A stretch of 64,000 nt of DNA from assembly GCA_015521115.1 (NCBI GenBank), contig WAOT01000008.1, forward strand, positions 1 through 64,000, read 5' to 3'. Origin of the DNA: Desulfurococcales archaeon (GTDB lineage: Archaea > Thermoproteota > Thermoprotei_A > Sulfolobales > Acidilobaceae). The notes beneath the pieces were generated by a model. It saw nothing but the letters and a program-made list of their open reading frames with translations. It made no database searches and was not told where the DNA came from. The position numbers and the translations under genes were made by a program. This document shows positions 1-64,000 of the stretch, one piece after another (the first letter of the stretch is position 1; each line of letters begins with the position of its first letter).

Positions 1-295
1 AGTTCTCAACCCAGTAGTATAAGCTCTCAAACCCCACGGCCACAAGAACCGGGGAAACGGTCAGAACTCCTAGGAGTAGTGACACGATAACCACCCCGCC
101 AGGGCCGAGGTTGAGCCTCACGTCACTATAGGGCCTTGTCCGCACGTACCTCCGAACCCTCATGGCCGGGGCAATAGCGGCTATGACGGTCTGGGGGAAT
201 AGGTACTCGATGGGCTTGCCCCGGACTACGAGCAACATAGTCTTGGGGATCTTAGATGATACGAATGTGTAGTAGCTCGACAGCTCACCATGCAC
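1..295 (-). CDS. Partial membrane protein, 5' part only
   Basis: An open frame starts at a GTG directly after an in-frame stop and runs off the left edge of the window for about 98 codons. The product is hydrophilic at first and basic in the middle (RVRRYVR), then has one clear membrane segment (GGVVIVSLLLGVLTVSPVLV) near the edge. A purine-rich stretch (GGGGAAGG) lies just upstream of the GTG. The 3' end is outside the window, so the full length and family cannot be judged; no family is recognised. It lies on the same strand as the VKOR gene to its right, about 110 bp away. A conventional start and continuous frame support it, but it could be a longer gene with a different start. Confidence 0.45.
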   Translation of the reverse strand, partial: MHGELSSYYTFVSSKIPKTMLLVVRGKPIEYLFPQTVIAAIAPAMRVRRYVRTRPYSDVRLNLGPGGVVIVSLLLGVLTVSPVLVAVGFESLYYWVEN

Positions 296-403
296 TTAGC
301 CTTCCCCGTGGCGGGGGTTTAGGTGATCTAGGTGTACCTCAACCCCTATATTGTGGTGCGTTCTTACCTGTCCTCAAAGATATGTTGTTCTAATATGTAT
401 TTA

Positions 404-895
404 TTAAATTTTCATTATTTTTATTAAAATAATTAAATTTAATATGATTATTGCATGCATGATTGTGCAATAAGTGCATAGTGCGTTGGCCTTGTACTCG
501 AGGAACCACAGGTATGGCAGTGTTAAGACTCCCACAATGTAGAGGGCGAGCTGGGTCTTGAGAGTTAACCCCTTAATTGGCCTATGAAGCGATAGTATGG
601 AGAGGGCGAGTAGGATACTAAAGTAGATGGGTGCTAGCTCTGAGAAGTGTAACCCTAGAACCCTAGCCCCCCTAACACTGTAGACCCGTTGGCACTCGAA
701 CAGGCCACCACTCTCCATGCTCGGGAGGCCTATAGAGGCTGGCGGTGTTCCTAGTCCATTATCACCGAGCGGTGTGGAGGGTGAGTCTTCTGGTGTGCAT
801 GCGAGGCCTTCTTTATAAGCTAGGTATGAACCGATGCTGGCGGCCATTCCAACGATTGTTAATATAATGATAATCGCTTGGAGCTTATGTAACAT
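404..895 (-). CDS. VKOR-family disulfide-forming membrane oxidoreductase (intact copy)
   Basis: This 163-residue protein has the vitamin K epoxide reductase layout. There is an N-terminal membrane helix (about residues 6-26), an external loop with Cys33 and Cys68, the conserved Ser85 in SELAPIYF, two further membrane helices, and the catalytic CTYC at 140-143 followed by a last helix. In archaea such enzymes oxidise a quinone-type cofactor and pass disulfides to proteins outside the membrane. A close paralogue with a disrupted frame lies at 7719-8200. This copy has no secreted partner gene beside it and is divergent from the channel-like gene at 1109. A TATA-like CAATATTTA lies upstream. The family assignment rests on the cysteine pattern and topology seen directly; the substrate is unknown. 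Confidence 0.88.
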   Translation of the reverse strand: MLHKLQAIIIILTIVGMAASIGSYLAYKEGLACTPEDSPSTPLGDNGLGTPPASIGLPSMESGGLFECQRVYSVRGARVLGLHFSELAPIYFSILLALSILSLHRPIKGLTLKTQLALYIVGVLTLPYLWFLEYKANALCTYCTIMHAIIILNLIILIKIMKI

Positions 896-1035
896 TATTC
901 AGCGCCCCATTCTTTGAGTACTGGGTTAGGGCTAAATATTGGGGTCTCCTATGTTAATGTTAAGTAAGTTAATATGATTTTTTTGAATTCTTTTAAGTTT
1001 TTTACTTAGACGTATAAGTTCATAATGACGCAATA

Positions 1036-1099
1036 TTTATATATCTTCCATTGTCCATTTGTGATTACATGTTAACAGTACCCGCGATGATGCGGGGTG
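1036..1099 (+). promoter_or_regulatory. TATA box and leader hairpin overlapping the Shine-Dalgarno of the channel-like gene
   Basis: TTTATATAT at 1036-1044 is a strong archaeal TATA box and predicts a start site near 1066. The resulting leader contains CCCGC (1081-1085), a six-base loop and GCGGG (1092-1096). The only ribosome-binding-like sequence, GGGGTG (1094-1099), is partly inside the 3' arm of this hairpin, nine bases before the ATG at 1109. The hairpin could therefore mask the ribosome site. The arms and spacing are seen directly; regulation is inferred. Confidence 0.4.
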
Positions 1100-1108
1100 T
1101 CGTGCTAA

Positions 1109-3286
1109 ATGGGTCCTGTTCCCTTAATTTTGATTGTTTTATTGATAATAGTTATTTTAAGATTAAAAAATTTAAGGAGAGGGGCTGGGGGGAGGGGCTA
1201 TGCGTTTGAGGTAAGCGGGCTTAGGTCTGTTATAGCTTATGTTGTTAATAACGTTAAAATCATAATTATCATGTTTATTTTAGTTGTGTTCGTATCATCT
1301 CTGATCATATCGGTGTTTGAGGTAGACTTCAATATTGTTGATGCTTTTGAATGGACTGTTGCCGAGGCCCTCAACATAGAGATCCCCAATCTCCCCGCAC
1401 CATCGCATCCGGCTAGTAGGGCAGTCCTCGTCCTTAACGGGGCAGCCGGTGTTATCATAATAGCCTTAACTATCGGCCTCGTTGTTGATAGGATAATCCA
1501 GATAGGTGAGGCTTACACCCTGGGGCTCGAGACCTCCGTACCGTCCTCTTGGGACGACTTTGCCGTGTTTATAGGCTGGAATGAGACTGTGATTAAGGCG
1601 ATCAACGAGCTCTGGCGTCACTCTATTATGGCTCCAATAAACGTCGCAGTGATCCTACCCTTCGAGAGAATGAATGAGGTCAGGGCGGTAGAGAAGATCC
1701 TCAAGAACACTAAGGCTTCAGTAGGATGCTCTAAATGCCAGTACAGGATAATCACGGATAGGATCGACGATAATAGGACGTTCTACAGGGGTAGGCTGCA
1801 TGATGCGAGAGCTATTGTTATATCCATGGATAAGGATGAAACAACACTACATACACTCCTATCCGTTCAAGGGTACTTTAAGGAGGTGCTGAAAGAAGGG
1901 TTATATGACCCGCGGGCCAGGAAAGCGGTTATTGTGATAGAGGTTTTACAGGATGAAAACGAGTCAGTGTTTAGAGGCGTGGCCAGTGAGCAAGACATTA
2001 TAGATATCCAGGTGATCCTGTCCCGCTCCTACGGTGGGAAACTCCTGGCCCATATGATAACTCAGCCAACGATTATCACCCCGTTGATAGATGCTATGAT
2101 GTATAATGAGGGGGTAGTTGATATCGTCCATATTAAGGTGAACGAGCTAGACAACTATTGCATCCCGTGGTATGGGGACTGCGAGAAAGGGAACATACTG
2201 ATACCCTTACTAATAATCTCCAAAGACGGTGATAAGCTTAAAACCGAGCTAGTTAACCTCAAGGGAAGCGTTAGGGATCTTGCTGGAAGCAACGTTGATA
2301 TTATAGGGCTTTCAACAGGCCTAGAGAGGTTGTCAACTGTCAAGTCCAGGTTGTTTAAGAGCTTCTCGGTTATTGATAGGATAGTCGAGTTGAACGGGCA
2401 AGTGGATCTCCCCACTCACAGGCTGGAGAGGCCCCTCGGCCACATTAATATAATCGGCTTTACTGAGGCTACTGAGAGCCTTATTAAAGAGTTGAAAAGG
2501 ATAAGGAGGTGGAGGTTTAACGATGTCGAGAAGCTAGCTTTTTCAGGCATGAAGTTCGCCTCGAGCAGGACAATTATATTGTCTACGAATAGGGACATCT
2601 TCGAGGAGCTGGATCCCGCGGAGGTGTTTGACGCCCAGCTGATGGACTCGATAATTGTTGTGAAAGGAGACCCCATGAAGCTCCACACACTGAGGAGGAT
2701 AGGCCTGTTGTCGAGTCAGATTATTGTCGTGTCAATGAACTCGGATGATAGGGCGGTGAAAGTTGTTCTAACCTTGAAGGATCAGCTGAGAAGGGTTAGG
2801 GAGGTCATGAAAGAGGCTAAGGTGGGCGAGCCCGGGGAGCCCATAATACTAGCTGAGACCATTTCAGAGAGTGTTGCTGAGAGACTGTTGAGCGCTGAAA
2901 GCGTTGACGGTGCGGTACCAAGTCGGAGCCTTGCGGGCAGGCTGATCGCATATGCGATCCTCGACAAGGCTAGTTTCACTGCCCTCTCAGACCTAATTAC
3001 TGGAACTGAAGGACTCCTTGATATGAGACAGGTCAGCGTTTTGAGCCTCACACAGTTCGACACACCAGCGGCTAGAGAGATACAGGTGGACTGTGATAAG
3101 AGCCCCCCAGAGACTACTCTAGCCAAGATCGTTGAAGCCCTAGCTGAGACAGATCTTGGAATCCCGGTCGCAATATACAACACCAGCGGGACAACGGACA
3201 CAAAATTAGTGATACCGTACTCACCGGGTCAGAGAATATCATGTCATTCACTACTCGTGCTGGCATCAAAAAGCCCCAACCTCTAA
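1109..3286 (+). CDS. Two-membrane-helix channel-like protein with RCK/TrkA-N-like cytoplasmic domains
   Basis: A 725-residue protein. It has a short N-terminal hydrophobic segment (2-18), a strong membrane helix (about 48-70), a loop of about 40 residues, and a second helix (about 108-128). A large soluble part follows, with repeated alternating beta strands and helices (AVILPFERMNEV, AIVISMDKDE, INIIGFTEAT, SIIVVKGDP). The architecture resembles CASTOR/POLLUX-type channels: a pore pair followed by two Rossmann-like RCK domains. The loop between the helices lacks the potassium filter TVGYG and contains EWTVAEALNIEIP instead, so ion selectivity cannot be predicted. The gene stands alone, divergent from VKOR. 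The fold assignment is inferred from topology and strand pattern only; a non-channel membrane sensor is also possible. Confidence 0.5.
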   Translation: MGPVPLILIVLLIIVILRLKNLRRGAGGRGYAFEVSGLRSVIAYVVNNVKIIIIMFILVVFVSSLIISVFEVDFNIVDAFEWTVAEALNIEIPNLPAPSHPASRAVLVLNGAAGVIIIALTIGLVVDRIIQIGEAYTLGLETSVPSSWDDFAVFIGWNETVIKAINELWRHSIMAPINVAVILPFERMNEVRAVEKILKNTKASVGCSKCQYRIITDRIDDNRTFYRGRLHDARAIVISMDKDETTLHTLLSVQGYFKEVLKEGLYDPRARKAVIVIEVLQDENESVFRGVASEQDIIDIQVILSRSYGGKLLAHMITQPTIITPLIDAMMYNEGVVDIVHIKVNELDNYCIPWYGDCEKGNILIPLLIISKDGDKLKTELVNLKGSVRDLAGSNVDIIGLSTGLERLSTVKSRLFKSFSVIDRIVELNGQVDLPTHRLERPLGHINIIGFTEATESLIKELKRIRRWRFNDVEKLAFSGMKFASSRTIILSTNRDIFEELDPAEVFDAQLMDSIIVVKGDPMKLHTLRRIGLLSSQIIVVSMNSDDRAVKVVLTLKDQLRRVREVMKEAKVGEPGEPIILAETISESVAERLLSAESVDGAVPSRSLAGRLIAYAILDKASFTALSDLITGTEGLLDMRQVSVLSLTQFDTPAAREIQVDCDKSPPETTLAKIVEALAETDLGIPVAIYNTSGTTDTKLVIPYSPGQRISCHSLLVLASKSPNL

Positions 3287-3349
3287 TAGCTCCAATTTAT
3301 TAAAAATAGTATAATAATATATTTCTAAATAAAATCATCATTTGAAAAA

Positions 3350-5749
3350 TTATATTTTTATTTCGCTTGGTGAAGATACCATCTCTTCACAGATGTTTCG
3401 AACCGCGACCTTAGTAAGGCCTCTCTGAAGTAGGTTTATATCCTTTGCTCTCCTCATGACATGCCTATATTTACTGTCGGGTAGGTTCTTGTATGCAAGG
3501 TTTAGATAGTATAGGTCGGTAATAGTATGTAGAGGGATGGGGTGTACGATGAGAGATATGTACAGTCTGGGTCCGAGGGTCTCATCATAGAATATACTGT
3601 TACCAACGTTAGGGCCAGCGAATATGTTATTATATCTCTGCATGACCTCATTCATGAGTATTCTATCGTTATCGTCAGCTAGTATGACGTAGGTCCTTCT
3701 AATTACTCCTTTTCTTTCAATTATATTAAGAATCTCTGTTCTTTCAACGCTTATAGGCCATGTCTGGAGGGCGAGTAGTGCATTGCTAATCTGGTTGTAT
3801 AATTGTTCCTCGCTAATCTTAGTGTATCCTCCTCTTATAGCGTTTAGTAGACCCCCAGTAGTAAACCCCTGTAATGCTTTGTTCCCTCCAGTCTTGTACT
3901 CCTCATAGAGCTTATCTGCACCCTCAGTCGACAATAGTATTCTGAACGCCGACTCGGAATCCCTCTTTATTAAGTCTTTTTCTGTTTCACCAAATATTTT
4001 AGGGTAAAGCAGTCTCATCTCATACTCTAATTCGTTTAGTTTATTTGTCAGTCTCTCTCTTTCTGGGATCAAGCTTTCTTGCTTGTATATGTTAATAGCA
4101 TTTAATATCAGCAGGTAGCGGTTGAGAGACCTTGTTATTTTCTTGTATGCATTCATATGCCCTTTTAGTTCATTGATTACCCGGTGCATCCTTCCCCTAC
4201 ATCTGACGCTAAACGGCCATATATGTCTATCACAGGAATCCTCATAGTATTTTTCAATAGTGTTAATCAAGCTTTTTAGTGCATTGTCTAGAGCGCCTGA
4301 CACTATTTTATTGACATTTTCGACGACCTCGTTAGGATCTTTAGAAGATAGCTTACTCGATTTTGGTATTAGGTTCTTACGGATATTCTCGATTTGACTT
4401 TGGATGTTCTCATGTTGTTCTTGGCTCAGGTTTCTTAGATCTCTTCTTAGTAGTTCACCGGTTCTTCCTAATATAGGCTCTATATTATGGATAACAGCAG
4501 TTTGGACTTGATTTGACATATTTTCAATTATTTCACTTAATAATATTTGTATTTTTTCTTCCTCGGTTCTTAGGGTCTTTGACTCCACAATGGCACCGAC
4601 TGCAAGAGCTATTCTCCGCGGATTATCAGACTGGTATTCCTCAAGTTTTTTAACATGGCCTCCAATATTCTGCTTGAATATCATAACGTCTTCCTCGTCT
4701 GTATACTCTAACTGCTCTTTTACACCATCGATCTCGCTCCTCAGCTTGATATACTTCTCGATATCCTCGATAGGCAGGTAGATCTGGACAGAGTCGAAGG
4801 TTGTGAAGAAGAAGTCCTCCCCCAGAACGCCTGCCACGTTTTGCCCTAGCTGTAGAATGTTAGCCCAGTCTAGTTGGCCTGCTCCCCCTACAGGTATCTT
4901 ATGCACTGTGGTTATGAATCTCACGATCTTATCGTCGAGTGAAGACTGTATTTCTTCAGACATTGCGTCGTTGAAGCCGGCTAGGAAGAAGGCATCATAG
5001 GGTTTTGACTCTTCAGTTGATAATTTACATACCAGGTCTGCGAGTGCCGCATATCCGTTTGCCATATAAATATGGTCATTGTAAGGTGTTGGCTCGTTGG
5101 GAACTATTGCTAACGGGAATACGCTCTTACCTCCTCCAAAAAAGTAGGAGCTTACTAGGCCTTTGATTATATCAAGTACATCTAGGAATATACCACTACC
5201 GGTGCCTCCCCCTAGGGAGAATACGACCCATATTGTCAGGCTCAGCCTCTCACGCGGTAGAGCTCTGGACTCTACATAGTCAGAGATTGATTGTAGGTCA
5301 TTCTTTATCGCGTTCACTACTAGATCCCTGACTCCTGGTACACAGTTCAGTAGGAATCTGGCGTTTACTCTGAAGCGTGCGGCTCCATGGTTTGGAGAGA
5401 TTCCTTTGAGCAGATCTAGTGCGTGCTCATACTCGCTTGGGTAGAAGTCGCACCCTCCACGGGACAAGGCCCTTTGCGGGTTCCTGAGCCAGGGTTCTAT
5501 CTGTGGGTTGTAAAGTACTAGGGTCTCCTCGTTCTTCAACCACCCGTTCCTCAATGCCTGGCCTATCATATCATTGGCTATGTCAATAACTCTGAACTTT
5601 GTTATGACACCCTTCTTATTTCTCAGTTCTCTTGCGAGGAGCCCCGTGATCTGTGTGCCAGCCCCACCGAGCCCGATAATGTATAGGGCGTGGATCCCGG
5701 CCTGTGCCTCTGAGCCTGACTTCGATGAGCTGGAAGCTTCTGAGGACAG
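3350..5749 (-). CDS. Tubulin/FtsZ-superfamily GTPase, large divergent form
   Basis: The frame reads back past the first ATG (5569) to about residue 1 at 5749, giving about 799 residues. The extended N-terminus contains GLGGAGTQ (residues 26-33), the nucleotide-contacting first loop of the tubulin superfamily, and residues 180-186 read GGGTGSG, the tubulin signature. The ATG at 5569 would delete the first motif, so the longer form is preferred. No ATG, GTG or TTG occurs before it; a CTG at 5749 sits six bases after GGGGTGA, so a CTG (or the preceding ATA) start is likely. The C-terminal half is long and helical with coiled-coil character (about 300-600), unlike FtsZ. It is divergent from a vWA gene, a pairing reported by comparative genomics for FtsZ-like families proposed to act in membrane remodelling. 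AT-rich codon use. Confidence 0.8.
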   Translation of the reverse strand: MSSEASSSSKSGSEAQAGIHALYIIGLGGAGTQITGLLARELRNKKGVITKFRVIDIANDMIGQALRNGWLKNEETLVLYNPQIEPWLRNPQRALSRGGCDFYPSEYEHALDLLKGISPNHGAARFRVNARFLLNCVPGVRDLVVNAIKNDLQSISDYVESRALPRERLSLTIWVVFSLGGGTGSGIFLDVLDIIKGLVSSYFFGGGKSVFPLAIVPNEPTPYNDHIYMANGYAALADLVCKLSTEESKPYDAFFLAGFNDAMSEEIQSSLDDKIVRFITTVHKIPVGGAGQLDWANILQLGQNVAGVLGEDFFFTTFDSVQIYLPIEDIEKYIKLRSEIDGVKEQLEYTDEEDVMIFKQNIGGHVKKLEEYQSDNPRRIALAVGAIVESKTLRTEEEKIQILLSEIIENMSNQVQTAVIHNIEPILGRTGELLRRDLRNLSQEQHENIQSQIENIRKNLIPKSSKLSSKDPNEVVENVNKIVSGALDNALKSLINTIEKYYEDSCDRHIWPFSVRCRGRMHRVINELKGHMNAYKKITRSLNRYLLILNAINIYKQESLIPERERLTNKLNELEYEMRLLYPKIFGETEKDLIKRDSESAFRILLSTEGADKLYEEYKTGGNKALQGFTTGGLLNAIRGGYTKISEEQLYNQISNALLALQTWPISVERTEILNIIERKGVIRRTYVILADDNDRILMNEVMQRYNNIFAGPNVGNSIFYDETLGPRLYISLIVHPIPLHTITDLYYLNLAYKNLPDSKYRHVMRRAKDINLLQRGLTKVAVRNICEEMVSSPSEIKI

Positions 5750-5768
5750 TATGAGTCACCCCTGCAAA
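5747..5768 (-). promoter_or_regulatory. Shine-Dalgarno and apparent CTG start of the tubulin-like gene
   Basis: On the minus strand AGGGGTGA is followed by CTCATA and then CTG. GGGGTGA matches the anti-Shine-Dalgarno of crenarchaeal 16S rRNA and the six-base spacing is ideal for the CTG. A stop (TGA, overlapping the Shine-Dalgarno) closes the frame upstream, so no standard start is available before the GLGGAGTQ motif. ATA directly before the CTG is the only alternative nearby. Confidence 0.55.
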
Positions 5769-5876
5769 ATTTTTACTACATCATTTTTGAGGGATAGGCC
5801 TAAACCTATTTATTTCTTGGGCTATTCTCAAGTATATGCAGATAACACGAGTCACCGTGCGTCAAGGTGGGACGCC

Positions 5877-6449
5877 GTGTTTGATGACTGCATGAAAATA
5901 CTGCTCATAGACGTATCTCCAAGCATGTACATGACTGGGGCGCTGGAAACAGTGAAGGAGGCCCTGCAGCTCCTCACAAAAGTGGATGAGGAGGCCTCCG
6001 AGAGATGTCCGGCCGTAAAAGTATATATCTGCGGTTCTGATAATATCGAAGAGGTTCACCCCAGCATTGGCTTGGGGAGCACGGAATGGGAGGACATAGC
6101 CGAATACTTAGAGAATAGAAACGACAAGGTATATAGCAGCATAGGATATGCCCTGAGAGAGCTCATAAAAAGGTACGGCCGTGTCAACATACTAGCTATA
6201 ACCGACGGCGAATGGAACTACCCGAGAAGTCGCCGTCTAAGAAAACTCATATATGAGGAGCTTGCAAGGGCCGACCCGAGCAGTGTTAGAGTGACCATAC
6301 TAGACATCAAACCGCGGGTGAGAACGTCAAATCTGCTGAGTGAACTAGCCGTTAAAAACCCGATGGTGTTCAACATCATCACACACATACTGGATCCCAG
6401 AGGGATAAGCATGTACATAAGCAACTGGATTTGCAGAGATGACTGCTAG
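5877..6449 (+). CDS. von Willebrand factor A-domain protein paired with the tubulin-like gene
   Basis: A protein of about 190 residues starting at GTG 5877, which has AGGTGG six bases upstream; ATG 5892 is the alternative. The open frame extends further upstream, but that part antisenses the N-terminus of the tubulin-like gene and is not credible. The vWA fold shows ILLIDVSPSM near the N-terminus, i.e. the metal-ion-dependent adhesion site D-x-S-x-S, and AITDGEW with the later MIDAS aspartate. There is no signal peptide or membrane segment, so it is cytoplasmic. It is divergent from the tubulin-like GTPase with about 127 bp between starts, and the two probably share a promoter region. Role inferred: a partner or regulator of the filament-forming GTPase. 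Confidence in the fold is high; the function is open. Confidence 0.8.
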   Translation: MFDDCMKILLIDVSPSMYMTGALETVKEALQLLTKVDEEASERCPAVKVYICGSDNIEEVHPSIGLGSTEWEDIAEYLENRNDKVYSSIGYALRELIKRYGRVNILAITDGEWNYPRSRRLRKLIYEELARADPSSVRVTILDIKPRVRTSNLLSELAVKNPMVFNIITHILDPRGISMYISNWICRDDC

Positions 6450-6483
6450 CACGTCCACCGATAAGGGGTGCTCTGCTTTTAAG

Positions 6484-7604
6484 CTAATTGTTAGTTGTAG
6501 CCCAGTACAACGGCCTAGCCCCGGGGAGAGGTATGAGGGTTCCGGTCATCCTCCTCTTAGTGAGGTCAATATTAACCGTTCCATGGTGTAGCGATGTGCT
6601 CCATGTATCTCTCCACTCATCCCTACCTATGAACAAGTCAACAGGGATTACCCCAGTTAGTCTTTCAGCTATCCCGCTTTTGATGGGGTCTCCAGTTGCT
6701 ATGTATTCTGTGAGTGCTTGTATTGCGTTGTTGAGGTCATGGTTGTAAGCATCCTTCTCCACATAGTATATCGATGAGAAGATATCTCTGACAAGCCTTA
6801 TGTAGTCATCCTAGGCGGAGTCCCTGTCATTACCTTCCACATATCTTTCATACCACCACCTCGGCACTTCTCGCGTTAGCATGGCGAACTTTTTGTGATC
6901 CACCTGCTGGTAGATGTGTGCCCATATGAGGGTATTCTCTATCCCATGAGCAGGTGGCGCTGTTTAGGCCGAACTCTGGGTATTTTTTCACTATTTGTCT
7001 TATTCTATTATTAATATCTTTTATATTAATTTTATCTATAAATCCAAATTTATGTAATATCCTGGAGTCATAGGCATTTATATCGACACTGTTAACCTCC
7101 AACAATATGAGGGGATCCATAACGGTTTTCTCCCTAGCATGTTTTATTAGACTAGCCCTGTCAGTGTGTGGATGCTTTTTCCGCTTCCTCCAGCAAGTTC
7201 AGGGTGTAGCTTGATATGGTTATACTGTATGAGTCTCCACTGTTGTAATCGACAAGATTGATGTAGAGTGTAGGAAGCGGATACTATCGGTTCGAGCCCT
7301 CTACGGCCCTAGTTGCCTGTTGGATGTATTGGATCACTCCCTCGAACTCAACCACCAGCTCACCCGTGCTTTGATCCACATCGACCTTATCGGGAGTGAG
7401 GACTGTGACACCTGGAATTGTTAGAGTAACAATATTAACCAGATATCCTCCTTGGAGGCCTAGCTCTTTGATCGCCTCCCCACTAACCCTAATCATCAGG
7501 GAGTCTTTAGCGGATATTGTCAATATGGTTAATGGTAATGTAGATACTAAGAATGCGATGATAAGCGCGATTGCATAGACCCGGGTTAGTCGGCCTTTAC
7601 CCAT
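6484..7604 (-). pseudogene. Decayed paralogue of the secreted protein at 8487-10445
   Basis: Three minus-strand fragments (7604-7284, 7120-6848, 6762-6484) align in order with the intact 652-residue neighbour. The first matches residues 1-100, including the signal peptide and the PGVTVLTPDKV block. The second includes ATCSWD. The third matches the DLFIGRDEW region. Reading the gaps in other frames restores the homology: PTLYINLVDYNSG between the first two and WWYERY before the third. Frame changes are therefore near 7288, 7160 and 6915, and an in-frame TAG lies at 6811-6813. Roughly the last 290 residues are missing, and the convergent vWA gene lies just beyond. The promoter palindrome and TATA box are preserved. 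It may be transcribed but cannot make the full protein. Confidence 0.88.
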
Positions 7605-7663
7605 TTAACCCCCCACGGTTGAATGCATTTATACTGAACCTTTAAGGAGACCTTTTATGTGGT

Positions 7664-7680
7664 GCTCACAATTTGTGAGT
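7664..7680. promoter_or_regulatory. Palindromic operator-like site, copy 2
   Basis: GCTCACAATTTGTGAGT is an inverted repeat with eight-base arms around one central base and a single end mismatch. It lies 60 bases upstream of the start of the decayed secreted-protein gene, immediately upstream of its TATA-like CATAAAAGG on the minus strand. The same site at the same relative place precedes the intact paralogue (10501-10517). Placement next to BRE/TATA suggests binding by a dimeric regulator. Confidence 0.65.
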
Positions 7681-7718
7681 AAAACTTATAAGCTCTCGAC
7701 GGTTTGTCTTCGCTCTCC

Positions 7719-8200
7719 TCATAATATTCTAATTATAATAATTATATTTAAAATTATAATTGTATGCATAATCGTGCAGTAAACACATATCGCGCCAGCC
7801 CTATACTCAAGAAACCAGAGATATGGCAAAGCAAAAACCCCACCATATAGAGAACCAACTGAACCCTGAGAGCTAATAGTGTGAAGGCCCCACGGAACGC
7901 CAGGAAAGACACGGCTAAGAGAGCCATGAAATAAACTGGAGCGAGCTCAGAGAAGTGAAAGCCCAAGATCCTAGATCCCTCCACACCATAAACCTTCTGA
8001 CATTCAAACAGGCCCTCTCCCCCAACCGATGGTAGACCCGAGGAACCCGGATACGAGCCGACCCCCCCATCCTCCAATGGAAACCGCGCCTCCTCACCCG
8101 GTATGCAGGCCAGACCCTCCTTATAGGCAAAGTAAGAGCCCATCCCCGCCGCGAGCCCCACAACAGTTAAACCGAGGATAACCACCAAGAGCTTCCGCAT
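7719..8200 (-). pseudogene. VKOR-family gene with a one-base frameshift before the catalytic CxxC
   Basis: The frame from ATG 8200 (GGTGG six bases upstream; an ATG at 8215 also exists) matches the intact VKOR at 404-895 through membrane helix 3, with loop cysteines in GLAC and LFEC and the SELAPVYF serine motif. At the run GGGGTTTTT (minus strand, 7833-7841) the frame shifts, and the ORF ends as a nonsense tail at 7754. Adding one base restores LPYLWFLEY, then ICVYC and the final helix, to a stop at 7719, closely matching the paralogue. The catalytic pair is therefore out of frame. Possible explanations are a recent inactivating deletion, a sequencing error in a homopolymer, or slippage during expression. 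It lies between the intact and decayed copies of the secreted protein. Confidence 0.85.
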
Positions 8201-8486
8201 CACAAGCCACCACATTTGAATAGGGGATCATTGAAGCCTTTAACCACAAATATGTAATCCACATCTCTAACACGAATATAATTCAAGGAAACCCTAACAA
8301 GTCAACTAACAATATATACTCCATAAAACAATGCAGCATCACCTCAAAACCGCCGTGTCCATAGGTGTAACGCCAGAGGGAGAACCAGGAAAACCAAGAT
8401 TACATAGCAATCTTTCCCATATTATTTTTATTTAATAATTTAATATATTTTAACTAAAAAATATAAATATTTAATATTACAGAAAA

Positions 8487-10445
8487 TCATTTATTTTGTT
8501 CTGGGCATGCTGATGGCCCACAGGGTGGTTGGGGAGGTGGGTTTGATGAATAAGCATATTTAACATTTATTTTTATTAGATTATAGAATTGTTCGCCATC
8601 AAACATATACCTTGCTGACGTGTTATAGAAATAGGTCTCTATTTTAACATCCGAAGAGAGGCTTCCTGTTTGTCGTAGCAAGAAGTCAAATGTCGCCGAA
8701 AGAGCGTTGGTCTCTATTTTCACTGTATTAATACTTGATAGTAGTGAATAAGTGAAACCTATTATAAACCCCATCTTTCCCCCTATTGCGCCTAGCATAA
8801 GATCAACTATAGGCTGAAGCACGGGGGGAATATCTATGAGAGAATTATAACCTACTGACACGTTAACCAAGAGGGTATGCGCGCTAATGTCTATTAGGAT
8901 CTCAGGGTGACCCCTGGGCTTCTCTTTATCTTCTATCCACGAATAATAATCTTCTATTAACGAGTTTTTATTGAAGCCTTCAAAGGGATCCGTTATGGCC
9001 TGCGCTGTCTCGTTGACTATATCTTCCACCCCATATATTACGCTGTATACTGGTAATATTGTCGCAATAGGTGTGAGCAGATAGTAGTCGTGTCCGTTGC
9101 ATGTGATATTGTCTGTTATCCATCTTATTATAATCGAGTCTTCACCATATGTCAGAAGAGCACTCCTAATAAGTATGGTTCCAACCGTCCTATCAGAACC
9201 GTTTATGAGCTCTGCGGACAGTAGGATCCTATTTTCTTGTTGAGTATTGTTAATGTTCTCGCTCTGTGTAAGTTGGAATCCAGCAAACATTAGGCCGCTC
9301 TGTATGCTTTGAACCTCCTTTAGGTGGAGTATTACATCTATTAGTAGTTTCTCGCCATCGTCATCACTTAATCTACTATTGTAAACGTAGCGGAAGATGG
9401 GTAGGTCGATCTCCTTAACACCATAGTCTGGAGGGTCATCTTTGGTGTTGTGCCACTGGTCTAGTCCCACGAAAGTGTCCATAGTTACAATACCTACTAG
9501 ATCATTCATTGGATAATCTCCAGGGTACTGGTCGACTATATATGACATTAACGTTCTAACAGCATCGTTGATGTCGCTATAGCTACTCTTGTCCACGTAA
9601 TAGACTGACGAAAAGAGATCTTTTACCAGTCGGTCGTAGTCATCTTCAGCGTCATCGTAATAGTCTACCTGTATATACCTCTCATACCACCACTCTGGAA
9701 TATCCTGTTTCAACATGTTGTACTTGGTATGATTTATTTCCTGGAATATCCCGGTGCCGGTGTAAGGGTATTCGCCATCCCAAGAACATGTTGCGGTTGC
9801 TGGTCTCAGCTCTGGGATTTTATCCATTAACTTTTTTATTTTATTATTTATTAGTTTTATATTATATTCATCAATATAATTAAATTTTTTCATTATTTTA
9901 ATATCTTCTTTATTTAATACTATTTTCTTGACCTCTATGATCTTATATGGATCGTTAAGAGTCTCCTCTTTAGCAGCGTTAATTATATTGAATGTGCTCA
10001 TTCGCGGGTGTTTCTTTACCTCCTCGACGATATTTAATGACAGGGTAGATATAGATATACTATATGATATGCCACTATTGTAGTCAATAAGGTTAATATA
10101 TAATACTGGTACTACATGTCTAAGCTCTGGGTTCATCATGTTTCTGTTTATTTGTTGAGTGTATTTGTCTATGTCTCGGAACTCTATTTGTAGCTCTTTG
10201 GAGTCCTCGTCCACAACGACCTTGTCAGGGGTTAGAACTGTGACACCTGGAATTGATAATGTGACAACATTGACAACATAACCATTATCAAGACCGAGCT
10301 CCCGGATAGCATCACTACTAATCTTAACCCGAAGTGAATCACTCACCGCCGAAACAGTAGATATCGTTATTGTAGACGCTAGGAACGCTAGGATGAGCAT
10401 CAGACTATAGACCCTAAGCAACCTCTCCCTACGCACCCAAGCCAC
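8487..10445 (-). CDS. Secreted cysteine-containing protein of unknown function
   Basis: A 652-residue protein with a clear signal peptide: basic start (VRRER), a hydrophobic core (about 12-30) and a likely cut after SAVS or TVSA. No later membrane anchor is obvious. Four cysteines are seen: one in ATCSWDG (about 219), one in ITCNGH, and two in a proline-rich tail (PPCGPSAC). Even numbers of external cysteines and the neighbouring VKOR genes suggest disulfide-bonded export. Several NxS/T sequons occur. Base composition is notably AT-rich compared with the central part of the window. The decayed paralogue at 6484-7604 conserves the N-terminal domain and the WxxxYxxY region. No known family is recognised; surface enzyme or structural protein are both possible. 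Confidence 0.75.
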   Translation of the reverse strand: MAWVRRERLLRVYSLMLILAFLASTITISTVSAVSDSLRVKISSDAIRELGLDNGYVVNVVTLSIPGVTVLTPDKVVVDEDSKELQIEFRDIDKYTQQINRNMMNPELRHVVPVLYINLIDYNSGISYSISISTLSLNIVEEVKKHPRMSTFNIINAAKEETLNDPYKIIEVKKIVLNKEDIKIMKKFNYIDEYNIKLINNKIKKLMDKIPELRPATATCSWDGEYPYTGTGIFQEINHTKYNMLKQDIPEWWYERYIQVDYYDDAEDDYDRLVKDLFSSVYYVDKSSYSDINDAVRTLMSYIVDQYPGDYPMNDLVGIVTMDTFVGLDQWHNTKDDPPDYGVKEIDLPIFRYVYNSRLSDDDGEKLLIDVILHLKEVQSIQSGLMFAGFQLTQSENINNTQQENRILLSAELINGSDRTVGTILIRSALLTYGEDSIIIRWITDNITCNGHDYYLLTPIATILPVYSVIYGVEDIVNETAQAITDPFEGFNKNSLIEDYYSWIEDKEKPRGHPEILIDISAHTLLVNVSVGYNSLIDIPPVLQPIVDLMLGAIGGKMGFIIGFTYSLLSSINTVKIETNALSATFDFLLRQTGSLSSDVKIETYFYNTSARYMFDGEQFYNLIKINVKYAYSSNPPPQPPCGPSACPEQNK

Positions 10446-10790
10446 CTCGCGGTGTTTTAACTCAATTTATCTATAACATGTTATTGTCTATATAAACGGG
10501 GCTCACAATTTGTGAGCAAAACATATTAACCACAGCCTTCCCCTTGAGCAGTGCTGTGTCTAGCGGCGTGTTGGGCCTGGCATGTGCTCGTTGTTATTGA
10601 GGGATTCTTGAGTGCAGTAATGGGTTCAGTAATCTATAATCTAGATAACATAGATAGCAACTTTTAGGATAGAGATAAATGTGAAGAAGTTTGTTGAAAA
10701 CTATTGTTATTGATATTAACGTGACGCCTGCAGTATTGTCCTGCCGCATCACTTCTCCACTCGCCTCTAGAGAGGTATAGGAGAGGGGAG
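10446..10790. other. Intergenic region with promoter elements only
   Basis: This 345-bp gap between divergent genes contains the promoter of the secreted protein on its left side (TATA-like TTTATATA, minus strand, about 10488-10496, and the palindrome at 10501-10517). The rest is AT-rich around 10620-10720. No open frame or RNA gene is seen in that part. Confidence 0.5.
10501..10517. promoter_or_regulatory. Palindromic operator-like site, copy 1
   Basis: GCTCACAATTTGTGAGC is a perfect inverted repeat of eight-base arms around a single T. It lies 56-72 bases upstream of the start of the secreted-protein gene and directly upstream of the TATA box TTTATATA (minus strand). The identical arrangement precedes the decayed paralogue (7664-7680), so the site has been kept through duplication. 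Confidence 0.7.
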
Positions 10791-11252
10791 GTGGTGTTCG
10801 AGGGGTTATGCCTGTGGGGGCTATCTTTGGGTGGGTCTAGTGGTGGTTATGCTCTGTTCTTGAGAGGGTATCGTAGGAGGCGTCTAGTTGGAGCTGTGGG
10901 TTGTCTTTTACTGGTGTTTTCAGTCGTTGTTGTGAAGGCGGTTGTAGTTGTGGTTGGCTTGCTCGTTGGTGTGGGTGTCAAGTTATTATTTGGTGGCGGG
11001 TGGTCTCCCGCTATTGGTCGGGGGCCCCTGTTAAGGGTTTATTGGCGGCTGCTCTACCGGCTCGCCGTACATTCTGCATATTCTATTGTTGATGCTGTCT
11101 TGTACGGTGTTGAGGGTAGGATCCTAGTTATGGGTCGAACAGTGAGGGAGATGCGCCTGCTAGGGGAGGGCCTGGGCTATTGGCCTACTGGCAATGTTGA
11201 TGATGTTGTCATTGAAGTTGTGAGGAGTGAATGTGGGGGAGGAGCAGTCTGA
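10791..11252 (+). CDS. Small membrane protein, unknown
   Basis: An open frame of about 153 codons. A basic segment (RGYRRRR) precedes two consecutive hydrophobic stretches rich in valine (about 32-67), followed by a soluble tail of about 80 residues. GGGGAGG lies immediately before the GTG at 10791, which is too close for good spacing, so the real start may be one of the following GTG/TTG codons. The 3' end overlaps the next gene by 22 bases, suggesting co-translation. No family is recognised. The strong valine bias could reflect chance in GT-rich DNA, so confidence is moderate. Confidence 0.45.
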   Translation: MVFEGLCLWGLSLGGSSGGYALFLRGYRRRRLVGAVGCLLLVFSVVVVKAVVVVVGLLVGVGVKLLFGGGWSPAIGRGPLLRVYWRLLYRLAVHSAYSIVDAVLYGVEGRILVMGRTVREMRLLGEGLGYWPTGNVDDVVIEVVRSECGGGAV

Positions 11253-11836
11253 GGCTCGCCTATGCGGGAGGGGAGTGTTTGGCGTGTGAGGAGAAGCTTG
11301 TCTGCCTGCTGGATGCTGGCGGTGAGGGTGGTGTCGAGATCCTTTTTGGCGAGCCTGTGTGTGCGCTAGGAGGGCTTGCTGCTGATATGATGGAGGCGAT
11401 CACACAGATACTGAGTGACGGAGAGGAGCTTGCCCATAGAATGGGATACAGGGCCGGATGGAACCCTTATAGTGTTAAGACCTTCACCGGCATATGCACC
11501 GAGAATCTCAGGGAAGCCGCCCATAGCGGGAGCGCTGAGAGGCTACTCGATACTGCATTGGAGTGCCACAGGTATTGTTCGAGTAAGCAGGCCGCCCTTA
11601 TGGAGGTAGTTGGCCAGAGGCTGGGGAGAAGGGCTGCGGAGGTCATAGCTGGATACGCCAGTGGAAGGAGTAGTGGGGGCCGCCGGGAGGCGCAGGAGGA
11701 GGAGCTGTATTATGAGCTTGTCTCTGGCTGCCCTTTCGAGCCTTGGATGCCTGAGTGCGCGCTCAATTTCATTGTATGGTCGTGCCGGGTGGTGGAGGAG
11801 CTTCTCGAGGTGCTGGATGCTCTCATCCATGCTTGA
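11231..11836 (+). CDS. Cysteine-containing helical protein, unknown
   Basis: A 201-residue frame beginning inside the end of the preceding small membrane protein. The N-terminal part has CLACEEKLVC, a possible metal site. The central part is helical, and further cysteines occur in ECHRYC, SGCPF and PECA. There are no membrane segments. It ends convergent with, and overlapping by 14 bases, the PaREP1 gene on the other strand. An antisense frame (11543-11830) is less protein-like and was not adopted. No family is recognised. Confidence 0.5.
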   Translation: MWGRSSLRLAYAGGECLACEEKLVCLLDAGGEGGVEILFGEPVCALGGLAADMMEAITQILSDGEELAHRMGYRAGWNPYSVKTFTGICTENLREAAHSGSAERLLDTALECHRYCSSKQAALMEVVGQRLGRRAAEVIAGYASGRSSGGRREAQEEELYYELVSGCPFEPWMPECALNFIVWSCRVVEELLEVLDALIHA

Positions 11837-12332
11837 CCTGGCTCCCCCTTATTTTTTCTCTGACAGTTACGACAAGTTTCTTGACCTTCTCCAGGGCCTC
11901 AGCTACATGGTCTTTCGTGCACCACCCTTCATAGAAGCAGGTGTGCATTGCTGTCGCAGCATTCCAAGAGTCGTAGACCCAGGGGCCAAGATCCTCCTTA
12001 AGCCTGCGTGTGTAGCTCCATAGCTCCCCGTGGCTGGTGAGCCTAACCCCCTCGCGTTGTGCTGCGTAGGCTTTTACGGCGAGTGCTGCAGCGCCCCAGA
12101 GCTTCTCAGCCGCCTGTCTGATGTCACCTTTTTCCAGCTCAGCCTCTGCCTGCTCCAGTAGTGTAGTGGAGGCTTCGATATAGAGCTCCGCCCTTACCTG
12201 GGGGTCTTTGCCCTGAGCTAGCATGTCGGCGAGGTACACCTCAGGGGTTATCCCTAACCGCTTGGCCTCAGCCTTGATCCGCTCGGCTATTGCACCTTTA
12301 ATGGTGAGTTGGTGTCTGGCTGCGTGGGTCAT
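11823..12332 (-). CDS. PaREP1-family protein
   Basis: A 169-residue, largely helical protein. The N-terminal 35 residues (IAERIKAEAKRLGITPEVYLADML) resemble a small DNA-binding or dimerising segment. The rest matches the PaREP1 family of Thermoproteota, with the pattern YIEAS..LLEQAEAELEKGD..QAAEKLWGAAALAVKA. PaREP1 proteins are multicopy in crenarchaea and related in fold to HEPN domains, some of which are RNases; no HEPN catalytic RxxxxH is evident here, so nuclease activity is not claimed. It stands alone between convergent small genes and the ADP-ribosylglycohydrolase. Function unknown. Confidence 0.75.
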   Translation of the reverse strand: MTHAARHQLTIKGAIAERIKAEAKRLGITPEVYLADMLAQGKDPQVRAELYIEASTTLLEQAEAELEKGDIRQAAEKLWGAAALAVKAYAAQREGVRLTSHGELWSYTRRLKEDLGPWVYDSWNAATAMHTCFYEGWCTKDHVAEALEKVKKLVVTVREKIRGSQVKHG

Positions 12333-12440
12333 ACTCTCTCCCGGTTTTTTGTTATGAGGAGTGCGTATATGTATTATGTAGAATCTTAGTAGAATCGCTA
12401 TGCATGGAACGCTGAACAGCTGTGGTGATCCGCGTTGTCA

Positions 12441-13436
12441 CTATATAGCGTCGCCACACCTATTTAGCACTGCCTCAGCAAGCTCCTGAGCTGTCCTTGT
12501 TAGTAGTGTGTAGCCTTTGACCTGCTGGAGTAGGCGGTGCGGTATCCTGTTGAGGCCGTAGTAGGCACCTGCAAGGCCGCCTGCGACGGTGGCGACCGTG
12601 TCTGTATCATAGCCTCGGGTGATCGCTAGTATGATGGTCTCCAGCACGTCCCCTCCATTTAGGAACGCCCAGACAGAGGCCTCCAGTGTCTTGGGGGCGT
12701 AGCAGGCCTCCCATTCATGGTTGAACCAGTACTCCCTACCCACGAGACTATCCGGGCGCTTGAGATACTGGAACACCCCTACACGGCTCTTATACCTGTC
12801 CAGACGTGCGTAGTAGCTGTCGAGGAGCCTGCCAGCACCACGAATAGCCCTCTGCTTGCTCTCACCCCTTAGTAGTAGGTGGATTATCGCCGTATAGAGG
12901 CCACACGCCATCTCCGCCTCAGGATGGCTGTGGGTTATCCTTGAGTACCTATGAGCCCATTCAACTGCCTCCTCCAATGGGTCACAAGCCGTGTAGAGGG
13001 AGACCGGGAGTATCCTCATGAGACTCCCACAGCTCGGCCTCTCCACCCCCGCCATCTCTGGCCTAGCGCCCCGGAGTAGCCGTTGGAGGGCTGTCTGGGT
13101 CGTAAAACCTATATCAAACACTATGCCCTTCGAGGTGTACTCCCCACGAGTATACCACTTAAGGAAGGCTTCAGCCGCCGCCTCCAGGCTTAGGCCTTGC
13201 TTAGCTAGAGCGTCTGCTGTGGCTAGTAGGAGGGAGGAGTCATCGCTCCACACCCCCGGCTCCTGCCCGTGAGGGCCTCCTCCTGGGAGCTCCTTTAGAG
13301 GTGTAGGTATCCTGATCTTCTCTGGAGGGAGGAACTCGAAGGGGACTCCTATGACGTCACCTAGGACGGCGCCGTAAACTGCCCCCAAGATCCTGCTCTT
13401 TAGCTCTAGGGTGTTGACGTTCACTGCAGGGGACAC
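12441..13436 (-). CDS. ADP-ribosylglycohydrolase family (DraG-like) protein
   Basis: A 331-residue cytoplasmic protein of the ADP-ribosyl-glycohydrolase/crystallin J1 family, which removes ADP-ribose from proteins or small molecules using two metal ions. Visible motifs are GAVLGDVIGVPFE at the N-terminus, VWSDDSSLLLA (the first acidic metal motif, here SDDS rather than the common TDDT), HSHPEAEMA in the middle, and GYDTDTVATVAGGLAGAYYG near the C-terminus (second aspartate pair). Length is normal for the family. It lies just downstream of the PolB2-like gene on the same strand with a 26-bp gap and may be co-transcribed. A link with DNA repair is suggestive only. The start at 13436 is plausible. 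Confidence 0.88.
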   Translation of the reverse strand: MSPAVNVNTLELKSRILGAVYGAVLGDVIGVPFEFLPPEKIRIPTPLKELPGGGPHGQEPGVWSDDSSLLLATADALAKQGLSLEAAAEAFLKWYTRGEYTSKGIVFDIGFTTQTALQRLLRGARPEMAGVERPSCGSLMRILPVSLYTACDPLEEAVEWAHRYSRITHSHPEAEMACGLYTAIIHLLLRGESKQRAIRGAGRLLDSYYARLDRYKSRVGVFQYLKRPDSLVGREYWFNHEWEACYAPKTLEASVWAFLNGGDVLETIILAITRGYDTDTVATVAGGLAGAYYGLNRIPHRLLQQVKGYTLLTRTAQELAEAVLNRCGDAI

Positions 13437-13462
13437 CTCGATACCGGGTTTTCCGGTAGTTA

Positions 13463-15493
13463 CTATAGGAGAAGGGGTAAGGGATTTGGGGGAGTTTCTT
13501 GACGCGATGTATTAAGGGTTGCAGGTGGGCATTGTGGTAGCTCTCTGGCTGCGGCTTGGAGTAGTTTGAGGTAGTAGCTTGTGTCATAGGCTTGTGGCGG
13601 GCCGCGCCATACGGGGTGGGGCTTTCCCCGGGGGGCTATTATGTATCTGACCTTGGGGGGCTGTACTGGTGCCTGCCCCGCTGCCCTCCTCCACGGGGTG
13701 CTGCGTTGTGCCTCGGGGTTGAGGCGCTTCTCTATTACTAGTGACCTGGGTGGGGCCCTCCCCGTTGCTATTATTTCCTTATAGTTGTCTATCCTCTCGC
13801 AGGCCTCCTTCAGGGTCAGGGGCCATTGTGTGGGGCTCCTGGCTTTCGCGAGTGACCTTATCGCTGCCGTCTGGGCCCCCTTTATTATTGGTGGAGTGTC
13901 ACTTCTCACCGCCATTATGCCCTTCATCTTGACCCCGCCATCCTTTAGAGCCCCGTAGTACTTGTTTACCGCCCCCTCACCCCTTAGGGTTGGGGGTATG
14001 TAGAGCCACGTGTATTCTGCCTCGACCTTGAGGGGTACTCCGACTTTTGAGTGGATCATCTGGGCGAGCCTCTCTGGGGGTGGCGCTTCGGGGTCTACTT
14101 TCTGGACGAATATGCTGTCAACTATGCTGTGCACCAGCCTGTAGCCTACGCTCTCAGCCACCCTCTCCGCAGCAGAGAGTGCCTGCCTGGCTAGGGCTGT
14201 CACAGTCTCGTATGCTGCTATGCTCCCAAAGAGGCTGTTCCTGTATCCCAGGTAGCCGAAGCCCGAGACTAGGATCCACTTGAGCGCCTCTGAGGCCTCC
14301 TTGTCCCCAGCCCTCTTAGCCTGGGCCCTCCTCTCCACTAGCTCCCGGAGAACCTCCGCCACCAGGCCCCGTGGGGACTGGCAGACCTTGTGTGAGGCGT
14401 AGTCTGGAGCCGGGTTTGTGCCGTTGCAGTAGGGGTTGTCTACTGTCTCCGCGCTAATGTTGTGGAGGCTTATGAGGCTCGGGTAGAGGCTTGTGAAGTC
14501 GAGCTGGACTACGCCCCAGTAGAGGCCTGGCCGGGGGATCCTGGAGGCCCCTGCCATGTCATGGGCTATTAGTCCCTGGAGTGGGCGGAACCGCTCATGC
14601 CTGGGTGTCTGGGGGTCTATGATGAGGCGCCTCCTGTAGGCCCTCCTAGCCTCCGCTGCTGTGAGGATCTTCCCTATCGGGGCCCCGTGGGCTATGGTGT
14701 AGGGGAGCCATGAGACCCTCATCCACTCAAGGAGTCCCCGTGGGGATACGAGGTTTGCTGTGGGGTCGAACCAGAGCCACCTCCCCTCCCTGAAGGGGGG
14801 TAGGTGGGCCCTGTCCTCGGGCCTCGCCACCACTATATGGGGGGTGCACTCTCTGAGCAGGTCGAGCACCTCCCCGGAGGCTTCCGTCTTCCATATCTCC
14901 CCGTTGCACTCTACCGTATAGTACCGTGGCGTTTCGAGCAGGGTAGCGGGGCCGTGCCAGCTCCACGCTGTTACATGGGCTACCCTGAGGGGTGGGGGCG
15001 GCCTCCAGCCACTCCAGGGTTCTTCTAGGAGTCTGGCAGATCCATCCCCGGCCTCGACCGGGTATCCTGGGGGGAGCTTGTACCTCCATAGTGCCTCCGC
15101 TAGGGGGCCGGGGTACGTGTTTACCCTCCTAGCAACTCCCAGGCCCTCCAGCCCTCTGGCGGCTTCTGCTAGGATCCGGGGGTCGGGGGACTCGACTACT
15201 ACGATCTCAGCCCTCTCATGGTACCAGGGGGGTTTAAGCCACTCCTCCACCCAGGCCTCTAGCCAGTCCTGCTGGAGGCCTTGGGCTAGTTCGTGGGCGC
15301 TTGCCTTGGCTGGTGTGAGGTGGAGCCTGTAGCTGGCCCTTACGGTAGCCCTCTGTAGGCCCTTGTCTGAGGCTATTGTGAGGGTTATTCTCCCCCTCCC
15401 GGGGGAGGCGTCTAGTAGTACTCCTCTAACTGTGGGGGCGATCCTGTTAACCCCCCGGTTAACGGCACCCGCACCCCCTCTCAAGCTCCTCAA
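13463..15493 (-). CDS. Family B DNA polymerase homologue, PolB2-type with altered motif C
   Basis: About 676 residues, shorter than replicative PolB1/PolB3. Motif A is intact (LDFTSLYPSLI, Asp332) and motif B is recognisable (KWILVSGFGYLG). Motif C, normally YGDTDS, reads HSIVDS (455-460), so the first catalytic aspartate is Ile while the second (Asp459) remains. No convincing exonuclease motifs are seen in the N-terminal half. This matches the archaeal PolB2/Dpo2 group, described as apparently inactivated polymerases, although low lesion-bypass activity has been reported for a Sulfolobus member. The start is a TTG (15493 or 15484, the latter with GGAGG about nine bases upstream), overlapping the end of the small gene before it. 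It is the third gene of an operon with a Walker-A-less RadA paralogue. Confidence 0.87.
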   Translation of the reverse strand: MRSLRGGAGAVNRGVNRIAPTVRGVLLDASPGRGRITLTIASDKGLQRATVRASYRLHLTPAKASAHELAQGLQQDWLEAWVEEWLKPPWYHERAEIVVVESPDPRILAEAARGLEGLGVARRVNTYPGPLAEALWRYKLPPGYPVEAGDGSARLLEEPWSGWRPPPPLRVAHVTAWSWHGPATLLETPRYYTVECNGEIWKTEASGEVLDLLRECTPHIVVARPEDRAHLPPFREGRWLWFDPTANLVSPRGLLEWMRVSWLPYTIAHGAPIGKILTAAEARRAYRRRLIIDPQTPRHERFRPLQGLIAHDMAGASRIPRPGLYWGVVQLDFTSLYPSLISLHNISAETVDNPYCNGTNPAPDYASHKVCQSPRGLVAEVLRELVERRAQAKRAGDKEASEALKWILVSGFGYLGYRNSLFGSIAAYETVTALARQALSAAERVAESVGYRLVHSIVDSIFVQKVDPEAPPPERLAQMIHSKVGVPLKVEAEYTWLYIPPTLRGEGAVNKYYGALKDGGVKMKGIMAVRSDTPPIIKGAQTAAIRSLAKARSPTQWPLTLKEACERIDNYKEIIATGRAPPRSLVIEKRLNPEAQRSTPWRRAAGQAPVQPPKVRYIIAPRGKPHPVWRGPPQAYDTSYYLKLLQAAARELPQCPPATLNTSRQETPPNPLPLLL

Positions 15494-15716
15494 CCCTCCT
15501 AGCGAGCCCGAGGATCATTGCGATCAGGAGGGGCTCGAGGGGGTCGGACATAGGCTGGTAGCGGTAGGCCTCGAGCACCCTGTCAGCCTCCTCTAACAGC
15601 TTTTCCAGCCTCCTCCTGTCCTCCGGGTCGCGGAGGTGTCTGGCTAGCCGGTGGAGCCTCTCAAGCTCTGCCGCTACAAGTACTCTAGTAGGCTTCGCCG
15701 TCCTGCCCACCTCCAC
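15459..15716 (-). CDS. Small helical protein in the PolB2 operon
   Basis: An 85-residue protein. The middle is strongly charged and helical with heptad-like leucines (LERLHRLARHLRDPEDRRRLEKLLEEADRVLEAY), then a short hydrophobic segment (LLIAMILGLARRVEELE) and a CGC end. It overlaps the end of the RadA-like gene by 43 bases and the start of the polymerase gene by 35 bases, which implies translation coupling. No family is recognised. Its size and position suggest an adaptor between the two neighbouring degenerate enzymes. Confidence comes mainly from the tight packing between two real genes. Confidence 0.6.
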   Translation of the reverse strand: MEVGRTAKPTRVLVAAELERLHRLARHLRDPEDRRRLEKLLEEADRVLEAYRYQPMSDPLEPLLIAMILGLARRVEELERGCGCR

Positions 15717-16342
15717 GCCACCCCCACCTCTGCCCAGGTCGCTAAGGCCCTCCTTGGGGCGGGCTTGTAGGGGTGTTTTACGAGTTCTAACATGACGCCG
15801 CGCCCAGTCTCCCAGGCTCTAACTATGACGTGGACGCTATGGTGGTGGAAGTTGCCCCCCTCAGGGAGGAGGCGCCCATACTTGCCCACCCTGTTAGCCA
15901 CCACCACCAGGGCCCTCCTGGCAGCGTTACGGAGGGCCGCAGTTATCGGGGTGAGCCTCCAGTAGTCCCGGGGGGAGCGGGGGGTGTAGTGGTAGGGGTC
16001 TATGACCACGACTGTCCTCGCACCCGTCCTGGAGGCCTCTTCGACTAGTGGTGCAACGTCCTGTAGCCGGAATGCCCGGGCTATGAGCACGTTATCAACG
16101 CTAACCCCCCGTGCACGGGCGAGGCGCCTCACAAGGTAGGGGTCGAAGCCGCCGAAGTCCTGCACGTGCACGACCGCTACTAAACCACGTCCCGCCGCCT
16201 CCGCTATGGCATGATGAGCTAGAAGCATCGCAGCACTGCCGTATAACTCTATGATCCACCCCTTTGAAGGTGTAGGACTTACCACGAAGTCTATTGAAGG
16301 GATACCAACGATCCTCCTGTAGTACTTCTTATAGTACTTCAT
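15674..16342 (-). CDS. RadA/RecA-fold protein lacking Walker A
   Basis: The frame is open to 16444, but ATG 16342 is preferred because a TATA-like ACTTTATGG lies near 16405-16412 and the conserved part begins after it; this gives 222 residues. The order of RecA-fold elements follows archaeal RadA: the P-loop position reads ELYGSAAMLLAH where RadA has GEFGSGKTQLCH, then Walker-B-like TVVVIDPYHY, a VVVANRV strand, and GGNFHHHSVHVIVRAWETGRG, matching the GGHIVGHAS..RVYLRKGK region. The lysine and threonine that bind ATP phosphates are absent, so ATP hydrolysis is unlikely. It is the first gene of the operon with the helical protein and PolB2-like polymerase. A structural role in recombination or repair is inferred. 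Confidence 0.72.
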   Translation of the reverse strand: MKYYKKYYRRIVGIPSIDFVVSPTPSKGWIIELYGSAAMLLAHHAIAEAAGRGLVAVVHVQDFGGFDPYLVRRLARARGVSVDNVLIARAFRLQDVAPLVEEASRTGARTVVVIDPYHYTPRSPRDYWRLTPITAALRNAARRALVVVANRVGKYGRLLPEGGNFHHHSVHVIVRAWETGRGVMLELVKHPYKPAPRRALATWAEVGVAWRWAGRRSLLEYL

Positions 16343-16498
16343 CTTCTCTGTCCTGGGGTAACCATATGCGCCGTGCGATATGCTATGAGCGTCACTGTAA
16401 GGCCATAAAGTGATGAGTGGGCATGGCGGAAGTAAAAGGGGCATGACACGGATCTGGATTTTGTAAAAAGAGATAGTCTTATCGGCTAGCCTGTCTAA

Positions 16499-16921
16499 CT
16501 AACTCGCTGCTCCCCCCCCCCCGTAATAAAGAGGGACGAGGTAGATCCTAGCTGGGAGTCCACTAGTTAGAGCCCAAAGCTTGCTCGTCTCCGCTACACT
16601 ACAATCCTTGACCATGCCTAGCTCCACACGACAAAGAACTACAGCATTGGTAGGGTCTGAAACAACTGAAGGGGGATTGACTATCATAACAACTCCACTG
16701 TAAAGGCTATCCATGAACGCTATGACCACGCGCTTGTTACTTCTACCGGCTAACTTGCTTGCTACTGCAGTTGCATGGAACAGACTCTTAGAGACATATT
16801 TTTTAGTGTGAGTATTGGATACTTCTTCGGTTTTAGTGATACCTAGCAAGACGCTTGATACGAGTTCTCTATAGTACTGATCCCCGGGCACCACTCCGAG
16901 CATTACTCTTTCCACCCACAC
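16499..16921 (-). CDS. Small unknown protein with a poly-G tract near its 3' end
   Basis: A 140-residue mixed alpha/beta protein without membrane segments: an N-terminal helix (YYRELVSSVLLGI), a helix at KSLFHATAVASKLAG, and strands such as RVVIAFMDSLYSGVVMIVNP and AVVLCRVELG. No family is recognised; the strand order resembles small sensory or Roadblock-like folds, but no firm claim is possible. Eleven consecutive G (16512-16522 on the complement) encode the glycines just before the stop, so slippage there would change only the last residues. It lies directly upstream of the PolB2 operon on the same strand, separated by about 150 bp from ATG 16342. Confidence 0.5.
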   Translation of the reverse strand: MWVERVMLGVVPGDQYYRELVSSVLLGITKTEEVSNTHTKKYVSKSLFHATAVASKLAGRSNKRVVIAFMDSLYSGVVMIVNPPSVVSDPTNAVVLCRVELGMVKDCSVAETSKLWALTSGLPARIYLVPLYYGGGGAAS

Positions 16922-17189
16922 CTACTCCTGCGAGGAAGGCCCGGGGTGCGTTTATATGTTTATGCACGTAGAGAGGCAATTTGCTTTTCTGTCTAGTTTG
17001 GCCTTCATGTTTTTAAACTCAAGGTCGCGGGGTATGTATCTGTTATACCAGATTATCCTGAATAATATTATATTTTATTATTATCTATATAGACGTGTTG
17101 GTAAAGGTTTAAACCCTAACCTACTGATGTGATCCCTGGAAGCACCTGCAAGTAATAATGGCACCTACCTAAGAAGAGGATGATGAAGA
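16922..17189. other. AT-rich intergenic region with divergent promoters
   Basis: A 268-bp gap between the minus-strand gene ending upstream and the plus-strand gene at 17190. The AT-rich part around 17060-17090 (ATAATATTATATTTTATTATTA) probably contains a TATA box for the gene at 17190. No RNA gene or repeat was seen. Confidence 0.4.
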
Positions 17190-18026
17190 ATGGATGAGAG
17201 ATTGCCGAGGTTTTCTTTTAAAGAATATGTTGAGACTAAAATATTTTATGTTAATAATAAATATGAATTATATAATACAATATTAGAACAAATTAATTCA
17301 TCATATAAACTTATTTCTAATAAAAATATTATACTTATTTTATTTACTCTAATGAGTGATACCGGAACATATGAGTGTCGTATTTGGGTCTATAAAGATA
17401 AGATCCAGATGGTGTGCAACTCAAGCGAACTCAGGAACCTTAAGGGTCTATATAAAGTGATGCTTGAAAAATTCGTCACGTCTCCTGTAGCTGCAGCATA
17501 TGACGCAGAAGTATGTCAGCAGTTGGGATTTAAGGTACACAATATTGAACCTAACAGACTTGCGGAGTCTATTAGTTCAATATTAGGTTTAGAAATTAAA
17601 GAGAAAAAGAAGATGTCTGAGGTAGAAGTAAAGTCGTCTAAAATGCCAAGAACTAGGATCACTCTTGCACCTCAAGGAGAGTCCGGTGGAGGTTCTGGAA
17701 TCACCTCTACAAGCAGGGACGATTACCTGTTGAAGAAGTGTTTTGGCCTTGTCTGGAGAGAGTGTGCTGAAGGGAATTGCATCCTACCTGAGGATCCTAA
17801 AAAAGCCCTGGAAGAAAAAGGGTTCGCTATAATTGAGTTGAAGGGAGATGCTACTGGTATTTCTCATTATCTATGTATGCTCCGAACTGGGATATCTGAT
17901 TGTAGTTATGCTGTAGTTAAGGTCACTAGGGAACAAGTTGAAATCCACTGTTTTGAAAATATAGATAATATCTTATTATTTTTAGAAGAAAAAACAAAAT
18001 ATAAGAATATTAGAGAATTGGTATAG
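17190..18026 (+). CDS. Unknown protein with two similar cysteine-containing halves
   Basis: A 278-residue cytoplasmic protein with AT-rich ends and a GC-richer middle. The first half contains TGTYECRIWVYKDKIQMVC, the second TGISDCSYAVVKVTREQVEIHC. These share T-G, the spacing of two cysteines and a K-x-x-[IV]-x-x-x-C pattern, followed in each by a helix, suggesting a duplicated domain joined by a glycine- and serine-rich linker (about 150-175). No known family is recognised. Codon use (many ATA, AAA, TTA) is unlike most neighbours, consistent with acquisition. It is convergent with the Roadblock cluster, 30 bp apart. Confidence 0.65.
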   Translation: MDERLPRFSFKEYVETKIFYVNNKYELYNTILEQINSSYKLISNKNIILILFTLMSDTGTYECRIWVYKDKIQMVCNSSELRNLKGLYKVMLEKFVTSPVAAAYDAEVCQQLGFKVHNIEPNRLAESISSILGLEIKEKKKMSEVEVKSSKMPRTRITLAPQGESGGGSGITSTSRDDYLLKKCFGLVWRECAEGNCILPEDPKKALEEKGFAIIELKGDATGISHYLCMLRTGISDCSYAVVKVTREQVEIHCFENIDNILLFLEEKTKYKNIRELV

Positions 18027-18055
18027 AAGTATAGAAGTTCTTTGGGCCACCTAAG

Positions 18056-18802
18056 TTATTCTCCTTCCACAATGTATTTCTTTGGTGCAGCCTTATAGAT
18101 TAGCGCTCCTGTCAGTATTCCGCCGAGTACGCCGCCTCCAACTACTGCCAGGGGGTTGCTTGTGAGTGCCATTGCCCCCATAGCTACCATTACCCCACCT
18201 AGCACTCCTTCGAGTAGGGCAAGCCTCGCCATTACAGGGTCTGTGACTTCTTTTATCGGTTTACCATTCCAGCTGATTAGCCTCCCACAGTGGGGGCATT
18301 TCTTGATTTTTTCTATTGCTCCACAGTGGGGGCATGTTGGGCTTACGAACGGGTATGTTTTACCACATTTTGGACATTTGTATGTTTGAAGTGTTAGGTC
18401 TTCCCCGCAATAGGGACATTTAATGTGCCTACCTGTTAGGGCGTCTTTGAACCGTTGTGTCACACTTTCTGCAGCATTTCTCTGACCCATTACTAGAGTT
18501 ATCATGTTTTTTGCTTTAGCGACATCTATTACTTTCCCCTCACCAGTGTCTACTATTACCTCGTTCCCAGACTTACCCACTATCAGCTCCATTATGGTCT
18601 CACTACTTGCTAGCACTAGGTCGACAGCTAAGGCTGCTGCTGTCTCCGCCTTCGACTTGTCTATACCCGTGAATGCTAGTGGAAAGCCCTCGTCTGAGAC
18701 TATAACGGTGTACTCGATACCATCTATTTTTGATGCAAAGTCTGCTAGTGTTTGTGGGTCGATTGTGTAGGTCTCTGGGGTATCGTTTGTGTTGTCTGGC
18801 AA
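18056..18802 (-). CDS. Roadblock/LC7-like domain fused to zinc ribbons and a membrane hairpin
   Basis: A 248-residue protein in three parts. Residues about 10-115 resemble the Roadblock/LC7 fold (IDGIEYTVIVSDEGFPLAF followed by a long helix and AKNMITLVMG). Next come four CxxC pairs (CPYC, CPKC, CPHC, CPHC), which form two double zinc ribbons. The C-terminus holds two hydrophobic helices rich in glycine (about 195-240), giving a membrane hairpin, and ends in a basic segment. Roadblock domains dimerise and regulate Ras-like GTPases. The membrane part could recruit a complex to the membrane. It is the last gene of a three-gene set, eight bases after the preceding gene. The combination of domains is unusual. 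Confidence 0.75.
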   Translation of the reverse strand: MPDNTNDTPETYTIDPQTLADFASKIDGIEYTVIVSDEGFPLAFTGIDKSKAETAAALAVDLVLASSETIMELIVGKSGNEVIVDTGEGKVIDVAKAKNMITLVMGQRNAAESVTQRFKDALTGRHIKCPYCGEDLTLQTYKCPKCGKTYPFVSPTCPHCGAIEKIKKCPHCGRLISWNGKPIKEVTDPVMARLALLEGVLGGVMVAMGAMALTSNPLAVVGGGVLGGILTGALIYKAAPKKYIVEGE

Positions 18803-18810
18803 TGCACTTC

Positions 18811-19341
18811 CTACCTCACTATCACCTCAATTACTAGTGGCTCGTCTGGAGTCTTTTGTGGGTGTACTTTTACTCTTACCTGGGCGTCAGGTTTTTTCTT
18901 TCTAATCGCCTTTCTGACTATGGCTGCTGCGATGAATGATTCTGGGCTTAGCGTGAATGGTATACCTTTCTTGTGTAATAGCCTAGCTACTGGCTTGAAT
19001 ATACTGTCGTTTATCTTAATAATATACTTGTCGCCAGTAGAGGTTCCGTTTGAAGGTGTTTCCACTTCCACGTTATCGCTTATGCCAAGCATTTTGAACG
19101 CTTCCGGTAGATCCTTGGATAGGTCCTCTATGTTGTGGACTTCGAATCCAATCTCCTCAAGCATCTCCTCGAGGAAGTCCCCTATGTGCTTTATGAGTAG
19201 CTGGGTCATCGCAGCAGCGCCTGCACCTAGAGTCTTGCTGAGTGCGATCTGGTAGCCTGCAACTATAGCATTTAGGAGACCACTCGGGATCTCTACCTTC
19301 TCAGCCAATGTAAACTCTCCCTCCTTATAGCCATCGCTCAT
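18811..19341 (-). CDS. Unknown protein in the Roadblock operon
   Basis: A 176-residue soluble protein. The N-terminal half is helical (LLNAIVAGYQIALSKTLGAGAAAMTQLLIKHIGDFLEEML) and the C-terminal half has strands and a basic helix (AAIVRKAIRKKKPDAQVRVKV). FEVHNIEDL here is similar to FKVHNIEPN in the protein at 17190, in both cases followed by a helix, so the two may share a small domain. It sits between the two Roadblock genes with gaps of 8 and 27 bases and is almost certainly co-transcribed. No family is recognised. Confidence 0.65.
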   Translation of the reverse strand: MSDGYKEGEFTLAEKVEIPSGLLNAIVAGYQIALSKTLGAGAAAMTQLLIKHIGDFLEEMLEEIGFEVHNIEDLSKDLPEAFKMLGISDNVEVETPSNGTSTGDKYIIKINDSIFKPVARLLHKKGIPFTLSPESFIAAAIVRKAIRKKKPDAQVRVKVHPQKTPDEPLVIEVIVR

Positions 19342-19368
19342 ACTCTCATATCACCCCTGGTTAAAATA

Positions 19369-19731
19369 TTAGAGGACATTGGCTATCCTTGGCGCCTGCT
19401 TCTTTAGCTCATACCTCAGCCTCCCTAGGACTGCCTTACTCCTATCGGCTAGCATTACTAGTAAGTTCTCTCCCATGTCATTGACTAAGAGATAGTGACC
19501 CGGATACTCTAACGTTGTTATTTCGGGTTTCCCGATCTCCAGTTCCTGGCCTAGCTGTGTGGTTGAACCATAGACTGCTGTTATCATAGCCGCCAGGGCG
19601 TCCTCGTCAATATTGAGGGTACCTGTCGCGGCCTTCTCAATCACGAAACCCTCTTTACTCACAATGAAAATAGCAACCACACCTGGACTACGAGTCATGT
19701 CTGCAAGTATCCTCTGAACAGGGCTCGACAT
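19369..19731 (-). CDS. Roadblock/LC7 domain protein
   Basis: About 120 residues forming a single Roadblock/LC7 domain: helix (VQRILADMTRS), strands with VVAIFIVSKEGFVIE, a long helix (DEDALAAMITAVYGSTTQLG), strands with HYLLVNDMGENLLVML, and a final helix. ATG 19731 is chosen over 19755 because GGGGTG lies six bases before it. Such proteins (MglB-like) act as dimeric regulators or scaffolds of small GTPases; no Ras-like GTPase gene is next to it. It is the first gene of the operon with the zinc-ribbon Roadblock protein. The fold is confidently assigned; the partner is unknown. Confidence 0.82.
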   Translation of the reverse strand: MSSPVQRILADMTRSPGVVAIFIVSKEGFVIEKAATGTLNIDEDALAAMITAVYGSTTQLGQELEIGKPEITTLEYPGHYLLVNDMGENLLVMLADRSKAVLGRLRYELKKQAPRIANVL

Positions 19732-19888
19732 ATCTAACACCCCTCTGCTGTGCATTACAATGTAGAGGTGCCCTACCTAATTAATATCTTTAGGCCCAGT
19801 ATAACTACAAGGAGACACTCATATAAAGGATAAAAAGGCTTAACAGGCAAAATCTATAACTAACAAGCTGTCCCCTTCTTATTCGAGG

Positions 19889-22804
19889 TCAACCTTTCGT
19901 CACACCTATCGGCCTGAGCCTTGCCACGAGCCTCCCTATTCCTACCTCGTGTGCCACCTTCGCTACCCTGTCGACGTCCTTGTACGCTTCTGGCATCTCC
20001 TCTACTACTGTCCTCTTGTTGCTCGCCCTCAGGTATATGCCCTTGACCTCCAGCTCCCTCACCACCTCGTGGTACCTCTTTGTCCTCTTCGCCTTCGCCC
20101 TGCTCATCCACCTTCCCGCTCCGTGGGGGGCTGTGTACCAGCTCTTCCATCCCTCCCTTGTGCCTATGAGTACGTAGCTGGCTGTGCCCATGCTTCCGGG
20201 GATTAGGACTGGCTGTCCGACGCTCTGGTAGGCCTTGGGGATCTCTGGGTGTCCTGGTGGGAAGGCCCTTGTCGCGCCCTTCCTGTGTACTATTAGCTTC
20301 ATCCTCTTCCCGTCGACGGTGTGCTCCTCCAGCTTGGCTATGTTGTGGGCCACGTCGTACACTATCTTCATGCCCAGTATGTCGGGATCCCTGTGGAACA
20401 CGGCCTTGAAGCTCTCCCGTGTCCAGTGTGTTATGAGCTGCCTGTTCGTCCAGGCGAAGTTTGCCGCCGCCGCCATGGCCCTCACATAGTCCTGGGCCTC
20501 GGGCGTGTTGAAGGGGACGCTCGCAAGCTCCCTGTCCGGGGGTATCGTGCCGTACTTCCTCATCGCCCTCTCCATGATCTGTAGGTAGTCACTAGCGACC
20601 TGGTGGCCTAGGCCCCTGCTCCCCGTATGTATCATTACGGTGACCTGGCCCTCGAAGAGGCCTAGGGCCTTCGCGAGCTGCTCATCATATACCCTATCTA
20701 CAACCTGAACCTCGAGGAAGTGGTTACCACTCCCCAGAGTGCCAAGCTGGGCCCTACCCCTCTCCTTAGCCCTCCTACTAACCTTACTAGCATCGGCAAG
20801 ACTCCAGCTCCCACGCTCCTCCAAGTACTCGGGATCCTCGCTCCACCCGTAACCCTTACTGACAGCCCACATAACACCCTCATTAAGAACCCTGTCCAGC
20901 TCATCAAGGCTGAGCCTCAACTTACCAGTACTCCCCAGACCGCTCGGGACATTGTAGTATAGTGTGTCAACAAGCTCCTTAATCCTGGGCCTGACCTCCT
21001 TCTCCGTGAGGTCTGTCCTGATTAGCCTTACTCCGCAGTTGTGCACTACCACGCCGTTGGCGAGGAAGTTGTGGCCCTCGTGGTGGACGCCGACGTCGTA
21101 GAACTCCCTGTACTCGGGCTCGTATAGCTCGACCCTCACTACCTTCTCTGCTACAAAGCCAGTATCTCCTACAGCCCTCTCCCTGACATACTCCTGGTAG
21201 TCGGGGAACTCCCTAGGAGGCCTAGCCTCCTCTACCCCGTTGTAGACTGCTCTCTCAACGAACCTCCTGTTAACAAGTGTAGCGACGGCTGCGTGGGCTT
21301 TGCTTATGCTACCGGTCTCGGTGTAGACCTTCCTGGCGGTCTCTTCGGCCTGACGCCTCGCTTTCTTTACCGCCTCCTTTAGCTTGAGGTAGCCAAGTAC
21401 TCTTAGGCCCTCTACCTTCTTCTCCGTTGAGACTTCGTAGCCTATCCTTGCCAGGAAGTTCCTGATGTTCTCCTCTCCTACTATTGAGAGCCTCAGAGTT
21501 ATGGTGTCTTGTCTTGCCGATTCAACCTCGTATATGACAGTGTCTCTTATCCCAAACTCTCTAAGGAGGCCGGCGATCTCCTCCATGAACTCTTTCAGGC
21601 TATCGACTAGCTCCCTCCTCTTTGACTGCGTGAGGCTTATGGGTAGCGGTGTCTTGCCCTTCACTATGGGCTTGCTCCCGTCCGCGCCGAAGAGGCCGGC
21701 GAGGAAGTTCCTCTTCACCCATAGTGGGGCCTCTTTCACCCAGGCTGGAACCGTGTAGCGGGTCTCGGCCTTCCTACCCTCGGGCATGCCTAGCTTCTTC
21801 ATGAGCAGGGCGAAGCTCCTGCTCGATACCCTTAGCTCGGCGCTCTCTGACTCTCCCGCGTATTCTCCTGTTGCTGTCGTTATCCTGTAGCTCCTCCTTC
21901 TCTCGTAGAGCTCCGCCTTTATCCCTAGCTTCTCGAGATCCCTCTTCAGCTCTTCGAGATCCTCCTTTCTACCATAGAATGAGAGGGTTAACCTCCCAGA
22001 CATTAGGCCTAGGTGGCCGTCTCCTAGTGCATATCCCAGGATCCTGGCCAGCAGCCCGAGCCTCGTGTCGTCCCATTTCAGTGGTAGTAGCCGCTTTTCC
22101 TTTAGGAACTTGACCGTCTGGGGATCCGCATCCTCGAAGTCCTCCTCTCCCAGTATGATTCCCTGTCTCTCCTCGTACTCCACGCCCTCAAAGGGGTAGA
22201 CTACTACCATGTCGCCCGGTTTTATCTCATCCATCCTCTTGTACCCGCCATTGACCGTTAAGACTGGATGATCCGTGCTCCCCTCGATTACCCTGCCTGT
22301 CTCCGTTACGAGTCTAACGGCCTTCTCGTCTGGTTCCAGCCTCCTGACGGCCACGAACATGACCTTAGTGCTCTCCTCGCCGCCTCCCGTGTAGACCTTT
22401 AAGCTGCTCTTATCTGCGACCCCGGGTAGATCCTTGATCTTAACCTTGAACCCCAGATCCGTCAGGATCTCAGTGTCGGGGGCGAGGCAGTTGATGTCGT
22501 AGCCGACGCCTCCAGGGCTTATTACGCCGTTCTCTTCTATGCTCATTGCTGCCACTCCGCCTATTGGGAAGCCGTAGCCTTGGTGTCCGTCTGGCATTAC
22601 GAGGCTGTACTTTTGTATTCCTTGTAGGCATGCGACGTTTGCTGCCTGTACGAGTGTTAGGTCTTGTTTCATCTTCTCGATCAGGAAGTCGTCAGCGTAT
22701 ATTATGCTGGGGACTTTCATGCATGGTTTCGCCCCTTTCGGGATCATCCACACGTTCTTGTCTACCCTCCTTAACGGTATGTCCATTCCTGTACCCCTAG
22801 CCAT
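19889..22804 (-). CDS. rtcB: RtcB tRNA-splicing RNA ligase with intein
   Basis: The 971-residue precursor contains an RtcB extein of 487 residues interrupted by a 484-residue intein. RtcB joins RNA ends with 2',3'-cyclic phosphate and 5'-OH, using GTP and Mn2+, and seals tRNA exons in archaea. The N-extein ends in GGVGYDIN and the C-extein starts CGVRLIRTDL; in RtcB this Asp and Cys bind metal. Further RtcB signatures are HTGSRGLGHQ and APHGAGRWMSR, the latter with the guanylylated histidine. Splicing is needed for activity because the metal-site Cys is the +1 residue. An endonuclease subunit that could cut its substrates is at 61832-62344. The gene stands alone, divergent from argS. Confidence 0.96.
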   Translation of the reverse strand: MARGTGMDIPLRRVDKNVWMIPKGAKPCMKVPSIIYADDFLIEKMKQDLTLVQAANVACLQGIQKYSLVMPDGHQGYGFPIGGVAAMSIEENGVISPGGVGYDINCLAPDTEILTDLGFKVKIKDLPGVADKSSLKVYTGGGEESTKVMFVAVRRLEPDEKAVRLVTETGRVIEGSTDHPVLTVNGGYKRMDEIKPGDMVVVYPFEGVEYEERQGIILGEEDFEDADPQTVKFLKEKRLLPLKWDDTRLGLLARILGYALGDGHLGLMSGRLTLSFYGRKEDLEELKRDLEKLGIKAELYERRRSYRITTATGEYAGESESAELRVSSRSFALLMKKLGMPEGRKAETRYTVPAWVKEAPLWVKRNFLAGLFGADGSKPIVKGKTPLPISLTQSKRRELVDSLKEFMEEIAGLLREFGIRDTVIYEVESARQDTITLRLSIVGEENIRNFLARIGYEVSTEKKVEGLRVLGYLKLKEAVKKARRQAEETARKVYTETGSISKAHAAVATLVNRRFVERAVYNGVEEARPPREFPDYQEYVRERAVGDTGFVAEKVVRVELYEPEYREFYDVGVHHEGHNFLANGVVVHNCGVRLIRTDLTEKEVRPRIKELVDTLYYNVPSGLGSTGKLRLSLDELDRVLNEGVMWAVSKGYGWSEDPEYLEERGSWSLADASKVSRRAKERGRAQLGTLGSGNHFLEVQVVDRVYDEQLAKALGLFEGQVTVMIHTGSRGLGHQVASDYLQIMERAMRKYGTIPPDRELASVPFNTPEAQDYVRAMAAAANFAWTNRQLITHWTRESFKAVFHRDPDILGMKIVYDVAHNIAKLEEHTVDGKRMKLIVHRKGATRAFPPGHPEIPKAYQSVGQPVLIPGSMGTASYVLIGTREGWKSWYTAPHGAGRWMSRAKAKRTKRYHEVVRELEVKGIYLRASNKRTVVEEMPEAYKDVDRVAKVAHEVGIGRLVARLRPIGVTKG
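21038..22489 (-). mobile_element. RtcB intein with LAGLIDADG homing endonuclease
   Basis: The intein runs from Cys106 of the precursor (CLAPDTEIL) to the terminal HN (residue 589) and is followed by Cys. Block A is CLAPDTEILTD, block B holds EGSTDHPVLTV, and the end reads NGVVVHN, as expected for a splicing-competent class 1 intein. Two LAGLIDADG-like helices are seen: ILGYALGDGHLG and FLAGLFGADGS, each with an acidic residue, so the endonuclease may be active. The insertion point, GYDIN before CGV, is the same type of site used by RtcB inteins in Pyrococcus and other archaea. Its target is the conserved metal-binding codon region. Confidence 0.95.
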
Positions 22805-22977
22805 ACGTCCTCCACCTCCACTATCTCAAAGTAATTGCAATGTGGAGGGGTTAAGTCCACGCCATGAGGGTATAGGTATTGTTTGCAGGGCTTTATAGGC
22901 TCATCCTATACGTGAAAGGGTATAATGTTGGCCGGGGTAACACGGTCTAATGTAATGATGATGGGGAGTGGGAGTGT

Positions 22978-24936
22978 ATGAGCGGGGAGCGGCTTGACCC
23001 CTACACGAGAGCAGTACTGTCGATAGTGGACATAATATCGGAGAGGATCGGGGAGGAAAGGCTCAGGGTCTACTACCTGTTATCGGAGCCTAGAGAGGAG
23101 CTGGGAGACCTATCGTTCCCGGCAATAAGGTTCAGGAGGAAGGGTGTAGACCCTTCGAAGCTAGCCGAAGGCCTCATAGAGGAGCTAGCCGGCATGGGTA
23201 TAGACTACGTAGGCGTCGAAGTAGCCGGGCCAGGCTACATTAACTTTAGGTTCAAGGCCCCCAAGATGATAGCAGAAATAGTAGACTCCATGTCACGGGG
23301 AGTCTTCACACTGACTCCCCCGAAAACACCTGAACCAAAGACCTTAGTGGTCGAACACACTAGCGCCAACCCCATCCACCCCATGCACATGGGGCACGCC
23401 AGGAACATGAGCCTTGGAGATACTCTAGCAAGGCTCCTAAGGGCCCGTGGGCATAAGGTTAACACGAGGTTCTACGTAGACGATGTCGGGAAGCAGGTGG
23501 CCATAGCAGCCCTCGGCGTGAAACTCCTAGGGATCGACCCCCTCGAGGAGTCTAGAAAGCATGGGGTCAAGCCCGACGAGCTCGTCGGCTGGGTCTACGC
23601 GGTTACAAACCTCGCAATGGAGGTGTCCATGCTTAAAAAGGAGAAGGAGAGGGGTGGAGACGGGGGCGTTGAGGATAAACTATCACATACCACAGCGAGG
23701 CTCCTTGAGCTCAAGGCGGGAGACCCCGGAGGGTATTTTGACAGGCTCGTAGACTCGATCCTCAACCTCGAGGATCCTGAGGCCATGGTTTCGGAGATCA
23801 TGAGGAGGTACGAGGCCGGGCTCGAGCCTGAGAGGGGCCTGATAAGGGGTATGACTAACGCCGTTCTAGAGGGGTTCAAGATCACCCTTGCCAGGATGGG
23901 GGTCGAATTCGACGACTGGGACTGGGAGAGTGACATGGTCTGGAGTGGTAGGGTCGAGATGATCCTGGATGAAGCGAGGAGCAGCCCGTTCTACACGATC
24001 TATAAGGGCGCGGAGGCGTTAGACCTCCCAAGGTTCATCAGGCTCTTGAAAGAGTATAAGAGCGACCTGCTCAAACACTTCAAACTCCCAAAGGGGTTCG
24101 AGATCCCCCCACTCATCCTTAGGAGGAGTGACGGCACGACGCTCTACGTTACGAGGGATATGGCCTACACCCTCTACAAGTTCGAGGTGACGGGTGCCGA
24201 TAAGGTGTACAACGTGATAGGGGCCGATCAGAGGCTGAGCCAGCTCCAGCTGAGGCTAGCTCTGGCGGCGCTGGGCCACGTCAGGGAGGCCGTCAACCTT
24301 GTGCACTACGAGTACGAGCTCGTCACCCTCCCCGGCGTGAAGATGAGCGCCCGGAGGGGGACGCTAGTAAAACTAGATGACATGCTGGACGGGCTCAAGC
24401 ATAGGGCTTTTGAGGAGGTCAAGAAGAGGAACCCAGACTCCCCGGAGGAATGGGTCTGGGAGACTGCCGAGAAGATCGCTAGGGCTGCACTGCGTTTCAG
24501 GCTAGTCCAGATCAGCGCGCCCAAGCCTATAACGTTCAACCCGGAGGCAGCCCTAGACTTACAGGCGAACAGCGGGCCATATCTCCAGTATACGCATGCT
24601 AGGGCCTCGGGTATACTGAGGAAGCTCGGGGGGATCGAGTATAGCAGAGTAGACCCAGAAGCCTGTAAGGAGGGGGCGAGGAGGAGGCTACTGATACGGG
24701 CGCTAAAATACCCTCTAACTGCGGCGAAGGCAGCTGACGACCTGGCCCCTGAGATCCTAGCCACCTACCTAATCGGGCTCGCAGACGTTTTCAACAGCTG
24801 GTACCAGTATGATAGCGTCATAGGGGAGCCCTCTGAGGGTGCGAAGTACTGTAAAGCCGTGCTGGTGAGGACGGTCAAGGAGGCGCTCAAAAACGGTCTC
24901 GCCCTCCTGGGAGTGGAGGCCCCCGAGAGAATGTGA
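22978..24936 (+). CDS. argS: Arginyl-tRNA synthetase
   Basis: A 652-residue class I synthetase that charges tRNA-Arg. The HIGH motif is HMGH, within ANPIHPMHMGHARN (about residue 130), and the KMSK loop reads KMSARRG. The C-terminal DALR anticodon-binding domain is seen from YTHARASGILRKL to the end. The N-terminal Arg-specific domain (SIVDIISERIGEE, GPGYINFRF) is present. Length is normal for archaeal ArgRS. Start ATG 22978 is preceded by GGGGAGTGGGAGTGT. Divergent from rtcB; the 173-bp gap between them contains TATA-like GGGTATAATG near 22917-22926. No oddities. Confidence 0.96.
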   Translation: MSGERLDPYTRAVLSIVDIISERIGEERLRVYYLLSEPREELGDLSFPAIRFRRKGVDPSKLAEGLIEELAGMGIDYVGVEVAGPGYINFRFKAPKMIAEIVDSMSRGVFTLTPPKTPEPKTLVVEHTSANPIHPMHMGHARNMSLGDTLARLLRARGHKVNTRFYVDDVGKQVAIAALGVKLLGIDPLEESRKHGVKPDELVGWVYAVTNLAMEVSMLKKEKERGGDGGVEDKLSHTTARLLELKAGDPGGYFDRLVDSILNLEDPEAMVSEIMRRYEAGLEPERGLIRGMTNAVLEGFKITLARMGVEFDDWDWESDMVWSGRVEMILDEARSSPFYTIYKGAEALDLPRFIRLLKEYKSDLLKHFKLPKGFEIPPLILRRSDGTTLYVTRDMAYTLYKFEVTGADKVYNVIGADQRLSQLQLRLALAALGHVREAVNLVHYEYELVTLPGVKMSARRGTLVKLDDMLDGLKHRAFEEVKKRNPDSPEEWVWETAEKIARAALRFRLVQISAPKPITFNPEAALDLQANSGPYLQYTHARASGILRKLGGIEYSRVDPEACKEGARRRLLIRALKYPLTAAKAADDLAPEILATYLIGLADVFNSWYQYDSVIGEPSEGAKYCKAVLVRTVKEALKNGLALLGVEAPERM

Positions 24937-25012
24937 GGGAGGGACTAGATAGGGGTTCAGGGGGTGCACAGCTATTCGCCTCCCCTCACGGCCGCCAATT
25001 AAGAGGAGGCAC

Positions 25013-26140
25013 GTGGCTGAGATCTCTGGAGGCCTACTGACTGCGAATGCTGGTGACGCTCTGAACAGTTTCCTCCTCGGCTTCTTCCTCCCCTACCTCT
25101 TGAAGAACCCTGTCCTGATAGCGCTCCTCCCAGTTATGGCGGCCGTGAGGGGCTCTATAATGACGAGCATGGCTAGCAGGCTCACGACCGCCCTCCACCT
25201 TGGAGCGGCTGAGCCCAGAATTGGAGAGCTGCTGGGGAGGGAGACGGGGCGGACACTCACGCTCGCATTGGCCTCCAGCCTCTACGTGGGGATACTCGTA
25301 TCCTTCATGACACTCTACTCACCCTACCAGACCGTGTCAACTGCCGCCTACAGCGCTCTGCTTGCACTACTGTTCCTCCTCCCCGTGACGGTGCTCGTTA
25401 TAGTTGTAGGTTTCCGGTACAACCTTAACCCCGACAACTACGTCGCCCCAGTCCTCACTGTGCTGGGGGACGTTAGCACTGTCCCCAGCCTCGTAGCTGT
25501 TTCACTCGTCATCGAGGGGAGAGCAGATGTTGAGCTCCTCCTAGCTGTGACTGCCGCATACATTGGGCTCTCATCACTCCTCTACTACGCCTTGACCGGT
25601 GGCGAGTCACGGAGGGTTGTAGGGGAGGGGCTGCTCAGCCTCATCCTAGTGGGGCTTATAGAGAGTGGAACCGGCGGGCTCTATGACAGGTTCACGGCCG
25701 CACTAGTCGGGCTGGCAGTCATACACATAGTCCCGAGCTTGATGGAGGATATCGGGGCGTCGCTCTCTGTTTTGGCGAGCAGGATGACAACAGACCTATA
25801 CCTGTCGGGTTTCGAGTACGCGGTCAAGAGATCCCTTGTCGGCCTCACCGAAGTAGTACTCGGATCACTGGCCTCTATGGTCGTCCTCTCGACAATAGGC
25901 GTAGCAGCGGGCTCAGTTGCCGGGTTCGATGTGGGTCTGGCCTACATGTTTAAGGTGATCGCATTCTCCTGGCTTGGGCTCCTCGCCCTACTCATCCCCC
26001 TGGTTCTACTCCTGGTCTGGGTCTCCGTCAGGATCGGCCTTGACCCGGACAACATAGTCATCCCACTAATTACGAGCATAGTCGACCTCTCCGTCATACC
26101 GTTCCTCGTGTTCATCGTAGCACCCCTACTAGCCGGGTAA
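25013..26140 (+). CDS. MgtE/SLC41-like divalent cation transporter without CBS domains
   Basis: A 375-residue membrane protein with about ten hydrophobic helices, made of two homologous halves. The first half shows RGSIMTSMASRLTTALHLG and the second ASRMTTDLYLSGFE. Each half ends in a conserved Asp motif (LNPDNYVAPVL and LDPDNIVIPLI). This is the MgtE/SLC41 membrane fold, in which the acidic residues line a Mg2+ pathway. The regulatory N-terminal and CBS domains of bacterial MgtE are missing, as is usual for SLC41-like archaeal proteins. GTG 25013 follows AAGAGGAGGCAC. It lies 76 bp downstream of argS on the same strand. Confidence 0.85.
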   Translation: MAEISGGLLTANAGDALNSFLLGFFLPYLLKNPVLIALLPVMAAVRGSIMTSMASRLTTALHLGAAEPRIGELLGRETGRTLTLALASSLYVGILVSFMTLYSPYQTVSTAAYSALLALLFLLPVTVLVIVVGFRYNLNPDNYVAPVLTVLGDVSTVPSLVAVSLVIEGRADVELLLAVTAAYIGLSSLLYYALTGGESRRVVGEGLLSLILVGLIESGTGGLYDRFTAALVGLAVIHIVPSLMEDIGASLSVLASRMTTDLYLSGFEYAVKRSLVGLTEVVLGSLASMVVLSTIGVAAGSVAGFDVGLAYMFKVIAFSWLGLLALLIPLVLLLVWVSVRIGLDPDNIVIPLITSIVDLSVIPFLVFIVAPLLAG

Positions 26141-26252
26141 AGCGTTTAAATCCTCCGGGATAAGACCCTCCATAACTGGACGGGGGCCTCACCCCGTAGA
26201 CGCTCCCGGTAGCGGGGCGGGGATGATACGGGGCTCCGTCTGGCGCGCCGAC

Positions 26253-27629
26253 CTACACTCCCTGCCTGTTCCACTTGTAAACTGCCTCCGCCAGTGGGGC
26301 GTAGAGGAGGGCTAACACTGCTGATAGGGCGCATGCTAGCAGAGTCCTGTCGACGAAAATCCCGTACACCCTATAGTTCAGGGTCGAGCTTGTGACGTTA
26401 AGGGATAGCGTGTGCGGTTTGAACGTTGTGTACGATAGCCTGGAGTCCTCGACCACTCTCACAGTAATGTTTGGGTGGAGGAACTCGAGGGGTCTCCCCG
26501 CCTTTATCATGACAAGCGTATAGTCTAGCCCGCTACCTATCTGATAGGGTGTTGACGACCTGATTATGTGGAGTACTCCAAGGGTCTCTGTCTTGCGGCC
26601 CTCAGAGGTCTTCTCTGAGAGGTAGAAGTTCCCGAAAACCCAGAGGGTTCCGTTGGCGGCAGTTCCAGAGGCCCTGAGCGAGTAGGGGGCCATTGCCGAG
26701 ATGACCGTGTTACCCTTTGGGGCGCCCTCTACTGTCAGGTCAAGTATGTCGGTCTCCTTGCCGACGATCTCCACCATAGCCCTCAGTACTCCCGGGTAGG
26801 GCTCCACTAGGCCTCTGACCCTGCTGGCAGCTTTACCCCTATATATCGCAAGCCAGTCACCGTCGGGGAGCATTATCACCGCTCTCTCCCTAACCCCGCC
26901 ATCCGTCTCAAGGAAGGCGCTGCCATAGAGTACTAGGCCCCCCTCACTAGTGAAGAGTGCACCTCTAAGCCTTACGGGGCTTCCGGATACGGTCACGTTA
27001 TAGGCCTTAAACGCCGCATCCCCTGAGGCCCAGTCTACCTGTATGAGTGCATAGTATCCTGTCCCTACAATGACCACCTGGCCGCCACTGTTAACCGCTA
27101 CTCCGCTGGGCATCTGGACTCCCCTTGGGAGCTTGACTAGTACTGCCGCATCAGATTCTACGTCGTAGAGGAGTAGGTAGTTCGACGCTACCGGGTCGGT
27201 GAAGAGAACCGCGACATAGTCTCCACTAGAACTACACCTCCTAGGTGCCGCTGGGGTGCTGAAGTTGAACCCCCTAACCTCCCCGTCTCTGGACGTCAAC
27301 GATACAATCCTGTCCGTGCCTTGAACGCCCGCTACGACAATTTGATCCCAGTACCCCAACTCGCATGCTGTTAGGGCTCTCAGGGGGGAGAGGGATAGGT
27401 TCCAGCCCGATCCGATAATGTTAGCAGTGTTGTTAACAGTGAACACGCCAACAGGCCCACCAGTAAAGGCTGCACCCGCTATGTACGCCCTCTCGGGGTC
27501 TTCTAGGACTAGGGCTGAGTCGCCCCTAGTTGTGGGCGTCCAAGTGGCCGATATGATGGCCACGGTCATCAAGTAGAACAGGATAACTAGGAAGGTCGGG
27601 AGTAGAACCCTACTCTCCATGCGGGGCAT
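26253..27629 (-). CDS. Membrane-anchored external protein, beta-propeller-like
   Basis: A 458-residue protein with an N-terminal membrane helix (about 8-28) and a second near the C-terminus (LLACALSAVLALLYAPLAEAV), and a long external part between them. The external part has repeating strands with glycine and aspartate turns (DQIVVAGVQGTDRIVSLTSRDGE, GQVVIVGTGYYALIQVDW, GGLVLYGSAF), which suggests a beta-propeller. No enzyme motif is seen. It overlaps the end of the preceding gene by 20 bases and is co-transcribed with it. ATG 27620 is an alternative start. Confidence 0.65.
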   Translation of the reverse strand: MPRMESRVLLPTFLVILFYLMTVAIISATWTPTTRGDSALVLEDPERAYIAGAAFTGGPVGVFTVNNTANIIGSGWNLSLSPLRALTACELGYWDQIVVAGVQGTDRIVSLTSRDGEVRGFNFSTPAAPRRCSSSGDYVAVLFTDPVASNYLLLYDVESDAAVLVKLPRGVQMPSGVAVNSGGQVVIVGTGYYALIQVDWASGDAAFKAYNVTVSGSPVRLRGALFTSEGGLVLYGSAFLETDGGVRERAVIMLPDGDWLAIYRGKAASRVRGLVEPYPGVLRAMVEIVGKETDILDLTVEGAPKGNTVISAMAPYSLRASGTAANGTLWVFGNFYLSEKTSEGRKTETLGVLHIIRSSTPYQIGSGLDYTLVMIKAGRPLEFLHPNITVRVVEDSRLSYTTFKPHTLSLNVTSSTLNYRVYGIFVDRTLLACALSAVLALLYAPLAEAVYKWNRQGV

Positions 27630-28170
27630 TTAGGAGCCACCTCTCGTTAAGTGATTCGACAGCCCCACGGGCTCTCACGAGCTTCCTCCTGATAGAGTCG
27701 TAGAATAGGTACTCTCCCTTGAACGTCACTTTACCTTCCCCCTTCTCATAGTTACCTTTCACAGGCTTCACACAGTAGAAGTCTAGCGGCTCCCAGGGGC
27801 TTGCCTCCTCCTCGCCTAAGACCTCCTCCACTCTGACGAGGTAGACCCTGTTTGACGCACTACTATAACATAGGATGTCCCCATCTCTAGTCCTGCACGA
27901 GTATGTGAACCTCCTAGTCGCGTAAACTATACGGGAGTCGCATAGGCTGCACATAGCCCTGAGAAGCCTGTGCTGCCTTCTAAACTTCACTACGCCTGAT
28001 GCAAGGAATACTGCTGCAATACCCGTTGAGGCTGCTACCCCTACTATCCTTACCCGCTCCCCCGGGAGCTGAAAGGATAGTATAATAACGGCTAAGAGCG
28101 CTGCTAGGACTGTCACAGTGGTGAGCGCTAGTAGTGTTAGTGGTCTCCTAGACTCGGGGCACTCCTTCAT
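27610..28170 (-). CDS. Membrane protein with cysteine-containing soluble domain, unknown
   Basis: A 186-residue protein with two membrane helices (about 10-33 and 41-60) followed by a basic segment and a soluble domain. Cysteines occur in CSLCDS, YSCRT and ILCYSS. No family is recognised. It starts 94 bases beyond the 3' end of the 5S rRNA gene on the same strand, so read-through is possible, and overlaps the next gene by 20 bases. The pair probably forms one external complex. Confidence 0.6.
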   Translation of the reverse strand: MKECPESRRPLTLLALTTVTVLAALLAVIILSFQLPGERVRIVGVAASTGIAAVFLASGVVKFRRQHRLLRAMCSLCDSRIVYATRRFTYSCRTRDGDILCYSSASNRVYLVRVEEVLGEEEASPWEPLDFYCVKPVKGNYEKGEGKVTFKGEYLFYDSIRRKLVRARGAVESLNERWLLNAPHGE

Positions 28171-28230
28171 AGCACATCAGGTGCGGTTGTAGGCTTCAAG
28201 GGAAAATTAGGTTAAGCACGGTCACGGGTA

Positions 28231-28247
28231 CAAGACCCAGGGTCTTG
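28231..28247. terminator. Palindrome just downstream of the 5S rRNA gene
   Basis: CAAGACCC and GGGTCTTG form eight-base arms around one base, 18 bases past the 5S 3' end. On the minus strand a T-containing stretch (CTAATTTTCCC) follows. It may be a processing or termination hairpin. A one-base centre means an RNA loop would have to open the inner pairs. Confidence 0.35.
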
Positions 28248-28264
28248 GTGGGGAGAAGAGGTAG

Positions 28265-28392
28265 TGCCCGGCCCCGGCTTGGGGCCCCTGCAGGGCCTCT
28301 CGGACCCCACTGGGTGCCCCAACGCGGCCGGCTTAACTTCCGGGTTCGATATGAGTCCGGGTGTTACCCGGCCGCTCTGGCCGGGCCGGGCA
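28265..28392 (-). rRNA. rrf: 5S ribosomal RNA
   Basis: The minus strand contains the conserved archaeal 5S core GAACCCGGAAGTTAAGC. The first ten bases (TGCCCGGCCC) pair perfectly with the last ten (GGGCCGGGCA), forming helix I and fixing both ends to within one or two bases. The length is 128, in the normal archaeal range. A TATA box (TTATAAG, 28416-28424) lies about 28 bases upstream of the 5' end with a purine-rich BRE before it, so it has its own promoter and is not part of a 16S-23S operon. The promoter region is shared back to back with cdvB. Confidence 0.95.
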
Positions 28393-28415
28393 GGTATTCC
28401 TCTGGTGCGGGGGCT

Positions 28416-28430
28416 TCTTATAAGCTTTTT
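28416..28430 (-). promoter_or_regulatory. TATA box and BRE of the 5S rRNA gene
   Basis: On the minus strand AAAAAGCTTATAAG provides a BRE (AAAAAGC) and TATA element. Its centre is about 28 bases from the mapped 5' end of 5S rRNA, the standard archaeal spacing. Confidence 0.75.
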
Positions 28431-28520
28431 GGTGTGATCGGAGTGTTACCATGTCTCTCCCCGCTAAGGATAGTGTAGGGGTTACTATAGTATTCGGAGG
28501 ATGTAGGGGTGCTATGATAG

Positions 28521-29354
28521 ATGGTTGTAGACATAATCAAGAAGATATTCGGCAGGGGAGCCCAGGGGAGGTGGACTGAGTGGGGTGACGCCCCAGTTGA
28601 GGTGGGCGTCGATGAGACCCCGCCTCTGGGGGCACCGGACTATGATGACATAGTTTTAAAGCTCCAGTACACTAAGGACGAGCTAAGCATGCTAAAACTC
28701 ATGATAGGGGAGGAGCTAAGCAAACTCGTAGGAGAGATAAGGAAGGCGCAGCATAAAGGAGACATAAACACTGCCGAAATACTGGCAGCCGACTACGCCC
28801 TTAAGAGGAAGGTTCTACACGGGATAACAGTCCTCGAGAAGATGCTCCAGGTCGTGATAACAAGGGTGAAGACGGCCAAGCAGATGGACACCGTGAGGAA
28901 GCTGACCTCAGGGATATACCCGTATATCCAGAGCCTCACCGAGTACCTGGCGTCCATGAGCCCGGAGGTCGCCGGTAAGCTGATGAGCACAAGGGACGCA
29001 CTAGAGACTCTGTATAGGCAGACGCAGATCATGGGGGAGACAATGCCCAAGAACTTCAGGGTGTCAGAGATCGACCCAGAAGTTAAGGAGATACTGAATG
29101 AGACGTTCAGGGAGGCCACTGAAGAGGTAAGAGAGCTAGCCCCTGAGGAGCCAAAAGTCATTGACTATGAGGAGCTGGAGGAGAAGCTGCTAAACTATAT
29201 CAAGACGCACAATGGGGTAGTGAAGCTGAAGGAGGCAAGCAAGGAGCTAGGCGTTCCGCCAAAAGTGATCAAGGAGGCCCTCTACAGGCTGGCGAGGAAG
29301 GGAGTCATAAACCTCACCAAGACAGGCAGACAGCCGCAGGGTTCAACGGCCTAG
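28521..29354 (+). CDS. cdvB: ESCRT-III-like cell division protein CdvB
   Basis: A 277-residue protein with a Snf7/ESCRT-III core (about residues 45-185), mainly long amphipathic helices (DELSMLKLMIGEELSKLVGEIRKAQHKGD, LKRKVLHGITVLEKMLQ), a linker, and a C-terminal winged-helix-like domain (about 213-270: LLNYIKTHNGVVKLKEASKELGVPP..). The winged helix is characteristic of crenarchaeal CdvB, which uses it to bind CdvA. CdvB polymers constrict the membrane in division. cdvC follows after 46 bp. No cdvA precedes it in this window; the 5S rRNA gene stands there on the other strand. An in-frame stop lies just before ATG 28521, which fixes the maximum length. Confidence 0.93.
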   Translation: MVVDIIKKIFGRGAQGRWTEWGDAPVEVGVDETPPLGAPDYDDIVLKLQYTKDELSMLKLMIGEELSKLVGEIRKAQHKGDINTAEILAADYALKRKVLHGITVLEKMLQVVITRVKTAKQMDTVRKLTSGIYPYIQSLTEYLASMSPEVAGKLMSTRDALETLYRQTQIMGETMPKNFRVSEIDPEVKEILNETFREATEEVRELAPEEPKVIDYEELEEKLLNYIKTHNGVVKLKEASKELGVPPKVIKEALYRLARKGVINLTKTGRQPQGSTA

Positions 29355-29400
29355 CCGGGGGGCCGAGGGGTAGCGTGAGTATCCCGGGGGGTGAAACACG

Positions 29401-30582
29401 GTGCCTACATACGGTCTCCAGACACTCGACAAGATGGTTAGGAACCACATAAGGGCCTACTGGCAGGCTAGGAAGAATGGAGACATGGACTCAGCGTATG
29501 AGAGCCTCAAAAAGGCCGTCAGCATACTGGAGGACATTGTACGCTTCTACAGGGACATACCCCTCATAAAGACCTACAAGGAGGCCCTCATAAAGTACAG
29601 GAAGCACTTGAGGGATCTCGAGAGGAGGATGGAAGCCCCCCTCCAGGCGGGTGACGGTGAAGACACTTACAGGGTCGAGCTGAGGAAGAACCCTCCCGTC
29701 AGGGGTGAGCTGGAGAAGGACGACTCAGACCTCCCAGACTTCGTGGAGAAGGGTGCCCCCGCAAACATAACTTTCGACGACATAGCAGGGCTTGAAGAGG
29801 CTAAGGAGGCAATTAAGGAGGCTATAGTGTACCCCATCAAGCACCCGGATCTCTTCCCCCTGGGATGGCCGAGGGGCATACTACTATACGGGCCCCCCGG
29901 GACAGGAAAAACAATGCTCGCCGCCGCGGTAGCCAACATGGTTGAAGCAGAATTCCTCTACGTAGACGCTGCCGGTATAATGAGTAAGTGGCTGGGAGAG
30001 GGGGAGAAGAACGTTAAGAAGCTCTTCACATACGCCAGGAAGAAGGCCAAGGAGGGCACACCAGTAATAATATTCATCGACGAGATAGACGCCCTACTAG
30101 GAGTGCACAGCAGCGAGGTCGGAGGAGAGGTTAGAGTAAGGAACCAGTTCCTCAAAGAGATGGACGGGATCCAGGATAAGGGCAGCAACCTACACGTATA
30201 CGTGATCGGCGCGACGAACAAGCCGTGGGTGCTGGACAAGCCATTCATAAGGAGGTTCCAGAAGAGGATCTACGTCCCACTCCCAGACAAGGAGGCAAGA
30301 CTACAACTACTCAAGATGCTCACCTCAAAGATCCAGCTAGCCCCGGACGTAGACCTCGAGAAACTGGCGGATAAGCTCGAGGGCTATAGTGCCAGCGACA
30401 TTAAAGACGTTGTAACGGACGCCCACCTCATAACCCTAAGAGAGTACTTCAAAACGGGCAAGGGGCCAAGGCCAGTCAGTATGAGGGACTTCATGAAAGT
30501 GCTGGAGAGGAGGAAGCCGAGCGTGGACAAGGCAATGCTGAAGGCATATGAGGAGTGGGCTAAGAGGCATGGAGCCCTCTAA
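29401..30582 (+). CDS. cdvC: Vps4-like AAA ATPase CdvC
   Basis: A 393-residue protein. An N-terminal MIT domain (about 1-80, helical with YWQARKNGDMDSAYESLKKAV) is followed by a linker and an AAA domain with Walker A GPPGTGKT, Walker B IIFIDEIDAL and the arginine-finger region FIRRFQKR. It disassembles ESCRT-III polymers at the division site. GTG start at 29401, 46 bp downstream of cdvB; co-transcribed. The Vps4 beta-domain insertion is not obvious, as is usual in archaea. Followed closely by a small acidic protein. Confidence 0.95.
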   Translation: MPTYGLQTLDKMVRNHIRAYWQARKNGDMDSAYESLKKAVSILEDIVRFYRDIPLIKTYKEALIKYRKHLRDLERRMEAPLQAGDGEDTYRVELRKNPPVRGELEKDDSDLPDFVEKGAPANITFDDIAGLEEAKEAIKEAIVYPIKHPDLFPLGWPRGILLYGPPGTGKTMLAAAVANMVEAEFLYVDAAGIMSKWLGEGEKNVKKLFTYARKKAKEGTPVIIFIDEIDALLGVHSSEVGGEVRVRNQFLKEMDGIQDKGSNLHVYVIGATNKPWVLDKPFIRRFQKRIYVPLPDKEARLQLLKMLTSKIQLAPDVDLEKLADKLEGYSASDIKDVVTDAHLITLREYFKTGKGPRPVSMRDFMKVLERRKPSVDKAMLKAYEEWAKRHGAL

Positions 30583-30641
30583 GGTTCACGTGACCATTTA
30601 ATACCTCCACAACAAGGGACTATGACCTTGGGGATGTGGAG

Positions 30642-30848
30642 ATGACGCCCACATACGTGTACTTTGAGGAGGAAGAGGAGGAGTACTGGGACGAGTTAGA
30701 AGAAGAGTTCGAAGAAGAAGAACTAGAAGAGCTAGAAGAGGAGCTAGAAGAGGAAGAACTAGAGGAACTGCTGGAAGAGGAAGAACTAGAAGAGCTAGAA
30801 GAGGAAGAAGAGGAAGAGGAAGAGTACTGGGAAGAGGAGGAAGAGTAG
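30642..30848 (+). CDS. Glutamate-rich 68-residue protein next to cdvC
   Basis: A short frame of about 68 residues, roughly two thirds Glu, with LEEL repeats and a few Tyr/Trp at the ends (TYVYFEEE, EEYWEEEEE). It has its own apparent TATA (CATTTAATA, about 30594-30602) and a GGGGATG Shine-Dalgarno-like sequence before ATG 30642; GTG 30636 is an alternative. Glu-Leu periodicity suggests a highly charged helix. It lies 59 bp downstream of cdvC. The GA-rich DNA could be a low-complexity repeat rather than a gene, but the clean start, promoter and non-Glu ends favour coding. The antisense frame (30598-30900) is its Leu/Pro-rich shadow. Function unknown; acidic tails often bind basic proteins or metals. 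Confidence 0.6.
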   Translation: MTPTYVYFEEEEEEYWDELEEEFEEEELEELEEELEEEELEELLEEEELEELEEEEEEEEEYWEEEEE

Positions 30849-30883
30849 ACCCATAAGCCGGTATTTTTCCCTCCAGGCCCAAA

Positions 30884-32308
30884 CTATTCGACTTCCACAA
30901 CCCTTCCCCGGAGGTCGAAGAAACTGGAATCTACGACCTCCGCCACCACCCACCTCCCCTCCATACTGGCACCATTTCCCCCCAACACTATGGGGAAGTA
31001 GTTGTCAAGTCTCGCAGTATAGGCGTTCCCACGGAACGACCTACCGGTCACTAGTGCCTTGACCCTCCTCCCCCGGTATGACCCGTAGATCTCGGAGCCT
31101 ATCCTCTCGACAAGCCTTGTTATGATCGTGCTCCTCTCTTTCTTCACCGGGTCTGGCACTTGGGGCATTGACGCCGCCCTAGTATGTGGCCGAAGGCTGT
31201 ACTGTGCCAGGTGTACCCTCTCAAACCTCAACTTTTCTATGAGGGAAACCGTCTCGAGGAACTCCTCCTCCCCCTCCCCGGGGTGCCCTACTATTATGTC
31301 TGTGGCGAACAGGGAGTAGGGGTACACGCCCTTAACCTCCCTGTGGAGGCCTATAAACTCGTCTATAGTGTATTGCCTGCCCATAATCTTGAGAACCTTG
31401 TCACTCCCGCTCTGGACGGGGATGTGGAAGAACTTGTAGACCCTCCTATCCCTGTACGCGTATAGGAGGCTGTCTAGTATTCTTAATGCCTCCTCCGGCG
31501 TCATCATCCCGATCCTAATCCTCACCGAGTCTGGGCCGAAGCCCTCGGAGTCGAGCTTGTCAATGATCATTAAGATAAGGTCTGACAGCGTTATCCTCTC
31601 ACTCAGATCCACGCCATAGGCTGCTGTATCGGTTCCTGTGAGCCTTATCTCGACAGCCCCCCTCTTGACACTCTCTAAGGCCTGCTCCACTATGAGCCTG
31701 GGGGGCATGCTTTTAGGGTCTCCTCTGCTGACCTTGGTTATGCAGTAGCTACACTTATTCCTACACCCCTCCTGGATCATTATTGTAGCGACCCTACCCG
31801 CCAGGGGGGCGCGGGGGAGGCTTCTCAAGTCTCTCTCGCCCCTCAGGAGGACAACCCTCTCCTTCACCGCTCTGACAATATGGTGGGCGGCCTGCGGGGC
31901 TAGGAGGGAGGCGTGGGGTGCTATCCTCCTTATCAGCCCAGGTCTGGCCCGGGCGAGGCATCCCGCTACTACTAGACGTTTACCGGGGTAGAGTTTTGAT
32001 AGTTGCTCGAGCCTCTCCGCTATCCTCTGCTCGGTGTCCAGGCGTACCGCGCACGTGTTGACTATGATCACGTCTGCCTCCGACGGGCTGAGGGCTTGGG
32101 TGTAGCCCTCACGCTCGAGCGTGTTCCTCATTATTAGGCTTTCATACTCGGCAAGCGCGCAGCCATACGTTTCAATGTAGTACTTCGTCTCGGCACACCC
32201 CCAGGGAGACCCCTCATATATGCCTGGAGGGGATAAACCTGCTCCTATGTATCGTACTGGGCTTTGGAGTGTGAACCTGCCTACTGTTATTAGGCCTAGC
32301 AAGTACAT
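30884..32308 (-). CDS. Archaeal tRNA methylthiotransferase (MtaB/CDKAL1-like, radical SAM)
   Basis: Up to 474 residues. Domains in order are the UPF0004/MiaB N-terminus (YIETYGCALAEYES, with Cys in VNTCAV and VAGCLAR for the auxiliary cluster), the radical SAM domain with CRNKCSYC (CxxxCxxC), and a C-terminal TRAM domain (RGRRVKALVTG..). It adds methylthio to N6-threonylcarbamoyl-adenosine 37 of tRNA. Between residue 3 and YIETYGC there is no in-frame ATG, GTG or TTG, so about 40 extra N-terminal residues are forced unless an unusual start such as ATA is used. The 5' end overlaps the upstream region of aIF2-beta, divergently. Confidence 0.88.
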   Translation of the reverse strand: MYLLGLITVGRFTLQSPVRYIGAGLSPPGIYEGSPWGCAETKYYIETYGCALAEYESLIMRNTLEREGYTQALSPSEADVIIVNTCAVRLDTEQRIAERLEQLSKLYPGKRLVVAGCLARARPGLIRRIAPHASLLAPQAAHHIVRAVKERVVLLRGERDLRSLPRAPLAGRVATIMIQEGCRNKCSYCITKVSRGDPKSMPPRLIVEQALESVKRGAVEIRLTGTDTAAYGVDLSERITLSDLILMIIDKLDSEGFGPDSVRIRIGMMTPEEALRILDSLLYAYRDRRVYKFFHIPVQSGSDKVLKIMGRQYTIDEFIGLHREVKGVYPYSLFATDIIVGHPGEGEEEFLETVSLIEKLRFERVHLAQYSLRPHTRAASMPQVPDPVKKERSTIITRLVERIGSEIYGSYRGRRVKALVTGRSFRGNAYTARLDNYFPIVLGGNGASMEGRWVVAEVVDSSFFDLRGRVVEVE

Positions 32309-32330
32309 AGCTCCTGTAGGTGATAATGGG

Positions 32331-32774
32331 ATGGTAAGGGAGATAGTGGGCGAGGAGAAGATCCTCTACGACTATGAGGCGCTGCTAGAGCGTGTCTACA
32401 AGAAGGTGCCTCCGAAGAGTGGGAGTGCCGACTACACGATCCCGACCCCAGAGATCATAAAACAGGGTAACCAGACCATAATAAGGAACTTCAGGGAGAT
32501 AGCGATGAAGCTGAAGAGGGATCCAACACTCGTCGCCAGATACCTTCAGAAGGAGCTAGCAACTGCTGGAGCGTATAGGCCAGAGAGCGGGCAGCTAGTT
32601 CTAAACGTGAGAGTATCGAGGAAGGTTATAATGAAGTTCCTAGAACTCTTCATGAAAAACTACGTCCGCTGCCCCACCTGTGGTAGCATAGACACAAGGC
32701 TAGAGAAGCGGGGCAAGACATGGGTACTGGTGTGTGAGGCCTGTGGTGCCGAGCAGCCGGTGAAACCCTTCTAA
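32331..32774 (+). CDS. Translation initiation factor aIF2 beta subunit
   Basis: The open frame begins at 32220, but ATG 32331, with GTAGGTGAT eight bases before it, matches the family start and gives 147 residues. The alpha-beta core is KILYDYEALLERVYKKVP..., then a C4 zinc ribbon CPTCG..CEACG at the end. It is part of the aIF2 complex that delivers initiator Met-tRNA to the 30S subunit. It is the first gene of a run with the alkyltransferase (24-bp gap) and LSm. No unusual features. Confidence 0.93.
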   Translation: MVREIVGEEKILYDYEALLERVYKKVPPKSGSADYTIPTPEIIKQGNQTIIRNFREIAMKLKRDPTLVARYLQKELATAGAYRPESGQLVLNVRVSRKVIMKFLELFMKNYVRCPTCGSIDTRLEKRGKTWVLVCEACGAEQPVKPF

Positions 32775-32798
32775 CACCCTATATAGGGGCCTCCACGT

Positions 32799-33179
32799 AT
32801 GCCCCTATTAGTCCTAGAGGGTGGGAGAGTTAGAAGAGCACGTTTTGACGATATAGTTGAGGCAGTCCTTACAATCATACAGCTCGTCCCGTCAGGGATG
32901 GTTACAACTTATGGGAGCATAGCCAAGCTCCTAGGCGTCAGCCCACGCCTCGTAGGAAAAGCCCTCGCGATGAACAAGAAACCAATAGTAATCCCGTGCC
33001 ATAGGGTGGTTATGAGCGACGGGAGAATCGGGGGATACTCGGGCCCCGGGGGCCCCGAGTTCAAGAGGGCACTCCTAACAGTTGAGGGTGTTAAACTATG
33101 TGGAGACCGGGTCGATAAAGGACACGTTATAGACCTATACCAGCTCCTAGGCGGCGACCAACAGATTAATACCCCGTAG
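32799..33179 (+). CDS. O6-alkylguanine-DNA alkyltransferase-like protein
   Basis: A 126-residue protein matching the DNA-binding C-terminal domain of MGMT/Ogt: a winged helix (TTYGSIAKLLGVSPRLVGKAL, with an Arg-containing recognition helix), then active-site PCHRVV and GYSGPGG. The catalytic Cys in PCHR is present, so it can accept alkyl groups, unlike alkyltransferase-like (ATL) proteins, which lack it. The usual N-terminal domain is missing or reduced to about 30 residues. Placed between aIF2-beta and LSm, 24 bp and a few bp from each. Confidence 0.87.
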   Translation: MPLLVLEGGRVRRARFDDIVEAVLTIIQLVPSGMVTTYGSIAKLLGVSPRLVGKALAMNKKPIVIPCHRVVMSDGRIGGYSGPGGPEFKRALLTVEGVKLCGDRVDKGHVIDLYQLLGGDQQINTP

Positions 33180-33208
33180 CCATGCGGGGACATCTGGGTG
33201 ATAAAGTA

Positions 33209-33475
33209 GTGAGTGCGAGACCACAGCCTCTAAGGGTGCTTAGGAGCTACGTGAACAAGCAGATCTATGTGAGGTTGAAGGACGGCAGCGAGTATATGGG
33301 TACCCTACTCGCTACAGACAGCACGATGAACCTCGTCCTAGACGACACAGTAATGCTAGCCGATAACGGTAAGACGATAAAGGCGAGAATAGGGAAGGCC
33401 CTCATCAGGGGGAGCATGGTAGAATACATCAGCTTCAACCCGGAACAGGCTGCTGAAGAGGCGCTATTGAAATAG
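33209..33475 (+). CDS. Sm-like (LSm) RNA-binding protein
   Basis: GTG 33209 is chosen since GGGTGAT lies six bases upstream; the open frame from ATG 33182 overlaps the end of the alkyltransferase and adds nine unlikely residues. The 88-residue product is a single Sm fold with Sm1 (VRLKDGSEYMGTLLATDSTMNLVLDD) and Sm2 (IGKALIRGSMVEYI). It forms heptameric rings that bind U-rich RNA. Probably translated in the same transcript as aIF2-beta and the alkyltransferase. Confidence 0.93.
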   Translation: MSARPQPLRVLRSYVNKQIYVRLKDGSEYMGTLLATDSTMNLVLDDTVMLADNGKTIKARIGKALIRGSMVEYISFNPEQAAEEALLK

Positions 33476-33500
33476 TCACACCAAAATCTTATGGAACCGT

Positions 33501-34202
33501 TCAGGGTTGGAGCCTGAAAACTCCAACAACTCCTCCATAGCCGTCATCAACAATTCCATCTGCCCGAAACTTTAGTCGTGACACCTTGAACTCGGGAGCC
33601 CATTCCACCAGTGTATGATATTCTCCATTCTCACCTATCGGGTCTATTCCTCGGGATTTGAGCTCGTCGAGAAACCACCATCTATCCTCTCTTCCGATGC
33701 TGAGACCGACCAGGTCGGAGTTGACCTCCCTGTTAACGGCTATTATGTGAAACCTCACCCCAAGGTCTAGAGCCCTGTGGTATAGCTCCTCGGTTTCTAC
33801 GCCATAGAGGGGTTCAATGAGATCGACGCCGGCCTGGGAGCAGACCTCCTCATACCACCTAACATGATCCTCGACAAACACGTCACCCCCAACTAGGTAG
33901 TCAACTCCAAGCCCCCTTAGCGCGGAGGCTAGGGACTCCTCCTCCCTACCCCTTACCAGCTCCACGACAACAAGCTCGACCCCGAGGGCCTCAGCCACCA
34001 TCTCCACTAAGTGTCTGTTAACCCAGTGGGGGTTTGGTACTGGTAGTGTGGGCTTGAGTAGGAGGAGGTAGTTAACGTTGACTCCTCCCCTGATGGCTTC
34101 GTGTATTGAGAGGACGCTATCCTTACCGCCGCTAAACAAGGCTGCTGCCTTCAACTGGGGGAACACCACGTACTCGTAGAGATCACTGTCCACTAATATC
34201 AT
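33501..34202 (-). CDS. Diphthine-ammonia ligase (Dph6-like)
   Basis: A 233-residue ATP-pyrophosphatase domain protein. The PP-loop reads AALFSGGKDSVLSIHEA near the N-terminus, and later GENGEYHTLV marks the ATP_bind_4/Dph6 family. It amidates diphthine to make diphthamide on elongation factor 2, the last step of that pathway. Convergent with LSm (26 bp apart). Interestingly, deoxyhypusine synthase, another translation-factor modifying enzyme, is also in this window. Confidence 0.88.
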   Translation of the reverse strand: MILVDSDLYEYVVFPQLKAAALFSGGKDSVLSIHEAIRGGVNVNYLLLLKPTLPVPNPHWVNRHLVEMVAEALGVELVVVELVRGREEESLASALRGLGVDYLVGGDVFVEDHVRWYEEVCSQAGVDLIEPLYGVETEELYHRALDLGVRFHIIAVNREVNSDLVGLSIGREDRWWFLDELKSRGIDPIGENGEYHTLVEWAPEFKVSRLKFRADGIVDDGYGGVVGVFRLQP

Positions 34203-34250
34203 AGGACTCTAGCCGTGTAGGAGTATACCGAGTTATTGTTCAAGGATGAT

Positions 34251-34328
34251 TGGTGGGGCCGCGGGGATTTGAACCCCGGACCACGAGGGCCCAAGCCTCG
34301 CATCCTAGCCAGGCTAGACGACGGCCCC
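34251..34328 (-). tRNA. tRNA-Pro(UGG) with encoded CCA
   Basis: The minus strand folds as a cloverleaf: acceptor GGGGCCG/CGGCCCC, anticodon stem CGAGG/CCTCG around loop CTTGGGC (anticodon TGG), T arm CGGGG-TTCAAAT-CCCCG. The discriminator A is followed by a genomic CCA (34251-34253). No intron at the standard anticodon-loop position. Confidence 0.95.
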
Positions 34329-34487
34329 ACTCACTAGGGGGGTTGATGCCTAGGGTGGAGCCTCCCGTGTTCACAGCTGTCTCCCCGGGGCTCCGGGGCC
34401 TCGCACGGGATGGCTTCCAATCCTTTACCCTTGTGGTGGCGGGGTTTTATTCTTATGCGCTACTTTGAGGCGCGCTGGTGTTTCGGT

Positions 34488-35120
34488 ATGGGGTCGTGCC
34501 CTCCGGCGGGAGCTGTTGCTGAGATCCTGGGTCTCCGTGGGTGGAAGGGTGTTGAGGAGGAAGTGGTTAGGGTTATGGGGTGTGACCCGGCCCATGGATG
34601 GCCCCATGTAGTCCGTGTCGCCGGTTGGGCGGAGAAGATCTTGAAGGCCGAGAAATTGGAGATCGATAGGCTGGTACTGTATTTCGCCGTTGTCGTGCAC
34701 GACGTGGGCAGAGGACTGGAGGGGGAGGGGCATCACGCAGTTAAGAGTGCTAGGTGGGCAGAGGAGGCCCTTAGAAGGCTCGGCATGGAGATGCTCTCCG
34801 ATAACGTTGTACACGCTATCCTGGCACACAGCTATAGTTTAGGCGTTAAGGCTGAGACTCTAGAGGCTAAGGTTCTCAGCGACGCGGACAAACTAGACGC
34901 CCTTGGCGCTGTCGGGGTCGCTAGGGTCTTCCACTATGGTTGCCAGCTGGGGAGGCAGTTCGAGGACGGCATAGAGCACGCCAGGGAGAAACTACTCCGC
35001 CTACCCCAGCTTATGCACTTCCCCTATAGTAGGCGGGCCGCCACCGAGCTCGCCCGGAGGCTGCAGGTATTCTTCGAGTGGCTCGAAGAGGAGCTGGGGG
35101 CAGATAACGTTAAACTGTAA
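34488..35120 (+). CDS. HD-domain phosphohydrolase
   Basis: The frame is open from 34410, but ATG 34488 with GGTG seven bases upstream is preferred (210 residues). HD motifs are in order: HGWPHVVRVA, VVHDVG, a helix with HAILAHS, and DADKLDALG. This is the metal-dependent HD superfamily of nucleotide and phosphoester hydrolases; the substrate cannot be inferred. Located between tRNA-Pro and the potassium channel region; no operon partner. Confidence 0.82.
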   Translation: MGSCPPAGAVAEILGLRGWKGVEEEVVRVMGCDPAHGWPHVVRVAGWAEKILKAEKLEIDRLVLYFAVVVHDVGRGLEGEGHHAVKSARWAEEALRRLGMEMLSDNVVHAILAHSYSLGVKAETLEAKVLSDADKLDALGAVGVARVFHYGCQLGRQFEDGIEHAREKLLRLPQLMHFPYSRRAATELARRLQVFFEWLEEELGADNVKL

Positions 35121-35412
35121 TTTTCCGTATTAAACTCTGTCTTTCTATGCCACATATTGCTATTTGTTATTATGTATGCACTAGCCGTGCGTCTATATTG
35201 AAGTCTATCTTGAACCGCTCTTCGCCGAGGGAAGCACGGCTCCCGTAGGCGGGGGACGGAGAAGCCGTGATGAGCCCAGCCGTGTCTGATACGTAACGAT
35301 ACAATATGGATAAATGAAGACACGGTTCGGGTGAACGGTAATACTGGGGTTTCCACCCATAGATGAGGCGAACCCTACCCTTCTCTATGTTGGAGGGGTA
35401 GGGGAGGTAGCA
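35121..35412. other. Non-coding region with a stable hairpin and C/D-box-like motifs
   Basis: A 292-bp gap. CACGGCT (35235-35241) pairs with AGCCGTG (35263-35269), with an inner CCGT/ACGG stem. GTGATGA (35267-35273) and CTGA (35286-35289), 12 bases apart, resemble C and D' boxes of an archaeal guide RNA, and TAAATGA and TAGATGA occur further on. No complete C/D fold could be established; a decayed mobile-element end is another option. The promoter of the downstream channel gene must also be here. Confidence 0.35.
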
Positions 35413-36249
35413 ATGAGAACCGCATCCAGCCCGACATTCAAAAAACTCATAGACGCTACACTAACAGCTAGTAGCGTACTGGTAGGTGTGAGCTTCCTAC
35501 TATCACCACTGGCACAGGGGAGAATACTTGCCATGGATCTAGCTGTAAGCCTGATCCTCCTGGCCATGGGTATTGTCGTCAGGGTTAGACCCTGGATCCT
35601 AGTTGCGAGCAGCGTCCCCCTATACACTCTAGACCTTGTAGGCCTGAGCATGGGTGGAGGGCACTTCGTAGGGGCACTGCTCGTAGGCTTCCGTGTCCTT
35701 AGGATAGTCTCAGACCTCAAGTACCTAGAGACCCACGCGAGCATTATAGGCCGCGAGATCATATCGATAAGCGTCCAGGCCGCCCTCATGGCCGGAGTCA
35801 TGCTAGCCGGGGGCAGCATAGCGCTCTACGTCGCAGAGAGCGGTAGCCCCAACAGCCCGATAAAGACTCTCGGGGACGCCCTATGGGCGAGCATAGCGAC
35901 CACGACCACAGTCGGCTACGGCGACGTAGTCCCCGTCACTCCCCTAGGCAGGCTTGTAGCGGCTATGCTCATGATCTTCGGCGTGGCATACATAACATTC
36001 CTTATGACTAATATCGCGACACTCCTCGTCAGGATCGTGCAGATCCAGGCACACGCCGCAGGAGACGACCTTGAGGCGGAGAAACTCCGCCTCCTGGAGA
36101 CGCTCAGGATGAGGCTCGAGGAGATGGACGACGAAGAGTTCAACGAGATCCTGCACCGGCTCAACATGATAAGGATCTTCAAAATGGCGGACGAGAACGA
36201 TATATTCTTACTAAAGCCTGTAGACGGGGGCGGGGAGGTAACAGCTTAA
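35413..36249 (+). CDS. KvAP-like tetrameric potassium channel
   Basis: A 278-residue protein with about six hydrophobic segments. The pore region reads ATTTTVGYGDVVP, the potassium filter signature, flanked by S5 and S6 helices. The overall length and the C-terminal helix (LRMRLEEMDDEEFNEILHRL) closely recall KvAP of Aeropyrum. The voltage-sensor S4 position (FRVLRIVSDLKYLE) carries only a few basic residues, so voltage gating is doubtful. Start ATG 35413 with GGGGAGGTAGCA upstream. Monocistronic. Confidence 0.92.
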   Translation: MRTASSPTFKKLIDATLTASSVLVGVSFLLSPLAQGRILAMDLAVSLILLAMGIVVRVRPWILVASSVPLYTLDLVGLSMGGGHFVGALLVGFRVLRIVSDLKYLETHASIIGREIISISVQAALMAGVMLAGGSIALYVAESGSPNSPIKTLGDALWASIATTTTVGYGDVVPVTPLGRLVAAMLMIFGVAYITFLMTNIATLLVRIVQIQAHAAGDDLEAEKLRLLETLRMRLEEMDDEEFNEILHRLNMIRIFKMADENDIFLLKPVDGGGEVTA

Positions 36250-36297
36250 TCCTAAAGACCCCTCGACACCACTACACTAACTCCACGGGACCAAAGT

Positions 36298-39099
36298 ATG
36301 ACTGATAACCCGGGCGAACAACTAGCAATAGTATTCTTATTAGTATTTGTAATAGCTCAGACCTCCTCCGGCATACAACTAGCCAGCGCGCGCGGATACC
36401 CTGTTTATTCCATAAAATATAATGATATTTATCTAATCATATTTGATAACTTGACAGGAAATATCCCGTCGCTCGCAGCTATACCTTCAATAGTTAGTAA
36501 CTCGACAAGTATAGTTATTGAGCTCCGAAAAGCACATGACGTAGATATAGGTAACTTGACGATAGATCTCTCCCGCGTGGAATTACCCAACTCCACTATG
36601 GAAAATCCTACCATTTTAAAAATAAGGATAGTAATATCGCAGTCTAGGAACGTTTCAATCGGTAGAGTTGAGATACTCAATGAGGGCCCCGTTTTCATAC
36701 TCCCCATATTTGTAGTTAACTCCAGAAACATAACATTAGACCAGACTTACCCTCACTGTGGGAACGGGGATCTGCCCGGTGGGTCTAGTCGTGAGAGCCC
36801 CTGTCCCTGTTGGGGGCTAGAGCGTATATTGGTGGAAAACTCTGCCTCTGTAACATTAGAGAACATTGTCCTCTGTCACTCTGTCCTCTCCCAGATAAGC
36901 GTTAGCCAATCTTGGGGGGTTCTATTGCATAATGTCACGGGCACATTCACCAGCATATACCGGTCGACGGCATCGCTGGAGACTATTAGGTCGAAGGAGG
37001 TGTCCATTAAGTACTCTACGTCGCCAGACTGGGGGCCTGTCAGCGTATCAGGAGCACATGTCTGGGGAGAGCTTGAAGCCGTGGGTTCCCCGATTAAGAT
37101 CACACCTATCCCCGAGAATATTGGGGGAGCGGACAATTATACCACAGTGATCTCAAGCCTCTCTATAATAGCCTCCCCTAAAGTAGAGGTTAATGGCGCT
37201 TTAATTACCGGTTCGGCAAGTATAGATGCTCCCTTCATCTTGATCTCGAATTCAACAATACTAGGAGGCCTCAGAATATTATCAGAATACACTTCACAGT
37301 ATGTGCTCATTGAAAACTCCTCCATCAAAAAACTGGCAGGAAGCCCTGGAAACGTCATCGAAGTTTTGCGAGGCTCTGAACCAATCTATGGGGCTCTTAA
37401 CCTGTCCATGATAATTAGTAACTCTCAGATCATGGGCGGAGGCGAGACGTCTACCGCGGTGTCGCTGAGTTACCCGTTCATAGGTGAGTCCAGAATTATA
37501 ATCACGTCCTCGGATATATCTAACGTGTCCACAGTTGCAAGCATGTCGGGCTCCATTATGGGGAGTAAGGTCTCTCTCGATCTCTATGGGAACGAAATAT
37601 ATAATATACATCGAATCCTGTACTCGGATCTCTCACCAAGAAACAATCAGATATCTTTAAAAGATCATACTCTTGAGGTTACACTTGCATCAAATAATAT
37701 TACGGTAACACCTTCACCAAATATGAGCGCCCTCTTCGAGCAGCACTCATTCTCTATAGTTAACGTGACCCTCCAACTAAACAGGATACAATGCCGTAAC
37801 TGGGAAGCTGGCCGGACACTCGCTCTGGCCTACTCAACGTACCTTATAGGAACCCCCGAGACAAACGGTACTCCTAGGCTCGTATTTGGTAGGGTTGCTG
37901 CATACGGCAACAGCTTCTTGGGCTGCAGGGTCAAAGTCTTCATCGACGACATAATACCTCCGGTCTACGAGCCCGTTTTAGACGGGCCAGTAGGGCTCTC
38001 CTATAACGGAAACATGATAGATACGGCAGGGAATTACTATTCGTCTGCTGAGGACATTCTCTACGACGGAAACGGTGACGGGATTTCTGAGAACCCTGTA
38101 ACCTTAGGAGCTTGGACAGACGAAAAACCCCTGGCCCATCCCCCAGAATACTATAAATATGTGGGGCACGAGGTCTTCTGGCTCATTGAGAATAGCTCGA
38201 GCGTAGGGTTCTGGAAGGATGGCTGGCCCCTAGCCTTCACCCTAGGCACCTTCAATAGTACCGTTCTGAACACTACCTGTAATGAATGCAACATTAAATT
38301 AACAAGTGTAAACATAGGCCCAAGCCTAGTAGAAGGTATGTACCCGAAGCTCTACATTCTACGTATGACAAACTATGTAGAGACGATAAGTGGTATGAAT
38401 GATATGGTGGAAGTGTCATTCATATATGGCTCTGGGCTTGGCGGGGCTACTCAAAAAATTAACATTTTTATAGATACTTCATCGCCTGGTATCGCTAATC
38501 CCGAGATCGTGCCCTCACAGGTACTAGTATATGAGAACACTTCCATTTCAGTAAAGAATATCCATGTTAATGGGTTTTTCATTGACAGTAGAAGCCCGGT
38601 GATTTACGTATCGGTTGTAGCTAGCATCGGAGATATGACATGTTTAAACTCGTATGCGACACTAGAGAGCCTCCCAAGACTATATGGAGAGATAGACACT
38701 AACATCACGCTGGACAGATGCCTCAACGACATGCTCTTTAACAATTCAGTCTTGATCACAATACTCATATTGGACTCAGCAGGCAACCTGTTCACCATTT
38801 GGAATTCAATACCCGTCATCCATACATACGTTAACTTACCTGCCTCAGGTATTACACAGGGGAACACTACGAACACGACAACTATTATATTACCCAATAC
38901 CACGCAGACAGCAACTAACACTTCACATCCAATGGAAAGTACAAACAGCAGTGTGCATGCTCCCGAAACGACCTCACCGGCTACGCCACCGAAGTCTAGA
39001 GAGGGATATCTCGCTAAAACTGTAGTGTCTTGGCTGGCTTTGGGGGGTTCGGCACTCCTCATTCTATTCCTCTACTGGTGGAAGAGGGGTAGGAGTTGA
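36298..39099 (+). CDS. Large surface protein, right-handed beta-helix type (paralogue 1)
   Basis: A 933-residue protein with a signal peptide (about residues 8-30), a long external part rich in short strands and asparagine, and one C-terminal membrane helix (VVSWLALGGSALLILFLYWW) with a basic tail (KRGRS). Repeated short elements such as RNVSIGRVEIL, RNITLDQ and NASVTLENIVL fit a parallel beta-helix, as in pectate lyase-like surface proteins. A Thr/Asn-rich stalk (NTTNTTTIIL, TNTSH) precedes the anchor, likely glycosylated. It shares its layout with the next gene and overlaps it at TTGA. Function unknown. Confidence 0.72.
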   Translation: MTDNPGEQLAIVFLLVFVIAQTSSGIQLASARGYPVYSIKYNDIYLIIFDNLTGNIPSLAAIPSIVSNSTSIVIELRKAHDVDIGNLTIDLSRVELPNSTMENPTILKIRIVISQSRNVSIGRVEILNEGPVFILPIFVVNSRNITLDQTYPHCGNGDLPGGSSRESPCPCWGLERILVENSASVTLENIVLCHSVLSQISVSQSWGVLLHNVTGTFTSIYRSTASLETIRSKEVSIKYSTSPDWGPVSVSGAHVWGELEAVGSPIKITPIPENIGGADNYTTVISSLSIIASPKVEVNGALITGSASIDAPFILISNSTILGGLRILSEYTSQYVLIENSSIKKLAGSPGNVIEVLRGSEPIYGALNLSMIISNSQIMGGGETSTAVSLSYPFIGESRIIITSSDISNVSTVASMSGSIMGSKVSLDLYGNEIYNIHRILYSDLSPRNNQISLKDHTLEVTLASNNITVTPSPNMSALFEQHSFSIVNVTLQLNRIQCRNWEAGRTLALAYSTYLIGTPETNGTPRLVFGRVAAYGNSFLGCRVKVFIDDIIPPVYEPVLDGPVGLSYNGNMIDTAGNYYSSAEDILYDGNGDGISENPVTLGAWTDEKPLAHPPEYYKYVGHEVFWLIENSSSVGFWKDGWPLAFTLGTFNSTVLNTTCNECNIKLTSVNIGPSLVEGMYPKLYILRMTNYVETISGMNDMVEVSFIYGSGLGGATQKINIFIDTSSPGIANPEIVPSQVLVYENTSISVKNIHVNGFFIDSRSPVIYVSVVASIGDMTCLNSYATLESLPRLYGEIDTNITLDRCLNDMLFNNSVLITILILDSAGNLFTIWNSIPVIHTYVNLPASGITQGNTTNTTTIILPNTTQTATNTSHPMESTNSSVHAPETTSPATPPKSREGYLAKTVVSWLALGGSALLILFLYWWKRGRS

Positions 39100-41750
39100 G
39101 CACCAATTCCTCCACACCGGCCAAGGTAGTAGCTCTAATAGTCACTCTAATCACCACAATCACAGTATTTTCTCCAATGACGTTAGCAGTAGGGTCAGTA
39201 CAACTCTACACCATCCTGCCCTATGAAGTTGAAAATAGTGTAATAGTCCTACCCCCAAGGCAGTTGAGACTTTCAAGCATAGTCGAACTATCAGGGTACA
39301 ATAACTCGCTGTTAAAGGGCTCTGGCTCCACTATAATTGCGGGGCCTGGATATGTAGGTTTGACTTTAAGGGGGTTTAAGAACACGAGTATTGAGGGCCT
39401 CCACATAATAGTCGAGAATGAGACCTTCCTGCTAATTCAAGTTACTGGCTCATCTGGGGTAATTATAAGAGACGTCAACTTAGGAGTGACCTCAGAGTAT
39501 ATTAGTGCGAGAGTCCTTATAGTGGTCGACGACTCCTCAGATATTATGATTGAAAACCTAACAATCGATAATAGTTTAGAATCCGAAATAATCCTGACAG
39601 CGGTGGAAGGAGTTAAGATGCGCAACGCTAGTATGCCTTCAACCAGTCTTACAGCCGCATCTTCACCCGGCTTCACACTCGATAGGACAGTTCTTCAAAG
39701 CTTACAGTTCAGAGGGCTGATATATGCAGAGTTAGTGTCCTCTACTATAAGTGGGGTTTCCTCTGCAGGCCTAGGTTACTTGGCAGTGAAAGGCTCGAAG
39801 ATCGGCAGCATGCTACTGTACGGTCTTAAACCGGGTGATATGCTTCCCTTTCCGCCTTTTTTTGCGGTCGTTGACGGGACTGTTGTTATTAGGCGAATTT
39901 ATCTTAGGGACACTGAGCTCTTACTTGTTACCAACTCTAGTGTTGGCTCCATAGCTGGGATGAACGTTAAGAACACTGTCATAAGCGGCTCAAGAGCGGG
40001 CCTCATATCTATCTCGAGCGCAGACAGGGTCGGAGTATATTCTTCCCAAGCTGGGGCTATTAGGATTGACTCCTGGAATGTTGAACTATATAATTTAACC
40101 ATAGCGTCAAACACTAGTCATATAGCTAGTTCTGCGCTCCTAGTCCTCCACACGAACCTGTCCAATGCAATACTGGAAGATGTTGAAATAGAGGGCCCCG
40201 CCGGTGTAGGCCTGTCTCTAGAGGGCTCGTTCAAGGAGCCTGCACACATATACATTGCAAACCTCGAAGTGGCCAACGTGGAGAGAGCCGTACAGCTCAA
40301 GGACTTTTCGGGCACACTTGAGATCATAGGGTCAGCCTTTAACAATGTCTCCACGCTCCTCTATATGGCTAGCAACACCCAGTGGGGTACTGACGTATTG
40401 CTCGCAGGCTCCACAGTCCATCAACCCACAGGTTCAGTCCTACCCCTCATAGTGGTACGCCCCCTGAAGGCCAACCTTACCATGCTCTACAACGTCTTCC
40501 ACCTGACTGGCAGCGAGACTATAAGTATAGAGGGGGTTGAGGGAGAAGGTAGTCCTATACTACAAGTATGGGCTGCCGGGAACGCTTTCTGGGCTGATGA
40601 CGACTCAGCACTCTCCTGGGCCACCGTCAAGCCCCAGGGTGTCAGGGTTCACCTGGTAGTCAACGGATCCTGGGGCCAGTGCTCCGGAAACTATTACTCG
40701 TGGAACAGTGTCCTAGAACCCTCCCTCTTAGGCGTCCAAGACCCTCACCCATCAGATGACCCCGAGCATCCCGGATATGGCGGGTGCTGCGTAGCCGGGC
40801 TAATGTACCGGTCGGGGCTAGGATCCTTATCCGAAGTCTTGGGGTTTAGCCCGGGCCTTATACTCTACCACACCGGAGCAGGCGGCATTGCAGAGCTGCA
40901 GTTGGGGCAGGAGGGTGACGTAGTAGTCCATTTCAACTGGTCTAGCCCGCTCGAGCTTGGGCTCCCATCCGTTAAGGCGGGGGAGGCCTATCTCAAGGAT
41001 ATAGCGGTTGAGGGGACAGGGACTCTTGAGTATACGTTATACCTCATCCCTCAAAGCTCCTCTAGAACTCTAGTTCTCGAGGGGAGGGTAGAGGTAGACA
41101 CTCAACCCCCATCTGCTACCATCATGGTATCTAAAGATGGCCAGGCCGTTGGCGGCTCCCTATACTCGAGTAGAGGTTACGTCGTCTCGTACTCCGAGTA
41201 CTACATTCCCGGCTGGCGAGGGAACATAACAGTTGCCGGGTCGGTCAGAGATGAGGGTTTGATCGGGTGCACGTCACTATTTACACTTACCCCTCCCACA
41301 GGCTCAGAAACCCTCTCACTCGACTCCCTCCTGGGGAGGGGGGAGATGTCCTGCCCGACGTCTTCTAATAAGACCGCAATCAGCGTCAGTGTCGAGTATC
41401 CTATCGCCAGGCCGTGGAACCCTGCAGTCCTACTATCGAGGGACTTGCAGGGGAACCCGCTACTAGTTTTCATGGTCTTCAAAAAACACAAATATGGAGC
41501 CCCACCCACCAACACAGAGGTTCAGCCAAAGGTGTCGGCACCTCAAAACGTCACACCTCCTATTCCCTTGGAAACCACGACCCCGGTTAAGTCTAATAGG
41601 ACGGCAGGCGTGAATCCGCCTAGACAAGAACGCCCTGTGGGAGGGGTAGGTGTACTACTGTTATCGGGTGTCCTAGGGGTTGTGGCCCTGGTGTTAGTGG
41701 TTAAGGGTTATAGAGGGCGGTTGCTGAGCCGTGGTCGGTATACGCTATAA
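39096..41750 (+). CDS. Large surface protein, right-handed beta-helix type (paralogue 2)
   Basis: An 884-residue protein starting at TTG 39096, which overlaps the stop of the previous gene (TTGA). It has a signal peptide (about 10-35), a beta-helix-like external part (SGVIIRDVNLGV, SDIMIENLTIDN, ILEDVEIEG), a proline- and threonine-rich stalk, and a C-terminal membrane helix (VGVLLLSGVLGVVALVLVV) with an arginine-rich end. The layout parallels its neighbour, so the pair arose by duplication or acts as a heteromeric surface layer element. The 3' end overlaps the convergent WHy protein by 50 bases. Confidence 0.72.
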   Translation: MSTNSSTPAKVVALIVTLITTITVFSPMTLAVGSVQLYTILPYEVENSVIVLPPRQLRLSSIVELSGYNNSLLKGSGSTIIAGPGYVGLTLRGFKNTSIEGLHIIVENETFLLIQVTGSSGVIIRDVNLGVTSEYISARVLIVVDDSSDIMIENLTIDNSLESEIILTAVEGVKMRNASMPSTSLTAASSPGFTLDRTVLQSLQFRGLIYAELVSSTISGVSSAGLGYLAVKGSKIGSMLLYGLKPGDMLPFPPFFAVVDGTVVIRRIYLRDTELLLVTNSSVGSIAGMNVKNTVISGSRAGLISISSADRVGVYSSQAGAIRIDSWNVELYNLTIASNTSHIASSALLVLHTNLSNAILEDVEIEGPAGVGLSLEGSFKEPAHIYIANLEVANVERAVQLKDFSGTLEIIGSAFNNVSTLLYMASNTQWGTDVLLAGSTVHQPTGSVLPLIVVRPLKANLTMLYNVFHLTGSETISIEGVEGEGSPILQVWAAGNAFWADDDSALSWATVKPQGVRVHLVVNGSWGQCSGNYYSWNSVLEPSLLGVQDPHPSDDPEHPGYGGCCVAGLMYRSGLGSLSEVLGFSPGLILYHTGAGGIAELQLGQEGDVVVHFNWSSPLELGLPSVKAGEAYLKDIAVEGTGTLEYTLYLIPQSSSRTLVLEGRVEVDTQPPSATIMVSKDGQAVGGSLYSSRGYVVSYSEYYIPGWRGNITVAGSVRDEGLIGCTSLFTLTPPTGSETLSLDSLLGRGEMSCPTSSNKTAISVSVEYPIARPWNPAVLLSRDLQGNPLLVFMVFKKHKYGAPPTNTEVQPKVSAPQNVTPPIPLETTTPVKSNRTAGVNPPRQERPVGGVGVLLLSGVLGVVALVLVVKGYRGRLLSRGRYTL

Positions 41751-42633
41751 TTACTGCGGGCGTAGTTAACACCCTCGTACTAAGTGTAATAGACTCGCCG
41801 GGCTGGAGGTCTCGCGGGGTCGTGAGGACAGGTACCCCGTTCACTGTTACTGTTATGATCTTAACAGGTTCTTCCCCCGTGTTTGTTATTTTAACCGTTA
41901 TATTGTATCCGATGGGAGGCGTCGGGCTACCTTCGACTGAGATGTTTAGGGGAGCTGTCAGGTTGCTTTTAGGTGGGGTTGTCAGGTTGGAAGTTGATAC
42001 TGTTTGTTCTAGCAACTGTATTAAGCTCATGACATCCCCGCTGTGGTCGCAGACGTAGCTTGTTAGAGCTAGGAATGCTCTAGCCTCGGCTGGTAGGCCT
42101 GGTAGGGTCACGTTTGTGGCTGTAACGTTGAAGGGTACTGTGACCGTCTTCCATGGTATTATTCCGAAGGCTTTGAGATCCACCATTGCGTAGCCTTCGA
42201 CTCTAACTGTGAGCTCGGATCCCGCCTGGAGGGCTTTAGCTAGACCGCAGCCAGCCCTTGAGAGGTCTAAGTCTACCTTGAATATGTGCTCGCTCCAGCC
42301 GCTCTTGAGGTCTAAATATGGGATGAACCCGTCACCGGCATAGTATCCCTCGACATAGACCTTATAGTAGACGAGGCGAGCTAGAACGTCACCGTCAGGA
42401 TTGTATATTTTCACTGGTATTTCAAGGTGTAGAGCTGTGGGGCCTATTGGGGACACCTGTGGGGTTCCCGATAGTTGAGCATCCCATTCGTCCATGTGCT
42501 GGTATACGCCTACCAGGTACACGATGACGCCGATTATTATAACCAAGTAGATAGTGTACTTGACCGCTGCCATAATCCTCTGACGTCTGAGACGTGACTC
42601 AATCTTAGTAACTCGCTCCTCAATACTGCTCAA
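41701..42633 (-). CDS. Membrane-anchored LEA14/WHy-domain protein
   Basis: A 310-residue protein with an N-terminal coiled-coil-like basic segment (EERVTKIESRLRRQR), a membrane helix (about 25-43), and two external modules. The first resembles the WHy/LEA_2 fold (LHLEIPVKIYNPDGDVLARLVYYKVYVEG). The second, after a Thr/Ser/Asn stalk, is an immunoglobulin-like module with NITVKITNTGEEPVKI. WHy domains are linked with desiccation or membrane-associated stress proteins. Convergent with the beta-helix gene, overlapping by 50 bases. Confidence in the WHy fold is moderate to high. Confidence 0.75.
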   Translation of the reverse strand: MSSIEERVTKIESRLRRQRIMAAVKYTIYLVIIIGVIVYLVGVYQHMDEWDAQLSGTPQVSPIGPTALHLEIPVKIYNPDGDVLARLVYYKVYVEGYYAGDGFIPYLDLKSGWSEHIFKVDLDLSRAGCGLAKALQAGSELTVRVEGYAMVDLKAFGIIPWKTVTVPFNVTATNVTLPGLPAEARAFLALTSYVCDHSGDVMSLIQLLEQTVSTSNLTTPPKSNLTAPLNISVEGSPTPPIGYNITVKITNTGEEPVKIITVTVNGVPVLTTPRDLQPGESITLSTRVLTTPAVIIAYTDHGSATALYNP

Positions 42634-42687
42634 CCGGGCAGCACCGTGTAGAGAAATGTTGTTGGGTGTGGAGGGAAAATTTCTGTT

Positions 42688-44250
42688 TTATCTTCTAACG
42701 TATTTCTTGTATAGGTATTCGACGAAGTACTTGGGGTTATACTCCTCTCCGGTGGCCCTCTTCACAATGTCTCTCGGCTTGAGCGTTGAACCGTACTTGT
42801 GTATCTTCTCTCTCAGCCAGTTCTTTATCTCAACGATTCCCTCCTCTCCCCGGGATATCAAGTCTGGTAGTTCGCCGAGGTCTTTCTCTAGTGCTGCCTT
42901 AACCTGTGCGCTTACAACGTTTCCTAGGCTGTATGTTGGGAAGTAGCCTATGCTCCCTAGGCTCCAGTGGACGTCTTGTAGGACTCCTTCCCTGTCGTTC
43001 TTGGGCCTTACACCTAGGAGCTCCTCCATCATGTCATTCCATACTTGCGGGAGTTCGGAGACGCTGAGTGAGCCCTCTATTAGCTTCTTCTCGATGACGT
43101 ATCTCAGGTAGATGTGCATATTGTATGTCACTTCGTCGGCCTCAACCCTTATCAGGCTTGGTGTGACTATGTTGAAGTATTTGTATAGCTCCTCAACAGT
43201 GTACTCCTTAGTTATGCCTATTGTCTCGTCGAGGATCGGTTTAATGAGGCCTGTGAACTCCATACTCCTCCCCACTATGTTCTCCCAGAACCTGCTCTGG
43301 CTCTCGTGTATTCCGAGGCTGTTAGCCGAGGCGACCGGAGTCATCGCTAGCCTCTCATCTACTTGTAGCTCATAGAGTGCGTGGCCGAACTCGTGTATTA
43401 CTGCGTATAGGCTCCTCTTAAAGTCTCTCGGGGCACCGTCGATCTCGGGGTACCATGTGGTTATCCTCACATCATACATTCCTATCTTAGTGGTGAAGGG
43501 GTGGGCGCTGACGTCCATCCTGGCCCTCTCCCACGGATAGCCTAGTAGGTTTAGGATCTTGACGTTCGCCTCCCTCATCTTCTCCTTATCATATTCTCTC
43601 CTCTCCAGCTCATGCTTTTGCGGGTAGTATCCTTCGCTGAGGACTTTTTCTAGCACTTTCTTACTCTCAGGTATTATGGTGTTGAACATGTTGTCCACGT
43701 CATCTATCCTCAGGCCCTCCTCGTAGAGGTCTAGTAGTGCGTTGTATGGGTGCCCCTCGTATCCTAGGTACTCAGCCTCCTTTCTAGCCATCTCCACGAT
43801 CTTCTCGAGATAGGGCTGGAACATTTTGAAATCGGACTTGGCCTTAGCCTGCTCCCATACGGAGGCAGCCTCCTCGACCAGTTTGTTGAAGTTATAGACG
43901 AAGTCTTCAGGCAGCTTCTCCGATATGTCGATCTCCCTTCTCAACACCCTGACAACTCCCGCCTCGTAGAGGTTCAGGAGCTCAACCCTCTTCTCAGCAA
44001 CCTCAAGAAGGGCCTTAACCTCTCTACTCAGCAAGAGCCTCCTGGATAGAACGCTTAGCTCCGCCCTCGCTACTCCACGCTCTGGCGCCGCCTTTCGGGG
44101 CATGTATGTTCTAGCATCCCACCCCAACAGGCTGCTGGCGTATGAGAGCGCCCAAACCGGCCTCCATACCTCGACAAGCTTAACGACAACAGGATCCCTT
44201 ATGAGAGGCTCCCTGTCACCCACGTTCACAAGCAACCACCACGCCTTCAT
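42688..44250 (-). CDS. M32-family carboxypeptidase
   Basis: About 520 residues of a metallocarboxypeptidase of the M32 (thermostable Taq/Pfu carboxypeptidase) family. HEFGHALYE is the zinc HExxH, and the surrounding GIHESQSRFWEN block is the M32 signature. It removes C-terminal residues from peptides in the cytoplasm. The open frame runs to 44373, but ATG 44250 lies about 22 bases after the TATA-like GTTATATTC, and GTG 44229 has GGTGG six bases upstream; both give normal length. Divergent from the membrane protein at 44404. Confidence 0.92.
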   Translation of the reverse strand: MKAWWLLVNVGDREPLIRDPVVVKLVEVWRPVWALSYASSLLGWDARTYMPRKAAPERGVARAELSVLSRRLLLSREVKALLEVAEKRVELLNLYEAGVVRVLRREIDISEKLPEDFVYNFNKLVEEAASVWEQAKAKSDFKMFQPYLEKIVEMARKEAEYLGYEGHPYNALLDLYEEGLRIDDVDNMFNTIIPESKKVLEKVLSEGYYPQKHELERREYDKEKMREANVKILNLLGYPWERARMDVSAHPFTTKIGMYDVRITTWYPEIDGAPRDFKRSLYAVIHEFGHALYELQVDERLAMTPVASANSLGIHESQSRFWENIVGRSMEFTGLIKPILDETIGITKEYTVEELYKYFNIVTPSLIRVEADEVTYNMHIYLRYVIEKKLIEGSLSVSELPQVWNDMMEELLGVRPKNDREGVLQDVHWSLGSIGYFPTYSLGNVVSAQVKAALEKDLGELPDLISRGEEGIVEIKNWLREKIHKYGSTLKPRDIVKRATGEEYNPKYFVEYLYKKYVRR

Positions 44251-44403
44251 TGAGTAGGCCGGGCGAGAATATAACATGTGGCTACATATAGATGCGGCTA
44301 TGGTACTGCCATTAGCAATAATTACTCCTTGAGAAGGCACGCCATTATAACCCGATACCGAGCATGTGGTCAAGCGTTAGAGTAGCGGGGCACGGTGTAG
44401 GAG

Positions 44404-46881
44404 TTGAAGAGCGTTAGTGCAGCACGGCTGGTAATGAGGGTTACAATGATATTAGCAGGACTCTACCTGGTAACACTCGGAGTCGCAACGTACTACGTCA
44501 TAGGCACATATGACTACCTCGGCTCCTACCAGGGCATACCCATACGCTACTGGCACCCAGCCCCCTCAGCCATTGTTATAAGCCTTCTAAGCATATTCTT
44601 CGGGCTAGCCTCATTCGCCCTAAGTGTTAAACCGTCCCGGAGGAGAATGGTTTCTGTCTTCATACTTGCAATCACAGTCACCATAGCTGCGGGCGCGGTA
44701 TCTGCAGCCTACTTCGACGATAAGGATATCATAATTGTTAGAACCCCTCTCACCACGGATGCCTACATGCTGCAGGTTGAGGCTTCAAAGGATATTCTGA
44801 GGGGGGTGAACCCTTACACGCAAAACTATTCCGAGATCCTATTAGATAGGCTTCCTCCAGATCCTCTCACGTGGGTATACTCCTCGCCCGACCCCCCGTT
44901 CACTGCCGATAAAATAGTCGGGTTCGTCAATAATTTCGACTACCTCCCTCCGGCGGCCCTCTATTATATACCGGCCCACCTGTTTCGGATCCCGCCACAC
45001 ATCTGGGACGCGATTGTCGCCAGCATAGGGCTCTCAGTTCTTTACTGGGCATTACCCAGTAGGAGGAGGTACCTGTATCCAGCCCTCGTTGGCGGTGGGA
45101 TATTCCTCTACCTGCTCCCTCTCATGGGGAGAACGGGGGTAACGGGCTGGTTCGTCCCCTTACTTCTAGCAGTTCTCTTCCCCGAGATGCCGGTTCTGTC
45201 AGGCTTCTTACTCGCCTTTGCAAGCCTCTACAGGGTCTATGTCGGGGTTTTCGCCCTCTTCCTCCTAGTAGCGTATCACCGTGAGGGGTTCAAGGCCCTA
45301 AGGATCCTTGTTTGGGCCGCCCTGTTCGGTATTCTAATGGTAGCCCCATTCGCCATCCGCAACCCGTGGGCGGTCATTGAGGCTTTCACAACACCCTATA
45401 GGCTAAACCTTAACCCCCTCGACATGGGGCCTGGGATCTCAAGCCTAGGCTTCCTGGGGCTCCTAGCGCCGAAAGAAGTGTATAGTGTAGCCATGTTTGC
45501 TACGATAGTCGTGGGGTTAATAGTTTCATACAAGTGGTACCACAAGGTAAAGTATGCGGCCTTCGTCTTCCCTACGATAGCAATGCTCTTCTACTATAGG
45601 CCGAGCTACGTATACTACTACTACTACCCTCTACTGGGAGCTATCTCCTACGCCACCGGTAAGATACAGTTCCTCGACGAAGATTTTGATAGAAAAGCTG
45701 AGAAGTTTGTTGCAAGTCTGGGCCTACTCGTTTTGGCCGCGAGCCTAGCTGGGAGCTTCACTTTCATAGAAGTTCTACCCGAGCGTGTACCTCAGGTCGC
45801 CCTTGCCATCTCTGTGGGGATAGCATTCGCCCCACTCATACTCTACTACTCCCTAAAGCATATAAGCCCCCCGAGGCCGAGGAACGTCTTTATAGCTGTA
45901 CTCGTTTCCATCGTACTCGCCTCAATCATTGTGGGCCCCTTATCACCTGTCTACTACATATCATTCAACCGCACGGGGATGGTGAATGCTGTTTTAGATG
46001 TGGCTGAAAAACCTGGAGCCCCAATAGAGGGGGTGAGCTGCTATAGGCTAATGGTGCCTTCTCGCCCCGACCTTTCAGTGAACAGTGAGCTCTCCTCGTT
46101 TAACTGCTCGAACCATCATGGTGGTGAGAGTTTCAGCCCTCTAGTAGCTTTAGTTGTCAAGGCGTCCCTCTCCCATGGCCTGCCACTCGAGATCCTCGTC
46201 TACATCGTCCTAGCTTTTACTACAGTAGTCCTAGCGTTGGGCTTCTATGCTAAGACGGGGGTGCTGGGTGCAACAGTATTTACAGTACTAATCCTCTCAG
46301 CAGGCACGCTTTACGTATTAGACTTCAAATTCGCGCTTACCGGTTTTGCACTAACACTCCTCCTGGTATCACTATATGTCCTAGGCGTACTGGCTAGAAT
46401 ACCCGCACTATCGGCCGCGGCCATATCTCTTGCACCAGTCTCCTCCTACGCTGGCCCACTACTGTTCGCCGCCCTGCTAGGAGACACTATAAGATCTGGT
46501 GGGAGGCGTCGCTCTATTGTTGCATTAGCGATTGCAATAACCGTGACTGCAGTCTCCACGCTCTACTTCGGGCCGAGGCGACTCATCGCCTCCCTCCTGG
46601 GTGTAGAGGTCTACGAAGCCCTTTCAAGCGGGTGTTGCCTGGCTAACTTGCTGGGTTACAGTTGGCTGACTGCTGTCGTGTTGGTTGTCCTTTTCTCTGT
46701 CATCGCCGGTATTATCTCTTGGAAGGTGAACCTGTGGACAGCGCTCGGTGCTAGCGCCTTCGCCTCTCTACTTGTGCCTCACTGTCTGCCGATACTCGCC
46801 TCAGTGTTTATCATTGGGGGAGTATTAGCAGCCCTATCCGCTGGTTCAAGGGAACTCGTGCTCGGCGAGGACGTGGCGTAG
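44404..46881 (+). CDS. Polytopic membrane protein, GT-C/GT87-like
   Basis: An 825-residue protein with around 18-20 hydrophobic helices. An early external loop contains DAYMLQVEASKDILRGVNPYTQNY, resembling the acceptor-binding loop of DUF2029/GT87-type lipid-dependent glycosyltransferases (R-G-x-N-P-Y). A second half (from about 600) again is membrane-rich. It could glycosylate surface proteins such as those encoded just upstream, but this is inferred. Start TTG 44404 with GGTG upstream. The 3' end overlaps the CBS gene by 36 bases, convergent. Confidence 0.65.
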   Translation: MKSVSAARLVMRVTMILAGLYLVTLGVATYYVIGTYDYLGSYQGIPIRYWHPAPSAIVISLLSIFFGLASFALSVKPSRRRMVSVFILAITVTIAAGAVSAAYFDDKDIIIVRTPLTTDAYMLQVEASKDILRGVNPYTQNYSEILLDRLPPDPLTWVYSSPDPPFTADKIVGFVNNFDYLPPAALYYIPAHLFRIPPHIWDAIVASIGLSVLYWALPSRRRYLYPALVGGGIFLYLLPLMGRTGVTGWFVPLLLAVLFPEMPVLSGFLLAFASLYRVYVGVFALFLLVAYHREGFKALRILVWAALFGILMVAPFAIRNPWAVIEAFTTPYRLNLNPLDMGPGISSLGFLGLLAPKEVYSVAMFATIVVGLIVSYKWYHKVKYAAFVFPTIAMLFYYRPSYVYYYYYPLLGAISYATGKIQFLDEDFDRKAEKFVASLGLLVLAASLAGSFTFIEVLPERVPQVALAISVGIAFAPLILYYSLKHISPPRPRNVFIAVLVSIVLASIIVGPLSPVYYISFNRTGMVNAVLDVAEKPGAPIEGVSCYRLMVPSRPDLSVNSELSSFNCSNHHGGESFSPLVALVVKASLSHGLPLEILVYIVLAFTTVVLALGFYAKTGVLGATVFTVLILSAGTLYVLDFKFALTGFALTLLLVSLYVLGVLARIPALSAAAISLAPVSSYAGPLLFAALLGDTIRSGGRRRSIVALAIAITVTAVSTLYFGPRRLIASLLGVEVYEALSSGCCLANLLGYSWLTAVVLVVLFSVIAGIISWKVNLWTALGASAFASLLVPHCLPILASVFIIGGVLAALSAGSRELVLGEDVA

Positions 46882-47250
46882 CACGTCTCTTATACTAAGG
46901 ATCCCTACGACCCTGTTTGTGCTGTCAACCACGGGTAAGTGTCTGACCTCGTGGTGCACCATTTTATGGGCCGCTGATACGATACTGTCCTCCGGCCTAG
47001 CTACTACAAGTTTCTTGGTCATATACTCCTCCACCTTCACGCTGTCAAAGTCTGCACCGTCCGAGATCGCCTTTACAAGATCTCTCTCAGTTATTATTCC
47101 GAGGAGCCTGAGCTCGTTCTCAACGACTAGGAGGCTCCCGATCTTCTCAGAGGCCATCTTGGACGCCGCTCTCCGCAGTGTCTCGCCCGGTGATACGGTG
47201 TGTATCGGCTTCTTCCTCATGACCTCAGCGACTGTCGTCAATTCAGGCAC
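46846..47250 (-). CDS. CBS-domain pair protein
   Basis: About 134 residues from GTG 47250: two CBS domains in tandem (AEVMRKKPIHTVSPGETLRRAA..LLGIITERDLVKAI and VEEYMTKKLVVARPEDSIVSAA..VVGILSIRDVL). Such pairs bind adenosine nucleotides and act as energy sensors. The open frame extends to 47349, but that part overlaps the divergent aldehyde oxidoreductase promoter and is not family-like. A TATA-like element at 47278-47285 lies about 30 bases from GTG 47250, suggesting a leaderless mRNA. ATG 47220 is the alternative start. Confidence 0.83.
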   Translation of the reverse strand: MPELTTVAEVMRKKPIHTVSPGETLRRAASKMASEKIGSLLVVENELRLLGIITERDLVKAISDGADFDSVKVEEYMTKKLVVARPEDSIVSAAHKMVHHEVRHLPVVDSTNRVVGILSIRDVLRHVLAEHEFP

Positions 47251-47277
47251 CCCAATTTTTTGTAACTGGTCTGACAG

Positions 47278-47285
47278 GATATAAC
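47278..47285. promoter_or_regulatory. Possible shared TATA element of two divergent genes
   Basis: GATATAAC reads as a TATA-like sequence on both strands and lies about 30 bases from GTG 47250 (minus) and TTG 47310 (plus), the spacing expected for leaderless transcripts in each direction. Whether one or both orientations are used is not shown by sequence. Confidence 0.35.
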
Positions 47286-47309
47286 CTTGGGGGCGGAGGC
47301 GGTGGGGCA

Positions 47310-49226
47310 TTGGAGTACAGGGTACTGGCAGTAGATGCGGGCACCGCAAAGGCTAGAGAGCTCGTGGTTGACGCTACAGGCCCAATACACGCGGGCGTCG
47401 ATATACACTTCTCCCGCAGAACCTGGGAGAGGCACCCCCTAGATCCTGGTAACGTGCTCCTAATCGGTGGGGGGCCCTTCACGATCTCTCCTCTAATAGG
47501 TGCTAACAGGCTCACGGCACTGTTTAGAAGCCCGGTGTCAATGGGTCTCCATGCTAGCACGCTTGGAGGGGCAGCCTACGCACTCGCTCGCACAGGTTTT
47601 GACGCTGTCATGGTCGAGGGCGAGAGCAAGCAGCCCCTCATAATATCGGTTCTGGCGGGTGAGAGCGGTTATGAGGTGAAGTACTACTGGCTTGAGCACA
47701 ACGAGTTAGCAAGGATCTACAAGGGATACGGAGGGTATAAGGGGACGAGGGCTCTACACGTCTACACCGTAGACCTACTCAGTGATAGACTTAGAGGGCT
47801 AGAATACAGGGTTCTAGTGGTGGGCCCAGCGGCGTGGACAACGGTACAGGGCGGGATATTCAGCTGGATCCCCGACTCTAAAGGTAGACCCACTCCTGTT
47901 GTAGATAGCGCTAGCAGGGGCGGGGGAGGCAGTGTACTTGCACAAGCCCACGGCGTCGCCGCTATCATAGTAGGAGGCCCCCGCCGGGTTCCCGTTAGGA
48001 GGGCCGATGCTAAGGCTGTCGTGGAGAGGGCCTTCGGTAAGAGCTACTTCCAGGTGGTGAAGGAGACGACTACAAAATACCGCTATGACCCACGCCTGGG
48101 GACTGGAGGGACTTTCGGGGTAAACTACGTACACTATAGGGAGCTAATACCCGCACTCGCCTACAATACCATATATATGAGTAGGAGCGTGAGGCTTCTC
48201 TTACACGAGAAGATAATCAAACACTTCTGGAGGCCGTTCCAGGAGGTCGTCTTCCCAAGGAGCGGGCCTAAGCCCTGGAGAACCTGTGGGGAGCCGTGTA
48301 GCGTGGCGTGTAAGAAGGTCTGGAACAACGTCAAGCTAGACTATGAGCCGGCCCACGCTATGGGGCCGATGATCGGTGTCATAACACTCAGCGATACAGC
48401 GAGGCTAGTCGAGATCGTTGATGACCTAGGGCTCGACGCCATCGAGACAGGGCACGTGGTCGCCTGGCTATTCGACTCCCTAGCCCGGGGCCTCCTTGAG
48501 AGGGGAGAGCTTGGTATCGATGGGATCCCAGTCATGGATCCCATACAGCTAACACCAGAGACTAGCAGGCTTAACGCTAGACTAGCCGAACAAGTTATAA
48601 CCTCCCTCGTCATGAGGGATAAAAGGATCCCTGCCATTATCGCACAGGAAGGAGCTAGACAGGCGGCCTCAATCCTAGATGAGGAGCACAGCAGTATAGT
48701 AAAGGCTAGAGGAGTGGGGTTCAAGGATCTCCTAGTCTACGCCGCCTTCGGGAGGCAGGGCTACATGACGCCAAACTACTACTGGAGTCCAGGCCTCATC
48801 GCCCCCCTCTACGTGCTAGGGAGGTACTGGACAAACTATAGCCCATCATATGCTGAGCCAAGAGAGTATGCGAGGACAAGCTTCACGCGGGCCCTGAGGG
48901 AGCTCCTCATAGACAACGCCGGCATGTGCAGGTTCCATAGGAAGTGGGCGGAGAAGGTGCTACAACACCTCTACGAAGAAGTGTTATCCTACCACGGAGA
49001 CCTTCTGGAGCACGCGAGGAGCCTTTACAGGAGGATAGCATTATACAACCAAAACGCGGGGGCCGAGCCCGTCCCATGGGAGAGCAGGAAAACAATGGAT
49101 ATTGTAGCGACAATAGCTGCTGAGATAGGAGTCAAGGGGTGGGAGGAGATACCGGAGCGGGAGAAGATGCTAGCATGGTGGGAGGAGTTCTACCAGGAAA
49201 TCAGGAGCCTGCTAGGACTGCAGTGA
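47310..49226 (+). CDS. Aldehyde ferredoxin oxidoreductase (tungstopterin type)
   Basis: A 638-residue enzyme of the AOR family, oxidising aldehydes to acids with ferredoxin, using a tungsten bis-pterin and a [4Fe-4S] cluster. The N-terminus has DIHFSRRTWERHPLDPGNVLLIGGGPFT and later SRGGGGSVLAQ, pterin-contacting regions. Cluster cysteines appear as TCGEPCSVACKK (C-x3-C-x3-C) with a distal Cys in NAGMCRFH. The family usually has C-x2-C-x3-C, so the first spacing is unusual. TTG start at 47310 just after GGTGGGG. Monocistronic, divergent from the CBS gene. The specific substrate type is unknown. Confidence 0.9.
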   Translation: MEYRVLAVDAGTAKARELVVDATGPIHAGVDIHFSRRTWERHPLDPGNVLLIGGGPFTISPLIGANRLTALFRSPVSMGLHASTLGGAAYALARTGFDAVMVEGESKQPLIISVLAGESGYEVKYYWLEHNELARIYKGYGGYKGTRALHVYTVDLLSDRLRGLEYRVLVVGPAAWTTVQGGIFSWIPDSKGRPTPVVDSASRGGGGSVLAQAHGVAAIIVGGPRRVPVRRADAKAVVERAFGKSYFQVVKETTTKYRYDPRLGTGGTFGVNYVHYRELIPALAYNTIYMSRSVRLLLHEKIIKHFWRPFQEVVFPRSGPKPWRTCGEPCSVACKKVWNNVKLDYEPAHAMGPMIGVITLSDTARLVEIVDDLGLDAIETGHVVAWLFDSLARGLLERGELGIDGIPVMDPIQLTPETSRLNARLAEQVITSLVMRDKRIPAIIAQEGARQAASILDEEHSSIVKARGVGFKDLLVYAAFGRQGYMTPNYYWSPGLIAPLYVLGRYWTNYSPSYAEPREYARTSFTRALRELLIDNAGMCRFHRKWAEKVLQHLYEEVLSYHGDLLEHARSLYRRIALYNQNAGAEPVPWESRKTMDIVATIAAEIGVKGWEEIPEREKMLAWWEEFYQEIRSLLGLQ

Positions 49227-49272
49227 GCTAAACCCAATAACCTCATCGACCACCTATGGATAGGGGAGGAGA

Positions 49273-50256
49273 GTGGTGGGAGTGTCTGAGATAGTGTTAC
49301 CGCAGAAGATCCAGAACCTTTTAGACCGTGCTATTAAGGGGGACATTAGGGCTGTCGGGAAGATCTTAAGCATACTGGAGACACCTACACCCGAGAGCAT
49401 CGCACTCCTCGAATACTTCGAAAGGAGGGCTGGCCGCGCTCACGTAATAGGAGTCACCGGAATACCCGGTGCTGGGAAGAGCACCCTGATAGGTAAGCTT
49501 ATCAAAGAGCTACGGGGCAGGGGCTTCAAGGTAGCAGTAATCGCTATCGACCCCACGAGCCCTATCAGCCACGGCAGTCTCCTCGGCGATAGGCTCAGGA
49601 TGCAAGAGTATAGTACAGACCCAGGGGTCTTCATAAGGAGCATATCCACAAGGGGGTTGAAGGGCGGCCTCAGCCTTGCAGCACTAGCAATGGTCGAGGC
49701 GTTCGACGCTCTAGGATACGACTTCATTATACTCGAGACAGTAGGGGTAGGTCAGGCGGAAGTCGACGTCGCAAACGCTGCTCACACTATTATAGTTGTC
49801 ACAATGCCGGGCGCGGGTGATGATATTCAGGCGCTCAAAGCCGGAGTTATGGAGATAGGAGACATTTACGTCGTTAACAAGAGCGATAAGCCTGAAGCCT
49901 CGAAAACCTACGAGTTCATAGTGTTCAGCGTCGAGAAAGGTGATCTAGGCCCGGACACCGGATGGACACCGAGAGTGTTAATGGTCAGCGCATTAATGAA
50001 CAGGAACGTGGACAAACTAGTAGACACTATCCTTGAACACTCAAAATACCTCAAGGAGAGGAACATATTCTCATCCAAAATAAGGGAGAGGAGGAGGCTC
50101 CTTGCATACTACATGGTAAAAAGCAGCATAGACAAAATAATAGATGAGTATATCACAAAAATAGATATTAACACAGAAGAGATTAGAATAAAGGACATAA
50201 TGAATAATCTAATAGACTATATATGCTCAAAGCTGCCCACACGCACGTCAAACTAA
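49273..50256 (+). CDS. MeaB/ArgK-type G3E GTPase
   Basis: A 327-residue GTPase with Walker A GIPGAGKST, Walker B-like ILETVGVGQAEVDVA, and NKSD for guanine recognition; ISHGSLLGDRLRM is typical of MeaB. These chaperone B12-dependent methylmalonyl-CoA mutase or related mutases. No mutase gene is in the window. GTG 49273 or 49282 could be the start. It follows the AOR gene after 46 bp and is probably co-transcribed. Confidence 0.9.
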   Translation: MVGVSEIVLPQKIQNLLDRAIKGDIRAVGKILSILETPTPESIALLEYFERRAGRAHVIGVTGIPGAGKSTLIGKLIKELRGRGFKVAVIAIDPTSPISHGSLLGDRLRMQEYSTDPGVFIRSISTRGLKGGLSLAALAMVEAFDALGYDFIILETVGVGQAEVDVANAAHTIIVVTMPGAGDDIQALKAGVMEIGDIYVVNKSDKPEASKTYEFIVFSVEKGDLGPDTGWTPRVLMVSALMNRNVDKLVDTILEHSKYLKERNIFSSKIRERRRLLAYYMVKSSIDKIIDEYITKIDINTEEIRIKDIMNNLIDYICSKLPTRTSN

Positions 50257-50345
50257 TCCCTAGAAAAGACAATCCACTAATTAAGGTCTTCGCTACTATA
50301 AAAGAGAATGAGGAAAACCTAAGGGGAGAGCACTGGGGAGATGCT

Positions 50346-51218
50346 GTGACAAGAACATTTCATATCACTATAGTGATCCTCGCCCTCTTCATCACTGCAG
50401 GAGGAATCCTCCAGGCCCTGGCCGCCCCAGTCTCTTGGGTTGTAGAGGATCCAGTAGATCTCTTAGACCAGTTTGGGGAGAGTTTTGGGAGTGGTTCTAA
50501 CACTACCATTATTCTTATGGGGAGTATCGGTGATATCCTGTCCTGTAACGATTCAGAAGTTGTCCGATCCGCCCTGAACGTTACTACTAAGTTAGCTACA
50601 AGTACCTTCAAGAAGTACACAGGCTCTGTCTACCCCTATTGTCAGGGTAATAGAAGGGCTGTAATCGTTTTCGTATCACCAAAAACCCCGGACAATATTT
50701 TGGAGGAGCTGGCCGGCGATCTCACACCCTACTTAACCGATAATGTGACATTAGTGTTACTGAGGCCTTCTAACTGGAGCGGCCATGCCCTATCTGAGGA
50801 GGAGGCTGCCACCATATTCCCTAACATTAGTTTAAAGTTAGCTGACCTAACTGGCTGCGAGAGCATCGTGATCACTCTGCTAGCCCCCGGGATTGTTTAT
50901 GTTGAGATCCCCGTCTCCCCCCTAAAGGCGCACTGGCTACATGACATTGCACTCAATGTCTCTGATTATGTGAGGAGTGAGTTGGGCCCTTCCATTGTTA
51001 TTGTAGGGTTTAAGGAGGCGAACACTACTAGTACGCCAAGCAGGAATAACTTTAGCGGTAATATGGGTGGTGCTATGGGGACACCCGGAAACTTATGGGC
51101 TCTCCCTAGTGTTGGTGGGGAGATGAGTGTTTGGAGGCCTATAACCCCCCTACTGCTCCTCCTCGTGGTTTTCATTGGAGTTATGGTCTCCTTTGTCCTC
51201 GTTAAACGTGGCTTCTAA
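50346..51218 (+). CDS. Secreted or anchored external protein, unknown
   Basis: The frame is open from 50223 inside the previous gene, but GTG 50346, with GGGGAGA upstream, gives a proper signal peptide (TRTFHITIVILALFITAGGILQALA). The 290-residue product has an external domain with several NxS/T sequons and three cysteines (SCND, YCQG, GCES), a Gly/Ser/Asn-rich stalk and a C-terminal membrane helix (LLLLLVVFIGVMVSFVLV) followed by KRGF. The layout (signal, domain, stalk, single anchor with basic tail) matches the two beta-helix proteins. No family recognised. Confidence 0.65.
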   Translation: MTRTFHITIVILALFITAGGILQALAAPVSWVVEDPVDLLDQFGESFGSGSNTTIILMGSIGDILSCNDSEVVRSALNVTTKLATSTFKKYTGSVYPYCQGNRRAVIVFVSPKTPDNILEELAGDLTPYLTDNVTLVLLRPSNWSGHALSEEEAATIFPNISLKLADLTGCESIVITLLAPGIVYVEIPVSPLKAHWLHDIALNVSDYVRSELGPSIVIVGFKEANTTSTPSRNNFSGNMGGAMGTPGNLWALPSVGGEMSVWRPITPLLLLLVVFIGVMVSFVLVKRGF

Positions 51219-51358
51219 GGCACTAGAGCGGTAATACCTTCCTATCATTAGTTATCATTGGTATATGTGGAGGGATAAAATGGGGGTTTAAATAGGGGAA
51301 CACTTTTTATCTGGAAGCTCATGTATCTGTATATTTGGAATACTCACGGTGACCCGTC

Positions 51359-52387
51359 ATGGGCAGAAAGAGTCAAAAGAACGGCCAGAATATCCTCTAT
51401 CGAAAGATACAGAGACTAGGAGCGTCCAGTTTGATTGTCACCCTCCCAAAGGATTGGGTTAGGAGGCATAACGTCAAGGTTGGAGACATCCTCTCCGTCT
51501 ACGATGAGGGGGACAAGCTAATAATTGCCCCTAATGGTGAGTCCTATAAGATTAAGCTTAAGTTCGGCTTAAACCATATTCATGTTGAGAGGCACGTCTC
51601 CAGGATAGTCCTCTGCTCTTACGTTTTCGGCCTTGACAAGGTTATCTTCTACAACAATAAAGGGATCAAACGGGATCACATAGAGAGGTTGAGGAGGCTC
51701 ACTGACTTAATGGAGGGGCTCCACATAAACGTTAACTCTAACACTATAGAAATCGACATGGAAAAGTGGAACGAGAACCTCATAGACCTACTAATTAGGT
51801 ATGGCCGGGAGATCTCACGCCTCTATAGCGACTACCTTAAAATGATGAAGACGGGCGAGCCTATGCTGAGGGAGGAGCTCGACATAAGGTACAAGCACCT
51901 AATGAAGCTCAACTACAAGCTCTTAAGGGTCGCTAATAGTGTTAAGAGCGTTAATAAGATGCACGAGAGGAAGTGCCGCTACATGGTGAGCGCTAGCAAC
52001 CTCATAGGGATCGTGGCGGACTCGACATACAAGCTCGGCCTAGACATAATCCAGGTCTTAGACCAGCTAAAGCCGGAGGAGAAGGAGAGGCTTGCCTTCC
52101 TCCTAGAGCTTCTCGAGGTCGCAGTAAGCACGACTATAAACAGCCTTAAGCCAGCCAGCGTCAAGAAGAGCGAGGAGTCCTACGTGAAGGTTCGCACTGT
52201 CCTCTCGATGGAGGACGACATGGGAGAGATCATAAAAGATATGTCACCTGCATTCGCCTACCTCATGGCCAAGATAATAGAGATCGCTAGGATACTGGAG
52301 ATAGCCGAGCACATAATGCTCTGTAACGCATTATACGAGAAATATAACGAGAGCCCCGTACTACCTAAAGACGAGAACCTGATATGA
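51359..52387 (+). CDS. AbrB-PhoU domain regulator
   Basis: A 342-residue protein. The first about 50 residues form a SpoVT/AbrB-type DNA-binding domain (SLIVTLPKDWVRRHNVKVGDILSVYDEGDKLII), and the rest is two PhoU-like three-helix bundles. Such proteins are archaeal phosphate-type or metal-linked regulators. The promoter has TTTAAATA near 51286, and GGTGA lies six bases before ATG 51359. Monocistronic. The target is unknown; no phosphate transporter is in the window. Confidence 0.87.
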   Translation: MGRKSQKNGQNILYRKIQRLGASSLIVTLPKDWVRRHNVKVGDILSVYDEGDKLIIAPNGESYKIKLKFGLNHIHVERHVSRIVLCSYVFGLDKVIFYNNKGIKRDHIERLRRLTDLMEGLHINVNSNTIEIDMEKWNENLIDLLIRYGREISRLYSDYLKMMKTGEPMLREELDIRYKHLMKLNYKLLRVANSVKSVNKMHERKCRYMVSASNLIGIVADSTYKLGLDIIQVLDQLKPEEKERLAFLLELLEVAVSTTINSLKPASVKKSEESYVKVRTVLSMEDDMGEIIKDMSPAFAYLMAKIIEIARILEIAEHIMLCNALYEKYNESPVLPKDENLI

Positions 52388-52479
52388 GGAGAGAGGATCT
52401 CGGTGGAGGGATGAGGACGAACCTCTGAAGTGAGCCCCATATTCGGGGCGATGAGAGAGCCCCGCATCGCCGACCCCAC

Positions 52480-52887
52480 CTAAAGTTTTCTCCGGCCTTC
52501 ACAATACCGGAAGACATATTCGATGGCCTCATCTAGTGTTATGCCACACTTAACTTGTGTCCCCTTAACGTAGAGACAGTCTCCTTTTAGTGTAATAGGG
52601 CATTTAACCTCGTCTACAACCATCATCCCTCCCTCCCACCTTGAGATCCATATCCTTTCACCGCAGTAGTGTGCCTCGACAAGTGGGAGCCTCATTGGGA
52701 GCCCGCTTAAGGGATCCTTGACCCTGACCTGGCTTATCCTCAACTCTGGGGGAGAGTGCATTATGCAGACGAAGCATTCTAGACCCTTGCAAACCCTGAG
52801 CGTGTAGACCCCATTCTCCCGTCTCGGCGTAAGCCTTCGAGTCAGCCTCTTAGGATCCCTGGCCTTGACGGGTAGCATTACACTCAT
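52480..52887 (-). CDS. Unknown small protein with cysteines
   Basis: A 135-residue protein, basic at the start (KARDPKRLTRRLTPRRE), then beta-rich with cysteines in CKGLECFVC, HYCG, VKCP, DCLY, VKCG and RYCEG. The spacing hints at a metal site but no standard zinc motif is complete. No family is recognised. It is convergent with the AbrB-PhoU gene and divergent from UMP kinase. The start at 52887 is plausible. Confidence 0.55.
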   Translation of the reverse strand: MSVMLPVKARDPKRLTRRLTPRRENGVYTLRVCKGLECFVCIMHSPPELRISQVRVKDPLSGLPMRLPLVEAHYCGERIWISRWEGGMMVVDEVKCPITLKGDCLYVKGTQVKCGITLDEAIEYVFRYCEGRRKL

Positions 52888-52979
52888 GTGCTCAGACCCG
52901 TTTGTGTATGGGGGGTAGCAATATTTAGCCGGGTATCGTCACATTGGTCGTCTCAGGGTCAGGCTTGGGAGACTGGGTT

Positions 52980-53666
52980 GTGGTTAAGATCAGCGGTAGC
53001 CTCGTCTACCCGCCTAGAGGCGACTATTATAGGATGTTGCTCTCAACTCTGAGGAGGTGCTCCTCGAGCCGGAGGATGGTTGTCGTAGTTGGGGGCGGCC
53101 CACTTGCCAGGGACGCCATAAAAGCCCTACGGGCTGCAGGTCTCCATAGCAGAAGCCTCCTCGACCTCGCAGGGATCGCTGCGACCAGATTCAACGGTAG
53201 GCTCCTCAGCCTCGCATTATACCCGGTGTCTCCTCCCCGTACTGCTGAGACGCTAGACGAGCTCATTGAGATGGCGGCCTCCTATAGGGTCGTTTTCATG
53301 GGTGGCCTACAGCCCGGTCAGAGCACTAATGCGGTGGCACTAGCCGCAGCTGAGGCTGTGGGGGCCAAGCTCGTTGTCAACCTGCTCTCGGGTGTTGCTG
53401 GAGTGTACCGGCGGTTCCCTCCCGGAGATGGGGAGAAACCGCTTGAGTGTATTAGCCTAGATGAGCTTGCCGATATCGTTAGGGAGGCAGAGCAGAGTCC
53501 GGGGGCGTATAAGCTGATAGACCACGTCGCCTTGGGCATAGCTAGGAGGAGTGGAATAAGCATAGTTTTCGCTGACGGGAGCAACCCAACGGTTATTGAG
53601 AGGATCCTCAGGGGGGAGAGGCTGGGCACGATTGTAAGACCTGAAGGGTGTCCCACTCGTGGCTAA
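52980..53666 (+). CDS. pyrH: UMP kinase (archaeal PyrH-type)
   Basis: An amino-acid-kinase fold protein of about 228 residues phosphorylating UMP to UDP. N-terminal VVKISGSL holds the phosphate-binding lysine, VVVVGGGPLARD is the second glycine loop, and GGLQPGQSTNAVA and GAYKLIDHVA are typical of archaeal UMP kinase. GTG 52980 gives the family's short N-terminus with GGGAGA seven bases upstream; the open frame from TTG 52944 adds 12 residues. It and dihydroorotate dehydrogenase (62586-63563) both serve pyrimidine metabolism, but are not adjacent. Confidence 0.88.
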   Translation: MVKISGSLVYPPRGDYYRMLLSTLRRCSSSRRMVVVVGGGPLARDAIKALRAAGLHSRSLLDLAGIAATRFNGRLLSLALYPVSPPRTAETLDELIEMAASYRVVFMGGLQPGQSTNAVALAAAEAVGAKLVVNLLSGVAGVYRRFPPGDGEKPLECISLDELADIVREAEQSPGAYKLIDHVALGIARRSGISIVFADGSNPTVIERILRGERLGTIVRPEGCPTRG

Positions 53667-53786
53667 GATTGGGAGGAGTGCATTTTCACTCTGTCCCAAA
53701 TGATATCGTATGTGAAACATTTAAAACCTTCCCTAACTACTCTTCTATATGGAGCACATTAAGAACATCGGAGGAGGTGACATGAA

Positions 53787-54287
53787 GTGAGCCTCGAGAA
53801 CAGGACATACAAGCTCGTACTCAGAAAGACCGCGAGGGGCATGGTGATCCAGTTCAGAAGCGCCACCCCGGAGAAGAGGGAGTCAACCCTGATAAGGATG
53901 GGCGGCAGCAAGGCCGAAGAGGTATTCAACACCATGATCGAGGTGCTGAAGAAGTACGACTACATACTAGAGGAGGGCGGCACCCCCAACTACAGAGCAT
54001 TCAAGCTGAAGCCCGAGATCGGCCCCGTGGTAGGCGGCTACCTAGTACTAATACGCAGGAGCAGGGATCCCGAGAAGTGGCTCCCCTACTTCGAGGGCTT
54101 CATCAAGGAGGATCCCTACAAGGGAGCCCACGCCCTACTGACCCACGCCCTAAGCCTGGCCCTAGCCCTCAGCGGCGCCTACCCGCCGCCGGAGAGGGTG
54201 AGGATGCAGCTCAACCCCAAGGTGGTTGACAGCATAAGCGCGGGCTTCAAGACAGCAGTCAAGAAGCTTTGGGGCGTAAGGAAGTAA
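53787..54287 (+). CDS. Conserved-looking hypothetical protein with very strong translation signals
   Basis: A 166-residue basic soluble protein (YKLVLRKTARGMVIQFRS..., then helices such as AHALLTHALSLALALSGAY). GGAGGTGA, the full Shine-Dalgarno, lies six bases before GTG 53787, and TTTAAAA near 53721 may be the TATA box. Codon use is strongly biased to AAG, GAG, CTA/CTC and AGG, as in highly expressed genes of this genome. No family or motif is recognised. It may be an abundant nucleic-acid-binding or structural protein, but that is only inference. Confidence 0.75.
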   Translation: MSLENRTYKLVLRKTARGMVIQFRSATPEKRESTLIRMGGSKAEEVFNTMIEVLKKYDYILEEGGTPNYRAFKLKPEIGPVVGGYLVLIRRSRDPEKWLPYFEGFIKEDPYKGAHALLTHALSLALALSGAYPPPERVRMQLNPKVVDSISAGFKTAVKKLWGVRK

Positions 54288-54475
54288 GACAACATACAAT
54301 CCTTTTTCTCTGATTTAGTCTCCATGTAAAGTTTTCTCCCCCGGCGAGAGACTTCTCACCCAGATCTAAGCCTACACGAAAATAGTGCTACACACTAGTA
54401 CCGTAAATACAGTGCCCAGAACCGTCTTATAATCCCGGCCATATAACCGCCTGTGCTAAATATTGGGGTACCGTT

Positions 54476-55249
54476 ATGCCGGCATCCTCTGGCCGGGGCG
54501 AGTGGAGTAGGTCTGTCGCCTATAGTGCGGTCTTTGCCGCCCTGGTTTTCGCTGCGACCCTAGTTAGTGTTGCCACGCCCGTCACTAGGGGGTACTTCAA
54601 CCTTGGGGAGAGCATGGTTTACACTGCCGCCATAATCGGCGGGCCTTTTGTCGGGGCTGTCTCCGGCGCTATTGGGAGTAGTGCTGCTGACATCGTGCTA
54701 CAATATGGCTACTACGCTCCCGGTACATTCGTGATCAAGGGTCTGGAGGGGTTCATTGTCGGCTGGCTCTTCAACAGGCTCAAGGGGATACCTGCTGAGA
54801 AGTGGAGGAAGTGGCTCCCCGGGATTGCCGTGGGGCTTGGAGTCGTCCTAGCAATCGTCAGCCTCACACTATACGTTGGAATATACTCTCACAGCCTGGG
54901 GGGTGTGACCGTGCTAGAGTTGTGGGGCCGGGAGATCAAGTTCACAGTTCCGTGGTGGGTGTGGGTTTTAATCGCAGTAGTAGTCTCAGCCGCAGTGTAC
55001 ATCCTAGGCTTGAGGGGGCCTAGGCTGGGGGCTGCCTTGATAGCTATGCTCGTCGGCGGGTTGGAGATGGTTATCGGCTACTTCATATATGAGGCCACAG
55101 TCATCTTCAGCCTAGGATACCTAGAGTCATCCAGCCCCCTGGCAGCGGCGGCCGAGATCCCCGTCAACTTCGGCCAGGCCCTTATAGGGGCGAGCATTGC
55201 AAGCATCATTGTGGGAGCGGTATGGAGTGCAAGGGGAGAGCGGTACTAG
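54476..55249 (+). CDS. ECF transporter S component (substrate-binding membrane subunit)
   Basis: A 257-residue protein with about six membrane helices. The early segment YSAVFAALVFAATLVSVATPVTRGYFNLGESMVYTAAIIGGPFVG is typical of ECF S components (NLGE.. and GP..GA motif). The vitamin or metal substrate cannot be deduced from sequence, and no riboswitch was found in the 189-bp leader, which contains a TATA-like CCATATAACC near 54449. The ATPase gene overlaps its end by 28 bases. Confidence 0.85.
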   Translation: MPASSGRGEWSRSVAYSAVFAALVFAATLVSVATPVTRGYFNLGESMVYTAAIIGGPFVGAVSGAIGSSAADIVLQYGYYAPGTFVIKGLEGFIVGWLFNRLKGIPAEKWRKWLPGIAVGLGVVLAIVSLTLYVGIYSHSLGGVTVLELWGREIKFTVPWWVWVLIAVVVSAAVYILGLRGPRLGAALIAMLVGGLEMVIGYFIYEATVIFSLGYLESSSPLAAAAEIPVNFGQALIGASIASIIVGAVWSARGERY

Positions 55250-56517
55250 AGGGTGTTACAGTAACCTATGAGGGGACTGAGACGCCGGCCATAGAGGATG
55301 CCCACCTAGAAGTACAGCAAGCAGAGATAGTTGCTTTAGTCGGCAGGAATGGTGGGGGTAAGACGACGATCATAAGGCTCCTATCAGGCCTCATCCCCGA
55401 GGTCTACCCGGCGGTCGTCGAGGGTAGAGTGTGTGTTGACCGCCTAAATCCTATGAGAGAGGATGTCTCCAGCGTTCTACAAGTAGTCCAACAAGATGTC
55501 AAGGCCCAGGTTATAGGTGCAACAGGCCTGCTCGAGGCAGCACTATCCCCGATCTTCCAGGGCTATAGTGGTGGAGAAGCCTACGACGCAGCAATGAAGG
55601 CCCTTAGGTTGTTCGGTGCTAGCCACCTAGCGTGGAGGTCAACTCATAGGATGAGCGGTGGAGAGCTTCAAAGGGTGGCGTTGGCCGGGGTATCGAGCAT
55701 TAGGCCTAAGTTCGTCCTACTAGACGAGCCGACAAGCCATCTGGATCAGGAGGGGAGATCCCTCCTCATAGACCACCTCAAAAAGCTAAGGGATGAGGGT
55801 GTTGGGGTTTTAGTAGCGACGCATGACCCGGGGATCGTTTCGGTTGCTGATAGAGTCTACACTGTTAACCGGGGGGTTAACACCGGTGGAAGCCTCGAAA
55901 CCGTACAGCCGAGAATTAAGAGGTTAGAACCAGATGGTGACGCCGTACTCTTCAAAGACGTGTACGCCCGTTATCTAGGCCAGAGGCAGCACGCCCTCAA
56001 GGGAGTAACCCTGACCGCCCGGTGGAGTGGTCTGAACGTTCTCTGGGGGCCCAACGGTGGCGGTAAGACTACGGTTCTCCTCGTTGCAGCTGGCCTGTTG
56101 AGGCATGAGAGGGGCCGTGTGATTGTGAGGGGGAGGGTAGCCCTGTTACCTCAGGATCCCCTCCTCCTATTCAGTAAGCCTACACTAGCCGAGGAGCTCG
56201 AATACCTTGGCGTTAAGGCCCCGGGCTGGGCTGATCCTCTCATGGAGAAGCCCGTCCTGACCCTCAGCTGGGGGCAGCTGAGGCTTGCATCACTTGCACT
56301 GGTGTTTTCGGTTAACCGTGATATCTTATTGTTAGATGAGCCGACAAGCGGCCTCGACCCGGAGAACCGTTCCACTGTTATCGAGCTACTATCCACAGCG
56401 GCCTCGAAGGGGAGGGCGGTGCTCGCAACGGGCCATGACCCGCTCCTGAAGGCTGCTGCGAGCACTGTGTACTTGATCAGGGAGGGGGTGATTGAAGCGT
56501 GTTATGGCGCCTGTTAA
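55222..56517 (+). CDS. ECF transporter ATPase, two fused ATP-binding domains
   Basis: A 431-residue fusion of EcfA-type domains. First domain: Walker A GRNGGGKTT, signature MSGGELQR, Walker B FVLLDEPTSHLD. Second domain: Walker A GPNGGGKTT, signature LSWGQLR (Trp replacing Gly), Walker B ILLLDEPTSGLD. Each domain therefore could bind ATP; the second signature is atypical. It powers the S component upstream with the T component downstream, overlapping each by 28 and 19 bases. Fusion instead of separate EcfA1/A2 is known in some archaea. Confidence 0.92.
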   Translation: MECKGRAVLEGVTVTYEGTETPAIEDAHLEVQQAEIVALVGRNGGGKTTIIRLLSGLIPEVYPAVVEGRVCVDRLNPMREDVSSVLQVVQQDVKAQVIGATGLLEAALSPIFQGYSGGEAYDAAMKALRLFGASHLAWRSTHRMSGGELQRVALAGVSSIRPKFVLLDEPTSHLDQEGRSLLIDHLKKLRDEGVGVLVATHDPGIVSVADRVYTVNRGVNTGGSLETVQPRIKRLEPDGDAVLFKDVYARYLGQRQHALKGVTLTARWSGLNVLWGPNGGGKTTVLLVAAGLLRHERGRVIVRGRVALLPQDPLLLFSKPTLAEELEYLGVKAPGWADPLMEKPVLTLSWGQLRLASLALVFSVNRDILLLDEPTSGLDPENRSTVIELLSTAASKGRAVLATGHDPLLKAAASTVYLIREGVIEACYGAC

Positions 56518-57200
56518 GGGTTGCTGAAGCTGCACTCAACTATGAGGGTAGGAGGGGCTTTCTAGGTAGGGGGCATCCCCTCCTCATTGGTGCCGCCACC
56601 CTTATCGTGTGGATTGGCCTAATGCTATACCCTCCCCCGCTCCTTCTGTCACCTTTTGGCGTGGCTCTACTCTTCCACCTACTCTCTGAGAGGGGGAGGG
56701 CCATAGGGGCTGCCAAAGCTGGGCTGTACGCGTCATTGTTTATTGGGGGTGTTAGCGCTGTTCTGAGCCCTTACAGGCCATTAAGCACGGACTGGCTCAC
56801 GTTCCTGTTGACCGTGTTGGCTAGGGGCTACGGGATCTCGAGCACGGCGCTCCTCGTGGTTAGCGAGCTGGGGCCTGTGGGGGCGCAGGCTGTATCCTCT
56901 AGGGTTCACCCCTTCATACATGACACTGTCCTCCTATTCTATAGGACTGCCCCCCTGGCTGTTGAGGATCTCCTCCTCTCCTATGGGGCGCAGAAGCTTA
57001 TTGGGAAGGGTGTAAAGGACGTCCTCGTCGCCGCCACGTTTACAGGGGTTAGGAGGGCCGAGCTGCTACATGTCTCACTATACACGAGGGGCGCTAGGAG
57101 GGGGCGTAGGAGTGCTCTCCCACTCGGTTGGAGCCCGTGGATAGGCTGGGTCGTTCTGGGCTTGTCTGCTGCCTCACTCCTCTTACCCCTCCTCTCCTAA
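56499..57200 (+). CDS. ECF transporter T component
   Basis: A 233-residue membrane protein with about five to six helices. It couples the ATPases to the S component; a short basic motif after LLHVSLYTRGARRGRRS near the C-terminus corresponds to the Ala-Arg coupling helices of EcfT. It starts at a GTG inside the ATPase gene (19-base overlap) and ends with a hydrophobic segment. The 3' end overlaps the small convergent membrane gene by 107 bases, which is unusually long. Confidence 0.83.
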   Translation: MLWRLLRVAEAALNYEGRRGFLGRGHPLLIGAATLIVWIGLMLYPPPLLLSPFGVALLFHLLSERGRAIGAAKAGLYASLFIGGVSAVLSPYRPLSTDWLTFLLTVLARGYGISSTALLVVSELGPVGAQAVSSRVHPFIHDTVLLFYRTAPLAVEDLLLSYGAQKLIGKGVKDVLVAATFTGVRRAELLHVSLYTRGARRGRRSALPLGWSPWIGWVVLGLSAASLLLPLLS

Positions 57201-57372
57201 GATATAGGAGAACGGCTAGGAATACTCCTAGTACTATAATGCTAACGGCTAGGAGCACCTCGAAGCCTGCCCGGGCCTCGGGGTGCTCTTCGAGTAGGCT
57301 TATGTACCTGTACACTGCGGCAAGCCCGATCAGCACCACGATGACACCTAGAATTGCTTCCGCCCTCCCCAC
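57094..57372 (-). CDS. Small two-helix membrane protein, unknown
   Basis: A 92-residue protein with two membrane helices (about 7-22 and 37-60) and a basic, serine-rich tail. GTG 57372 is preceded by GGAGGGG. It follows deoxyhypusine synthase on the same strand after 39 bp, so they may be co-transcribed. The tail region antisenses the last 107 bases of the ECF T gene; a shorter tail is possible if the stop was gained late. No family recognised. Confidence 0.6.
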   Translation of the reverse strand: MGRAEAILGVIVVLIGLAAVYRYISLLEEHPEARAGFEVLLAVSIIVLGVFLAVLLYLRRGGVRGVRQQTSPERPSLSTGSNRVGEHSYAPS

Positions 57373-57411
57373 TCCTCGCGCCCCTCCTTGGCGTTTAGGG
57401 TGTTGGAGGGT

Positions 57412-58377
57412 TTAGTGGTGGAGTATTGACGCAGCTATTATTGGGAGGGTTATAGTTGCGTCCCCATACACGACTACGTGCTCCGCCTCCGGCTTCAGTT
57501 TACCCCATGTTATGGCCTCCCTGGGGTGTGCACCGCTGAGGCTCCCGTCATATTCTACCGCTGTGGTTAGGTATACCGTGTAGTCTAGGCCTCCCCTGAA
57601 CTGGCTCCACCATATGGCGTGGTGCTTGCTTATCCCGCCACCTATTATGAGGGCTAGGGCCTTACCTTCCTGGGGGAAGAAGAGGTCTGAGAGCTCCTTC
57701 ATATCTATGAAGTAGTCCACAACCACACCGCGGCCGAGTCTTTGAGATTCCATGAAGAGGCTTGTGCCGAACGCGCCGTCGGGCCAGCCGGGCACGAATA
57801 TCTTCGCGCCGGCTACATGTGCGGCCCTTAGTATGCTGTTCTCGTCCTCTATTATTGAGCCTGCAAGGTCTAGTAGCTCGCTTATCCCCCACCTCTCCTT
57901 TAACTGGAGGGCTCTGGGCAGGAGTTGTCTCACGAACTTTTCCACCTTGGGGCCGTAGCTTTCTAGGGGGATGTACACGTTACCAAGCCTGTGGTATCCT
58001 TTAGAGTAGAGCTCTCTGTCGTCTGCTTCGAAGAACCCTTTAAGGTACTTCCCGCCCATGGCCCTCGCTATGTCATGGTCTAGGGTTCCTGTGGTAGTGA
58101 AGACGACGTTGAAGAGGCCTGCCCTTATCATCTGGGCGAAGATCGACCTCAAACCTGTTGAGACGAGGTTGCCCGTGAACGTTAGGATCCTGAGCCTGCT
58201 CTCAGCTAGGCCCTCCCTCAGGATCCTTATCGCCCTGTAGAGGTGGCCCGCCATGAAACCGTGTATCTCGCCATATACCTCCACTAGCTCGCCGACGGTC
58301 ATGTCCTTTGAGACCCTAGGGTTCCCAACCTCGGGCGGTTCCGTCACTTCAGCCACCTCCACTACCACTTCCGGCAT
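57412..58377 (-). CDS. dys: Deoxyhypusine synthase
   Basis: A 321-residue NAD-dependent enzyme transferring the aminobutyl group of spermidine to a lysine of aIF5A. Motifs: TFTGNLVSTGLR, TTTGTLDHDIARA, GWPDGAFGT, IIGGGISKHHAIWW (with the active-site lysine) and YVYGDATITLP-type end. Length is normal. Monocistronic or with the small membrane protein downstream. Divergent from the pilin gene. Confidence 0.95.
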   Translation of the reverse strand: MPEVVVEVAEVTEPPEVGNPRVSKDMTVGELVEVYGEIHGFMAGHLYRAIRILREGLAESRLRILTFTGNLVSTGLRSIFAQMIRAGLFNVVFTTTGTLDHDIARAMGGKYLKGFFEADDRELYSKGYHRLGNVYIPLESYGPKVEKFVRQLLPRALQLKERWGISELLDLAGSIIEDENSILRAAHVAGAKIFVPGWPDGAFGTSLFMESQRLGRGVVVDYFIDMKELSDLFFPQEGKALALIIGGGISKHHAIWWSQFRGGLDYTVYLTTAVEYDGSLSGAHPREAITWGKLKPEAEHVVVYGDATITLPIIAASILHH

Positions 58378-58474
58378 GCCCCCAGTGCTCCTTATTTAAG
58401 CATCAATATGTTGGAAAAGATATCCACAACTCAATCGCTTAGTGTGGTAAGTGAGAGCGGAGGAGGTGAGGGGT

Positions 58475-58906
58475 ATGCGTAGGGCGAGAGCGAGAAAGGG
58501 ACTCAGCCCCCTAGTAGCGGCTGTAGTGCTGATAAGCGCCACGATAGTCGGTGGCATGCTAGTCTACCAGTACTTCCAGAACAGTGTAGGCAAGGCGCAG
58601 GCAATGTCTGAGGGTGTGACAGTGACTGGCTCACTAATACCGTTATCCGCTAACAAGACCCTAGTATCAATAACAGTGCTCAACAACTATGACAAGCCCA
58701 TTAAGGTGACGGGAGCGACAGCCATCGGCCCAGACGGAGGACAGATCCAGTTAACACCGACAAACTCCACAAGCCTACCAACAGTGATAGAGGCTGGTGG
58801 GAAGACCACACTCATATTCACAGCAAACGGCCACCCATCAGCGGTCTCAGTCAACTACGAGGTTGACGGTGTAAGCCACACCAGCGAGCCCGCACGCCTC
58901 GGCTAG
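58475..58906 (+). CDS. Archaeal type IV pilin-like protein
   Basis: A 143-residue protein with a class III signal: basic start (MRRARARKG), a likely cut between G and L, then the hydrophobic pilin helix (LSPLVAAVVLISATIVGGMLVYQYF). The mature beta-rich head follows. ATG 58475 is preferred to 58451 because GGAGGTGA lies five bases before it. Next genes are the pilus ATPase (56 bp downstream) and platform protein, making a minimal type IV pilus operon without a prepilin peptidase. Confidence 0.88.
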   Translation: MRRARARKGLSPLVAAVVLISATIVGGMLVYQYFQNSVGKAQAMSEGVTVTGSLIPLSANKTLVSITVLNNYDKPIKVTGATAIGPDGGQIQLTPTNSTSLPTVIEAGGKTTLIFTANGHPSAVSVNYEVDGVSHTSEPARLG

Positions 58907-58961
58907 CCCCCCTTCTTTCCCCACCCTACATAACCCGCGATCTCCCCCTGGGGGACAGGTT

Positions 58962-60407
58962 ATGCCCATAAAGATCAAGTCATTCCTCCAGAAAGCCCTG
59001 AAGCAGGACAACAACCTACTCAAAAGGAGGGAAGCTAGGGGCTCCCCTGTAGAGCTCCACACCTCTGTAAGCCTCGCCACCGAGCCGGAGGAGTGGAGGG
59101 TTACGGGGCGATACAACGTAGGCCCAGTCAAATACCTGGTATACAAGGACGACTACGGAGTCCCACGCCTCCACATTAGGGAGCCACCCCACCCTGGGGT
59201 GGAGAGGTTGAAGGAGCTCGTAACAGGCCACGACATCCCTAGGAACATGATAGAAAAGTACCACCTCGACAAGGCGAGGAGCGGATACGGGAGCATCTAC
59301 CCCCTCATAATAGACCCACACATAGAGGAGATCGCAGTAGACGGCCCCCACAGGCCCGTAGCAGTCATACACAAGTACTACCCGGGGAGGTGGATGAACA
59401 CCGACATAGTCCTCGACGAGGAGGAGGCGGACAGCCTCAGCCTCCAACTCGCTAGGAAGGCTGGACGTATCGTCAGCATAGCCAGCCCATACGCTGAGGG
59501 CCTCACAGGAGAGGGGCACAGGGTAGCGGTGACCTTCCGCAGGGAGATCTCGAGGTTCGGGAGCACCGCAGTGATAAGGAAATACCCCTCAAGGCCAATA
59601 ACCATCGCAGACCTCATAGCAGCGAAGGTAATATCGCCACTAGCAGCCGCATACCTATGGATACTGATCGAAGCCCAAGCCTTCATAGTCATAATAGGTA
59701 ACATGGGCAGCGGGAAGACAACACTCCTCCAAGCCCTAGCAGGCCTAATCCCACCATACTATAGGATAGTCACAATAGAGGACACACCCGAGCTTAGACT
59801 GCCACACGACCACTGGGACAGCCTTATAGTGAGGAGTAAGACCCCCGGGGGAGAGGCCCCTGAGATCAGCCTGGAAGACCTCCTCCGCTTCAGCCTCAGG
59901 AGGAGGGCAGAATACATTATCGTGGGAGAAGTGAGGGGGAGGGAGACGAGACTGCTAGCCCAAGCAGCAGCGAGCGGCCACGGGAGCCTCACGACCTTCC
60001 ACGCAGACAGCCCCGAGGGTGCGATACTTAGGATGAGGCTAGACCCCATAAACCTCCCACCACTCTTCCTCCAAGTCATAACCGCCTTCGTCCTAGTCCG
60101 CCGCATACCAGTCGTCGGGGGCAAGGTGAAGAGGAGGATGTACAGCATAACAGAGGTCAACGGGGACGAGCTAGTCGAGATCTTCGAGTGGAGGGCGAAC
60201 ACCGACACCCACGCACCCCAGAGGCCATGGGAAGTACTAGAGGCGAGCAAGAAACTGGCATGGGCGTGGGAGAAGCTCGGAGTCCCCCACGAGGATCTCG
60301 AAGCAGAGCTCGACGATAGGGCAAAGTTCCTGGAGAGGACTAAGGGGATGGAGCCCTCGGCCTTCCACAACGAGCTACTAAACTACTATTCGAGCAGGGG
60401 GTGGTAG
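58962..60407 (+). CDS. Type IV pilus/secretion assembly ATPase
   Basis: A 481-residue GspE/ArnI-family ATPase. Walker A GNMGSGKTT, Asp-box region IEDTPELRLPH, Walker B-like YIIVGEVRGRET, and His-box GHGSLTTFHADS are all visible. The N-terminal 200 residues form the domain used to bind the membrane platform. It drives pilin polymerisation. Four bases separate its stop from the platform gene. It belongs to the archaeal adhesion-pilus type rather than the archaellum set because no fla/arl accessory genes follow. Confidence 0.93.
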   Translation: MPIKIKSFLQKALKQDNNLLKRREARGSPVELHTSVSLATEPEEWRVTGRYNVGPVKYLVYKDDYGVPRLHIREPPHPGVERLKELVTGHDIPRNMIEKYHLDKARSGYGSIYPLIIDPHIEEIAVDGPHRPVAVIHKYYPGRWMNTDIVLDEEEADSLSLQLARKAGRIVSIASPYAEGLTGEGHRVAVTFRREISRFGSTAVIRKYPSRPITIADLIAAKVISPLAAAYLWILIEAQAFIVIIGNMGSGKTTLLQALAGLIPPYYRIVTIEDTPELRLPHDHWDSLIVRSKTPGGEAPEISLEDLLRFSLRRRAEYIIVGEVRGRETRLLAQAAASGHGSLTTFHADSPEGAILRMRLDPINLPPLFLQVITAFVLVRRIPVVGGKVKRRMYSITEVNGDELVEIFEWRANTDTHAPQRPWEVLEASKKLAWAWEKLGVPHEDLEAELDDRAKFLERTKGMEPSAFHNELLNYYSSRGW

Positions 60408-60411
60408 CAGG

Positions 60412-61839
60412 GTGCGGCCCTACAACCGGATCCCTGAGATCCTCGGTAGAGCCTTCACAAAACTATACGACCAACTCGGCTACGACAGCGCCAGGCTAGC
60501 AGACCCAGAAATAGTCGGGCCACTAGCCGCTCCAGCGCTCAGGAAAGCGAGCATATACCTCAATAGTCTCACACTCAGTTCGAGCATAGCGGCAGCCCTC
60601 GCCAGCCCCTTCGACCCCCTCCTAGGAGCCATACTACTACTCCTGGCAGTATCCTCCCTAGCAGTTGCCCAGTCCCTGCCCCACCTGTGGAGGAGCGTCC
60701 TAGCACAAGGCGTAGAGAAGGAGCTCCCCGCACTCCTAGTATACCTAGTACCCTACTCCTCAAGCCCGAAGTATCTAGCTGACGTGATAGCAGCACTACC
60801 ACGAGGCCCCTTCAAGTGGTTCACCCACGAGGCCGCACGCCTAAAACTACTACTAGACATGGGCCACGACCCACTAAACGCTTTGAAACGGCTGGCAGAG
60901 ACGACCCCAAGCAGTAGGCTACGGGGGATCCTACTCGAGTACACGAGCCTCCAGACCATCGGGGCCACAAGCAGTATGACGACAGTGAAGATCCTCGAGA
61001 GGGCAATCGAAATGGCGAGGGAAGCTTGGAGAGGGTATGTGGAGCTAAGCAGGGCAGCAGTCGAGATCGCCACGGCGGGGCTAGTATCTATAGTGGCGCT
61101 CGCCCCACTAACAGGCTCAACAGGCCCACTCGTAGCACTCATAGCCCTACTCCTATCCTCCACAGGCATCCTACTACTCCTAGCGAGGCCAAGTATAGGG
61201 GACGGCGTGAGGAGCAAGACAATACCAGCCGCCTACCTGGCCTCAATCGGAGCCGCATCACTCCTAGCCGCGAAAGGTAGAGTTCTAGCCTCACTGGCAC
61301 TACTCGCAGCCTCCACAATAGCCCTAGAAGCCGCCTCCCTAAGGCTCGCCCGTATAGAGGCACGGGCTCTCAAGAGCCTAAGGGTCGCAGCCGAGGAGGC
61401 GAGGTACGGGCTAGACTATATGGACGACCTCGAGAAGGCCAAACCCCTCGGAGGCCCCATAAGGGCGGTACTCGAGGCGAGCAGGATAGCGGGGAGCATC
61501 GGTGTAGGGCAAGCGCTTGAGAGGCTCGTGAGAGTCTTAGATGAGGTACTCACCTACAGGAAGAGGGCCTGGACTGAGAGCGTAGTCCTAGAGGGGATAA
61601 GCATGATAGCACCCGTCGTCCTAGCCGTCGCGATCGTCAAGCTGTCAGCCCTCCTCCAACCCACAACCCCGCTCCCCTTAACCCTCCCACAAGCGGGTGT
61701 GGGTGCCCCCGCGATACTCGCCCTAGCCCCACTCGCCACTGTACCCGCAACAACGTTCCGGAGAGGCTACAGGCCGACGCCCCTCACAGGCCTCATAACC
61801 CTTCTGCTCGTATGGCTCGCCCTAAAGATAATCACGTGA
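60412..61839 (+). CDS. Type IV pilus membrane platform protein (TadC/GspF-like)
   Basis: A 475-residue membrane protein with two clusters of membrane helices separated by cytoplasmic helical regions, e.g. FTHEAARLKLLLDMGHDPLNALKRLAETTPS, the typical F-domain of GspF/TadC proteins, repeated around residues 330-380 (GGPIRAVLEASRIAGSIGVGQALERLVRVL). GTG 60412 is four bases after the ATPase stop. The last codons overlap the stop of the convergent endonuclease subunit gene by eight bases. Confidence 0.88.
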   Translation: MRPYNRIPEILGRAFTKLYDQLGYDSARLADPEIVGPLAAPALRKASIYLNSLTLSSSIAAALASPFDPLLGAILLLLAVSSLAVAQSLPHLWRSVLAQGVEKELPALLVYLVPYSSSPKYLADVIAALPRGPFKWFTHEAARLKLLLDMGHDPLNALKRLAETTPSSRLRGILLEYTSLQTIGATSSMTTVKILERAIEMAREAWRGYVELSRAAVEIATAGLVSIVALAPLTGSTGPLVALIALLLSSTGILLLLARPSIGDGVRSKTIPAAYLASIGAASLLAAKGRVLASLALLAASTIALEAASLRLARIEARALKSLRVAAEEARYGLDYMDDLEKAKPLGGPIRAVLEASRIAGSIGVGQALERLVRVLDEVLTYRKRAWTESVVLEGISMIAPVVLAVAIVKLSALLQPTTPLPLTLPQAGVGAPAILALAPLATVPATTFRRGYRPTPLTGLITLLLVWLALKIIT

Positions 61840-62344
61840 ACCCCCTGACAGCCCTAGCACTATAGTAGGTCACATCCCCGTGGCCGCTTACAACAGCTAT
61901 AACAGGCTCCTTATCATCACCGGCCGCAGTCCTACTCCACTCCAGGAGCTCCCCGATGCTCACTAGCCCCCCTTCAACCAGGATCTTGACCTCAACCCTC
62001 CTGCTCCGGCCATAGTTTACGAGCAGTGTCCCCCTCCTTATGCCGGGGAAGACGAGCCTGCCACGCCTCCTCAGGTCATAGTATACGAAGAACGCCTCAG
62101 CAGAGCCATATAGGCTCGCAACCTCTAACGCCGTAACCCAGCCGCACCCCTCACCCTCCAACTCAGCGGTACAGCGTGCCAGCATGAAGGCAGCCTCTAG
62201 GGGGCTAAGCACGTCATCCCTCAAGTAACCCCGCTCCTCCAACGCCCGACAGACCCTCTGCTCAAGGCATCTCACAACCCTGACCTTACCATCCTCTACT
62301 TCCAACACCAGCTTTACCCTAGAGGCCTCCACCCCTAACGGCAC
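61832..62344 (-). CDS. tRNA-splicing endonuclease subunit, non-catalytic
   Basis: A 170-residue protein with the EndA fold: N-terminal helical part (LSPLEAAFMLARC), then FFVYYDLRRRGRLVFPGIRRGTLLVNYG and VIAVVSGHGDVTYY. In the catalytic subunit a His precedes the FLV strand; here it reads VEVKILVEGG, so the His is absent. This fits the structural (beta) subunit of crenarchaeal alpha2-beta2 endonucleases, which cut introns whose exons RtcB later joins. The catalytic subunit is not in this window. Confidence 0.83.
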   Translation of the reverse strand: MPLGVEASRVKLVLEVEDGKVRVVRCLEQRVCRALEERGYLRDDVLSPLEAAFMLARCTAELEGEGCGWVTALEVASLYGSAEAFFVYYDLRRRGRLVFPGIRRGTLLVNYGRSRRVEVKILVEGGLVSIGELLEWSRTAAGDDKEPVIAVVSGHGDVTYYSARAVRGFT

Positions 62345-62415
62345 CCGGCTACATGGTTGCCCCGCTACCTCTATAAACCCGATACACCACCAGACAAGGC
62401 CCCGGTGAGGACGAT

Positions 62416-62589
62416 ATGCTCCCAGAGGAGTACAAGAAGAAGCTGGAGGACAGGCTATACGGTGAGGCTGAGAGGATCAAGGCCGAGAAGGAGTCCAGGT
62501 TGAAGAGGGAATACGAGGAGAAGCTAGAAGATCTAAGGAGAGAGTATGAGAAGGCCGCACGAGAGTTCGTCCAAGCCCTCAAAGGCTAA
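62416..62589 (+). CDS. Small coiled-coil protein (57 residues)
   Basis: This short gene has GGTGAGG five bases before ATG 62416 and a TATA-like CTCTATAAACC near 62371-62380. The product starts MLPEEYKKKLEDRLYGEAE and is almost entirely charged helix with heptads of Leu, Tyr and Ile (LKREYEEKLEDLRREYEKAAREF). It ends four bases inside the convergent pyrD gene. The antisense frame is Ser/Leu-rich and not credible. It resembles a subunit-like coiled coil such as the short peripheral-stalk or prefoldin-type proteins, but no family is recognised. Confidence 0.72.
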   Translation: MLPEEYKKKLEDRLYGEAERIKAEKESRLKREYEEKLEDLRREYEKAAREFVQALKG

Positions 62590-63563
62590 CGCCTCCCAAC
62601 CGCCCTCCAGGCTGCCCACACTATCTCCCTAACCCTGCCAGGCCCTAGCCTTAGGAGAGCTGTAAGGATCTCCACGAGATCCGCCCCCTCCTCCAGCAAC
62701 TCGACCGCCCTCTCAGGCCTAGTCACTCCCCCAACTCCTACAACGACATACTCTCCCGGCAGGAGCTCTCGGAGAACCCTCACCGCACGCCTCACCCTAT
62801 AGTAGATAGGCGCCCCGCTCAGCCCCGCCTGAACCCCCCTCACATAGAACTTGCTCGTATTACCCGCCACAATACCTGCCATCCCTGACTCCCTAACTAC
62901 GTCCGCATATGCATGGAGGAGATCCCTGTCATCCGTGTTCGGGATCTTGAGGAGGAGGGGTATGCGGGAGACTTCTCTAACCGTGCTCGCAACCCTCACC
63001 GCTACATCCGGCTTCTCGAAAGTGCCGTGCTCTTCAGTGTTAGGACAGCTAATGTTTACCTCAGCCCACGCCCCTAGACCGCCTATCTTAGCTACTACCT
63101 CTCTATAGTCCTGGATCCTCAACCCCGCAGCGTTCCAGGCTACTGTGGTGTACCTGGTCTCATACTTTGAGACAGCCTCCTTGACCCGATCAACACCCCT
63201 GCTCGGCAGTCCAAGCCGGTTAATTGCTGCCTCAGGTGTTATGCGGAGGAGAACCTTACGCCCCGCCCCACCATACTTGTATGGGAGGACGCTCCCCACA
63301 ACGGTGAACCCGAGGCAGAGGGCGTCCCCCAGCCAGGTCAGGTTTCCATCCTTGTTCAGTCCGGCTGCAAGGCCCACGGGATTAGCAAGTCGAGCAGCCC
63401 GAAGACCCTTGACCCTAAGCCCTAACGGTTCTGGACACCTACCCCGGGTTAACCTATATGCGAGGCCTTGGAGGGCTGAGGGGAATGAGTGGACGATCCT
63501 ATAAGCAGGCCAAGCCCCTAGCCCCGAGAGGAGGCGCCAAGCAACATCTAGGAGTGCCTCCAT
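62586..63563 (-). CDS. pyrD: Dihydroorotate dehydrogenase
   Basis: A 325-residue flavoprotein that converts dihydroorotate to orotate in UMP synthesis. NPVGLAAGLNKDGN binds FMN phosphate and substrate, EVNISCPNT is the conserved asparagine loop, KIPNTDD is near the lysine strand, and GVGGVTRPERAVELLEEGADLVEI the phosphate loop. The N-terminal extension (about 35 residues, LLSGLGAWPAYRIVHSFP) suggests a class 2-like enzyme associated with quinone. The start at 63563 overlaps the end of the PAP2 gene by 16 bases, so they are co-transcribed. Confidence 0.9.
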   Translation of the reverse strand: MEALLDVAWRLLSGLGAWPAYRIVHSFPSALQGLAYRLTRGRCPEPLGLRVKGLRAARLANPVGLAAGLNKDGNLTWLGDALCLGFTVVGSVLPYKYGGAGRKVLLRITPEAAINRLGLPSRGVDRVKEAVSKYETRYTTVAWNAAGLRIQDYREVVAKIGGLGAWAEVNISCPNTEEHGTFEKPDVAVRVASTVREVSRIPLLLKIPNTDDRDLLHAYADVVRESGMAGIVAGNTSKFYVRGVQAGLSGAPIYYRVRRAVRVLRELLPGEYVVVGVGGVTRPERAVELLEEGADLVEILTALLRLGPGRVREIVWAAWRAVGRR

Positions 63564-64000
63564 CGCCCAAAGAACACCTCCACAAGGTAGGAGGTAACGA
63601 GGCCAATCCCCAAACCCGCTAGAACATCGCCTACATAATGTGCCCCTAGGAGTAGTCGAGATAACGAGACTAGGGCAGACCAGACAAGCGCTAACGGGAA
63701 CAAGCTACCACCTATCGAATAGTACAAGAACACACCCACAGCAATAGCGTGACCGCTCGGGAAGCTGAACACGTCAATAGTTACAAGTTTCGCCACAACA
63801 TTACCCGAGTACCCGGGAGGCCTCTCACGCCCCACCAACCCCTTCAATATACCGCCCACCAGCCCAGCGAGCACAATGCTAACCGTTAGGTTCCTAAGAG
63901 TCTCAGACCTGCAACGGCCCGTAACGTAGAGAACGGCCATGATAGCCGTGTATATGGCTACCGCCGGTAGGCTTGCTGTGGACGAGATAATAGCCCATAG
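63548..64000 (-). CDS. PAP2-family phosphatase, N-terminus cut by window edge
   Basis: The frame is open from the right edge, so the N-terminus lies outside; at least 150 residues are visible. The three PAP2 motifs are KGLVGRERP, FPSGHAI and SRLLLGAHYVGD, all with catalytic residues. Membrane helices surround them. Such enzymes dephosphorylate undecaprenyl-, dolichol- or phosphatidyl-type lipids outside the membrane. It overlaps pyrD by 16 bases at its end. ATG 63940 is internal and only a fallback start. Confidence 0.88.
   Translation of the reverse strand, partial: LWAIISSTASLPAVAIYTAIMAVLYVTGRCRSETLRNLTVSIVLAGLVGGILKGLVGRERPPGYSGNVVAKLVTIDVFSFPSGHAIAVGVFLYYSIGGSLFPLALVWSALVSLSRLLLGAHYVGDVLAGLGIGLVTSYLVEVFFGRWRHS

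Follow-up and report, generated by a model that had tools for sequence, protein, structure and literature searches.

FtsZl1 was described in 2010 by Makarova and Koonin (PMC2875224), who linked this family to vWA proteins, counted it among those tubulin-superfamily families whose structure has diverged most, and predicted that the FtsZl1-vWA system remodels membranes. Kaur et al. (2020, PMC7159879) have since placed operons of tubulin and vWA genes in proposed biological-conflict systems, in which coiled-coil tubulins are found with DO-GTPases. The occurrence of FtsZl1 alongside ESCRT division has also been noted for Sulfolobales (PMC2875224; PMC9723716), and the family, the association with vWA and the occurrence in Sulfolobales that divide by ESCRT are all published; among open-licence papers we found no experimental work on FtsZl1. 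Here we analyse the first 64,000 nucleotides of contig WAOT01000008.1 from a Desulfurococcales archaeon (assembly GCA_015521115.1; hereafter the window), in which FtsZl1 is found in a soluble form made of two genes only, a variant of the known system that is little described.

The tubulin-family open frame of the window spans 3350..5755 on the minus strand and runs for 801 codons without a stop. Its residues 26-339 match the Pfam family Tubulin_2 (PF13809) with an E-value of 4.8e-25 and 89 bits against a cut-off of 27, over positions 2-349 of the 356 positions of the Pfam model. This is the best Tubulin_2 score in the whole order, and the gene is the sole Tubulin_2 gene in its own, nearly complete genome; the protein belongs to the FtsZl1 family of Makarova and Koonin (2010). 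Both nucleotide loops are intact: the T1-type loop GLGGAGTQ (5651..5674, minus strand), where G28 and G31 are invariant in an alignment of relatives (A1), and the T4-type loop GGGTGSG (5192..5212, minus strand), where G180-G182, G184 and S185 are invariant in A1. No ATG, GTG or TTG is found in frame upstream of the GLGGAGTQ loop, and the ATG-started ORF (from 5569, 739 aa) leaves this loop out. The likeliest start would be a CTG (5749) that follows a Shine-Dalgarno-like GGGGTGA at a distance of six bases; this would set the gene at 3350..5749 (minus strand) and the protein at about 799 aa, although a sequencing frameshift near the start might also account for the missing codon.

An AlphaFold model of the tubulin-like protein was made with five distant relatives in the alignment. 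The GTPase core was modelled with useful confidence, the blocks between residues 21 and 220 being mostly at pLDDT 65-89, and all 50 PDB matches listed by Foldseek belong to FtsZ, CetZ or tubulin, the best with E 1.1e-4; a sequence profile from 13 relatives likewise finds FtsZ, CetZ and tubulin chains. The GTPase domain is predicted to have the FtsZ/tubulin fold, like that of FtsZ, CetZ and TubZ, from which the protein differs by having no PF00091 match over the cut-off and by a long coiled coil in its C-terminal half. In the model this coiled coil (residues ~377-586; 3992..4621, minus strand) is a near-continuous helix of about 210 residues with pLDDT mostly 35-66, followed by an alpha/beta C-terminal region (residues 668-754) of low confidence. 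Thus the initial annotation, which had read the letters of the window as a tubulin-superfamily protein with both loops and a long coiled C-terminal half, is borne out, and the predicted structure that it proposed as a check agrees with it. The ZorA and JetC matches reported by PADLOC lie within the coiled coil and were set aside; none of its models identifies the tubulin-vWA pair.

On the plus strand, an ORF called at 5574..6449 (291 aa) runs antisense over the tubulin gene for about its first fifth. Because the vWA domain begins at MKILLIDVSPSM, the real vWA gene is likely 5892..6449 (plus strand), starting at ATG 5892 with MKILLIDVSPSM and encoding a stand-alone protein of 185 aa rather than 291. 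The divergent vWA neighbour that had been announced with intact DxSxS and TDG motifs is there as described, and only its extent has to be shortened. Since the Pfam VWA_2 match is weak (E 0.0069, below the cut-off), an HMM profile was built, with the window protein left out, from vWA domains at further loci of the order. With this profile the window protein obtains 37.9 bits, an E-value of 8e-11 in a set of 850 sequences, and shuffles of the protein reach at best 5.2 bits among the 270 listed of 300. Across six aligned vWA sequences that neighbour FtsZl1 genes (A6), the residues D7, S9 and S11 of the MIDAS motif DVSPS (DxSxS; 5910..5924, plus strand) and D105 of the acidic loop TDG (6201..6209, plus strand) are invariant, while the MIDAS Thr position appears to be Ser in the window protein (VYSSIGYAL; profile alignment). 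Hydropathy indicates no transmembrane segment in the vWA protein or in the tubulin. The structure prediction for the vWA protein is of low confidence (pLDDT 50), and the KaiC-like Foldseek matches drawn from it, none of them convincing, were dropped. A direct search of 214 genomes of the order found no relatives of the window vWA protein.

The two genes are divergent with about 142 bp between them (5750..5891), an AT-rich, TATTTATT-like stretch that is common to both and is presumed to be the promoter region; being short and common to both genes, it suggests that tubulin and vWA protein are co-regulated. The pair lies in a stretch of 39-49% GC, the rest of the window being mostly near 55%. A gene at 1109-3286 for a 725-aa channel-like protein with a TrkA-N/RCK region converges on the tubulin gene. 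In addition, two genes are duplicated in the window (6550-10445 and 404-895), one for a secreted protein (652 aa, 8487-10445) and one for VKOR. The second secreted-protein copy (6550-7598) is broken, matches only residues 6-352 and ends beside the vWA gene, and the VKOR copy at 7754-8215 appears frameshifted; these duplicated copies may mark a point of rearrangement or insertion. Further along the window are two roadblock/LC7 genes close together (18056-19755), one at 18056-18802 with zinc ribbons and one at 19369-19755, and a 971-aa ORF (19889-22804) whose N-terminus, as read by eye, resembles RtcB RNA ligase and runs into an intein-like sequence (CLAPDTEILTD).

The distribution of FtsZl1 is sporadic. 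Within the order, 15 of 214 genomes carry Tubulin_2; in the phylum sample the count is 35 of 398, which takes in some short FtsZ-like matches. Identity of the window tubulin to the relatives in A1 is 15-22% and its best identity is 28%, to a Methanoregula protein, so that it has no close relative among those compared (15-28% identity). One scan of genome contigs gave distant relatives only, in methanogens, a planctomycete, a Chloroflexia MAG and WOR-3. Weak matches of the A1 profile in other genomes (E 6e-8 to 1e-3) fall mostly on coiled-coil positions and were set aside as noise. A tree of 39 GTPase domains grouped the window tubulin with those of three other loci, L024, L031 and L033 (support 95/91, with long-branch warnings), a grouping that we dropped as it was lost without L024 and the long bacterial branches; moreover, the T4 loop is altered to GGGFGSG in these three tubulins, and the window protein keeps the full GGGTGSG. 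At a further locus (L027, 8616-12960, genome G190), the FtsZl1 gene is split, and between its two parts lies, on the opposite strand, a gene whose family (c41) has two copies; this arrangement resembles the transposon-disrupted S. solfataricus SSO1376 reported in PMC2875224.

A vWA gene adjoins the tubulin gene in 4 of the 17 FtsZl1 loci of the order, the window included. The vWA neighbour is divergent at L031 (profile E 1.4e-4) and lies tail to tail at L033, from the same genus as the window (VWA_CoxE E 1e-5, just under the cut-off). At L024 the divergent vWA neighbour is a candidate recognised solely from its motifs (DNSGS, GNTDVGPAL, LSDF), with no support from Pfam or from the vWA profile. 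The gene downstream of the L024 tubulin is DO-GTPase2-like (E 1.2e-4, under the cut-off). Furthermore, a vWA gene lies directly upstream of FtsZl1 at L059 (VWA E 6e-22) and, in Chloroflexia, at L112 (VWA_2 E 1.9e-9). About 0.05 such adjacencies would be expected by chance among the 17 loci, given 53 vWA matches in 21 genomes (~2.5 per genome) and an assumed ~1600 genes per genome, an estimate that serves as a rough guide as the loci are relatives of one another and L024 was called by eye. Proteins of family c32 near L019 and L020, tried as vWA candidates, carry no MIDAS motif and look transposase-like by eye.

Most sampled Thermoproteota FtsZl1 loci are of another kind, a membrane-protein cassette in which no vWA gene was found, and searching the phylum sample with the tubulins that have a vWA partner brought up no additional ones of this type. 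The cassette consists of a protein of ~315 aa with an N-terminal hydrophobic segment and one further TM segment, FtsZl1, a protein of ~340-470 aa and a protein of ~800 aa, the latter coiled-coil and with about ten hydrophobic segments in the one member examined. The ~340-470 aa partner (c3; L018 13476-14507, L062 12341-13747 and 13 others) looks like a degenerate second tubulin: a profile-profile comparison gives E 3.6e-5 and a probability of 71%, aligned over the T4 loop with GGGTGSG lost, and PF00091 matches one member weakly (E 0.01). The vWA link on which the initial annotation had relied thus holds in the literature and beside FtsZl1 relatives at other loci, which was the second check it had named, but the pairing is not general in the phylum.

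Compared with the described FtsZl1 family, the window protein has the same architecture, an N-terminal tubulin domain with both loops followed by a coiled coil and a C-terminal domain, and likewise a vWA gene nearby and a coexisting second division system. Unlike FtsZl1 operons, the window has two genes only, and its neighbours (the RCK/TrkA-N channel-like gene and the degenerate secreted-protein copies) include no kinase, P-loop GTPase, OmpA or membrane protein of the cassette. The window and the cassettes of the TACK archaea use the same Tubulin_2 family in the same phylum, but in the cassettes, where no vWA gene was found, the partners are a single-pass protein, what is likely a degenerate second tubulin, and a coiled-coil protein with several membrane passes; the window has a vWA gene and none of these three. 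Regarding the conflict systems of Kaur et al., the likeness lies in a coiled-coil tubulin and a vWA protein in one locus with an accessory distribution, and the DO-GTPase2-like gene of L024 recalls their tubulin, vWA and DO-GTPase systems. In contrast to these, DO-GTPase2 (PF19993) is absent from the window's genome, and beside the window pair no FNIII component was seen and Pfam scans of the neighbours named no GAP1.

The window also carries division genes, outside the module: cdvB (28521-29354, plus strand; CHMP1B E 5e-5, CdvB structure 9s9j E 7e-4) and cdvC/vps4 (29401-30582, plus strand), with AAA and Vps4_C domains. No canonical FtsZ is found in the genome, where the best PF00091 score is 14.1 bits against a cut-off of 33. 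Division via Cdv is to be expected from what is established for Crenarchaeota (PMC5840170), and the Cdv proteins most likely carry out division in the source archaeon. As the genome has CdvB and CdvC and lacks a canonical FtsZ, a role of FtsZl1 other than division is reasonable, as the initial annotation had already argued from the coexistence with an ESCRT-III system, and the gene very probably encodes something other than the division tubulin.

We propose, with a probability of roughly 0.55, that the pair is a minimal, soluble two-gene FtsZl1-vWA system of accessory nature, in which an assembly switched by GTP works together with a vWA adaptor that depends on a metal ion. GTP is probably bound by the N-terminal tubulin-type domain, which would then self-assemble, possibly into polymers, or switch state, while the 210-residue coiled coil and the C-terminal domain may act as a stalk and a partner-binding end. 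The Mg2+ of the vWA MIDAS probably binds an acidic residue, either on the GTPase, in which case the two proteins would interact physically, or on a target, and the vWA protein could serve as an adaptor or a release factor. Both would be expressed together from the common intergenic region, and the module would be dispensable for division.

What such an assembly might be for divides the readings, an assembly triggered by threat or stress, as in a conflict system, being somewhat more likely than constitutive membrane remodelling. The patchy distribution and the strong divergence even within a genus favour a conflict role, as do the low-GC stretch abutting a truncated gene copy and the DO-GTPase2-like gene of L024; the lack of DO-GTPase2 in the window's genome and of a PADLOC model for the pair weakens it. 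Taken further, this leads to the tentative idea that Cdv archaea without FtsZ keep a soluble immune or stress device in which the tubulin would assemble on GTP and the vWA protein would gate it, a stripped-down relative of bacterial tubulin-vWA-GTPase conflict systems. The initial annotation had leaned on the membrane-remodelling proposal, which was indeed put forward for FtsZl1 in 2010 (PMC2875224), as a prediction only, and has since been joined by the conflict view of PMC7159879. In that scheme GTP-driven filaments would shape membranes or form vesicles and the vWA protein would connect them to membrane or surface proteins, in keeping with the single-pass and roughly 10-segment membrane proteins that neighbour most TACK relatives. 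We consider it rather doubtful for the window, where neither protein has a transmembrane segment by hydropathy and the tubulin gene lacks the cassette membrane partners c1 and c2 as neighbours; sporadic occurrence also fits a core membrane function poorly.

Two further explanations start from the surroundings of the pair. TubZ and RepX are plasmid tubulins, and the low-GC stretch beside broken duplicated genes, together with a weak match of the FtsZl1 family profile to RepX (4ei7, E 4e-4), could point to a DNA-partitioning tubulin of this type on a mobile element. This is very improbable: 72,556 plasmid records, 50,697 phage records and a pattern scan of IMG/VR contain no relatives, no DNA-binding partner gene was found beside the tubulin, and the protein, of the Tubulin_2 rather than the TubZ family, combines a long coiled coil with a neighbouring vWA gene. 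The adjoining second copies of the secreted-protein and VKOR genes, which are truncated or frameshifted, and the missing standard start codon, which could mean damage or a sequence error, might alternatively indicate a decaying gene, a pseudogene in the making. Decay seems improbable for an open frame of 801 codons that keeps both nucleotide loops and the best Tubulin_2 score of its order, that has a plausible CTG start with a Shine-Dalgarno-like sequence and whose vWA partner is intact. The accessory two-gene system, GTP-switched and vWA-assisted, is thus the reading that we prefer.

A cell that lacks FtsZ and keeps FtsZl1 is a clean place to ask what such tubulins do beyond division. Moreover, two soluble gene products are far easier to study than a membrane cassette of many genes, and work on them could tell whether tubulin-vWA pairs belong to the cytoskeleton or to prokaryotic immunity.
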